This document shows, piece by piece, positions 1 through 38,733 of a stretch of DNA of 38,733 nucleotides; the stretch's first letter is position 1, and each line of letters begins with the position of its first letter. The stretch spans positions 1-38,733 of the forward strand of contig JAFDHD010000017.1 in assembly GCA_019308995.1 (NCBI GenBank), in the 5' to 3' direction. Under the pieces are notes generated by a model. That model was not told the origin of the DNA and did not search any database. It saw only the letters and a program-made list of their open reading frames with translations. The position numbers were made by a program, and so were the translations under genes. The DNA is from Deltaproteobacteria bacterium (GTDB lineage: Bacteria; Desulfobacterota; Desulfarculia; Adiutricales; JAFDHD01).

Positions 1-524
1 GCCAGGTAAACTGCCTTTTCTATTCGCCCTGGCGCGTCTGAGGGTTGGATGCTTTGCACTATCCTTTTGAGGTGCTTTTTATCATCTGAAAAGGGAGATC
101 TTAAAAAGGGCTTGCTGCCAGCCTCAATAATAAGCATCCGGCTGTCTTTTGGAAGCTCATCAATGAGCTTGAGCGCTTCTTCCCTGGCTCGGTCAAACCT
201 GATTCCTGAGGCTGTAAGGGTCTTCATGCTGGCACTCGAGTCCAGGACCAGGATCGCGTCTCCTTTTATTTGAGAGGTATATAACCATACAGGCCTGGCC
301 AAGGCAAAAGCGGCCAGTATTACGGCTAGAATCTGGAGCAAAAGAGGCAGGTTCCTAAGAACCCTTTGAATACGAACCCCCCCTCTTTTTTCCTTCAAAA
401 CGGCGCGCCATAAGAAGAGGTTTGTGACATCAACCTGTTTCGGCTTGGGTTTCAGGCTGTGGATTAAAATGAGAATCGGGATTAGGCCCAAAACCAGCAG
501 CGCGCTTGGATTTAACAGTTGCAT
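1..524 (-). CDS. BatA-like vWA-domain membrane protein, partial (3' end outside window)
   Basis: The reading frame starts at ATG 522-524 and stays open to the left edge, so only about 174 N-terminal residues are seen. The start reads MQLLNPSALLVLGLIPILIL, a hydrophobic segment typical of the N-terminal membrane domain of BatA/aerotolerance-type proteins. It is followed by a second hydrophobic stretch (LLLQILAVILAAFALARPVW), then the start of a von Willebrand A fold with the metal-ion-dependent adhesion motif D-S-S-A-S (AILVLDSSASMKT). It lies 27 bases downstream of the DUF58 gene and is the last visible member of the MoxR operon. By family knowledge such proteins sit in the inner membrane with the vWA domain on one face and work with MoxR ATPases. 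The exact function is unknown. Confidence 0.85.
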   Translation of the reverse strand, partial: MQLLNPSALLVLGLIPILILIHSLKPKPKQVDVTNLFLWRAVLKEKRGGVRIQRVLRNLPLLLQILAVILAAFALARPVWLYTSQIKGDAILVLDSSASMKTLTASGIRFDRAREEALKLIDELPKDSRMLIIEAGSKPFLRSPFSDDKKHLKRIVQSIQPSDAPGRIEKAVYL

Positions 525-551
525 CTTAAGTCCCGGTCAGCATCCGTTTCT

Positions 552-1448
552 CTAATGAAAGAGCGTTCCTGTAGTCAGATAATCCAGCAGGAAATCCTCA
601 AAGGGGACACCCGTATCGGAAAGATAGTAGTCAATTCCGTTCTTGTAACACAGCTCCCTGATATTGTTCAAAAAACTGCTCATCTTTTGGCGATAAAGCG
701 TGAGTAATTCCTCATTCAGGGTAATTTTTTTTGTTTCTCCAGTTTCCAATTCTCTTAAAGTCAGGTATCCGTTATAACCAGGAAACAGCTCCTCGGGATC
801 GAGCATATGAACCACGGTTATATCGAACTTTCTATACCTAAGCGCCTCCAGACCCTTTTCAACCCCATTGGGATCTAAAAGATCGCTTAAGATAATGGCA
901 ATGCCCGGCCGCTTGCAGGTGAGAGCATATTCACTGAGACATGAGTTAAGGTCTGTTTTGCCTTCCGGTTTCAGGGAAAGCAGGTATTTGAGTATGGAGA
1001 GGTAAACTTTTTTACCTCTTTCAGGCGGCTTTGAGTCGCCAAGTGTATGGCTGAAAGCGGTCACGCCGACCCGGTCCAGGTTTGCCAGACCGATATAACT
1101 CAAAGCGGCTGCAACTTTTTTAGCGTAAATCTCTTTCGAAGGGTTACCCGCTCTCATGGAACGGCTCATGTCAAGGAGGATATGAATGTTCAGCTCCTCC
1201 TCAGAACGGAATAATTTTACAAAGAGTTTATCCAGGCGACCATACACGTTCCAATCAATGTACCGGAAATCGTCCCCGACCTGATACTTGCGGTAGTCAA
1301 GAAATTCAAGGCTAGCCCCACTCCGCCAGGACCTGTGTTCCCCCTTGCTCGGCCCTTTTATCCCTTGCTGAGCAAGTATCTTCAGCTTTTCCAGCCTTCT
1401 TAAAAAATCTTCATCTAGGAAAGATTCAACGTCTGTTTCTACTGCCAT
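552..1448 (-). CDS. DUF58 domain protein with vWA-like metal site
   Basis: A soluble protein of 298 residues. The DUF58 signature is clear around residues 50-80 (LDYRKYQVGDDFRYIDWNVY), followed by L-F-V-K-L-F-R and the MIDAS-like D93-M-S-R-S97 in LLDMSRSM, typical of the vWA-related part of this family. DUF58 proteins are nearly always encoded beside MoxR ATPases and are thought to be their cytoplasmic partners or substrates; the molecular task is not known. It lies between the MoxR gene (118-base gap, the widest in this operon) and the BatA-like gene. The ATG start agrees with the usual family N-terminus of a short acidic leader before the LEKLKI helix. Confidence 0.93.
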   Translation of the reverse strand: MAVETDVESFLDEDFLRRLEKLKILAQQGIKGPSKGEHRSWRSGASLEFLDYRKYQVGDDFRYIDWNVYGRLDKLFVKLFRSEEELNIHILLDMSRSMRAGNPSKEIYAKKVAAALSYIGLANLDRVGVTAFSHTLGDSKPPERGKKVYLSILKYLLSLKPEGKTDLNSCLSEYALTCKRPGIAIILSDLLDPNGVEKGLEALRYRKFDITVVHMLDPEELFPGYNGYLTLRELETGETKKITLNEELLTLYRQKMSSFLNNIRELCYKNGIDYYLSDTGVPFEDFLLDYLTTGTLFH

Positions 1449-1566
1449 GGACCAATCCGTTAATCTGTATTTATGAGAGGGACGAGACTATCCATCCATT
1501 CACGTCACGGAGTTACTTCTTTGTAGCGCCTGTCCAGAGTAATGGCGAACAGCTAGACCCCAGGCT

Positions 1567-2568
1567 TTAAACACGCACTTTTTCGGGTACGCCATTTAAA
1601 ATATCGTCTATGATGTCATCCTCGTTGATCCCTTCAGCCTCTCCTCTAAGATTTAGAATAATGCGATGCCTCAGAGCCGGTTTGGCCGCCGCCCTGATAT
1701 CTTCAAGGGAAGCGTTATAGCGCCCCTGAAACAAGGCCCGCACTTTGCCAGCTAAAACCAGGGTTTGCACTCCCCGGGGGCTTGCGCCATAGCGAACGTA
1801 TTTTTTAGTCCTTTCGATCGAGGCATGGTCATCCGGATGGCTGGCCAAAACGAGCCTGATGGCGTAATTTTTTACATGCAAGGCGATGGGTACCTGTCTG
1901 ACCAGTTTTTTCATTTGAAGGATCGAGTCGGAATCAACGACCTTATTTAATTCCGGCTGGTAGTCTTCTGTTGTTTTTTCAATTATTTCTTCAAGCTGAT
2001 CCGAAGTCGGGTACTCGATCTTGAGCTTGAAGAAGAAACGATCAATCTGAGCCTCTGGCAGGGGGTAAGTCCCTTCCATTTCCAGGGGGTTCTGAGTCGC
2101 CAACACGATAAAAGGCGGCTCTAAAGGGTATTCTCTACCAAAAATCGTAACCCTTTCTTCCTGCATGGCCTCAAGAAGGGCAGATTGAGTTTTAGGGGTG
2201 GCCCGGTTGATTTCGTCAGCCAGAATGACTTGGCCAAATATCGGCCCTTTAAAAAACTCGAAATAACGATTTCCCTGTTCATCCTGGTTCACGATATTCG
2301 TGCCCAGGATATCCGCGGGCATTAGATCGGGAGTGAATTGAATCCGGGAATACTTCAAGTCAAGAACCTGACTCAATGTCTTCACGATCAGGGTTTTACC
2401 CAGTCCAGGCACGCCTTCAACCAAGGCATGACCTCCACAGAGCAGGCAGACAAGGATATTTTCGATGAGTGAGGTCTGCCCGACAATTATCTTGGAAAGC
2501 TCGTCAGTGATGAGGTTAAAATTCTGTATTATTAAGTCAGCTTTTTCAATTGGTGTCGCTTTTTCCAT
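1567..2568 (-). CDS. MoxR family AAA+ ATPase
   Basis: An ATPase of 333 residues, the usual MoxR length. Walker A is E51-GVPGLGKT59, Walker B is VILADE at 114-119 followed by INRATPKTQSALLEAMQE (pore/second-region-of-homology helix), and sensor 1 is LATQN at 156-160. The C-terminal lid holds the family sequence YGASPRG. MoxR proteins are chaperone-like ATPases that act on partner proteins carrying vWA domains; the DUF58 and BatA-like products encoded just downstream are the obvious partners. The ATG lies inside the end of the preceding gene (23-base overlap), which suggests translational coupling, with AAGGATGG as the ribosome site. Confidence 0.96.
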   Translation of the reverse strand: MEKATPIEKADLIIQNFNLITDELSKIIVGQTSLIENILVCLLCGGHALVEGVPGLGKTLIVKTLSQVLDLKYSRIQFTPDLMPADILGTNIVNQDEQGNRYFEFFKGPIFGQVILADEINRATPKTQSALLEAMQEERVTIFGREYPLEPPFIVLATQNPLEMEGTYPLPEAQIDRFFFKLKIEYPTSDQLEEIIEKTTEDYQPELNKVVDSDSILQMKKLVRQVPIALHVKNYAIRLVLASHPDDHASIERTKKYVRYGASPRGVQTLVLAGKVRALFQGRYNASLEDIRAAAKPALRHRIILNLRGEAEGINEDDIIDDILNGVPEKVRV

Positions 2569-4048
2569 TTTTTTCCATCCTTAACCCGATAGACAGGAAA
2601 TAATTTTTTATGTATTCTCGATAATTCAAAGGGATATCTTCTTTTAGCAGGACATTTTCCAGCTCCTGTCGGTAAGATCTGATTACCTCTTCCTCTCTTA
2701 ATTTTGCCTTGGCGATTGTCGGAAGGGAGCGGACATGAATATTATATCGTTCTCCCGGGCCTTCAACGCCCTTATCTTTAAGCGCCGGGCTTTTTGAGCT
2801 TTTGATTTCGTAAGGAGTTTTCTTTTCACCGTCGGCCTTGCCTCGGCCGGCGGTAAAGGTCTCTTCCTCATCTAGCGCTGGTCTATCTTTTTCGGGTTTC
2901 ATATCATCAGGCCGGTCTTTGCCTGAAGAGATTGAAGTTACTTTCTTGCGTTCTTCTCCACCAACCTCAGATGCGGCCAGAGCCTGCTCTGATGAAGTAT
3001 CTTGATTTGTAGTTTTCTCGGAAACTTGAGCCACAAAGACGTCCTTTTTGGCTTCAGACGATGATTGGCCTTTGTCAGGTATGGCTGACATCACCTCATT
3101 CATAGTCTCGTCAAGAAACTGTTCGAGCTTCTGGGTGCGATCCAGATTTGAAAGCTCCTGAGACAGGGAAGCTGGGACCCCCTGTTCAAATGCCTGTTTG
3201 ATCTGCTTTTTTAACTCTTTAACTTGATTTGGCGCTACCTTGTCCTCCCCAAGGTTTTTAAACCCCGGTGTACCGGAGATGTCTCCCAAGCTGAGTTCGG
3301 CTTCGAGCTGGCGGGCAAGCCGGATCTTCTCGGCCCCAGCCTCTTTAATCAGCTCATTGAGGGACTCAAGCAGCCTTCTTTTGGTCATCCTCTGGGCCTT
3401 AAGCTCCCTGGCAAGCTCTTCCATCCGTTGGTAGATATCCTCTCTAGACCTTTTCTTTTCCTTCCTGGCCGCTCGCTTTTCCAGCTTTGAATATTTCTCC
3501 AATTTCAGGCCGATCTGTTTGAGCTTTTCTTGACCGGCCAGGTCTGGCGGTGAAGATGTTGGACTGAAGTCAACAAGAAGGAGAGCAATTATCACCGCGA
3601 TGAAAAACGGAATTAATATATGAATCCGGGAAAATTTCCTGGGGAATATAGGGTCCGGTTTGATCAATTCAATAAAGGAACTCGCCTGCTCAATCAACAG
3701 GTCCACAAAAATGGATTTGCGCCCAAGCTGGTGGCATTCATAGGCCGTGCTCAATCTATCTTTCAACCCAAATCGAGCGTCAATCTCGATCAGCTCGTGC
3801 ATGAAGCTTTTTCTTGTTCTAATTACAAAGAGCAGTGAAAAGGCAAAAGAGAATAAAACAAGAAGCGCATAGATTGAATTTCCATACCACTGCAGTAATC
3901 CGAACCTTTGCACAGCGAGGGAAAAAGCGGTGAGGAGCAAAGAAAGCATAAGGGTCGTCAGGACGAGGCGTTTAACTTCCCTTTTGATCATCCGCCTTTG
4001 AAGCTTGGAAATATGATTTATAAATTGGTGATTCGTTTTAGTGTTCAT
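2546..4048 (-). CDS. Membrane-anchored coiled-coil protein of the MoxR operon
   Basis: A 500-residue protein of no firmly recognised family, resembling DUF4175-type proteins in layout. Hydrophobic segments lie at about residues 28-46, 57-77 and 142-160. Between the second and third is the phrase DARFGLKDRLSTAYE, characteristic of such proteins. After the third segment comes a long charged, helix-forming stretch (about 175-300, many K, E, R and L in heptad-like order), then a low-complexity region rich in S, E, K and D (about 330-430) and a short conserved-looking C-terminus. It overlaps the upstream six-helix gene by 4 bases (ATGA) and the MoxR gene by 23, so the three are likely made together. 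Role inferred: membrane scaffold for the MoxR/vWA assembly. Function unproven. Confidence 0.8.
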   Translation of the reverse strand: MNTKTNHQFINHISKLQRRMIKREVKRLVLTTLMLSLLLTAFSLAVQRFGLLQWYGNSIYALLVLFSFAFSLLFVIRTRKSFMHELIEIDARFGLKDRLSTAYECHQLGRKSIFVDLLIEQASSFIELIKPDPIFPRKFSRIHILIPFFIAVIIALLLVDFSPTSSPPDLAGQEKLKQIGLKLEKYSKLEKRAARKEKKRSREDIYQRMEELARELKAQRMTKRRLLESLNELIKEAGAEKIRLARQLEAELSLGDISGTPGFKNLGEDKVAPNQVKELKKQIKQAFEQGVPASLSQELSNLDRTQKLEQFLDETMNEVMSAIPDKGQSSSEAKKDVFVAQVSEKTTNQDTSSEQALAASEVGGEERKKVTSISSGKDRPDDMKPEKDRPALDEEETFTAGRGKADGEKKTPYEIKSSKSPALKDKGVEGPGERYNIHVRSLPTIAKAKLREEEVIRSYRQELENVLLKEDIPLNYREYIKNYFLSIGLRMEKNGKSDTN

Positions 4049-4797
4049 TTCCTTTTTGCCTTGTTATGCCTGATCATAACCTGATTTGCCAGTGTCAGGA
4101 GCAGGATAACACATGTGACGATCATCATGTAATACCCATAAGCGTTGATTGAAGATCGAGGTAAAAGCTCTTGACCCTGATAAAAGGCATAAATAAGGAA
4201 GACGGGATTAATGAAAGAGGCAAAAACCGCAGTAACGAAAAGGAAAAAAATCAAGAACCCCCGGCTTAAGAGATAGCCAAGAAAACTCCATTTTCCGAAA
4301 ACAAGATACATCAGGAACGCAAACAGGCGGCACAGGAGTGAAGCGGTAAAAAGAACGGTTAGAACCTTAAAGAACACGGACATGGATATTCCTGAAACAG
4401 CAGCGGAAACAATCAGGAGCGGGAGCACAATCAGCAGTAAGAATATGGAATGGAGTATGAAGGCGGCCAGTCCATAAGAAAAGAAATTATGTTCCTCCTC
4501 GAGGGTGATTACTCCTTCATAACCCAGCCTGGAAAAATAATCTTTTGCGAACATCTCACCGCGCCCGCAGCGAAGACCCAGGTACGAGTTAATAAGGAGC
4601 GCGGCCACAAAGACTCCCAAGAAATTCAGCGGAATCTTATGCCCTTGAAAATAAGTGAAGAGATCTTTGGTGGGCCAGAAGATGAGCAGTATCAAGCCAA
4701 GGATCCAGATGCTGTTGAAGCTCACTGATAACATCAGCGGCGAAAAGAACGGGGCCAGAGATTTTTCAGTGTCGTTTGTCAGGTAATCAAACTTCAT
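4045..4797 (-). CDS. Polytopic membrane protein of the MoxR operon, unknown function
   Basis: A 250-residue integral membrane protein that I do not recognise as a named family. About six hydrophobic segments are visible, near residues 23-41, 56-74, 108-133, 141-168, 178-206 and 219-238. A polar loop after the second segment carries charged residues (RCGRGEMFAKDYFSRLGYEG), and the tail is basic (HNKAKRK). The start is an ATG preceded by AAGGA at good spacing. The stop overlaps the next start by four bases. Polytopic partners are common in MoxR operons but their roles are not established; a membrane platform for the vWA proteins is an inference from context only. Confidence 0.8.
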   Translation of the reverse strand: MKFDYLTNDTEKSLAPFFSPLMLSVSFNSIWILGLILLIFWPTKDLFTYFQGHKIPLNFLGVFVAALLINSYLGLRCGRGEMFAKDYFSRLGYEGVITLEEEHNFFSYGLAAFILHSIFLLLIVLPLLIVSAAVSGISMSVFFKVLTVLFTASLLCRLFAFLMYLVFGKWSFLGYLLSRGFLIFFLFVTAVFASFINPVFLIYAFYQGQELLPRSSINAYGYYMMIVTCVILLLTLANQVMIRHNKAKRK

Positions 4798-4827
4798 CGT
4801 GAATCCTTGTTAACTCTTCCCTGTTGA

Positions 4828-6897
4828 TCATGGTCTTGCTTCCCCTGTTCTTTGAGGAATATGACTGCACATTCTGATTGTGGCAGACAATTCCGACCCT
4901 GAAAAAGCCTCGGGCGCAAGCCCTATCTTGATCTCTTGTTTATCAGTGCCTACCGGGATTTCCCACTCTAAAAGCGCCATGTTTCGATTGATGGCACGTC
5001 GTGCCTCCATGAGATGAATCGGTATTACGTCAGAGTTGATCCAGCCGGATAAATGAAGGATATCAGGTCTTGAGCCATATCGAGCATGGATCGAAAACAG
5101 AAGATCCTGCATGAGATTTTTCTGCATCTTTTCAAAAAATGTGCTGGGATTATTGGGGACAATAATTGCGGTTATGGATTCTGCTGCCTTGGGTACAAAT
5201 AAGCCTTTCCGTTCCAAACTCGATCTGGTGAGCTTCTTAGTGTATTTCTTATCAGGAGCAATGTCGCCGAAAAAGAAGAAGCGGCCGTCAAAATAAATCT
5301 GGCAATCAGTAATCAGGTGAGGGGTCATGTTTTCAACCTGGATGGTAAGGCCCTGTTCATCCTTAAACACCTCCCCGCGGATGGGGAAGTTCATCATGGT
5401 GTTAATTTTAAACAAACGATGAGACCATCTGTTTAGAGAAATCAGAACCGTCTGCCGCGCATTACTTTCATGTAAGGTTAAGCTGCGCACTGTTTCACTT
5501 TCATCCAATTTCGGTAAGATGGCGGTGACAGGATAAGGTTTTGAACCCAGACTTAACCGGTAATCTCCTTTTTGCAAGGAATACAGTCCTACAATCAATT
5601 TGCCTGAGGTGATTCCTTTTTGTTCCGCTACTTTCAAATGAAGAAAGCTATTATAAGAGAGGTCCTTGCGTGCAGTTTGATAAAAAAACAGCCAGTAACC
5701 TGCCAAAGAAAATATAACTATAATTGCTATAAGATAGCTGAGGTATTTCCGTCTTAAGGCCACTTTTTTTTCAATGCCGTGAAAAAGCACCTGAACGAAA
5801 ATAATGTAAAGCGCCAGCAAGGAAATAGCCCACAGAAAGCCTGGAAAATGAATCGGTATGCCTGAGATCATGGATGACAGAATCTGTCGTTCCTGAAGAT
5901 CGAACTCAAAATGATGGTTCGCAGGCTTCAAAGTCAGTATCTTGTTCCAAAAAGAGTGCCTCCCTGTCCAGTCGGCAAATGGAGGTCTCTGGTAATCAAA
6001 GGCTAAAAAAATAATTTTCCCGAGCCCAATTTCCTTCTGAATGATCACCGGAATATCATCCTTGATGGACAGCGCCTCTGCGGCCTCAATGTTTACCTTT
6101 GCGATTAAAAATGGCTCAGGGCTGGTAAGTATTTGACCACAAAATTCTTCTAGAGAATCAAGCTCAAAAATACGCTCAAATCCCAATATATTCAAGGGCA
6201 GAAGGCGCCTTGTCCTTGCTTCGAGAAATGCGCCGTAGTTAAGGCCGCTGGCAGTAACAACGTAGCCGCCTTTTCTAATCCATTCGGTTAAAGCGGTAAA
6301 TTGTCTCTCCCTTAGATTCTTCCACGCGCTGGCATGCAGAACCATCATCTCCACCCCGTCATACCCATACCAGGTTTCCGGGAGGAACTTTACGCGAGAG
6401 ACAATGGGCTGGACTGTATTGGGCAGCTTGGATAAAAAGTCCGGGGCAATTTTATTGCCTAATACCAGTACCAGGCCCCTGGTAGTGTACCGGGACCTGA
6501 GATTTATTGATGTAGACAGAATATCTTTCTGAGTGCTTTTAAACCTGATAAGCAGAGGATGGGTAAAGGAATCAATGAGGATGGTGAAGGAGTATAATTT
6601 CTTTGAACTTGTGGGAAGCTCAACATCCATGGAATAGACAGTATCATGAACGTCCCGATGGTACTCGCTTCCAGATGTCACCACCACTTCTAAAGTGCCA
6701 TTAATCGTCCGGCCGCTGTTTTCAAGAATTATATTCAAAGGGGTCCATTTGTTTAGCGGAACGAGACCGTTGAACCCAAGGAAATACTCCATGTGAATCG
6801 AGGCCGATAACGCCGACAGAGGCTGAAGCAGAATAATCAGGAAGAGAAGGGCGCAGGGGAATTTAAATAAATTGTTAAATATTCTATATTTGAACAT
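4828..6897 (-). CDS. Exported/membrane protein with amidotransferase-like fold, MoxR operon leader gene
   Basis: A 689-residue protein and the first gene of the operon. Residues 1-33 form a signal peptide or anchor (basic start, hydrophobic core, ALSAS). Residues about 35-340 lie outside the membrane and contain a beta-rich domain and then a Rossmann-like region (GLVLVLGNK; YDGVEMMVLHASAW; LTEWIRKGGYVVTASG). That region resembles class I glutamine amidotransferase-like domains often found in such operons; I see no catalytic Cys-His pair. Two membrane helices follow (about 353-373 and 387-406), with a second exported beta-rich domain to the C-terminus. The start ATG has only a weak ribosome site. 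A hairpin lies 30-52 bases upstream of it. Confidence 0.82.
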   Translation of the reverse strand: MFKYRIFNNLFKFPCALLFLIILLQPLSALSASIHMEYFLGFNGLVPLNKWTPLNIILENSGRTINGTLEVVVTSGSEYHRDVHDTVYSMDVELPTSSKKLYSFTILIDSFTHPLLIRFKSTQKDILSTSINLRSRYTTRGLVLVLGNKIAPDFLSKLPNTVQPIVSRVKFLPETWYGYDGVEMMVLHASAWKNLRERQFTALTEWIRKGGYVVTASGLNYGAFLEARTRRLLPLNILGFERIFELDSLEEFCGQILTSPEPFLIAKVNIEAAEALSIKDDIPVIIQKEIGLGKIIFLAFDYQRPPFADWTGRHSFWNKILTLKPANHHFEFDLQERQILSSMISGIPIHFPGFLWAISLLALYIIFVQVLFHGIEKKVALRRKYLSYLIAIIVIFSLAGYWLFFYQTARKDLSYNSFLHLKVAEQKGITSGKLIVGLYSLQKGDYRLSLGSKPYPVTAILPKLDESETVRSLTLHESNARQTVLISLNRWSHRLFKINTMMNFPIRGEVFKDEQGLTIQVENMTPHLITDCQIYFDGRFFFFGDIAPDKKYTKKLTRSSLERKGLFVPKAAESITAIIVPNNPSTFFEKMQKNLMQDLLFSIHARYGSRPDILHLSGWINSDVIPIHLMEARRAINRNMALLEWEIPVGTDKQEIKIGLAPEAFSGSELSATIRMCSHIPQRTGEARP

Positions 6898-7333
6898 TTT
6901 TTTCTATGTGCCAGGATGATACTAAAGCCGGGCTTCATTGTCACCCGGCCTAATCTCACACTATAGGATATCCCTGATAACTAAAATCGTCAATGGTCAT
7001 TTACTCTTCCAAAGTAAAAGGCGTACCCTTTGGTGTTCATTCTTCAGAAATAAAGACTGAGCCGGCCCATGGAAGCTTGGCCCGGACAGGTTCAAGCCCG
7101 GAATCATTTATAATTAGGAAATCCTGAGGTTTCCTGCTGAAGCAAACAAGGAGACAAGGTTACAATAACTTATAAAGGAACAAGGCTTTAAATCTCAGTC
7201 TAACGAAGTCAAGGTATGGATGAACCGAGGTTTAGGTAAAATATGTCTGGAATTCTTTTTAATTTGGCGTTAGAATCCTGTCTCACATCCAATCAAACGG
7301 CCGGAGGCCTGTTCGTGGAGGTTGTTAGAAAAA
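6898..7333. other. Divergent intergenic region (MoxR operon / ilvE)
   Basis: A 436-base gap between divergent genes with no convincing reading frame. It must hold the promoters of both transcription units, but no strong -35/-10 pair stands out. Two inverted repeats are visible: GCCGGG/CCCGGC at 6927-6949 (11-base loop), in the leader of the minus operon, and AGGAAA/TTTCCT around 7117-7136 on the ilvE side. GGTTCAAGCCC near 7089 looks like a tRNA T-loop, but no tRNA folds around it. Confidence 0.5.
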
Positions 7334-8407
7334 ATGGAAATTGAAGTTAATCTTCTCCCGTCTGAATCACGCAAAGAAAAGCCAGGAAGCGATGATGAAC
7401 TGAGTTTTGGAGATACCTTCAGTGATCATATGCTGATGGTGGATTACAAGGAAGGCCAGGGCTGGCACAATGCCCGCATCGTGCCTTATGAGGATCTTCG
7501 ACTTGACCCGGCGGCGATGTCCATTCATTACGCCCAGTCCCTCTTCGAAGGCCTTAAGTGCTATCGGAGAAAGGACGGCGGCCTCCAGCTCTTCAGGCCA
7601 CGGGATAATTTCAAGCGCTTAAACCAGTCTGCCTCCCGGTTGTGCATGCCTGAGTTAGATGTCGAGTTCGGCCTTTCATCACTTAAGGAGCTGATTCGGG
7701 TTGAGCAGGACTGGGTGCCCCGAAGCCGCGGCGCGTCACTCTATCTAAGGCCGACCATGCTGGCCACCGAACCGCACCTCGGCGTTAGACCGGCCAGGGA
7801 ATACCTCTACTTTGTCATTGTCGGGCCGGTTGGGGCCTATTACAAGGAAGGATTTAATCCGGTCAGGATCTTTGTCTCTGAGAAATATGTACGGGCGGTC
7901 CGCGGAGGCGTGGGCGATATCAAGGCCTCGGGCAACTACGCGGCCAGCCTCTATGCCGCTAAAGAGGCACAGGAGAAAGGCTTTACCCAGATACTCTGGC
8001 TCGACGCCGTGGAGCGTAAGTATGTTGAAGAAGTGGGGACCTCGAACATGTTCTTCCTGATAGAGGACGAACTAATCACTCCACCCTTAACCGGGAGCAT
8101 CCTGTCAGGCATTACCCGCCTGACCGTCCTGGATCTGGCCCGGGAATGGGGCGCATACAATGTAGTGGAGCGGCAAGTCAGCATAGATGAGGTTATGGCC
8201 AAGGCAAAGGACGGGCGTTTGAAAGAAGCGTTTGCCTCAGGCACAGCCGTGGTCATCTCGCCGGTGAGCGAGGTTTTTTATAAAGGTGAGATGGTCCAGA
8301 TTGGTAACGGCCAGACCGGCCCGCTAGCTCGTAAACTCTTCGATGAAATCACGGCTATTCAATACGGTGGTAAGCAAGATACCCACGGCTGGATCGAAGA
8401 AATCTGA
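7334..8407 (+). CDS. ilvE: Branched-chain amino acid aminotransferase
   Basis: A class IV PLP-dependent aminotransferase that interconverts Leu, Ile and Val with their 2-oxo acids, using 2-oxoglutarate/glutamate; it acts in the cytoplasm. With the ATG at 7334 the protein has 357 residues, the usual length of the long (type II) BCAT group. Seen: SIHYAQSLFEGLKCYR (63-78), LYLRPTMLAT (137-146), and the PLP lysine K197 in GDIKASGNYAAS, followed by WLDAVERKYVEEVGTSNMFF. ATG 7334 is preferred over the in-frame TTG at 7322, which would sit directly on the GTGGAGG ribosome site (7316-7321). It is a single-gene unit ending at the hairpin terminator at 8419-8443. Confidence 0.96.
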   Translation: MEIEVNLLPSESRKEKPGSDDELSFGDTFSDHMLMVDYKEGQGWHNARIVPYEDLRLDPAAMSIHYAQSLFEGLKCYRRKDGGLQLFRPRDNFKRLNQSASRLCMPELDVEFGLSSLKELIRVEQDWVPRSRGASLYLRPTMLATEPHLGVRPAREYLYFVIVGPVGAYYKEGFNPVRIFVSEKYVRAVRGGVGDIKASGNYAASLYAAKEAQEKGFTQILWLDAVERKYVEEVGTSNMFFLIEDELITPPLTGSILSGITRLTVLDLAREWGAYNVVERQVSIDEVMAKAKDGRLKEAFASGTAVVISPVSEVFYKGEMVQIGNGQTGPLARKLFDEITAIQYGGKQDTHGWIEEI

Positions 8408-8418
8408 TGATGAATCAG

Positions 8419-8443
8419 GGGGAGTCTTTGATAAGAACTCCCC
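8419..8443. terminator. Bidirectional hairpin terminator between ilvE and the S24 repressor gene
   Basis: GGGGAGT (8419-8425) pairs with ACTCCCC (8437-8443). CTT/AAG extends the stem after a one-base bulge, leaving a TGAT loop. The plus strand continues with ATATTTCTCT. It lies between two convergent genes, so it can serve both. Confidence 0.75.
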
Positions 8444-8489
8444 ATATTTCTCTACATTATACCCCTAAAAATTTGCGAATAAACCTCAA

Positions 8490-9401
8490 TCAAAGGGTGA
8501 TAGATATAACCTTTTCCAGTAAGATCAGCTCGTCTTCATCCTTGACCATATCTCCATAATCAGGATTTAGGGAGCGCAAGATAATCTGATCATTACGAAA
8601 AAGGACCATCTTCACCCAGGCGTTATAATCCTGGTCCTTGAAAATGACATAATCACCGTGCCTCACTTCCTCCCGGCTCTCAGGTTTGACAAAAAGAGTG
8701 GCGCCATCTTTGAGGTAAGGGAACATGGAGTCTCCCCGAACCCGGACGGCATAAATCTTCTCGGCCAGCTTCGGGTCAATTCCAGGAGGCAGCTCCACCT
8801 TCTCCAATCCGTCTCCAGCTTCAAAACCCCCATCAGTCCACTGAAAAGGTTCGCCGGCACTGACATGAGAAATGACAGGGACAGTATAACGATAAGGCAG
8901 GGGACCCAGTAATAGATCAGAAGGGCTGGAAAGCGCTTCAGTCCAGAATTCATGGACTCGTTCCTCGATTTCCTTGACCAGGTTGCAATAAGGTTCTTTC
9001 TGGATCTGTTCAGGGTCGGCAATGATGATTTTAAGGCCGCGTTTAATGGCTTCCTCAACCTGAGCCGCCACCACGCTAGGGTGCAGCACCTCGTCAACCG
9101 GTCCGTTAATTTCACCCCGGGCTCTGGCTTGCGAGTAAGCCTTGAAAGCCTTTTCATAGAGGTTGATGACCTCATCGTCCTCGCTATTTCGCTCCTTGAG
9201 TGCCACCAGGAGGAAAAAGAAGGGGTCAAGTCCCAGGGCCACAGCCATTTTAAGCACGACCGAGTCTTTGGGGATTTTGCCAAAGTTTTCCATGTCTGCG
9301 ACATAAGTTCCAGTCACACCGGCCAGATGTCCGAGCTTTTTTTGCGAGAGGCTAAGCTCCATTCGTTTTCTTTTCACCACTTCTCCAAAGGTCTCAGTCA
9401 T
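8490..9401 (-). CDS. LexA/CI-type repressor: XRE helix-turn-helix plus S24 self-cleavage domain
   Basis: A 303-residue protein. Residues about 5-60 form an XRE-type helix-turn-helix (LSLSQKKLGHLAGVTGTYVADMEN). A linker of about 110 residues follows, longer than usual. The C-terminal S24 domain has an Ala182-Gly183 cleavage site in ISHVSAGEPF, catalytic Ser225 in VRGDSMFPYL and Lys264 in AWVKMV. All three elements of RecA-stimulated self-cleavage are therefore present, as in LexA and phage CI. It should bind DNA as a dimer and be inactivated on DNA damage (family knowledge; not shown here). The likely operator is the TACAACAA/TTGTTGTA palindrome at 9495-9510, with a half site over its own promoter at 9439-9446. 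ATG 9401 has AGAGG upstream. Confidence 0.93.
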   Translation of the reverse strand: MTETFGEVVKRKRMELSLSQKKLGHLAGVTGTYVADMENFGKIPKDSVVLKMAVALGLDPFFFLLVALKERNSEDDEVINLYEKAFKAYSQARARGEINGPVDEVLHPSVVAAQVEEAIKRGLKIIIADPEQIQKEPYCNLVKEIEERVHEFWTEALSSPSDLLLGPLPYRYTVPVISHVSAGEPFQWTDGGFEAGDGLEKVELPPGIDPKLAEKIYAVRVRGDSMFPYLKDGATLFVKPESREEVRHGDYVIFKDQDYNAWVKMVLFRNDQIILRSLNPDYGDMVKDEDELILLEKVISITL

Positions 9402-9430
9402 TGGTGTCCTCTTGTTTTCATTTTTTAGTT

Positions 9431-9460
9431 ATATTTTATACAACAAACAGCTATTTGCAA
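9431..9460 (-). promoter_or_regulatory. Probable promoter of the repressor gene with operator half site
   Basis: On the minus strand, TTGCAA (9460-9455) is followed after 16 bases by TAAAAT as the -10. The half site TTGTTGTA (9446-9439, minus strand), identical to one arm of the palindrome at 9495-9510, touches the -10. Binding there would allow autorepression. The box match is moderate. Confidence 0.5.
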
Positions 9461-9489
9461 GGAAAAAAGGAATTATATGAAAAAAAAGG

Positions 9490-9519
9490 TTGACTACAAC
9501 AATTGTTGTATCTTATATT
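9490..9519 (+). promoter_or_regulatory. Rightward sigma70-type promoter with operator in the spacer
   Basis: TTGACT (9490-9495) and TATATT (9514-9519) are separated by 18 bases; read as TTATAT (9513-9518) the spacer is 17. The spacer is almost exactly filled by the perfect palindrome at 9495-9510, so a bound repressor would block RNA polymerase directly. The expected transcript start is near 9526. The next recognised gene is 400 bases downstream. Confidence 0.7.
9495..9510. promoter_or_regulatory. Operator palindrome TACAACAATTGTTGTA
   Basis: A perfect 16-base palindrome with arms TACAACAA/TTGTTGTA. One arm is repeated exactly at 9439-9446, next to the repressor promoter, and a related sequence (GACAACAA, then TTGTT) occurs at 9678-9694. 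The position, 94 bases before the S24 repressor start and inside the rightward promoter, makes it the best candidate binding site of that repressor. Confidence 0.75.
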
Positions 9520-9525
9520 TATAAA

Positions 9526-9670
9526 GGGAGGTTTGGATAGGAAAGGGTTAAAGTGAGGAAATAGGGCCGCGACCATTCTAAGAAGTTAATTATACTTATT
9601 AAATGGAATTCTTAGCAGAATATCACCTGGACTCTCTGGGCTCTTCAGACGGCCCGGTTCTAATTTTTAT
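9526..9670 (+). ncRNA. Possible short terminated RNA downstream of the operator-promoter
   Basis: If transcription starts near 9526, the next hairpin with a T-run is CTGGGC/GCCCGG (9636-9641 with 9652-9657), followed by TTCTAATTTTTAT, giving an RNA of about 140 bases. Inside it CTAAGAA (9578-9584) pairs with TTCTTAG (9609-9615). No family is recognised. It could equally be an attenuated leader of the nuclease-like gene. Both ends are predicted, not observed. Confidence 0.3.
9636..9670 (+). terminator. Hairpin plus T-run, terminator or attenuator
   Basis: CTGGGC (9636-9641) and GCCCGG (9652-9657) form a six-pair stem with one G-T pair, followed at 9658-9670 by TTCTAATTTTTAT. It lies about 110 bases after the predicted start of the operator-controlled transcript and well before the nuclease-like gene. 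Confidence 0.4.
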
Positions 9671-9853
9671 CAGTCCTGACAACAACAAGTTGTTTGAAAA
9701 AAACCAGCATAGCTGCTTGTTTTTATAAATAAGGACCTGGATGCAAACGAAACAGGGCGTATGTCATTTTGTTTATTTCAAATTAAGCAATTAATTGTTT
9801 GTTTTTAATGGTTCCCTGGTAAACGCATCTAGAAAGATAAACAGGTCGTCAGC

Positions 9854-9882
9854 TTGCTGTTAACTGATTGAATTCTTAATAA
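9854..9882 (+). promoter_or_regulatory. Possible proximal promoter of the nuclease-like gene
   Basis: TTGCTG (9854-9859), a 17-base spacer and TAATAA (9877-9882), 48 bases before the ATG at 9930. It would let the gene be transcribed independently of the operator-promoter at 9490. No TACAACAA arm is seen here. Confidence 0.4.
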
Positions 9883-9929
9883 TATTACTCATCTCAAGAC
9901 ATGAGCGAAATGAAGTTAGGAGACTAGCC

Positions 9930-10958
9930 ATGCTGCTTTTTAAAGGTCCATTTCGGGTAAATTCACTTTCCGCTTTTCTTAAGTGCCCTCGCGCCTTTTA
10001 TTTCAAGCACGTTATGGGTCTTGGCCAGGACCGAATTAATCTGAATTTGCTGGCCGGTCATGCGGCGCGGGCAGCCGTTAACCGCGCTCACCGTGAAAAG
10101 AACTGGGACGAGGATGAAATTTATGAGATTTTTTTAGGTGTCTTTGAAAAGGAGAAGGCCGGTCAAAAGGCCGAAATCCATGGCGCGGTGGACCTGGATG
10201 AGTACCGTGTCATGTTAAGGGCTTATGCCTGCCAGCCTTATAATCGTGAAGCCAGGGTCCTGGCATTGGATTCCAGGTTTTATTTTGAGATCAAACCAGC
10301 GCGCACAACTTATCATTTTGAAGGAAGGATTGACCAGCTTCTTCAGGTTGAAACCGATCTGCTGAGAGCTGAATTTCCCGATGTTTTCAAGTCTGTAAAG
10401 AAGTCCTCCATCATCCTTCACCGGTGTATTAAATTCGGCCAGCGCAGACAGACCAGTCCCTTTGAACTGGCTCTGAATATCCAGCTCGACATCCTTGCTC
10501 TGGCCTTAAAAACCGGGATCTTTAATTATCCTTTAGGCGCCATTGATCGCAGGTCTTATCAGACACCGTATTTCTGGAATATTATCCCTGATTTTCATGC
10601 AGTTTATTTCCTCAGAGATCATATCCCCTACAAGGATGACGGCGGCAGTTACCTGAAAGATGAATCGGGAAACTTCATACCCTGCGATCTTGTTTCAGAG
10701 CCCTGCCTTTTAGGCAAGAAGCAGCAGCCCTGTAAAGGCAAGCGAACTTACTGCACCAAACAGCCTCGAGGTCCGGGCATGTTTTTCACTACCCGCTCCG
10801 AGACCAGAACGCACACCATCCCCAGGGAACTCATGTCGGTCTGCGCGGCCATTCGCATGGGCCATTATCCGCGCCAACCCGGAGAACTCTGCTCTAACTA
10901 CTGTGAATTTCGCTTTACCTGCGAAACAGAAGTCCGTTCGGATGTTGAGGCGGCTTGA
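9930..10958 (+). CDS. PD-(D/E)XK nuclease-fold protein (Cas4/AddB/RecB-like) with two cysteine clusters
   Basis: A 342-residue protein. The N-terminus, FLKCPRAFYFKHV (C19), matches the opening Cys motif of iron-sulfur RecB-type nucleases. It pairs in the usual way with a C-terminal C321-x3-C325-x5-C331 (CSNYCEFRFTC), which would hold a 4Fe-4S cluster. EGRIDQLL (131-138) supplies the motif II aspartate D135. Q185-L is like motif IV. The normal D/E-x-K of motif III reads C166-I-K168, so the lysine is kept but the acid is missing. A second Cys group, C252, C259, C268, C275, lies between and is not standard. ATG has AGGAG at good spacing. Family members are 5' or 3' exonucleases in recombination, CRISPR or phage systems; activity here is uncertain because of motif III. 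Confidence 0.75.
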   Translation: MLLFKGPFRVNSLSAFLKCPRAFYFKHVMGLGQDRINLNLLAGHAARAAVNRAHREKNWDEDEIYEIFLGVFEKEKAGQKAEIHGAVDLDEYRVMLRAYACQPYNREARVLALDSRFYFEIKPARTTYHFEGRIDQLLQVETDLLRAEFPDVFKSVKKSSIILHRCIKFGQRRQTSPFELALNIQLDILALALKTGIFNYPLGAIDRRSYQTPYFWNIIPDFHAVYFLRDHIPYKDDGGSYLKDESGNFIPCDLVSEPCLLGKKQQPCKGKRTYCTKQPRGPGMFFTTRSETRTHTIPRELMSVCAAIRMGHYPRQPGELCSNYCEFRFTCETEVRSDVEAA

Positions 10959-11404
10959 AAGACCGGCAGGGGCCGGACTTATTCCTGAGGTGAAATTTTG
11001 GGCGGTGTCCCTTTATTGGGGTGACATTTTATAACCCCTTGAATTTGAAGGTAAAATTGTCAAGGGAGAAAACGCCATAACTTATTGTAAAAATTAAGAA
11101 ATTCAAATTTATCAACCAATTAAAGAAGCACCACCAAATTTTGAACTTTAAAAAAAACTGTAATTAATTGAGTAAGTTATATAGGTATTCCACTTAAATA
11201 CTTTACAGGGCCAAAATTCGGTTCATGAAAAACGTCTTTGTTTTACCCGAAGGTTTTTTCGCTCAAGGAAAAGCCTGGCCGGACTTTAAAATAATTTGAA
11301 GATGAAGACCCAGAGAGAAATTTTTAGACAAAGATAAATCTGGAACTTTCAGGGCCTGGGGATGGAGAAACGAAAACCTTACTAGCCCGCAAAGGAGAAC
11401 ATCT
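10959..11404. other. AT-rich intergenic region between nuclease-like and HTH genes
   Basis: 446 bases with no credible reading frame. The first part holds two hairpins: CCGGC/GCCGG at 10963-10976, and a stronger one at 11006-11026 followed by TTTTAT. The stretch 11080-11230 is clearly AT-rich compared with flanking genes. I see no clear promoter for the small HTH gene, although it has a good ribosome site (AAAGGAG). Confidence 0.5.
11006..11030 (+). terminator. Probable terminator of the nuclease-like gene
   Basis: TGTCCC (11006-11011) pairs with GGGGTGACA (11018-11026) with a one-base bulge around loop TTTATT, followed by TTTTAT. Confidence 0.5.
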
Positions 11405-11608
11405 ATGGTAGTCATTAATGTTGAAGTGGCGCGGGGATGGAAGGCGATCGCACGAATGATCGGAGGATCAGTTTCCACGGCGCAGCGTCTTTACCGAAGG
11501 CAGGGGCTGCCAGTGGTCTATGAAGGTCAGTCGCCTACCATGGATACCAAGAGTTATTTGGAGTGGCGCGAAAATTTGGGCAGACATAAAGTTAAGAATT
11601 TGGATTGA
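11405..11608 (+). CDS. Small helix-turn-helix DNA-binding protein
   Basis: A 67-residue protein with a good ribosome site (AAAGGAGAACATCT before ATG). The helix-turn-helix spans about residues 11-38 (GWKAIARMIGGSVSTAQRLY, then RRQGLPV). The sequence GLPV after the recognition helix and a late K-S-Y-L-E-W-R are features shared with MerR/excisionase-like and phage-associated small HTH proteins. It could be a transcription regulator, an excisionase-type factor or a DNA-end recognition protein. It follows the nuclease-like gene on the same strand but with 446 bases between, so co-transcription is doubtful. It ends at the shared hairpin at 11629-11653. Confidence 0.7.
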   Translation: MVVINVEVARGWKAIARMIGGSVSTAQRLYRRQGLPVVYEGQSPTMDTKSYLEWRENLGRHKVKNLD

Positions 11609-11628
11609 AGGTGGTTCTCGTATTTAAC

Positions 11629-11653
11629 CAGGGTCCTCAAGTCACCGGCCCTG
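11629..11653. terminator. Bidirectional terminator between HTH gene and solute-binding protein gene
   Basis: CAGGGTC (11629-11635) pairs with GGCCCTG (11647-11653) with one G-T pair. On the plus strand ATTTATT follows. It lies between convergent genes. Confidence 0.55.
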
Positions 11654-11678
11654 ATTTATTAATCCCAGCAGATGTTTC

Positions 11679-13208
11679 CTACTTTTTCAACCAGACCCGG
11701 GTCAGGTCCATGGCTTTTGTCGGATAGTTTTCCCACCAGTCCATAACCTGGACTTTCATGACCTGCAAGGTGGGCATAGAGAAGAGAAAGCCGGAGGCGG
11801 CATCCTTGGCAATGATCCTCTGGCAGAGCTTAAAATACTTTTTCTTTTCTTCTTCGTTTAAGGCCTTGAGGGCCTTGGTAAGCGTTTGTCTGAACCTCTC
11901 TGAGTCATATTGAATGTAAGATGCTGGATCGGCATACAGGTCAATGTCCCATGCTTTGGTGTGACTGTTCACTGCCAGTTGAAAGTTTTTCCTTTCAAAG
12001 ACCTCCCGGTTCCATTCTTCCCAGTCAAGGACTTCCAGCTTAACGCTGATTCCGATGCGTCCCAGCATTCTGGCCAGCACCAGGCCGGTGCGTTGAAGAT
12101 ACATATAAGGCGCAGGGAGCTTCATGACCGCCTCAAACCCATTGATGTATCCAGCTTCTTCAAGGAGCTTCCTGGCCTTTTCCGGGTTATAGGGGTAAAG
12201 GTCGGTCAGGTCCACATAATACGGCGTTACCGGCGACCAGTGAGACCCGATGGGCGCGCCGAAGCCGAACATGGCCTTGTTTATGAGCTCTTCCCGGTTA
12301 ATGGCCATGGTCACGGCCTGACGGATCTTGAGATCGTTAAAAGGTGCAGCTTTGTTATTGATGGCAAGAATCACCTCGCCCGTGCTCAGCCCGGAAAGGA
12401 CCTTGAATCGCCCATCTTGAGCCAGGGTCAGAGCGGATTTTGGTGAAGCCGAGTACCCCATGACGACATCAATCTGGCCGGCCTTGAGGGCAGCCAGGCG
12501 GGTCTTTGGGTCTGAAATGAACTTGAAGGTAACCTTATCCAGGTAAGGCAGGGCTTGGTTCCGGTATCCTTTGAATCGGATCAGCTCGAGCCGTTCGCCT
12601 CGAACCCATTGAGCGAACTTAAACGGCCCGGTGCCGACAGGGTATGTAATGGCAGGGCCATAACCCTTCATGGGCAGCATGAGTGCTTCCCCTTCACTTA
12701 AGCGCGCCAGAAAAAGAGAATCCGGCTCCTTGAGGGTTATGACCAGGGTGTTTGGGTCAGGGGTCTCGATCCGGGCAATACCCATCAGGTGTCCGTTATT
12801 TCCTCTGGATATGATCCGCTGAAGATTCCAGGCAGCCACCTTGGAAGTGAAGCGTTCACGGTTATGATATCTGGTTTTTTTACTCAGAAGGAAGGTGTAA
12901 ATACGGCCATCCATGGAAATCGTCCAGCTTTCAGCCAGACCGGGTGCCAGGTTACCATTCCTGTTCACCCTGGCCAGGCCTTCGAAGATGTTGGCGCAGA
13001 CGATTTTATGGGTAGCGGTAGAAAGGTTTATGGTCGGGTCCAGGCCGTGCGGCTCATTTGGCAGTGAAACCACCAGATGCCCTCCTTTAATCGGGGCAGG
13101 GCGTAGAGACCGGGTTACGTCAGCCTCGGCCTGAGAGATAGCTGGCGCGGCTGTCCACGTCAGGAAACAAAATAGAATGAAAAACTTAATCTGAAGCCTG
13201 CCTCTCAT
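11679..13208 (-). CDS. Extracellular solute-binding protein, family 5 (peptide/nickel type)
   Basis: The periplasmic binding component of an oligopeptide/dipeptide/nickel-type ABC importer. The ATG at 13208 is chosen because AGAGGAGAAT lies just before it and it begins a proper signal peptide (MRGRLQIKFFILFCFLTW, cleavage near ISQA-EA); the longer frame from 13247 would put a polar stretch in front. The protein has 509 residues. Family phrases: GGHLVVSLPNEPHGLDP, NIFEGLARVNRNGNLAPGLAESW, and FNDLKIRQAVTMAINREELI. No permease or ATPase gene is next to it, so it either works with a transporter encoded elsewhere or in another role. The substrate cannot be read from the sequence. Confidence 0.93.
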   Translation of the reverse strand: MRGRLQIKFFILFCFLTWTAAPAISQAEADVTRSLRPAPIKGGHLVVSLPNEPHGLDPTINLSTATHKIVCANIFEGLARVNRNGNLAPGLAESWTISMDGRIYTFLLSKKTRYHNRERFTSKVAAWNLQRIISRGNNGHLMGIARIETPDPNTLVITLKEPDSLFLARLSEGEALMLPMKGYGPAITYPVGTGPFKFAQWVRGERLELIRFKGYRNQALPYLDKVTFKFISDPKTRLAALKAGQIDVVMGYSASPKSALTLAQDGRFKVLSGLSTGEVILAINNKAAPFNDLKIRQAVTMAINREELINKAMFGFGAPIGSHWSPVTPYYVDLTDLYPYNPEKARKLLEEAGYINGFEAVMKLPAPYMYLQRTGLVLARMLGRIGISVKLEVLDWEEWNREVFERKNFQLAVNSHTKAWDIDLYADPASYIQYDSERFRQTLTKALKALNEEEKKKYFKLCQRIIAKDAASGFLFSMPTLQVMKVQVMDWWENYPTKAMDLTRVWLKK

Positions 13209-13434
13209 ATTCTCCTCTGTCCTTCTCTGATCCCGAGGTCCGGCCAATATATCTCAGATCGGTCTTATAATCCAGACAGGTATCCTCTCCAGGTTAATCA
13301 GGCAGGGTCTGATCAAATGAGGCTGGTTAAAATACTGTTTTCCCTGACGTGTTTTAAAAGGAAGTATGAAAGCGCACAGGGGTCTCCTCTGCCTTAGCAA
13401 AGGCTCCCTTTGCAGATTATTCTGTTTGAGTCAG

Positions 13435-13917
13435 CTACCTGGCCATCCACCTTTTTCTCATGAATCGAGCTTTACTGAAGGCGCTTATTTTTTTAAGCTG
13501 TTCCTCGGTAAATATCTCTTTGGCCTCTTGTATGGTCTTCAAACTCTCAATAAAAAATACAGCGCGGTTAGCCGCTCTTTTTTTGATGTTTTCTTCTAGG
13601 GCTAAATAATCAAAGGGTTCATTATCCAGCAGCTTTTTCATTTCGAGCAAAAGCTTTTGGTTTTTCTCTTTCAAGACCAGTAATTTTTCTTCCAGAGAAA
13701 AGGAGATTTCTTTGAGTCTGGCCAGTTGTTCGTCAGTCAGGTTCAGATTTTCCTTGTGTCTTTTAAGGACGAAATAAGACCTGACCGGTGACATCCACTG
13801 CATGCCCCATTTGGCCCGGTGCATGGGCCTTTGGGGCGCCTGGGCATGGGCAAAGGCAGTGCCGAGAAAAACCAGGATGATGCAAAGGACCAAGGCATAG
13901 GTAATGTTTCTCTTCAT
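13435..13917 (-). CDS. Spy/CpxP-like periplasmic protein (LTXXQ family)
   Basis: A 160-residue protein with a signal peptide (MKRNITYALVLCIILVFL, cleavage near FAHA-QA). The mature part is helical and carries the LTxxQ motif in LNLTDEQLARL, with a second, weaker copy FTEEQLKKI near the end, as expected for the Spy/CpxP/zinc-resistance (ZraP-like) group. These proteins are periplasmic chaperones or metal-stress sensors. The GGAGGAT ribosome site is strong. No two-component system is encoded beside it. Metal binding cannot be judged, as no His-rich segment is present apart from HAQAPQRPMHRA at the mature start. Confidence 0.85.
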   Translation of the reverse strand: MKRNITYALVLCIILVFLGTAFAHAQAPQRPMHRAKWGMQWMSPVRSYFVLKRHKENLNLTDEQLARLKEISFSLEEKLLVLKEKNQKLLLEMKKLLDNEPFDYLALEENIKKRAANRAVFFIESLKTIQEAKEIFTEEQLKKISAFSKARFMRKRWMAR

Positions 13918-14272
13918 TTTTATCCTCCTTGGTTAATTTATTTTTAAGGAGAAATGGGTCACCTGAATTACATAAAACCAAAGAAATAGATATCACATCA
14001 ATCTCGTTCATGCCAGTCCTTATTTCTCCAGGGGCCTTAATTTCGGAAGCCCTCGCTTTTTTTTATTGCAATTCTTGTTAATTATGTCTTAATAACAAAA
14101 TCGAATCTAAAGAAACACAATGACAGAGGTAGCAGCCTCTATTTATAAGGAGAGGCTTTGTCGCAGATCAAGCATAATAGCTTGCCAACATTTTGGTGGA
14201 AATAGCTACTTACCCTTAAAGGGTTGCAACCGTTATCTTAAGGATAAACACAATTAAAAAGTGAGGCAGGTC
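13918..14272. other. Intergenic region before the surface protein gene, with several hairpins
   Basis: 355 bases between divergent genes, without a credible frame. Three inverted repeats lie in the leader of the plus gene: AGCCTCT/AGAGGCT (14134-14157, 10-base loop), CAAGC/GCTTG (about 14169-14184) and ACCCTT-A-AAGGGT (14212-14224). They may make a structured leader. I compared them by eye with common riboswitches and found no match. No strong promoter pair is visible. Confidence 0.45.
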
Positions 14273-17200
14273 ATGAGCAGAAAATTTTATCAAAAGGTGG
14301 GGTTACTGGTACTGGTGCTGGTCTTTGGCCTTTGTTCAACCGCCTGGGCCGCTGATTATTATGTCAAGACGTCGGCAAACGGCGGAAGCGATGCCAACAG
14401 CGGCCTGGATTGGGCCAATGCCAAGGCGACTATCGGCGCTGCATTGGCTCTGGCTGACGGCAGTGACGCAATTTATGTCGCCGCGGGGACATACGCGGGA
14501 CCCATTACATTTCCTGAGGCCAATGGTATTCAACTGCTAGGCGGATATTCGGCCGCCGGTGGTGGAACGGCGGATCCCTGGACAAACACAACCGTTATTC
14601 AGGGGGGAGGGCCGGTTGTTTCGATACCCGGTATATTTACGGAAACCGAGCGATCCTATGTTGGCCTGGTTATCGACGGTTTTACCATCAAAAACGGCTC
14701 CGTGAGTAGTGGCTATACGGCTGGTATCCGGAGTTACTCCGCCGGTCTGACCATCAAGCGGTGTATTATTGAAAACAACATCGGAACCGGTTCGGCATAT
14801 GTTGGGGGGATATACGTGCTGTCTCCGTATCATGACAGTTCGTCGGTGATTTTCCAACTTCAGGAAAGTATCATTCGGAACAACACCGGGCTTTATAGCG
14901 GCGGACTCTTTTTCGACAGTAGCGGTTATCCTCAGTTCCAAATGACCAATTGTCTGATTTACGGTAACAGTGCCACCGATACCTCGGCAAATTATGCAGT
15001 TGGCGGCGTTGCTATCGGGGGTGGCGCTCAAACCATAGCCACGAGCAGCATTATCAATTGCACCTTTGCCGACAATACATCGGCGCACCCAAGCGCTGCC
15101 GTTGGCGGCATTGCCATCAATACAGAGAGTTTTACGAGCCCCGTTAACATAATAAACAGTATCGTGTGGCATTCGTCTCTGGATGATGTTTATGCGTATG
15201 GCGGATCGGCACATTCCATCAGCTACAGCGATATTTACGACAACGATTCGGGTACCGGGGTCATCCACACCAACCCGGCGTTTGCCGGGGGCGGCGATTA
15301 TCATCTGACCGCCAGTTCCGGCGGCTGTATTGACGGCGGCACATCCAGCGGCGCACCGAGTATCGATCTGGAAGGCACATCAAGGCCCCAGGGCGAGGGA
15401 TATGATATAGGGGCATACGAGTATTATGGAAGCGCGCCATCAATTGATACAGAGGATATGTTTATATCGCCAACGACCTTCAGATTTCCCTGCCCTGGTG
15501 ACATCATTATAACTGATGGTGATCCGCCGACCATTACGGCCGCCAATGACATTCGCCTCACAATCCCGGCCAATCTCAGTACTATCTGGGGCATAAGCAG
15601 TTGGTCTATTGATGAAGATTTTAGTACTGCTGAGGGCAAGATTGACACTAATTTTGGGAACGCCACCCTGGAAGATGGTGGTCGAACCCTTGTTATAGAT
15701 GTTACGACTGACTTTGCCGCCGGTGATAAATTGAAATTTAGTTACATCTGCCGCACGGAAACAGCGGCCGAAGCCGTTTCAGGAGAGACGGGTCACCTAG
15801 GTTTAAGTGTAGATGGAGATTTGACCCCTGAGGCTGAGGATACCTATACCTGGACCGTGGCGGTTATAGGGTTGTCCTCTCAGGCTAATCAGACCTTTCA
15901 GGTCGGAGATCCGTCCACAGAAATGAGCCCCATGACCATCACCGAAGATGCTAACAATACAACAATCCAGGTGGGCATCCAGGCCATAGACATCCAAATT
16001 CCATCCATGCTCAAAATGACCTGGGATACCTCCGTGACCACAGCCACCATTACAGGTCCGGCCAGCGCAAAGGTCAGCACGACCGTTACTTACAATGCTG
16101 GTGCGGATGTGGCCTATCTCTCAGTCACAGAAAATTTTGCGCCTGGTGATTCTATCACCGTCTCTGGTTTAAGATTTACCAACTTTACCGAGGCCTCATC
16201 TGCCAAAAGCTTAACCGCGGAAACAAATTGGTTCTGCTATGGCTCTGATGACAAAACCAAAGAAATCCTTGCTGGAGCACAGTATACGCTGACGGTCAAC
16301 ACCGAGGGCCAAGGCAGCGTCACGCTTGAGCCTCCTGGTGGCGCCTATGATGATGCTACCGAGGTACAGTTGACCGCCGTGCCTGACACAGGCTGGTCCT
16401 TCACCGGCTGGAGCGGTGATCTTTCCGGCTCAACCAATCCCAAAACCATTACCATGGATTCCAATAAAACTGTCACGGCCACCTTTAGTGAGGTTCCGCC
16501 GACTCAGTATGACCTGACCATGAACATTAGCGGTTGTGGCAGTGTCACGCTTGATCCTCCTGGCGGCGTTTATGATGCGGGAACAGAGGTATTTCTGAGA
16601 GCCACGCCCGACACTGGCTGGGTTTTCAGCCATTGGAGCGGCAGTCTGACAGGGTCTGCCGATGATATAAACTGCCTCATGAACGCTGACCGTAATATCA
16701 CGGCCAATTTTATTGAGCTGTCGTCCGAGTCTGATTCCGTTAGTGTGACTCTACCGGCGGGAGCGACTACAGCCCATTATCGAATTTTATCCATTCCTCT
16801 GATGACCGAGGCTCGCAATCCAGTGGACCTGCTCGGCCCGCAGATCGGAATCTACGATACGACCCTGATGCGTATCGCTCACTGGGATCATCATCCCGCG
16901 CCGGCGCATTTCGGGGAGTTCAACGATTGGGATGAGACCGACAACGTTAAACCTGGGGATGCGGCCTGGTTCTTGTTCCGCTATGGTAAGACACTGACCT
17001 TTGAAGGGACCAAGACGCCGACGGCTACAGGTCCTGGTGACCAGCAAGGCTACTTTGTTGACATCTACAATGGCTGGAGCCAGATTGGCAACCCCTTTAA
17101 TTTTGCCATTGACGTGGACTCGATCATTGTTATTGATAGTCCGACCGGGGGCGAGGAGCTCCTGGTCAACGCAGCCAATGAAATCACCCAGCAGGTCTTT

Positions 17201-17461
17201 TGGGTCTGGGTAAATGGCGACTATGAACCGGCCGTGACACTGCCAGCAGGCACAGGCGGCTGGGTAAAAAAGCTGACTTCGGGCAGCGGTTCTCTCTTTT
17301 TCCCGGCCGTCCCGAGCACGCGTTCCACAAGGCATCGAGTGGTGGTGACGCGAGATGACCTGGAAAAACCGCCTGCCCCTCCCATGCCTCCGCGTTCTCA
17401 GCCTGCGGCCGAACAAGGAGGAGGCAGCGGCGGCTGCTTTATCCAGAGCCTCGAATACTGA
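14273..17461 (+). CDS. Secreted surface protein: beta-helix, two InlB-type repeats, Gly/Cys C-terminus
   Basis: A 1062-residue protein from ATG 14273, which has GTGAGG upstream and starts the signal peptide (MSRKFYQKVGLL, cleavage at AWA-A); the GTG at 14261 lies in the ribosome site. Residues about 24-390 read as a right-handed parallel beta-helix of the choice-of-anchor type (YYVKTSANGGSDANSGLDWA; ending near DIGAYEYYG). A beta-rich region follows, then two InlB B-type repeats at about 671-740 and 746-813 (GSVTLEPPGG; GWSFTGWSG / GSVTLDPPGG; GWVFSHWSG). The C-terminal domain contains NGWSQIGNPF. The tail is proline-rich and ends GGGSGGCFIQSLEY. Probably cell-surface, as an adhesin or polysaccharide-binding protein; partner unknown. 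Confidence 0.9.
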   Translation: MSRKFYQKVGLLVLVLVFGLCSTAWAADYYVKTSANGGSDANSGLDWANAKATIGAALALADGSDAIYVAAGTYAGPITFPEANGIQLLGGYSAAGGGTADPWTNTTVIQGGGPVVSIPGIFTETERSYVGLVIDGFTIKNGSVSSGYTAGIRSYSAGLTIKRCIIENNIGTGSAYVGGIYVLSPYHDSSSVIFQLQESIIRNNTGLYSGGLFFDSSGYPQFQMTNCLIYGNSATDTSANYAVGGVAIGGGAQTIATSSIINCTFADNTSAHPSAAVGGIAINTESFTSPVNIINSIVWHSSLDDVYAYGGSAHSISYSDIYDNDSGTGVIHTNPAFAGGGDYHLTASSGGCIDGGTSSGAPSIDLEGTSRPQGEGYDIGAYEYYGSAPSIDTEDMFISPTTFRFPCPGDIIITDGDPPTITAANDIRLTIPANLSTIWGISSWSIDEDFSTAEGKIDTNFGNATLEDGGRTLVIDVTTDFAAGDKLKFSYICRTETAAEAVSGETGHLGLSVDGDLTPEAEDTYTWTVAVIGLSSQANQTFQVGDPSTEMSPMTITEDANNTTIQVGIQAIDIQIPSMLKMTWDTSVTTATITGPASAKVSTTVTYNAGADVAYLSVTENFAPGDSITVSGLRFTNFTEASSAKSLTAETNWFCYGSDDKTKEILAGAQYTLTVNTEGQGSVTLEPPGGAYDDATEVQLTAVPDTGWSFTGWSGDLSGSTNPKTITMDSNKTVTATFSEVPPTQYDLTMNISGCGSVTLDPPGGVYDAGTEVFLRATPDTGWVFSHWSGSLTGSADDINCLMNADRNITANFIELSSESDSVSVTLPAGATTAHYRILSIPLMTEARNPVDLLGPQIGIYDTTLMRIAHWDHHPAPAHFGEFNDWDETDNVKPGDAAWFLFRYGKTLTFEGTKTPTATGPGDQQGYFVDIYNGWSQIGNPFNFAIDVDSIIVIDSPTGGEELLVNAANEITQQVFWVWVNGDYEPAVTLPAGTGGWVKKLTSGSGSLFFPAVPSTRSTRHRVVVTRDDLEKPPAPPMPPRSQPAAEQGGGSGGCFIQSLEY
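16283..16712 (+). repeat. Tandem InlB-type repeat units inside the surface protein gene
   Basis: Two units of about 220 bases, starting near 16283 and 16508, encode the same repeat. Stretches such as GTCACGCTTGA(G/T)CCTCCTGG are nearly identical at DNA level, pointing to an in-gene duplication. Confidence 0.8.
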
Positions 17462-17490
17462 GCTGTGGGGAATTTTTAAGTTAGAATCTC

Positions 17491-17515
17491 TTCGGCTTTA
17501 AACCGAATGCTTGTT
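17491..17515 (+). terminator. Possible terminator of the surface protein gene, overlapping the convergent gene
   Basis: TTCGG (17491-17495) pairs with CCGAA (17503-17507), followed by TGCTTGTTTTT. It overlaps the last codons of the small minus-strand gene, whose stop is at 17498-17500. Confidence 0.4.
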
Positions 17516-17689
17516 TTTCCTGGGTTGCTTTGGGGTGAACATCTGGCAGGGCAGATCGGACGCCCGGACCACAATGCGCCAGGGAATGTCCCTTGATCTG
17601 AAATTCAAAGCCTGGCACGCGTAAGGCCAGTTGTGATCCCATGTAACCTTAAAGTAGCGGCATTTAAAGCAGTTGGGCCTGACCACCAT
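17498..17689 (-). CDS. Small four-cysteine protein (family sometimes mislabelled uracil-DNA glycosylase)
   Basis: A 63-residue protein from the ATG at 17689, which has GAGGAG just upstream; the in-frame TTG 12 bases earlier is part of that site. Cysteines lie at 7, 10, 25 and 48 (C-x2-C, then single C's), with the core CFKCRYFKVTWDHNWPYAC. I recognise this as a short protein type frequent in Desulfobacterota genomes, where databases often carry the doubtful name uracil-DNA glycosylase; it is far too short for that enzyme and has none of its motifs. The four cysteines suggest zinc or an iron-sulfur centre. The role is unknown. It stands alone, convergent with the surface protein gene. Confidence 0.75.
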   Translation of the reverse strand: MVVRPNCFKCRYFKVTWDHNWPYACQALNFRSRDIPWRIVVRASDLPCQMFTPKQPRKNKHSV

Positions 17690-18186
17690 GTCTCTCCTCA
17701 AGGTTCTTAAGCCTAACAGCTAGACCTGCATGAGGCAAGAGTAAAAAGCTTCCTCACGAAGCTGGGCAGGGTTGAATCAGAATTTTCAAGGCTGAAATCT
17801 CGCGATCAGATCGCTGATAAAAAATGAAAGACACAGCCTCATGACCGCGTGACCGCTGCAATTTTTTTCTTGATTCGTAAGCGTTCTCTATGATAGCTTT
17901 ATTTATATAGCTAGAAATTTTATTAATTTGTTAGGGCGAATAGGAAGCGACTCGTCCGGCGCGGCAGGCGCCAAGTGAGAGCTCAAATAAAAATTTCTGA
18001 GGCAAGCCATTAAATGTAAAGCAAAAAGCAAGCTGGCTTTGGCTCCTCGGTTCACAATCTGGCCGCCCGTGTTCCAACACTAGCTGTACCTGGTCAATGG
18101 CGGTGGCCGTTTTAATCATTGCACGGGATTGACTTTTCATTGTTTAATAAGTACTATTGGATTTTATACAAGGGTGGGATGACAAT
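17690..18186. other. Intergenic region before the FecR gene
   Basis: 497 bases between divergent genes. It contains the FecR promoter at 18129-18157 (listed) and a 13-base palindrome GCGATC-A-GATCGC at 17802-17814. A 69-codon minus-strand frame (17931-18140) overlaps the promoter region and has no ribosome site, so it is not called. Confidence 0.5.
18129..18157 (+). promoter_or_regulatory. Sigma70-type promoter of the FecR protein gene
   Basis: TTGACT (18129-18134), a 17-base spacer and TACTAT (18152-18157). The start would be near 18164, giving a leader of about 23 bases before ATG 18187. This also argues against the upstream in-frame ATG at 18157, which lies within the -10. Confidence 0.6.
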
Positions 18187-19125
18187 ATGAAAGCAAAAAG
18201 CGCTATTATCTGGATTGCCTTACTTCTTATTATCTTCCTCCTCGTGCCTTCCATCTCTGAGGCCAAGAAAAAAAGGGTCGGGGCTGTAACCGTGGTCAAA
18301 GGCAAGGCTGTCATTACTCATAAGTACAGCTGGAGAAAAACGCGGGTTAAACTTGGCACACCGGTTTATCTAAATGACCGTATCAGGACGGATAAGAACG
18401 CCAAGGTCAGGATTGTCTTTATTGACCAGAGTATCATTAGCATCGGCTCTAAAAGCGCTTTGATCATCAATGAATACGTCTTCCAGCCCAAAAAGAAGAA
18501 ACGATCCTCACGTCTCCGCCTGCTCTGGGGCAAGGCCAAATGTTATGTCAATGATTTCGTGGGATACCGGGACCGGAAGTTTAATGTAGCCACCAGTACC
18601 ACTATCGTGGGAGTCAGGGGGACCGTCTTCCTGGTCTGGATTATAGACGGCGAGATCACCCGCGTGGCCTCATTTGAGAACGAAATCGAGGTCCGTAACC
18701 GCTTCTCACCCGAAGACTATATCGTTGTTCCGCCTAATTTCGTTACCGATGTCATCGGAAGAAACCCACCCACCAAACCGCTTCTGCTCACAGAGGAGCA
18801 ACTGAAAGAGCTGCAGGAAGGCCTGCTCGCTCAAGATCAGCAGACGACCACGACCACCCTTGGCACTACAACTGGAGAGACGACAACTGAGGAGACCACG
18901 ACCGAGGAAACGACCACGGTCGCTACAACAACCGAACCTACCACTACGACTTTTCTACCAACTACGACCACAACCACTACTACGAGCACCACGAGCACGA
19001 CTACCAGCACCACGAGCACAACCACGACCACAATTCAGACAATGCTGCCTGAGTGGCCGTCCGTACCCACCACCACTGTTCCAACGGAGCTGCCTGGCGC
19101 CCCTGGTCCGCCATCCGGCGGCTAA
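18187..19125 (+). CDS. FecR-domain exported protein with threonine-rich tail
   Basis: A 312-residue protein from ATG 18187, which begins a signal peptide (MKAKSAIIWIALLLIIFLLV, cleavage near SEA-K). Residues about 30-170 form a FecR domain: GAVTVVKGKAVI, LGTPVYLNDRIRTDKNAKVRIVF, and the late ATSTTIVGVRGTVFLV. Here the domain is exported rather than part of a sigma-factor regulator, as in many Desulfobacterota surface or periplasmic proteins. From about residue 220 to 282 the chain is almost all Thr with some Ser and Glu, then a Pro-rich end (PGAPGPPSGG). Such a tail suggests an extended, possibly O-glycosylated stalk. No TonB receptor or ECF sigma gene is adjacent, so a role in iron signalling is unlikely. 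Confidence 0.88.
   Translation: MKAKSAIIWIALLLIIFLLVPSISEAKKKRVGAVTVVKGKAVITHKYSWRKTRVKLGTPVYLNDRIRTDKNAKVRIVFIDQSIISIGSKSALIINEYVFQPKKKKRSSRLRLLWGKAKCYVNDFVGYRDRKFNVATSTTIVGVRGTVFLVWIIDGEITRVASFENEIEVRNRFSPEDYIVVPPNFVTDVIGRNPPTKPLLLTEEQLKELQEGLLAQDQQTTTTTLGTTTGETTTEETTTEETTTVATTTEPTTTTFLPTTTTTTTTSTTSTTTSTTSTTTTTIQTMLPEWPSVPTTTVPTELPGAPGPPSGG
18844..19032 (+). repeat. ACN-codon low-complexity repeat encoding the Thr-rich tail
   Basis: About 190 bases made mainly of ACN triplets with repeated words such as ACCACGAGCACGACTACCAGC. Triplet repeats of this kind can change length by slippage in whole codons. The antisense frame (18837-19031) is a poly-Val shadow. Confidence 0.85.
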
Positions 19126-19144
19126 ATCTCTGGTGATCGTTTAA

Positions 19145-19176
19145 GGGGAATCCCTTTGAAATAAGGGATTCCCTTT
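19145..19176. terminator. Strong bidirectional terminator after FecR and GT9 genes
   Basis: GGGAATCCCTT (19146-19156) pairs perfectly with AAGGGATTCCC (19163-19173) around loop TGAAAT, with flanking A/T extending the stem. It lies between convergent genes. Confidence 0.8.
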
Positions 19177-19203
19177 AAAGCGCGTCCTACCTACCTGCCG
19201 CCA

Positions 19204-20775
19204 TTAGCTCAATTTTTCAGCCAGGAGTCGAACCAGGGCCTGAACTTTAAGGTACAGATTCAACTGGTCCCTGACCAGTTTGATCGGTTCTGTACTGTCA
19301 AGGCCGGCCAGCCTCAAGACATAATAAGTCGCCATGGGTTTGAGTAATTCTTCATTGAACCCCAATTCCTTGATTTTTTCGGAGACCTGGCTGAGTTTCT
19401 GGACGTCCTGTTGGAGTTCACTGGGCAGGGCGTTGCCTTCGAGTTTGCTGAGAATCATTCTCGCAGTGTTCACGGCGCGGGATGACAGGAGATCAAACTG
19501 GGAAAAAGGTTCTTTCTGAGGTGGTGGTGGGAGTTTACCGGCTGGAGCTTTCATCTCCGGACCCGGGTCGAGCGCTGAGAGCCAGACCTGGCGGTACGCG
19601 GAAATGATCCCGGCCTTTGGGTCTGGAGTTATGAGTTTCCAATCAAGCCAGCCGTCATTCGAAATAAAAGCCTGGCGGAATCTGGCCCTGGAACCGGCAG
19701 GCCGGTGAAGAGGCTCGCCCATGACGTGCTTCATGCCAGCTAAAACATCTTCCGGGGTGATGACTTCCCGGCAGCGAAGGTGGGAGCAGGCGGTCGGATT
19801 TTCACAGGGAGCACAGTCGAGGCCAGCCTCAATGACCAGGTGCCCTGTTCCGTAAGGCCCGGTGGCTCTGAACTGGGCCTTGCCCAGAAAGATGCTTACA
19901 CAAGGCACTCCCAGGGCGGCGGCGAGGTGAATGGGTCCGGTATCGTTGCTGGCCAGGGCCTGACAATGTTCGAGCAGACCGGCGAGCATCCCCAGATCGG
20001 TTCGGCCTGCAGCCACGATAGTCTTTGGCCCGATGGATTGAGCGACGCGGGTAACCTGCCGCAGTTCCGCCTTTGATCCGGTCAGCAGGATGCGAAAGCC
20101 TTCTTCCTGAAGAGACCGTCCCACACGGATAAAACCTTCTTCCGGCCAGCGCCGGTAGTCAAGACCCGCGCCAACGTGGAGGGCTACGATCCTGTCGTCA
20201 GGGCTGACGCCCCCGGTGGAGAGAAACTGACGGGCAGAAAGGAGTTCTTCATTGGTGAGATGAAAATAAAGACCTGGCTTAAGCGGCCTCACGCCGACAG
20301 CCAGGCAATGGGCGTCAGCCAGATGGAAGGGGTTCAGGCTAGGGCCGTGGACGTGAGTGTAAACGCAGGCCGGCCAGTCGCCGCGAAAGATGAGGTACCC
20401 TTCACGGGTCAGCGCGGCGCCGATTAGCCGGGAGGATCGAATCAGAAAGCCGAGTGCTCCGCCCATGTCATTGAAACAGGGATTGATGATCAGGTCAAAG
20501 TCATGAGGAATCTTTTCAATCCATGCAGCCAGAAAAGCGAGCGTCCCAGGCACGGCCTGATCTTCAGCCTGATTGGCCAGCTCATACAGCCTTGTTAAAG
20601 GCAGCTCGATAAATTCGTCAACGCTAGGGCTGGGTTTCATTATGCGGCTATAAAGGGAATTGGCCAGAACGTGAACCTGAGCATCCGGGTATTTTGTTTT
20701 CAGTCCGGCCAGAAGGGGAGTGGTCAGAAGAAGGTCACCCATGGCCAGCATCTGGATTAACAGGATCTTTTGCAA
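19204..20775 (-). CDS. Glycosyltransferase family 9 (heptosyltransferase-like) with C-terminal extension
   Basis: A 523-residue protein resembling ADP-heptose:LPS heptosyltransferases, which add heptose to the lipid A-core in the cytoplasm. The frame starts with TTG (20775), preceded by AAGGG; homology supports this, since the family N-terminus KILLIQMLAMGDLLLTTPLL follows at once. Seen: ALHVGAGLDYRRWP (198-211), the sugar-nucleotide site SNDTGPIHLAAALGVP (276-291), and the late Cys group C321-x2-C324-x5-C330-x4-C335 found in this family. Normal members end near residue 350; here about 170 further residues follow, mostly helical (LLSSRAVNTARMILSKLEG), with no recognised domain. The acceptor is unknown. 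The gene sits 15 bases behind a small gene. Confidence 0.92.
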   Translation of the reverse strand: MQKILLIQMLAMGDLLLTTPLLAGLKTKYPDAQVHVLANSLYSRIMKPSPSVDEFIELPLTRLYELANQAEDQAVPGTLAFLAAWIEKIPHDFDLIINPCFNDMGGALGFLIRSSRLIGAALTREGYLIFRGDWPACVYTHVHGPSLNPFHLADAHCLAVGVRPLKPGLYFHLTNEELLSARQFLSTGGVSPDDRIVALHVGAGLDYRRWPEEGFIRVGRSLQEEGFRILLTGSKAELRQVTRVAQSIGPKTIVAAGRTDLGMLAGLLEHCQALASNDTGPIHLAAALGVPCVSIFLGKAQFRATGPYGTGHLVIEAGLDCAPCENPTACSHLRCREVITPEDVLAGMKHVMGEPLHRPAGSRARFRQAFISNDGWLDWKLITPDPKAGIISAYRQVWLSALDPGPEMKAPAGKLPPPPQKEPFSQFDLLSSRAVNTARMILSKLEGNALPSELQQDVQKLSQVSEKIKELGFNEELLKPMATYYVLRLAGLDSTEPIKLVRDQLNLYLKVQALVRLLAEKLS

Positions 20776-20790
20776 ACTAGCCCTTCTCTA

Positions 20791-20991
20791 CTATTTATCT
20801 GTTCTGAGATAATTTAGGATAACAGCGCAGGCCCCCAGCCTGTCCAGGAGTCGGCCAGGCGCGTAACGGTCGGCAAGTTCAGCCATGGTTAAAGGGGTGT
20901 CATCAGATAGCGCTTCAAGAAGCCCGGCCAGTTCCGGGTACTTCGTTTTGGCCTCGCCTGACGTTAATGCTTTTGACTGCGAATTTTCCAT
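20791..20991 (-). CDS. Small hypothetical protein upstream of the GT9 gene
   Basis: A 66-residue protein that I do not recognise. ATG 20991 is preferred over the TTG at 21033; GAGG lies 10 bases before it. The sequence is helical and acidic-neutral, with TMAELADRYAPGRLLDRLGACAVILNYLRTDK at the C-terminus split over the last 32 residues; the A-E-L-A-D-R-Y phrase looks like the first helix of a small DNA-binding or scaffold fold, but this is weak. It is separated by 15 bases from the glycosyltransferase gene and surely co-transcribed with it. Confidence 0.6.
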   Translation of the reverse strand: MENSQSKALTSGEAKTKYPELAGLLEALSDDTPLTMAELADRYAPGRLLDRLGACAVILNYLRTDK

Positions 20992-21146
20992 CACTGTTTG
21001 CCTCAAGATACCAGACCAGGCGGCAGAGGTCAATTTTTAGCTGGGCAACCCTCTTGAAAATATTTTACCCTGAAAGTTCTGGCATACCGATTGAAATTGG
21101 CCTATGATGCATGGAATTTGAGCAGGGCTTGAGAAAGGAACAGGAT

Positions 21147-22157
21147 ATGGTACAGAGTGAATACCGTCTATCAAATCTTGAAGTTGAGAAAGAGGGGGAC
21201 AGCTATAAAATCAGGTGGGAAGCTTCTCCGCGAGTCAGCGTTGTTACAATTTATACCGGAACGTCCCCCGAGAACATTGACCACACCACTCCCCTGGCCA
21301 CGGTAACCGGGGCCTCGTCAGCCGCTATTGACGGGCTTAAGCCCGGGGTTCACTATTACTTTGAAGCAGTCCCTGAGGGCGGACGCGGGATGATTGCAGG
21401 GCAAAGGCGTGTGAATCTTAAGGGTTCGGTTAACTTTCGAGACCTGGGGGGCTATGAGACCAGGGACGGCCAAAGGATCAAGTGGGGCCATGTCTTTCGT
21501 GCTGACAGCCTGGCTAGGCTGACCGATGAAGATCAGGCCTGTTTAAGCCGCTTAGGCCTTAAACTCGTCTGTGACTTCCGGAGCTTAAACGAAGTGAATA
21601 TCGCGCCCGATAAACTGCCAGAAGAGGATTCGATTAAGTATCTTCATCTCCCTATTGAAGGGGAGCTTGATCCGGTGACCGCGTATAATAAAATCAAAAA
21701 TGGTGATCTGGACTGGTTGACCGAGGAGTTCATGATCAACGACTATATCAATAATATCGAGAAGTTCGGCCCAACCTGGGGGGTAGTTATTAAACGTCTG
21801 GCTGAAAACGAGAATCGCCCTCTGGTCTGGCATTGTACCGGAGGCAAAGACAGGACCGGCCAATGCGCCGCCCTGGTGCTTCTGGCCCTCGGTGTGCCCG
21901 AGGAGACGGTTATATATGATCACGGTCTGAGCAATGTTTATATTGCCGATCTTTTGGCCAAAGTGTATGAGCGCTTCGAGGCCATGGGCATTAATCCTGA
22001 AAAGGTGATCCCCTGGTTCACCGCACCTCAATACCTCATCACCGGTCTGCTTGATCACCTGCGCCGGACCTATGGCAGTATAGAAGAATACATCCAGACC
22101 AAGACCGGCGTTGGTGATGAAACAATCGCTTTGTTAAGAGAAGAATTACTGGAGTAG
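21147..22157 (+). CDS. Tyrosine-phosphatase-like protein with N-terminal Fn3-like domain
   Basis: A 336-residue protein from ATG 21147, which has AAGGA seven bases before it; the in-frame ATG at 21111 has no ribosome site. Residues about 5-85 look like a fibronectin type III-like beta domain (DSYKIRWEASPRVSVVTIY). Residues 95-330 form the Y_phosphatase3 domain: VNFRDLGGYETRDG (95-108), FRADSL, and the catalytic loop H229-C230-T-G-G-K-D-R236 of the C-x5-R type. Family members act on phosphotyrosine or phosphoinositides; many bacterial ones are of unknown substrate. No signal peptide is seen, so it is likely cytoplasmic. It is the first plus-strand gene before the cupin and amidase, but a 335-base gap follows. 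Confidence 0.9.
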   Translation: MVQSEYRLSNLEVEKEGDSYKIRWEASPRVSVVTIYTGTSPENIDHTTPLATVTGASSAAIDGLKPGVHYYFEAVPEGGRGMIAGQRRVNLKGSVNFRDLGGYETRDGQRIKWGHVFRADSLARLTDEDQACLSRLGLKLVCDFRSLNEVNIAPDKLPEEDSIKYLHLPIEGELDPVTAYNKIKNGDLDWLTEEFMINDYINNIEKFGPTWGVVIKRLAENENRPLVWHCTGGKDRTGQCAALVLLALGVPEETVIYDHGLSNVYIADLLAKVYERFEAMGINPEKVIPWFTAPQYLITGLLDHLRRTYGSIEEYIQTKTGVGDETIALLREELLE

Positions 22158-22492
22158 TTTTGTGAGGGGGAGTGGTGCTTTTAATCATATGATTTCTCCT
22201 CAAACAGCCATTCTCGCTTGACAACCACGGTTGCTTTGGTCAAAATCCAAACTCTAATTTCTGAAGATTAATAAATCCCCGGAGCGTTCCTGATATAGAG
22301 TTGGGAGTTCTTCTTGTTTCCCTTTAACCCTGTGATGTTCCTGGCTGAGCCTTTTATAGTTGCCGAAAAATCCTTAACCCTCATCCAGGTCGGTGATATC
22401 CACTCCTGCCAGCACTGGTAATTCGCAAGCAATGAACTTCAGGCGCGGGGAAAAGCACCATTTCAATTCAAAGTTATTACTGAGGAGGCATG
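22158..22492. other. Intergenic region with a possible promoter for the cupin-amidase genes
   Basis: 335 bases with no credible gene. TTGACA at 22218-22223, a 17-base spacer and CAAAAT at 22241-22246 make a plausible promoter, leaving a long leader of about 240 bases before the cupin ATG. A 28-codon frame near 22335 has no ribosome site. Confidence 0.45.
22218..22246 (+). promoter_or_regulatory. Possible sigma70 promoter upstream of the cupin gene
   Basis: TTGACA is the consensus -35. CAAAAT matches four of six -10 positions, with a 17-base spacer. Confidence 0.4.
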
Positions 22493-22852
22493 ATGGAAAA
22501 AATAAATCTTACTGAAAAATTCCGTCTTTTTAATGAATACTGGCAGCCCAAAATCGTCGGGGAGCTCAACGGTCAGCATGTCAAGCTCACCAAGCTGAAA
22601 GGCGAGTTTGTCTGGCATTGTCACGAGATTGAGGATGAGATGTTCCTGGTGATAAAGGGACGGTTAATCATAAAGCTTCGCGATCAAAATGTGGCTTTGG
22701 ACGAGGGAGAATTCTTCATCATTCCCAGAGGCGTCGAACATAAGCCGGTGGCTGAAGAAGAAGCGCATGTGCTTCTCTTTGAACCAATATCAACAGTCAA
22801 TACAGGAGATATTCAAAACGAGCGAACAGTGGAAGAACCGGAAGCGATTTGA
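22493..22852 (+). CDS. Small cupin-fold protein
   Basis: A 119-residue, single-domain cupin. Metal ligands appear in the order WHCHEIEDEMFLVIKGRL, i.e. H-x-H-x4-D-E, followed by the second motif FFIIPRGVEHKPVAEEEA with its histidine. Two adjacent ATG codons are possible starts (22490 and 22493); the second has better spacing to TGAGGAGG. Stand-alone cupins of this sort are often sugar-epimerase or dioxygenase relatives of unknown substrate. It lies 121 bases upstream of the amidase on the same strand, so it may belong to that pathway. Confidence 0.9.
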   Translation: MEKINLTEKFRLFNEYWQPKIVGELNGQHVKLTKLKGEFVWHCHEIEDEMFLVIKGRLIIKLRDQNVALDEGEFFIIPRGVEHKPVAEEEAHVLLFEPISTVNTGDIQNERTVEEPEAI

Positions 22853-22973
22853 ATTATGGTTCAGGCCGATCTTCTGCCTCACCGGTTTAGGAGAAGACAT
22901 AAAGGTTTGGTTTTGATATGCTCTTCGTAGCGAACATTAACCAAATTAATAATCAATTGATCGAGGAGGAATC

Positions 22974-24386
22974 ATGAACAAGCTGCTCGAACTTACCCTG
23001 CTAGAACTCACCGGGGTGATTCAAAATCGGAAAGTCTCGCCTGTCGAACTCATGGAAACCGTACTTGCTCGGATTGAGGAAACCAATCCTGATCTAAATA
23101 CCGTGGTGGCCATGCGCGACCGGGAAGCGCTTCTAGCCGACGCTGCTGAGGCAGAGAAGCGGATCATGAAAGGGCAGACCCGGCCCCTCGAAGGGATACC
23201 CTTTGGAGTTAAAGATCTTGAGGACGCTGAGGGACTTGTAACCTCGCTGGGTTCTCTTCCTTTTCGCGATCAGGTCGCTGAGCGCGACTCAACCCAGGTG
23301 GCCCGGCTGCGCGCAGCTGGAGGAATCGTTCTGGGCAAAACCAACGCGCCCGAGTTCGGCTATACCGCCATTACCAAGAACCTTGTCTATGGTGTAACAC
23401 GCTCTCCCTGGAATTTAGAACGTACCCCCGGCGGCTCCAGCGGCGGTTCTTCAGCGGCGCTTACAGGCTGCATTCTGCCGCTTGTGACCGGCAGTGATGG
23501 AGGCGGTTCTGTTCGCATTCCTGCGAGCTTCACCGGCGCCTTCGGTCTCAAGCCCTCTTTTGGCCGCATCCCCATGGGTCCGAGGAAGCTATGGACCTAT
23601 GGGGACACTGCGGTTTATGGCCCGATTACCAAAACGGTTGAAGATGCGGCTCTTTTTATGGATCAGGTTGTTGGTGCATCACCGTGTGATCCGAACACCC
23701 TGCCTCACCCGGGCGTTTCGTACCTGGAAGCGGTGCGTCAGACACTGCCTCAGACGTTACGCATCGGTTACTCCCCTGATCTGGGCTACGCTGTGGTGCA
23801 GTCTGACGTGGCGGCTGCAGTCGAAGAAGGTATGAAAGTTTTTGAAAAGATCGGTCATCAGGTGGAGGAGGTTAAGGGAGGGCCTCCGGAGATCGGCCGC
23901 GAATGGGGCCTGTTGGGCTCGTTTGAAATTGCGGCGCAAATACACGAGCTCCTGCCCGAGCATGAGGCGGAATTTGGCTGGGCCTTTATCACCGGAGTAA
24001 AGGCTGCTTCGTCCATCACGCCTAAGTGGTGGGCAAAGGCGGCGCGCAAGCGTGAAGAGCTCAATGGCTGGTGCGCGGGAATCTTTAATCGCTATGACCT
24101 GCTGATCACGCCCACCGTTCCCTATGATCCTCCACCGGCTAAAGGACCTTTCCCAGAGGAAATCGAGGGTCGAAAACAGATAATAGCCGGTGTAGCGGCT
24201 TTAACGATTCCCTTTAATCTGTCATGGCACCCAGCCGCGACGGTGCGCGTCGGGCTCTCCAAGGCTGGCCTGCCCATGGGGATGCAGATCGTTGGACCGC
24301 GTCACCGCGATGACCTGGTGCTTCAGGCCGCCCGCGCCTTTGAGGCCGAACGACCCTGGCACCCGAACTGGCCTACGTCATGGTGA
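22974..24386 (+). CDS. Amidase signature family hydrolase
   Basis: A 470-residue enzyme hydrolysing carboxamide bonds. The full Ser-cis-Ser-Lys triad is visible: K80 in GIPFGVKDLED, S155 in TPGGSSGGSSAA and S179 in GGGSVRIPASF; the spacing equals that of GatA-type amidases. The gene has a GAGGAGG ribosome site. It resembles aryl/acyl-amidases rather than GatA, because no gatB or gatC lies near and the C-terminus fits catabolic amidases. It is placed between a cupin and a D-cysteine desulfhydrase-like enzyme, suggesting a small nitrogen-compound degradation cluster; the substrate is not readable. Confidence 0.92.
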   Translation: MNKLLELTLLELTGVIQNRKVSPVELMETVLARIEETNPDLNTVVAMRDREALLADAAEAEKRIMKGQTRPLEGIPFGVKDLEDAEGLVTSLGSLPFRDQVAERDSTQVARLRAAGGIVLGKTNAPEFGYTAITKNLVYGVTRSPWNLERTPGGSSGGSSAALTGCILPLVTGSDGGGSVRIPASFTGAFGLKPSFGRIPMGPRKLWTYGDTAVYGPITKTVEDAALFMDQVVGASPCDPNTLPHPGVSYLEAVRQTLPQTLRIGYSPDLGYAVVQSDVAAAVEEGMKVFEKIGHQVEEVKGGPPEIGREWGLLGSFEIAAQIHELLPEHEAEFGWAFITGVKAASSITPKWWAKAARKREELNGWCAGIFNRYDLLITPTVPYDPPPAKGPFPEEIEGRKQIIAGVAALTIPFNLSWHPAATVRVGLSKAGLPMGMQIVGPRHRDDLVLQAARAFEAERPWHPNWPTSW

Positions 24387-24428
24387 TGCCATACTGATAT
24401 TCCTTTGTTTTTTAATCATCCTCAAAGC

Positions 24429-24451
24429 GGTCACAGATTTTTTCTGTGACC
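24429..24451 (+). other. Perfect hairpin between amidase and PLP enzyme genes
   Basis: GGTCACAG (24429-24436), loop ATTTTTT, CTGTGACC (24444-24451). There is no T-run after it, so it is not a typical terminator; it could be an RNA-processing or stability element. Confidence 0.6.
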
Positions 24452-24488
24452 AGACCTGGCAGGCTCATAGATAGTTGGAGAGATTACT

Positions 24489-25514
24489 ATGAAAGCACGA
24501 AAAAAAATATCGTATCCACCGCGTATTGATCTGGCCCAGACTCCGACGCCCATGGAACCGCTCAGGCGCCTGAGTGAAAAGTTCGGCGTCGAGATTTACA
24601 TCAAGCGCGACGATCTGACTGGAGTGGCTCTTTCAGGCAATAAGGTTCGAAAACTGGAATTTGTGCTGGCTGAGGCATTGGCTCAGGGGGCTGATACCGT
24701 GGTTACCTGCGGCGGAGCACAATCAAACCACGCCCGGGCCACAGCAATCGCGGCCGCCAGGCTGGGGCTTCGAAGCCGATTGATCCTCCGCACTGATGAT
24801 CCGTCGAACCCACCGTCACCTGAAGGAAATATTCTGCTTAATCGCATGGTGGGCGCAGAGATTGTCTGGATTACATCTGAAGAGTATCTCCGCCGTGATG
24901 AAATTTTTAAGCGGGAAGCGGCGGCTCTTGAGAAGATGGGCCGAAAGCCCTATCTGATACCCGAGGGCGCGTCCAACCCTCTGGGCGCCTGGGGATACAT
25001 TCGGGCGGCCGAGGAGCTGGCGCATGATCTGGCTGGTCTTGCTGGTGATGAAGTTCAGGAGACAACCATTATTCATGCCACTGGATCAGGCGGGACCAGC
25101 GCCGGGTTATGCCTGGGCGTGCGCCTGCACGGTCTACAGACCCGGGTGGTGGGGGTAAATGTGGCTGCCAATCGTGATTATTTTGTAAATTTAATTAGCA
25201 AGATCTGCCAAAAGGCCATGGCCGCCTATGAGCTTGACCTGGAGTTCTCTCCTGAACGTGAGATCGAAATTCTCGATGGGTATGTCGGCCGCGGCTATGC
25301 CCTTTCCCGGCCTGAGGAGCTGGCCCTCATTCGCGATGTCGCCAGGACCGAGGGGATTCTGCTTGATCCGGTTTATACTGGCAAGGCGTTTTACGGGATG
25401 ACCCAGGAACTTGGCCGCAATCGTTTCGTCTTTGGTAACAGAATAATCTTTATCCACACGGGCGGTCTTTTCGGTTTGTTTCCAAAGGCCGCAGAAATAG
25501 CCCCGCTTCTTTAG
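24489..25514 (+). CDS. D-cysteine desulfhydrase / ACC deaminase family PLP enzyme
   Basis: A 341-residue fold type II PLP enzyme. The PLP lysine is K52 in ALSGNKVRKLEF, and the S79-N80-H81 nucleophile region reads GGAQSNHARA, both typical of the D-cysteine desulfhydrase / 1-aminocyclopropane-1-carboxylate deaminase group. TGSGGTSAGL (phosphate loop) lies near residue 200. It likely turns a D-amino acid (D-cysteine, D-serine or 3-chloro-D-alanine) into pyruvate, ammonia and a leaving group such as sulfide, in the cytoplasm. ACC deaminase cannot be excluded but is less likely in this type of organism. RidA, which clears the aminoacrylate intermediate, is encoded about 1.5 kb away on the other strand. 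Confidence 0.88.
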   Translation: MKARKKISYPPRIDLAQTPTPMEPLRRLSEKFGVEIYIKRDDLTGVALSGNKVRKLEFVLAEALAQGADTVVTCGGAQSNHARATAIAAARLGLRSRLILRTDDPSNPPSPEGNILLNRMVGAEIVWITSEEYLRRDEIFKREAAALEKMGRKPYLIPEGASNPLGAWGYIRAAEELAHDLAGLAGDEVQETTIIHATGSGGTSAGLCLGVRLHGLQTRVVGVNVAANRDYFVNLISKICQKAMAAYELDLEFSPEREIEILDGYVGRGYALSRPEELALIRDVARTEGILLDPVYTGKAFYGMTQELGRNRFVFGNRIIFIHTGGLFGLFPKAAEIAPLL

Positions 25515-25581
25515 TTTTAGCGCCCTCCGGTTGGAGTCATGCCTAGAGGTATCTCAAAAATCAGGAGGAGTCATCCGGGGA

Positions 25582-26106
25582 TTATTGTGATTCTCCTTTA
25601 ACGTAACTATATGTTTTCCTTCCTTTTTTTGATGGTCGAAAAAAATCTTGCTCAGTTACTCTCAAGTCTATTTCATCTTCCGGTAGATGGTGATCTCGGA
25701 AAGATAAGATACCATCAGGTTTCAATATCCTGTGTAACTCCTCTAATACTTGATTCGGGTTGGTTAAATTATGGTAGGTGTCGTATAATAGGGCGATGTC
25801 TATACTTTCTCCTGGCAGATCGGTGTCGCAATCAGAATGAATGAACTCAATATTTTTCAACCCCTTTTTAGAAGCTGTATTTTTTACGCTCTGAATAGCA
25901 AGGGGATGGATATCTAAGGCATACACCTTCCCGGCCTCTCCCACCATTTCAGCCGCAGTAATGGAATAACTTCCAGGGCCACAGCCGTAATCAAGGATAA
26001 GCATACCTGGAGAAATTCCTGTTTCTGCCAGTATATTTTTCGGAGGTAAAAAAAGATCACGAAACATGAAACCGAAGGACATGAATCTAAAATGAAGGTC
26101 GCTCAT
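25582..26106 (-). CDS. Class I SAM-dependent methyltransferase
   Basis: A 174-residue protein from the ATG at 26106; a GTG 12 bases upstream is the alternative, and neither has a strong ribosome site. Motif I is LILDYGCGPGSYS (G-x-G-x-G), the acidic end of strand 2 is VYALDIHPLA, and motif post-I/II regions HSDCDTDLPGESIDIALLYDTYHNL and LKPDGILSF are present. Thus the SAM-binding core is complete. The acceptor is unknown; the domain resembles the UbiE/Methyltransf_11 group, but is shorter. It is the last gene of a minus-strand run with AcuB-like and RidA genes. Confidence 0.88.
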   Translation of the reverse strand: MSDLHFRFMSFGFMFRDLFLPPKNILAETGISPGMLILDYGCGPGSYSITAAEMVGEAGKVYALDIHPLAIQSVKNTASKKGLKNIEFIHSDCDTDLPGESIDIALLYDTYHNLTNPNQVLEELHRILKPDGILSFRDHHLPEDEIDLRVTEQDFFRPSKKGRKTYSYVKGESQ

Positions 26107-26181
26107 CAATTTTCCCACTCTAACTAGCCCTTTTATCTAACGGCTAACGTAACTTCACATGATGTCTTTTTTTCTCCGGGT

Positions 26182-26874
26182 TTAGATGTATATTTCCCTT
26201 GTGTTTAAGCGATGATCCACCATGTAAAGTATGGTGCCCACTTTTTTGAATTCTTCCATGATTTCCGGAAGTTTTTCGCGGTCAAGTCCAAAGGCGCGTA
26301 TATAGACCTTGCGATAACCTTCTGGCACATTTTCATAGGAACTAAGGATGCTTCCCAGGCGGCCGCCAAATGATCGGATAATGTCGGCGATTTCCTTAAT
26401 CGTCCCCGACCGGTCCTCTAACTGAAAAGCAAACTGAAGCCCCTGAGCGTGCCCCTTTCCTGTAAGTGCGGTTACAGAAAGCATCATTTTGAAAACGTCT
26501 GTCTGAGTTATCGTACCCACGATCTTACCGTCATGATCAAGAACCGGAACACCGGAGATCTTATTATCTAAAAGCACTTCAGCCGTCTCCTCCACCGTAT
26601 AATCCACAGGCACGGTCATGGGATTTTCAGTCATGATTTCTCTTACTTTGATTCTGGAAGTGAGATACAAAAGTTCATGGATCTCCAGGGTGGTAGCGTT
26701 AGACGCAGATGCACTTCGCAGGTCCCGGTCCGTAACAATTCCGACCAGCTTACCCTTATGGGTCACTGGCAGCATCCGAATATTATGCTGTTTCAAGAGG
26801 TTGATAGCATCCATCATGGAATCATCCGCGTCAATGGTAATTACATCTTTACTCATCCAATCTTTGACCAGCAT
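26182..26874 (-). CDS. AcuB-like protein: two CBS domains plus ACT domain
   Basis: A 230-residue cytoplasmic regulator. CBS domain 1 is at about residues 7-60 (MSKDVITIDADDSMMDAINLL; LVGIVTDRDL), CBS domain 2 at about 78-130 (MTENPMTVPVDYTVEETAEVL; IVGTITQTDVFKMM) and an ACT domain at about 146-222 (LQFAFQLEDRSGTIKEIADII). CBS pairs bind adenine nucleotides and ACT domains bind amino acids, so the protein likely senses energy or amino-acid state. AcuB proteins are linked with acetoin/acetate metabolism by name only. Its neighbours are RidA upstream and a methyltransferase downstream. Confidence 0.9.
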   Translation of the reverse strand: MLVKDWMSKDVITIDADDSMMDAINLLKQHNIRMLPVTHKGKLVGIVTDRDLRSASASNATTLEIHELLYLTSRIKVREIMTENPMTVPVDYTVEETAEVLLDNKISGVPVLDHDGKIVGTITQTDVFKMMLSVTALTGKGHAQGLQFAFQLEDRSGTIKEIADIIRSFGGRLGSILSSYENVPEGYRKVYIRAFGLDREKLPEIMEEFKKVGTILYMVDHRLNTREIYI

Positions 26875-27015
26875 AGCTGTGCCTCCTTTTTATTTTCTTT
26901 TCTTAAAAGTACTGAATAAATTCCCATCGTCAATACCCAACCTCCGGGTCATCTCATCTATCTCTTTCCATAGGTTGTGCCTTCCTCTCTCCGTTAGAGC
27001 TCTTCTTTGCGGAGA

Positions 27016-27393
27016 CTACTTCAGGGCGATCAACTCAATCTCCACGGGAAAGTTCCCGGGTAATTCCTTAACGGCCACGCATGAACGGGCTGGTCGGTTT
27101 TCCAGGAAAAAGGTGGCGTAAACCTCATTCATGGCTTCGAAGTTATTCATATCCCGAAGGAAAACCGTGACCTTGACCGCCTTGTCTAAGCCGGAGCCCG
27201 ACGCTTCCAAAAGTTTTTTAATATTATTAAGGACCAGGTCGGTAGCGGACCTGATGTCATCCATGATTTTGAGGTTCTTCTCCACATCTACCGGGACCAT
27301 TCCTGAAACAAATATGAGCCCGCCAGCTTCGACGGCATGGGAGTAAGGCCCTCCCTTGGGCAGCCATCCCACGTCAACGCATCTTTTTTCCAC
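27016..27393 (-). CDS. ridA: RidA family enamine/imine deaminase
   Basis: A 125-residue protein of the RidA/YjgF/UK114 family, which hydrolyses reactive enamines such as 2-aminoacrylate, released by PLP enzymes, to keto acids and ammonia. Seen: GGPYSHAVEAGGLIFVSG (14-31), the substrate-binding arginine R103 in RPARSCVAVKELP, and the C-terminal VEIELIALK. It begins with GTG at 27393; GAGGAGG lies eight bases before it, while an out-of-frame ATG sits too close to that site. The active-site arginine argues for true deaminase activity rather than a non-catalytic relative. Confidence 0.9.
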   Translation of the reverse strand: MEKRCVDVGWLPKGGPYSHAVEAGGLIFVSGMVPVDVEKNLKIMDDIRSATDLVLNNIKKLLEASGSGLDKAVKVTVFLRDMNNFEAMNEVYATFFLENRPARSCVAVKELPGNFPVEIELIALK

Positions 27394-27772
27394 TTTTCAT
27401 GCCTCCTCAAGCACAGGTACGCCCTGGTGCTTTAACAGCGATTAAGAATGTTAGGCTTCAGTCTGAAGCTACCATAAACTTCCCTTTATACCAAGAAAAA
27501 AAGCTGCCAAGTCAGTTCGTGAGGCGTTAAGCCTGAAGCTGCTAATATTTTTGGGCTATGGTATCTAAGGTAATTTTACGGCCTAGAACTTGAAAAACTC
27601 GCATATCACCCTTTGATAATAAGTGTTCTATTTTAAAGTTCGTCTCTGATCAATTTCTTAATCTCTTTCTTAATTATCTTGAACGTTTGCCCGGCTGACA
27701 TCTACCCAGATTTGAAAATTGCCTTTGATAAGACTATAATTGATTAACTGCGCTCTTCATGAGGGATCATCC
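27394..27772. other. Divergent intergenic region with palindrome upstream of ridA
   Basis: 379 bases with no gene. GCTTCAG-T-CTGAAGC at 27455-27469 is a perfect inverted repeat about 62 bases before the ridA start; part of it, CTGAAGCT, recurs at 27533-27540. It may be a regulator site. No clear promoter boxes are seen. Confidence 0.45.
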
Positions 27773-27976
27773 ATGACATACAATCAAGATACGACTCCAA
27801 AAAAACCGGTTGGCCGGAGACTTTTTCTAAAGGTATTGGCTGGGCTGGTTTTCTGGGTCTGTATGCCAGCTCATGCCTGGGCTGGTGGACGCAGGCTAAC
27901 CCTATCTATCCGGTCAAGGCCAGGGTGCCTCGTTACAGACTCCGTAAAAAGTGATCTCCCGGTGCATGTTTTCTAG
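27773..27976 (+). CDS. Small Tat-signal protein
   Basis: A 67-residue protein from ATG 27773, with GAGGGA six bases before it. It contains a twin-arginine motif GRRLFLK, then a hydrophobic core (VLAGLVFWVCMP) and a cleavage site AHAWA-GG; only about 30 residues would remain after export. The mature part (RRLTLSIRSRPGCLVTDSVK) has one cysteine and no domain I know. It could be a real tiny exported protein, for example a partner carried by a larger cofactor protein, or a remnant of a longer gene. The histidine phosphatase gene begins 30 bases after its stop. Confidence 0.55.
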   Translation: MTYNQDTTPKKPVGRRLFLKVLAGLVFWVCMPAHAWAGGRRLTLSIRSRPGCLVTDSVKSDLPVHVF

Positions 27977-28005
27977 TTGAGCCTGAGAGTGATTATAAAA
28001 ACGAG

Positions 28006-28626
28006 ATGGCGGACCTGACCTTATATCTTCTGCGGCATGGTGAAAGTGAGGCCAACGTGAGGCAGGTGTTTGCTGCCCGGAAAATAGATCCGCCTTTATC
28101 TGACAATGGAATTCATCAGGCTTCAAGACAAGCCGAATCCTTGAAGACGGTTGAATTTTCAGCCATGTATGCCAGCCCCTTGCTTCGAACTCGGCAGACA
28201 GCGGAAATCGTGAGCCGCTCCTGTGGGCTAGAACCCGTATTCTCCAGCGATCTGCTGGAAATTGACGTTGGTGTCCTTGATGGAGAACCTGAACATGAAC
28301 CTCGGACCTGGGCGGTCTATGAGCGGGTCATTCAAGACTGGGAGCAGGGCTTGGCCAGCCGCGGCTTCCCCGGCGGTGAGACCCTGAACGATGTGGCAAA
28401 GCGGCTTGGAGCCTTTTTGACCGGTTTGGAAGCCGGGCGGCAGACACCTGTCCTGATCGTGGGTCATTGTCTGCTTTTTATGGCTGCCATCTGGCTATTT
28501 TGTAAAAATCACGGGCCAGGGCTTGAAGATGGTCACATGGGCCGGGGACATTTGACCATAATCGGAAAAAGGGATGATGGATTTCATATACTGGCGTTCA
28601 ACATTTCGCCTGACCTTAAGACTTGA
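28006..28626 (+). CDS. Histidine phosphatase family protein
   Basis: A 206-residue phosphoglycerate-mutase-like enzyme. R10-H11-G-E starts the catalytic site (LLRHGESEANV), R61 lies in SPLLRTRQTAEIV, an acidic residue in DLLEIDVGVLDG, and the second histidine H154 in LIVGHCLLF. All residues needed for phosphate transfer through H11 are there. Substrates of this branch range from sugar phosphates to alpha-ribazole phosphate; the sequence does not decide. It is the second gene of a plus-strand run ending with PhzF; the ribosome site is weak. Confidence 0.9.
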   Translation: MADLTLYLLRHGESEANVRQVFAARKIDPPLSDNGIHQASRQAESLKTVEFSAMYASPLLRTRQTAEIVSRSCGLEPVFSSDLLEIDVGVLDGEPEHEPRTWAVYERVIQDWEQGLASRGFPGGETLNDVAKRLGAFLTGLEAGRQTPVLIVGHCLLFMAAIWLFCKNHGPGLEDGHMGRGHLTIIGKRDDGFHILAFNISPDLKT

Positions 28627-28688
28627 ATGTAACCTGAAGTCCATCCAGAAATAAGCAGAGTCACCTGAGATAAGGAAAGGCAGAAGTC

Positions 28689-29288
28689 ATGGATTATCTG
28701 AGCGATCTGGAAGAGCTGAGGAATTATGTCATCTCCCTGGGGGCCGACCGGGCGGTGATTATACCAACTTCTGACCTGATCATTCGTGCCTCGGCCTGGG
28801 CCAGGTGCTTTATTCCGGCCTGTAAGTTCTATGGCAGCAGCATCATGTGTCCGCCGCATAATCCGCTCACCCCTGATATTACCCGAGAGATCGTCTCTGA
28901 GTACAGCTATGGCATCTTGTTTCAGCTCGAGGCCGAGGTGTCGGATTTTGTAGGCGAGAACTGGCGTGTCAGGCATGTGCCCACTGAATTAAAGCACAAG
29001 GAGATGGTGGCCAGGCTGGAAGGCAGGGCCTTCCACATGGGCTATTATATGGCCATGGGTTTTGCCGCGGGTGAGTGCTCGCTCTGTCTGCCTCAACAAA
29101 CCTGCGCCGTACTGGAGGGTGAGGACTGCCGTCATCCGCTCCAGGCCCGTCCGGCCATGGAAGCCTGTGGTTTTGACGTCTTTACCATTGCCAAACGAGC
29201 GGGATGGAAAATCGTTACCATTGGTCATGAATCTGAGGTTAAGAACATTGCGTGCGCCAGCCTGATTGGTCTGGTGCTGGTTATCTGA
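28689..29288 (+). CDS. DUF2284 cysteine-rich metal-binding protein
   Basis: A 199-residue protein. Cysteines occur in the order ARCFIPACKFYGSSIMCPPHNPLTP (residues about 38-62) and CSLCLPQQTC, later EDC and EAC (about 130-165), the pattern of DUF2284 proteins, predicted to bind iron-sulfur or other metal centres. The G-F-D-V-F-T-I-A-K-R-A-G-W phrase near the end is also characteristic. Widespread in anaerobes; function unknown. AAGGAAAGG serves as ribosome site. It sits between a phosphatase and a Rieske-like gene. Confidence 0.9.
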   Translation: MDYLSDLEELRNYVISLGADRAVIIPTSDLIIRASAWARCFIPACKFYGSSIMCPPHNPLTPDITREIVSEYSYGILFQLEAEVSDFVGENWRVRHVPTELKHKEMVARLEGRAFHMGYYMAMGFAAGECSLCLPQQTCAVLEGEDCRHPLQARPAMEACGFDVFTIAKRAGWKIVTIGHESEVKNIACASLIGLVLVI

Positions 29289-29338
29289 CGGGCTATATCA
29301 AGTACTATTTTATTATTTTTTTTGAATAGGAGGAGGAA

Positions 29339-29737
29339 ATGGGTCTGTTCAAAAGGCTTTTTGGCATTTGCGAAACCAGGCCTCCCGGCGATCCAGGATG
29401 CTGGCAGTATGCAGGAGGCAAGGTTGAGATTGATTTGGGAGGCGCGCCGGAACTTTCTAATCCTGGCAGCGCCGTTCGTTTGGAGAAAAAAGGGCTTCCC
29501 GAGAGGCTTTTAGTGATGCATGGACATGATGGTAGCTTCCACGCCTTTAAAAATAAATGCACCCATTCAGGCAGGCGTATTGATCCCTTGGCTGAGACTG
29601 AAAACCTGCGCTGCTGCAGCATTTCCAAATCAACCTTTGACTATGCCGGTCAAGTGATTTCAGGCCCGGCCAAAGGCCCTTTAACGGCTTACAAGGTGGA
29701 CATTCAAGACGGAAAGGTGGTTGTCTCGATAGATTGA
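29339..29737 (+). CDS. Rieske-like protein lacking the second histidine ligand
   Basis: A 132-residue protein with the Rieske fold. The first ligand box, C74-T-H76 in NKCTHSGRRIDPL, is normal. The second should read C-x-x-H-G-S-x-F-D, but here it is C93-S-I-S96-K-S-T-F-D, so the histidine is Ser and the glycine is Lys; a further Cys, C92, precedes it. A standard 2Fe-2S cluster with two histidines therefore cannot form in the usual way. GGAGGAGG gives a strong ribosome site. It could hold a Cys3-His cluster or serve as a structural domain. It lies downstream of the DUF2284 gene and 55 bases before PhzF. Confidence 0.82.
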   Translation: MGLFKRLFGICETRPPGDPGCWQYAGGKVEIDLGGAPELSNPGSAVRLEKKGLPERLLVMHGHDGSFHAFKNKCTHSGRRIDPLAETENLRCCSISKSTFDYAGQVISGPAKGPLTAYKVDIQDGKVVVSID

Positions 29738-29792
29738 AGCCCACAAATTTTAAATTGAGACCCAGACTAAAAATTCGGAGGTCAGTTAGAAG

Positions 29793-30572
29793 ATGAGGAT
29801 ACCTCTTTATCAGGTTGACGCCTTTACGAGTCAGGTTTTTACCGGAAATCCTGCGGCGGTGTGTCCCCTGGAAACATGGTTGGACGATTCATTACTTCAG
29901 GCCATTGCCCAGGAGAACAACCTTTCCGAAACAGCGTTCTTGGTGCTTGAAAAGAATGGATACCATATTCGCTGGTTCACTCCGGTGGCAGAGGTTCCTT
30001 TATGCGGGCATGCTACCTTGGCCTCAGCTTTTGTGATTTTCAATTATTATCATAAAGAGGACAATAAAGTTACGTTCAGCTCACAAAGTGGGAATCTTAC
30101 CGTTGAGCGAAAGAATGACTTGCTGGCCATGGATTTCCCATCACAGCCACCCACAGTATGTGAGGCGCCTGAAGAATTACTGGACGGGCTTGGCAAAGAC
30201 CCGCTAGAAGTTTTATCCTCTGAGAATTATCTGGTTGTTTTTTCAAGCGAGGAGGACATCATCCAATTAAGACCGGACATGGAGAAGTTAAAGAAGCTGG
30301 ATTTACAAGGCGTGATCGTAACGGCTCAGGGAAAGGATGTGGATTTTGTGTCCCGCTTTTTTGCGCCGAAACTTGGCATTGATGAAGACCCGGTCACCGG
30401 CTCTGCTCATTGTGCTTTAACCCCATACTGGGCGCAGAAGCTGAATAAAAAGACTTTACACGCCCGTCAGGTCTCCCGGCGGGGCGGCGAGTTATTCTGC
30501 GCGGACCTGGGGGACCGGGTGGAGATTGCCGGCCGCGCCGTCATGTTTATGGAAGGTATTATTACCGTATGA
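29793..30572 (+). CDS. PhzF family isomerase
   Basis: A 259-residue protein of the PhzF/diaminopimelate-epimerase-like fold. The N-terminus IPLYQVDAFTSQVFTGNPAAV, E46 in NNLSETAFLV (proton shuttle of PhzF), CGHATLAS (residues 71-78) and DEDPVTGSAHCAL near residue 207 are the family motifs. No phenazine genes surround it, so a general metabolite isomerase or repair role is more likely than phenazine synthesis. It ends the plus-strand run starting at 27773; the phage module begins 357 bases downstream. Confidence 0.92.
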   Translation: MRIPLYQVDAFTSQVFTGNPAAVCPLETWLDDSLLQAIAQENNLSETAFLVLEKNGYHIRWFTPVAEVPLCGHATLASAFVIFNYYHKEDNKVTFSSQSGNLTVERKNDLLAMDFPSQPPTVCEAPEELLDGLGKDPLEVLSSENYLVVFSSEEDIIQLRPDMEKLKKLDLQGVIVTAQGKDVDFVSRFFAPKLGIDEDPVTGSAHCALTPYWAQKLNKKTLHARQVSRRGGELFCADLGDRVEIAGRAVMFMEGIITV

Positions 30573-30929
30573 AACTGCTTAATAATCCGCGACCTCTGCT
30601 AACCAGTATTTTAGAGGCTTATTAATAATCAATGATATTTCATTCCTGCACGAGGGAACACTTAATACCATTTTTAAAAAGGTTCCCCCCGATGTAAAAA
30701 TAGACTGCGCTCCACAAACCCACCCATCACACCGGCCCTAACAGCAACATCGCTTTCATCCCGCCTTTTCCCTTTTGCGAAAACAAAAAAATCCCTGGTT
30801 TAATTTGACCTGATCCTGACATTATTTGACCTTATTTTACTCTGATCTGACGCCTTCAGTCGGCTTGACCGCTGGTATTTCATGCCTCAGACTTGCCTTC
30901 GAAGTATGGAGGGTTAAGCGGATTTTCAA
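30573..30929. other. Junction between host genes and phage head module
   Basis: 357 bases without a gene. CCTCT/AGAGG at 30593-30617 may terminate the PhzF run. TTTTTAAAAA with flanking ACC/GGT lies at 30667-30683. The 21-base phased repeats at 30801-30863 are listed. No integrase, tRNA or att-like duplication is seen, so the left end of the phage element cannot be fixed. Confidence 0.5.
30801..30863 (+). repeat. Three 21-base phased direct repeats before the small terminase gene
   Basis: TTTGACCT occurs at 30804-30811 and 30825-30832, exactly 21 bases apart; both lie in the longer shared word ATTTGACCT. A diverged third copy, TCTGACGC, sits at 30846-30853 in the same phase. TGATCCTGAC and TGATCTGAC are repeated between them. 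The third unit is weak. Confidence 0.5.
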
Positions 30930-31325
30930 ATGCCCAGGACAAACAAAATCACCGCAGAAAAGGTAATGGAAGCCATCAAGGACAGCCTCGGTCTCAGGAG
31001 TGTTATCGCCTCAAAACTGGGCATACAAATTTGCTTAGTTGACCGATATCTCGAACGCTATGCCTCAGCCGCCAGGGTTTACGGGGAGGAGTGCAATCGG
31101 GTCAAGGATATGATCGAGGCGGAGATTATCCATAAATGTCAGGAAGGGGACCCCCGGATGCTTATTTTTTACGCCAAGACGAAGATGAAAGAGCGCGGCT
31201 ATGTTGAAAGGGCCGAGATTACCGGGGCTGAAGGCGATTCTCTGCGGCCTGAGTCTCATCTAGAGTTGGATTTATCCATGTTGACCGATGAACAGCTTCG
31301 GCTTTTGGTCGGTGAGGAAAAGTAG
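30930..31325 (+). CDS. Phage terminase small subunit
   Basis: A 131-residue protein. The N-terminal half has a helix-turn-helix (VIASKLGIQICLVDRYLERY) and the middle the phrase LIFYAKTKMKERGYVERAEITG, strongly typical of small terminases. It would recognise the packaging site on phage DNA and hand it to the large subunit encoded directly after it; the stop TAG overlaps the next GTG start by one base. Direct repeats 70-130 bases upstream could be its binding site. ATG at 30930; the ribosome site is weak. Confidence 0.82.
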   Translation: MPRTNKITAEKVMEAIKDSLGLRSVIASKLGIQICLVDRYLERYASAARVYGEECNRVKDMIEAEIIHKCQEGDPRMLIFYAKTKMKERGYVERAEITGAEGDSLRPESHLELDLSMLTDEQLRLLVGEEK

Positions 31326-32758
31326 TGATTCCAGCCGTGGCCCAATCAGAATTACCATCCAAATACAGGGGCATCCCCAAAGAAGCCATTTTACTGGACG
31401 TTCGCCGGGAGCTAGCCCGCCGACACGTCTTTGACCTCACCACCTATACCTTCCCGGGTTACCGTCCCGCCCCTCACAACCGGCTGCTTTGCCAGTATCT
31501 GGACCAATGGGTTTCGGGTGAGATCACTCGCCTCATGGTTTTTATGCCCCCCAGGCATGGCAAATCCGAGCTGGTTAGCCGCAGGCTCCCGGCGTATATA
31601 CTGGGGCGGTATCCTTCGGCTCAGGTCCTGGCTGTATCGTATGGCCAGGGCCTGGCCAACTCCCTCTCCCGCGAAACTAAGGCCATCCTGACCAGTCGTA
31701 AGTACCAGGAGGTATTTCCCGGGGTCAGGCTGAGCCGTACACCTAACGCCGTGGATGAATGGAAAACGACCGGCCACGGGGTATACAAGTGTGCCGGGGT
31801 CAGGGGCGGCATCACCGGCCGGGGATTTGACTTCGGCATTATTGACGACCCGGTCAAGAATCGCATGGAGGCCGAATCTGAGACGATCAGGCAGGCCGTC
31901 TGGGACTGGTACACCTCCACGTTCTATACCCGGCAGCAGCCAGGAGCGCGAATATTGATCACCCAGACCAGGTGGCATGAGGATGACCTGTCAGGCCGGT
32001 TGGTAAAGGCGCAGCAAGAAGACCCATACGCCGACACCTGGACCGTCCTTCAGCTGCCAGCCATGGCCGAGGCAAATGATCCGCTCGGTCGGCTCGTGGG
32101 CGAGCCGCTCTGGCCGCAAAGATTCCCTAAAGAAAAACTCGTGACCGTCAAGGCCAATATCGGAAGCTATGACTGGCAGGCCCTGTACCAGCAGCGTCCG
32201 GCGCCGCCGGGTGGTTCGAAGATCAAGCCGAGCTGGTTCAAGATCAGGGATAAGGCGCCGGAAGGGCTTTCCTGGGTGCGGTACTGGGACCTGGCTGTTT
32301 CAGCCAAAAAGACAGCCGACTTTACCGCCTCCGCTGCTTTAGCCATGAGCGATGACGGCGACGTCTTTATTCGAGATATGATTCGAGGTCAGTGGATCTG
32401 GCCGGAAACGCGCAAAATCATGGTTCTAACAGCCAGGACGGAAGAGATACCCATCGGCATAGAGTCTGCTGGACAGCAGCAGGGGTTCGTGGACGAACTC
32501 ACGCGGGACCCGGATCTGGCGGCCTTTTCCATTAAAGGGGTGCGTCCGATGGCGGACAAGCTGACCAGGGCCTTGCCTTGGATCGCCCGGGCCGAGGCTG
32601 GTCAGGTGTATTTGATCCGGGGATCGTGGGTCACGGAATTCTTAGGCGAATGCGCCAGGTTCACCGGGAAAAACGATGCCCAGGATGACCAGATTGACTG
32701 CGTTTCCGGGGCATATCAAATGGCCGCCACAAGCGGACCAAAGATGTTTTGGATTTAA
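31325..32758 (+). CDS. terL: Phage terminase large subunit
   Basis: A 477-residue packaging motor with ATPase and nuclease domains. Walker A is PPRHGKSE (75-82), Walker B GIIDDP (171-176), preceded by GGITGRGFDF. The nuclease domain shows the RNase H-like VRYWDLAVSAKKTADFTA and, near the end, DDQIDCVSGAY with acidic residues. The gene begins with GTG at 31325, overlapping the small-subunit stop, with GAGG upstream. The protein cuts concatemeric phage DNA and pumps it into proheads through the portal encoded next. Confidence 0.94.
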   Translation: MIPAVAQSELPSKYRGIPKEAILLDVRRELARRHVFDLTTYTFPGYRPAPHNRLLCQYLDQWVSGEITRLMVFMPPRHGKSELVSRRLPAYILGRYPSAQVLAVSYGQGLANSLSRETKAILTSRKYQEVFPGVRLSRTPNAVDEWKTTGHGVYKCAGVRGGITGRGFDFGIIDDPVKNRMEAESETIRQAVWDWYTSTFYTRQQPGARILITQTRWHEDDLSGRLVKAQQEDPYADTWTVLQLPAMAEANDPLGRLVGEPLWPQRFPKEKLVTVKANIGSYDWQALYQQRPAPPGGSKIKPSWFKIRDKAPEGLSWVRYWDLAVSAKKTADFTASAALAMSDDGDVFIRDMIRGQWIWPETRKIMVLTARTEEIPIGIESAGQQQGFVDELTRDPDLAAFSIKGVRPMADKLTRALPWIARAEAGQVYLIRGSWVTEFLGECARFTGKNDAQDDQIDCVSGAYQMAATSGPKMFWI

Positions 32759-32801
32759 TGGAATATTTCCAAGGAATCAAGAACTAACGAATGAGGCGAA
32801 C

Positions 32802-34073
32802 ATGGGTTTGATTACCTGGGTCAAAGCAAGATTTAGTCGCAGCGGATTAAAGTCAAGCGCAGGTCTTATGCCCGGACTTTTAACCACAACCTGGCAGGAC
32901 GGTCGCGAGCTGATCCGCCCTGGCCATTACCAGAGCCAGATCGAAGCAAACAAGCACTGGGTTTACGTCTGCGCGCAAAAAAATGCAGCGGCCGTGGCTT
33001 CGAGCAAAATGCGTCTTTATGCGGCCCGAAGCGATAAGGAAAGGACTCTGGTCAAGACCAGCCCGGTTGAGCTTGAGGTCAAAGATTTCCTGGCCTCAAA
33101 TCCGGGGCTCAAAGACTGGATCAGAAAGGGACTCGACATCGAGGAGGTGGAAGAGCATCCGTTTTTAAATTTAATGAAGAATGTAAATTCCTTCATAGGC
33201 CGCTTTACCCTGCTTGAGACGACCGAGCTTTTTCTGGAACTGACTGGCAATGCATACTGGTACGTGATTTCTAACGCCCTGGGCCTGCCGGCTGAGATCT
33301 GGCTTATACCTTCGCAGCACACCTCCATTGTCGGGTCAAAAGATCACTTTATTTCCGGGTACACCTACAGACTTGCTTCCGAGGAGGTGACCCTCTCTCC
33401 AGAGGAGGTCGTACACTTCAAGTTTCCCAACCCCGCGAATATGCGCTACGGCCGTTCACCGCTCATGGCCGTGGTTGACACCTACAACATATTTGAAAAC
33501 ATGCAAACCTTTGAGAATGCCTTGTTCAGCAACATGGCTCGGCCGGAAGGCGTACTGACCACGGATCAAACCCTGGGTAAGGCCGAGATTGAGACGCTGC
33601 GGGAGATGTGGTCCGAGAGATACGGCGGGGTCAAGAAGGCTGGAAAGATCGCGGTCCTGGCCGCCGGGCTTAAGTACCAGAACATCACCATGAGCCCGAG
33701 AGAGCTTTCTTTTCTGGCTGGCCGCAAGATGGGGCGGGAGGAAATCTGTGCCGCCTTTGGCGTGCCGCTATCCAAGGTCACCGCGGAAAACGTGAACCTG
33801 GCCAATGCCAAGGTCGGGGAGGAGCAGTACCAGCGGGATACCATCAGGCCCAGACTCTGGCGGATCGAGGAAAAAATAAACGAGAGCCTCATGCCTCGCT
33901 ATGCGCCGAATATCTTCGTGGCCTTTGACGATCCAGTGCCAGCCGACCGTGAGTTTGAGCTGAAGAAGATACAGGCTGGGCTTACCACAAACTTCCTGAC
34001 CATCAACGAGGTCAGGAAAAGAGAGGGCCTGCCGTCGGTCAGTTGGGGAGATAAGCCGTGGAAGGACGACTAG
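32802..34073 (+). CDS. Phage portal protein (HK97 family)
   Basis: A 423-residue protein forming the dodecameric DNA gate at one head vertex. ATG 32802 has GAGG just upstream; the longer open frame from 32676 only runs back into the terminase gene. Family features: NKHWVYVCAQKNAAAVAS near the start, the L-L-E-T-T-E-L-F-L-E-L-T-G-N-A-Y-W phrase, VVHFKFPNPANMRYGRSPL, and near the end FGVPLSKVT with NLANAKV. It lies 43 bases after terL. Confidence 0.93.
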   Translation: MGLITWVKARFSRSGLKSSAGLMPGLLTTTWQDGRELIRPGHYQSQIEANKHWVYVCAQKNAAAVASSKMRLYAARSDKERTLVKTSPVELEVKDFLASNPGLKDWIRKGLDIEEVEEHPFLNLMKNVNSFIGRFTLLETTELFLELTGNAYWYVISNALGLPAEIWLIPSQHTSIVGSKDHFISGYTYRLASEEVTLSPEEVVHFKFPNPANMRYGRSPLMAVVDTYNIFENMQTFENALFSNMARPEGVLTTDQTLGKAEIETLREMWSERYGGVKKAGKIAVLAAGLKYQNITMSPRELSFLAGRKMGREEICAAFGVPLSKVTAENVNLANAKVGEEQYQRDTIRPRLWRIEEKINESLMPRYAPNIFVAFDDPVPADREFELKKIQAGLTTNFLTINEVRKREGLPSVSWGDKPWKDD

Positions 34074-34133
34074 GGCGGTTTGTTGATTTTTTAGGGAAAC
34101 CCTTTTCAGCGAAAAAAGAAACGGAGAAGGAAG

Positions 34134-35096
34134 ATGCAGACTGATGTTTCAACTGAACGCATTGTGGTCACTGATGAATTGGCCGGGCGTTTTGGCCTGG
34201 AAAAAGGGTTGGAACTGATTCGTAAGGCCTGTGCTACGCCTCTGGCCAAGGAGGCGGTTAATGAAGAAGAGCGGTCCATTATTAGCATTATTTCCACGGG
34301 TGATGTTGACCGCGACGGCGACGTGCTCCGGCCGGACGGTATGAACGACCAGGCCTTTCGCCGACATCCGATCGTCCTTTTTGGGCACCGCTATCAGGAG
34401 CTCCCTATCGGCCGTAACGAGTGGATCAGGGTTTTGGGAAAAAAGGTGATCGCCAAAACCGTTTATGTGCCAGGAGATATCAATCCATTTGCCGAAAGGA
34501 TTTTTTTCTTTCGTCAGCGCGGTTTCCCGCTGGCTCAATCCATAGGCTTTATCGCAGTTGAAACTACCTGGGTCGGGGAAGATGATTTTGGAGAGGAACT
34601 GGAGGATGTGGTTAGCAGGGGCTGGGTGCAAAAGGACCAGAGGAATCTGGTCAGGCGCATCATCAAGAAATGGATCCTGTATGAGTATTCAGACGTGGTC
34701 GTGCCTGCTAACCCCGAGGCTCTGGCGCTTGCGGTGAGTAAGGGTCTGGTAACCGCCAGCGAGGCTGAACGGTTCGAAGACAAAGCTAGAAAACCGGGAG
34801 CCTGGACTTCTTCACCCCTGGAGCCGGAACAAGGTGATTCTCCATCGGCCTTGATATATCTGGGCAATCGGATCGAAAGGGTTGAGGCCGAGAAAAAAGC
34901 GCTGAAGGCGGAGATCGAACGGCTCAAAAAGAAGTGCGAACAAAAGGATCTCCAGGGCGATGTCATAACCCTGGAAGGCCTGGAAAGGATTCTGCCAGCG
35001 ATCACCAGGGTTTTCCAGAAAGAGGTCAAAGAAGCCTCAAGGGAATTTACACACACCCTGGCCAGAATCACCGGGAAGGTCACACTTCCGCTATGA
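34134..35096 (+). CDS. HK97-type prohead protease
   Basis: A 320-residue protein. The protease part is at about residues 45-200, with STGDVDRDGDVLRPDGM, catalytic H85 in VLFGHRYQE and S136 in LAQSIGF, as in HK97 gp4. The C-terminal 80 residues are charged and coiled-coil-like (RIERVEAEKKALKAEIERLK), perhaps a scaffolding function fused behind the protease. It processes the major capsid protein precursor during head assembly. GGAGAAGGAAG is the ribosome site. It is followed by the capsid gene after 106 bases. Confidence 0.88.
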   Translation: MQTDVSTERIVVTDELAGRFGLEKGLELIRKACATPLAKEAVNEEERSIISIISTGDVDRDGDVLRPDGMNDQAFRRHPIVLFGHRYQELPIGRNEWIRVLGKKVIAKTVYVPGDINPFAERIFFFRQRGFPLAQSIGFIAVETTWVGEDDFGEELEDVVSRGWVQKDQRNLVRRIIKKWILYEYSDVVVPANPEALALAVSKGLVTASEAERFEDKARKPGAWTSSPLEPEQGDSPSALIYLGNRIERVEAEKKALKAEIERLKKKCEQKDLQGDVITLEGLERILPAITRVFQKEVKEASREFTHTLARITGKVTLPL

Positions 35097-35202
35097 AAAA
35101 AGGCGGGTTTTTCGTGAGGCTGTCTGATGGTCTCTTTGAAAAATTTTTAAAAGCTACTTCAAATAGTGGTTTGGAACTAATTCCTAAAAGGAGGAGATAA
35201 AA

Positions 35203-36432
35203 ATGACGGAAGTTTCTATTGAACAAGTTGAGACGATTGTCGCTGAAGCCTTGAAGCGGGCGGGCGAACCCAGCCGGGAAGAGTTGAAAGCCACTGTGGA
35301 GAGCCTTCTTGCTTCCCTTAAGAAGGCTGACCGCACGGACTTCAGGCCTGGGGCAGAGGAAAACGAAACTGGAAAGGGAGAAAGGCCGGGTCAGTTCAAG
35401 TTTTTTGGTGAACAGCTTATGGCCGTGGTCAAGGCTGGCAAACCCGGCGGCGCGGTGGATCCCAGGCTGACAACCAAGGCAGCTTCGGGACTCGGTGAAA
35501 ATGTACCTTCGGACGGCGGCTTTTTGATTCAGGAAGGTTTCGTTTCCGAGCTGCTGAGGCGAACCTATGAAACAGGCGTGATTGCGGCCCGCTGCCGGCG
35601 CATTCCCATCAGTTCCAATTCCAACGCCCTAAAAATTAATACCGTTGCCGAGACCAGCCGTGCCAACGGTTCGCGTTGGGGCGGCGTTGAGGCTTTCTGG
35701 GCGGGTGAGGCCGATGAGTATACGGCCAGCAAGCCAAAGTTTCGCCAGATGCGCCTCGAACTAGGCAAGCTCACCGGCCTCTGCTATGCCACGGATGAAC
35801 TTCTTGATGACGCCACCGCGCTGGAGGCGGTGATCAGGCTGGCGTTCAGCGAGGAATTCGGTTTTAAGATTGACGACGCCATTATCCACGGTCTTGGTTC
35901 GGACCAGCCGCTGGGAATAATGAATTCTGACTGTCTGATTACCGTGGACGCTGAAAGCGAGCAGGGGGCGAACACCGTTGAGTTTAAAAATATCGTCAAC
36001 ATGTGGGCTCGTATGTGGGGCAGGTCGAGACCAAACGCCGTCTGGCTGATCAATCAGGACATCGAGCCGCAGCTCTACACCATGACCATGACGGTGGGCC
36101 AGGGCGGCGTGGCCGTTTATCTTCCCACCGGCGGCTTGAACGACAGCCCTTACAGCCAGCTTCTCGGTCGGCCTGTCATCCCGGTTGAATACTGCGAGAG
36201 TCTGGGTTCTAAAGGAGACATTATCCTGGCCGATTTCAGCCAGTACCTCCTTGTGGATAAGGGCGGGGTGGACTCGGCCCGAAGCATTCACGTGCGCTTC
36301 GTCTATGATGAAACCACCTTCAGGTTCACCTATCGCCTGGACGGCCAGACTATCTGGGAGGCGCCGCTGACGCCTCACAAGGGCGGAAGCACCCTGAGTC
36401 CCTTTGTAACTTTAGCTGCCAGAGAATCATAA
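35203..36432 (+). CDS. HK97-type phage major capsid protein
   Basis: A 409-residue shell protein. The first 90 residues are charged and helix-rich, resembling the delta-domain cleaved by the prohead protease. The HK97 fold then starts with PSDGGFLIQEGFVSELLRR (102-120), followed by MRLELGKLTGLCYATDELLDD and QPLGIM. The ribosome site AAAGGAGGAG is very strong, as expected for the most abundant virion protein. Confidence 0.95.
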   Translation: MTEVSIEQVETIVAEALKRAGEPSREELKATVESLLASLKKADRTDFRPGAEENETGKGERPGQFKFFGEQLMAVVKAGKPGGAVDPRLTTKAASGLGENVPSDGGFLIQEGFVSELLRRTYETGVIAARCRRIPISSNSNALKINTVAETSRANGSRWGGVEAFWAGEADEYTASKPKFRQMRLELGKLTGLCYATDELLDDATALEAVIRLAFSEEFGFKIDDAIIHGLGSDQPLGIMNSDCLITVDAESEQGANTVEFKNIVNMWARMWGRSRPNAVWLINQDIEPQLYTMTMTVGQGGVAVYLPTGGLNDSPYSQLLGRPVIPVEYCESLGSKGDIILADFSQYLLVDKGGVDSARSIHVRFVYDETTFRFTYRLDGQTIWEAPLTPHKGGSTLSPFVTLAARES

Positions 36433-36482
36433 GTAAAAGCGGGGAAATATTTAAGCCCTTTTTTGAAAAAGGAGAAGGAAAG

Positions 36483-36947
36483 ATGCTGAGTGAAAAGGTA
36501 AAAATTGTCAACATGGGTCCGCCTGTGGACGTGAATGGCTCAGGCCTGGACGGCGACTATGTGAGCCTGAAAAACTACAGGTGGGCGACCATTGTGATTC
36601 AACTGGGTGTGACCGGCGCGGCTGGCAAGATTACCGTGGAAGAGGCCAAGGCCGTTGACGGAACCGGCGCTCAGGCCATGGGCTTCAACTACCGCGCCGA
36701 GGAAACGGCCGAAGGAGACACCCTGGAGGCATTAACGGCCACTTCGGCCGCAAACGGCATCTCGACCAGCACCAATGACAATATCTTCTACGTCATTGAA
36801 ATTTCGGCTGACGAGCTGTCAGAAGGGTATGACTGCATCCGCGTGCGCATGACTGATCCCGCGGCGGCAACCCTGGTTTCTATGTGCGCCGTCTTGAGTC
36901 AGGCGCGGTATAGCCAGGAAAACATGCCTTCAGCCATTACAGATTAA
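36483..36947 (+). CDS. Phage head-region protein, perhaps decoration protein
   Basis: A 154-residue protein that I do not recognise. It appears all-beta (VSLKNYRWATIVIQLGVTG; ITVEEAKAVDG; FYVIEISADELSEGYDCIRVRM), with two cysteines. The position, right after the capsid gene with its own AAGGAGAAGG site, is where head decoration or stabilisation proteins are often encoded. That role is inferred from position only. Confidence 0.7.
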   Translation: MLSEKVKIVNMGPPVDVNGSGLDGDYVSLKNYRWATIVIQLGVTGAAGKITVEEAKAVDGTGAQAMGFNYRAEETAEGDTLEALTATSAANGISTSTNDNIFYVIEISADELSEGYDCIRVRMTDPAAATLVSMCAVLSQARYSQENMPSAITD

Positions 36948-36949
36948 TC

Positions 36950-37165
36950 ATGCTGGTTAAATTCAAGAGACGTCACCGTTTTTTTAAGGCTGGGGAGGTA
37001 CGGGAGGTGCCGGATCACATCGGCTTAAAGTATGCCCAGACCGGGATAGTTACCATCATTAAAAAAGATCATGGGCCTCTCAAGCCTTCCAGCCCTGAAA
37101 ACAAGGCGATTCAGGGTTCTCAAAGGCCTCCTTTAAGAAAAGGAAGAAGCAAGAAAAAGGAGTGA
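36950..37165 (+). CDS. Small basic phage protein, unknown function
   Basis: A 71-residue, very basic protein (MLVKFKRRHRFFKAGEVREV at the start, KGRSKKKE at the end). It begins three bases after the previous stop, so it is translationally coupled. FKAGEVREVPDHIGLKYAQTGIV resembles the short beta-barrel seen in small head or head-tail proteins near capsid genes. The function is not known. Confidence 0.65.
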   Translation: MLVKFKRRHRFFKAGEVREVPDHIGLKYAQTGIVTIIKKDHGPLKPSSPENKAIQGSQRPPLRKGRSKKKE

Positions 37166-37392
37166 TGGATCCCGGTCAGGTATGTGGCCGGGCGGTTTAA
37201 GTTCGATAAAGAGCCGTTCAGGAAAATACTTAAAGGCAAAAAATTGCCATGATGGAGAGCAGAACGGCGAGGTAATTTCAGACATCTTTTAGAAGGGGTT
37301 TGTAATCAGGATTACTTCGCCAGGCTCTCCCTGGCCCCAGACGGAAATTCCATTTCATCGGTTGCAGGCCGAGATTAAAGACTGAATCTGAC
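37166..37392. other. Gap in the phage module
   Basis: 227 bases between small genes, where head-tail connector genes would often lie; no credible frame is seen. CCCGG/CCGGG around 37170-37191 could be a weak hairpin after the 71-residue gene. Confidence 0.4.
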
Positions 37393-38733
37393 ATGGATGA
37401 GAAATCATACAAGAGCCCGTTATCCAGGACACAGGAACTCATTGAATACAGCGACGGCCGTAAAGCCGTGCGCTGCTATGGCCCGCACAACCCGCATTAT
37501 TTCATGGACGAATCAGGTGCCTTGCAGCCCATTCAGATAGCGCAGCTTGAGGAAGCGGTTTCAGCCGTGGGAGATATTTTCCTACGCAAACGGAATGTCG
37601 TTTCAGTTGGATTCAGAAAGGACGCTGGCCTTTATAAATACCTCGGCCTGCGCCCGGACTTCAACCAGGCCATTGGTGATGAGCAGCTTGAATTCTCCAT
37701 CGAGGAAATCAAATTAGACGGCCAGGCCCAGAATATTGATCTAAGCAAGAACCAGGTCGTTTCTCCTATCGCCGTTGATCTGGGCGGCGTCGTTGTCCGT
37801 TCCACGCGCCAAGGCACCCGCCAGATGGTCAAGGTTTCAGGTCCAATCAAGGATTTCAGAATCGCTTTCAAGCTTCACCTTAAAGGCCTGAAAATCGAAC
37901 ACCGCGCCGACCTTGATGAATACTGGATTTACAACGATCAGGGTGAATTCAGATTCAGGATCGTCCAGCCTCAAATAATAGATGCAAGTACATTCAGGCC
38001 CTTGGAAGGTGAATATGGTGATCTTATACAGGACTTGGTTAAACACTCGTTAATTGATAATGGAGATGGCACATATACCTATATCAAAGAGCCAGGCAAG
38101 GACTTTGCCCGGGCTGACCTTCCCAAGGATTTTCTGATTGACGCTGATACAGTCTACAGCTCTACGGCAGATGGTCGTGTTTATTACACTGATGCCGATT
38201 GGGATGTAGCACATGATGCCGAAACTGGAGAAGGTTTCTCGGCGGCCGAGACATGCTCCGGCTTGGCGCACACTTGTTTTTTAATAGGTGCTGACTATCG
38301 AATTCACAGATCGTTTTATTATTTCGATGTAAGCGGTCTGAGTGGCACTGTAAGTTCCGGCTCTGTTAATGTATATGGATATACATACGCACAGGGCAAC
38401 GTTTGTGCTCAAAAGGGCACACAAGGGGACACTCTCGCTGCAATTGACTATGACGCTTTCACTGGCGAGTACTATAGTGTGGTTGATTGGTTGATTGATC
38501 AATACAATTCAATGACGCTATCAGCTCAGGGGAAAACTGATTTACAGAGTGTTATTGGAAGCGGAACATTCAAGGTTTGCTGTCGAGAAAGAGATGGCGC
38601 TTATTATGCTGAGGAAGAGGGAACTACCAAAGACCCCTATCTGGAGGTAACGCTAAGCGGCGCCACCACTCTGATCGTTGATGATGGCTCCCACGCCCAC
38701 AGCGCCGAAAGCCCCAGCCTCACACAACTCCAT
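37393..38733 (+). CDS. Phage fibre-like/structural protein, partial (3' end outside window)
   Basis: The frame from ATG 37393 stays open for 447 codons to the right edge. The N-terminal 200 residues (PHNPHYFMDESGALQPIQIAQ; SIEEIKLDGQAQNIDLSKNQ) read as a beta-rich virion domain of unknown type. Residues about 300-425 resemble a DNRLRE-like beta-sandwich (RSFYYFDVSGLSG; SVNVYGYTYAQG; DPYLEVTLSG). The last visible residues, DDGSHAHSAESPSLTQLH, match the beginning of the short H-x-H-x-A-x(n)-L-T-Q-x-H repeats known from phage and bacterial surface proteins. Base use becomes more AT-rich from about 38000. A tail fibre or virion adhesin is the best guess. No strong ribosome site is seen. Confidence 0.75.
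   Translation, partial: MDEKSYKSPLSRTQELIEYSDGRKAVRCYGPHNPHYFMDESGALQPIQIAQLEEAVSAVGDIFLRKRNVVSVGFRKDAGLYKYLGLRPDFNQAIGDEQLEFSIEEIKLDGQAQNIDLSKNQVVSPIAVDLGGVVVRSTRQGTRQMVKVSGPIKDFRIAFKLHLKGLKIEHRADLDEYWIYNDQGEFRFRIVQPQIIDASTFRPLEGEYGDLIQDLVKHSLIDNGDGTYTYIKEPGKDFARADLPKDFLIDADTVYSSTADGRVYYTDADWDVAHDAETGEGFSAAETCSGLAHTCFLIGADYRIHRSFYYFDVSGLSGTVSSGSVNVYGYTYAQGNVCAQKGTQGDTLAAIDYDAFTGEYYSVVDWLIDQYNSMTLSAQGKTDLQSVIGSGTFKVCCRERDGAYYAEEEGTTKDPYLEVTLSGATTLIVDDGSHAHSAESPSLTQLH

Follow-up and report, generated by a model that had tools for sequence, protein, structure and literature searches.

There appears to be a self-contained divergent switch in the window, that is, the whole stretch of 38,733 nt analysed here. 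It consists of an S24 repressor encoded on the - strand and a perfect palindrome, O1, in the promoter of a rightward nuclease-fold gene, which the repressor would control and which DNA damage would induce. The probability of this reading, made from sequence comparisons, is put at roughly three in four. The switch is probably a real and functional one, of a kind that is already known.

The palindrome and the rightward promoter

The predicted operator O1, TACAACAATTGTTGTA (9495-9510, without strand), is an exact palindrome with arms of 8 and a spacer of 0. As the earlier note had claimed, and as re-reading of the window confirmed, it lies between TTGACT (-35, 9490-9495) and TATATT (-10, 9514-9519), which are 18 bases apart, and the last base of the -35 hexamer is the first T of the palindrome. 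This promoter (9490-9519, + strand) scores 10/12 in a consensus scan, is the sole σ70-like promoter found by that scan on the + strand in 8300-10100, and has counterparts of the same architecture at homologous loci. The palindrome is likewise the sole perfect one with arms of at least 8 in the 38.7 kb window. Among dinucleotide shuffles of the 528 bp intergenic region, 1.6% contain a perfect palindrome with arms of at least 8, and 2 of 3000 have one inside a -35/-10 spacer. In the 3.78 Mb host genome there is no second TACAACAATTGTTGTA site at up to 2 mismatches.

The word is present in 54 stretches of viral contigs. It was rejected as a widespread phage operator, since these matches are nearly all within genes, reading Thr-Thr-Ile-Val-Val. 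Also set aside were the one-mismatch matches in genome G084, which are coding, and that in G086, which is solitary and 5' of an unrelated gene. The viral contig IMGVR_UViG_2681813503_000001 carries two exact copies between genes (L050 2706-2721 and L056 4046-4061), one of them directly 5' of a 72 aa Cro-like HTH gene, and an unrelated regulator may use the word there. Within the window, a weak operator-like repeat, AACAACAAGTTGTT (9681-9694, without strand, arms 6, spacer 2), has more than 3 mismatches to O1 and may be due to chance.

The S24 repressor

The repressor gene (8490-9401, - strand) encodes 303 aa, with a Cro/CI-type HTH at about residues 5-61 and a LexA/CI-type S24 autoprotease domain at about 173-302. 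It matches HTH_3 and Peptidase_S24 in Pfam and a transcriptional repressor in PHROG, and alignment places the cleavage site at A182-G183 and the Ser/Lys dyad at S225 and K264. In the AlphaFold model both domains are fair to good and the linker is poor. By Foldseek, the C-terminal domain matches LexA and lambda CI, RecA-bound structures among them, and the HTH matches the P22 c2 and 434 repressors. Against phage and plasmid records, only the S24 domains of phage repressors were matched, at about 26-32% identity.

The possibility that this protein is itself LexA was rejected, as it scores 21.7 bits against TIGR00498, far below the cut-off of 110.95 and through the S24 domain alone, has a CI-type HTH, and is accompanied in the host genome by a separate lexA gene, on another contig, whose product scores 163.7 bits. 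O1 was similarly rejected as an operator of the LexA regulon, since the genome has no second copy of the word at up to 2 mismatches and none lies upstream of lexA. The earlier statement that the word is not a LexA box is thus borne out, the host's own LexA being a different gene.

That one operator arm recurs at the repressor's own promoter also proved correct: TACAACAA is found as an exact match at 9439-9446 (without strand), within the spacer of the best candidate promoter for the repressor, TTGCAA N16 TAAAAT (9433-9460, - strand), which scores 9/12 in the consensus scan and by itself is no better than chance. The probability of such an arm turning up again in the intergenic region is 0.024, and no full second operator was found at this promoter. 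Autoregulation of the repressor through this possible half-site is therefore weakly suggested. Where the earlier note had proposed a self-consistent switch, in which the repressor controls both itself and a rightward transcript, the part that stands is the local switch, whose predicted operator lies in the promoter of the rightward transcript. That the repressor also controls itself is weakly supported, with one half-site at P of about 0.024 and with the extra operators of the relatives placed on the nuclease side.

The nuclease-fold gene, the small HTH gene, and the leader

The rightward gene (9930-10958, + strand) encodes a PD-(D/E)XK/Cas4-like protein of 342 aa with many conserved Cys. It scores 41.9 bits against PDDEXK_1 (PF12705), where the gathering score is 22, and there is a weak match to Cas4; all 7 family members match the PF12705 profile. 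Neither the canonical catalytic Asp nor the (D/E)xK is kept across the 7 aligned relatives: the Asp column varies between D, E, Q, and G, and an invariant His-Arg takes the place of the (D/E)xK. The family has an N-terminal Cys-Pro motif, a C-terminal Cys cluster, an extra Cys-rich insert, and a PD[LF]HA[VI]Y motif. The fold model has a mean pLDDT of 48, which is too poor for a fold search or for placing an alternative site, and a profile search of solved structures gave no convincing match. No close homologue of this protein is present among phage or plasmid records.

A small HTH-like protein of 67 aa (11405-11608, + strand) is encoded next and is the third gene of the same module, given its presence in the sister species and the similar proteins that come after the nuclease-like gene at loci L078 and L079. 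The earlier note had recognised neither the nuclease fold nor the small HTH gene. Between the window and the sister species, dN/dS is well below 1 for the nuclease-like gene, where dS is saturated, and for the HTH gene; between L078 and L079 it is well below 1 for all three genes, which indicates that these genes are maintained by purifying selection.

The leader that precedes the nuclease-like gene measures about 400 bases and has no match to a known RNA in Rfam. It includes an open frame of 41 codons (9603-9728), which has no strong ribosome-binding site and may be due to chance. A second palindrome, AAGCAATTAATTGTTT (9785-9800, without strand), has a perfect version in the sister species, AAACAATTAATTGTTT, and a half-site spacing unlike that of O1.

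The sister species

In genome G001, of the same genus, the nuclease-like gene is 68% identical and the small HTH gene 92%, and the chromosomal gene that comes next is the one found in the window. This indicates that the nuclease side of the locus has been inherited within the genus rather than inserted recently. The leaders of the window and G001 are otherwise diverged, and the best match between them is AAACAATTAATTGTTT, to which the window at 9785-9800 has one mismatch. The G001 contig starts inside the intergenic region, short of the position of O1, and the repressor was not found in this assembly.

Homologous loci elsewhere in the phylum

Neither 98 close relatives nor 395 genomes of the phylum yielded an orthologue with the same HTH. 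The decisive evidence for the switch comes from three loci (L077, L078, and L079) of another family, where homologous S24 and nuclease-like genes are present in the same divergent order; these loci are close relatives of one another and come from two genomes of a single genus. The rightward promoter at all three is TTGACACACACAAATTTGTGTGTATAAT, with the layout TTGACA[CACACAAATTTGTGTG]TATAAT, in which a perfect 18 bp palindrome lies between the -35 and the -10. The relatives have further operator copies on the nuclease side, the second about 140 bp downstream and the third directly 5' of the ribosome-binding site. When the three leaders are aligned, the operator copies are invariant (28/28 columns with the promoter hexamers included, 16/16, and 18/18), while 52% of the remaining leader columns are. 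A fourth invariant island, ATTATATTATAA, near alignment column 289, is not explained by the operators. In genome G067 a frame shift or stop interrupts the nuclease-like gene (L077, 3317-4389), and the operators there are intact.

The operator word of the relatives, at up to 2 mismatches, is confined within their genomes to these loci, and their repressors keep the A-G cleavage site and the catalytic Ser and Lys. The word differs between the lineages together with the repressor HTH; the frame common to both words is ACA-N2-AATT-N2-TGT. The earlier note had named a lack of conservation upstream of orthologues as grounds for refutation. The exact word is indeed not conserved in relatives, but this objection is answered by the equivalent palindrome that occupies the corresponding promoter spacer of the homologous gene pair at all three loci. 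Across the 395 genomes, the pattern TTGAC-N1..3-ACANNAATTNNTGT-N1..4-TATNNT has 4 matches, the window and the three relative loci, which were bound to match as the pattern was drawn from them, so that the informative part is the absence of others; the reversed control has 0 matches. Likewise, a scan for promoters with palindromes in about 877 kb of compared loci finds only these loci and the viral loci that had been chosen for the word itself.

Phage links and genomic setting

On a Desulforudis MAG contig that is also listed as viral, relatives of the S24 domain (66% over the domain) and of the nuclease-like gene (54%) are encoded alongside integrase, CII-like, and excisionase-like proteins. 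The presence of this pair beside phage regulators makes a phage regulator/recombination region the likely source of the module, which now seems to be retained on the chromosome by purifying selection. The neighbours of the divergent pair in the window are genes for an aminotransferase and a solute-binding protein, with no integrase or phage structural gene adjoining. A CI switch within an intact prophage was accordingly rejected, as the phage genes are some 20 kb away, and a tRNA-linked insertion was rejected, as there is no tRNA in the window. The phage genes in question, for a terminase large subunit (31325-32758) and an HK97-type capsid protein (35203-36432), are part of a prophage at the contig end.

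Two further observations concern the wider setting. The phage-like Desulforudis contig (L010) has 3-4 solitary CRISPR-repeat-like units (GTCGCC...GGCGTGGATTGAAAC) among its regulator genes, at about 2600, 4626, 5243, and 6414, and these may belong with the single-repeat elements that have been proposed to act as anti-CRISPR RNAs. Elsewhere in the genome that carries the window, what is left of another S24 domain of this type, now broken (L083, on G000:C143, 2958-3152), lies near a DNA methyltransferase gene and a restriction-endonuclease-like gene.

Proposed mechanism and alternatives

From what is known of the protein families, a dimer of the S24 protein would bind O1 with its CI-type HTH. 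As O1 takes up the spacer between the -35 and the -10, the bound dimer would sterically block RNA polymerase at the rightward promoter, keeping the nuclease-fold gene, and perhaps the small HTH gene, off. With DNA damage, RecA filaments would be expected to stimulate self-cleavage of the repressor at A182-G183 by the S225/K264 dyad, and the nuclease-fold operon would be turned on.

For the inducing signal another account can be framed. The switch may be real and the S24 domain serve mainly for dimerisation, with derepression by an antirepressor or partner such as the small HTH protein. That protein is a conserved part of the module, and the conserved palindrome at 9785-9800, with its different spacing, suggests a second binder. 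However, the A-G site, the Ser, and the Lys are conserved in the homologous repressors, as RecA-dependent self-cleavage would lead one to expect, and a signal other than damage is considered rather unlikely.

It is very unlikely that O1 belongs to another regulator, either LexA or the small HTH protein, and that the S24 protein binds elsewhere. There is indeed a separate LexA encoded in the genome, but the O1 word is unlike a LexA box, has no other copy there, and is absent upstream of lexA, and in the relatives, where the corresponding word is likewise limited to this locus, a different word goes with a different HTH. More improbable again is that the palindrome arose by chance in an intergenic region rich in A+T. 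The word itself is not rare, as its 54 viral occurrences show, but these lie nearly all inside genes, the combination of promoter and palindrome is seen in only 2 of 3000 shuffles, and homologous loci have the same layout. A damage-induced switch acting through the S24 repressor and O1 is the preferred reading.

Comparison with known systems

The nearest described parallel is FddR of Francisella, a phage S24 repressor that has been co-opted and acts in self-contained divergent units, with the palindromic site GTG-N11-CAC (PMC13148647). The locus in the window is similar in its phage-type S24 repressor, its divergent unit, the palindrome in the shared promoter region, and the small local regulon, and differs in that the word is TACAACAATTGTTGTA, the target has a nuclease fold, a canonical LexA is retained, and autoregulation is weakly indicated (PMC13148647). 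With an S24/HTH regulator whose cleavage site and Ser/Lys dyad are intact, a divergent partner conserved in relatives, a palindrome in the promoter region, and a predicted local regulon, it would belong to an FddR-like functional class. The CI/C2 switches of lambda, P22, and 434 share the CI-type HTH, the S24 domain, and the divergent promoters, whereas the pair in the window has no Cro-like gene, one full operator rather than a tandem set, and a downstream gene order common to the chromosome of the sister species. The LexA/SOS system shares the S24 fold, the cleavage site, the dyad, and an expected response to damage, but LexA has a winged helix where this repressor has a CI-type HTH, and its operators precede several SOS genes where this one is unique. 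The Cas4/AddB-like Fe-S PD-(D/E)XK nucleases resemble the target in the PF12705 match of all members, the N-terminal Cys-Pro, and the C-terminal Cys cluster; the family described here differs in having an invariant His-Arg for the catalytic residues, the added Cys-rich insert, and the PD[LF]HA[VI]Y motif. A limited search of the open-access literature found no description of this module.

Tentatively, and less probably than not, the locus could be seen as a conserved, phage-derived module of three genes kept on chromosomes beside a working LexA, in which damage or phage attack would lead a self-cleaving repressor to free a small DNA-binding protein and a catalytically altered nuclease-fold effector rich in Cys, using lineage-specific words within the ACA-N2-AATT-N2-TGT frame. 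Independently of that reading, the repressor and its predicted operator form a dedicated pair whose regulon is apparently a single locus, and both protein and word have changed in step between lineages. This offers a compact system in which to study host takeover of a phage-type repressor, and it places a nuclease-fold family that is still uncharacterised behind an inducible promoter open to testing.
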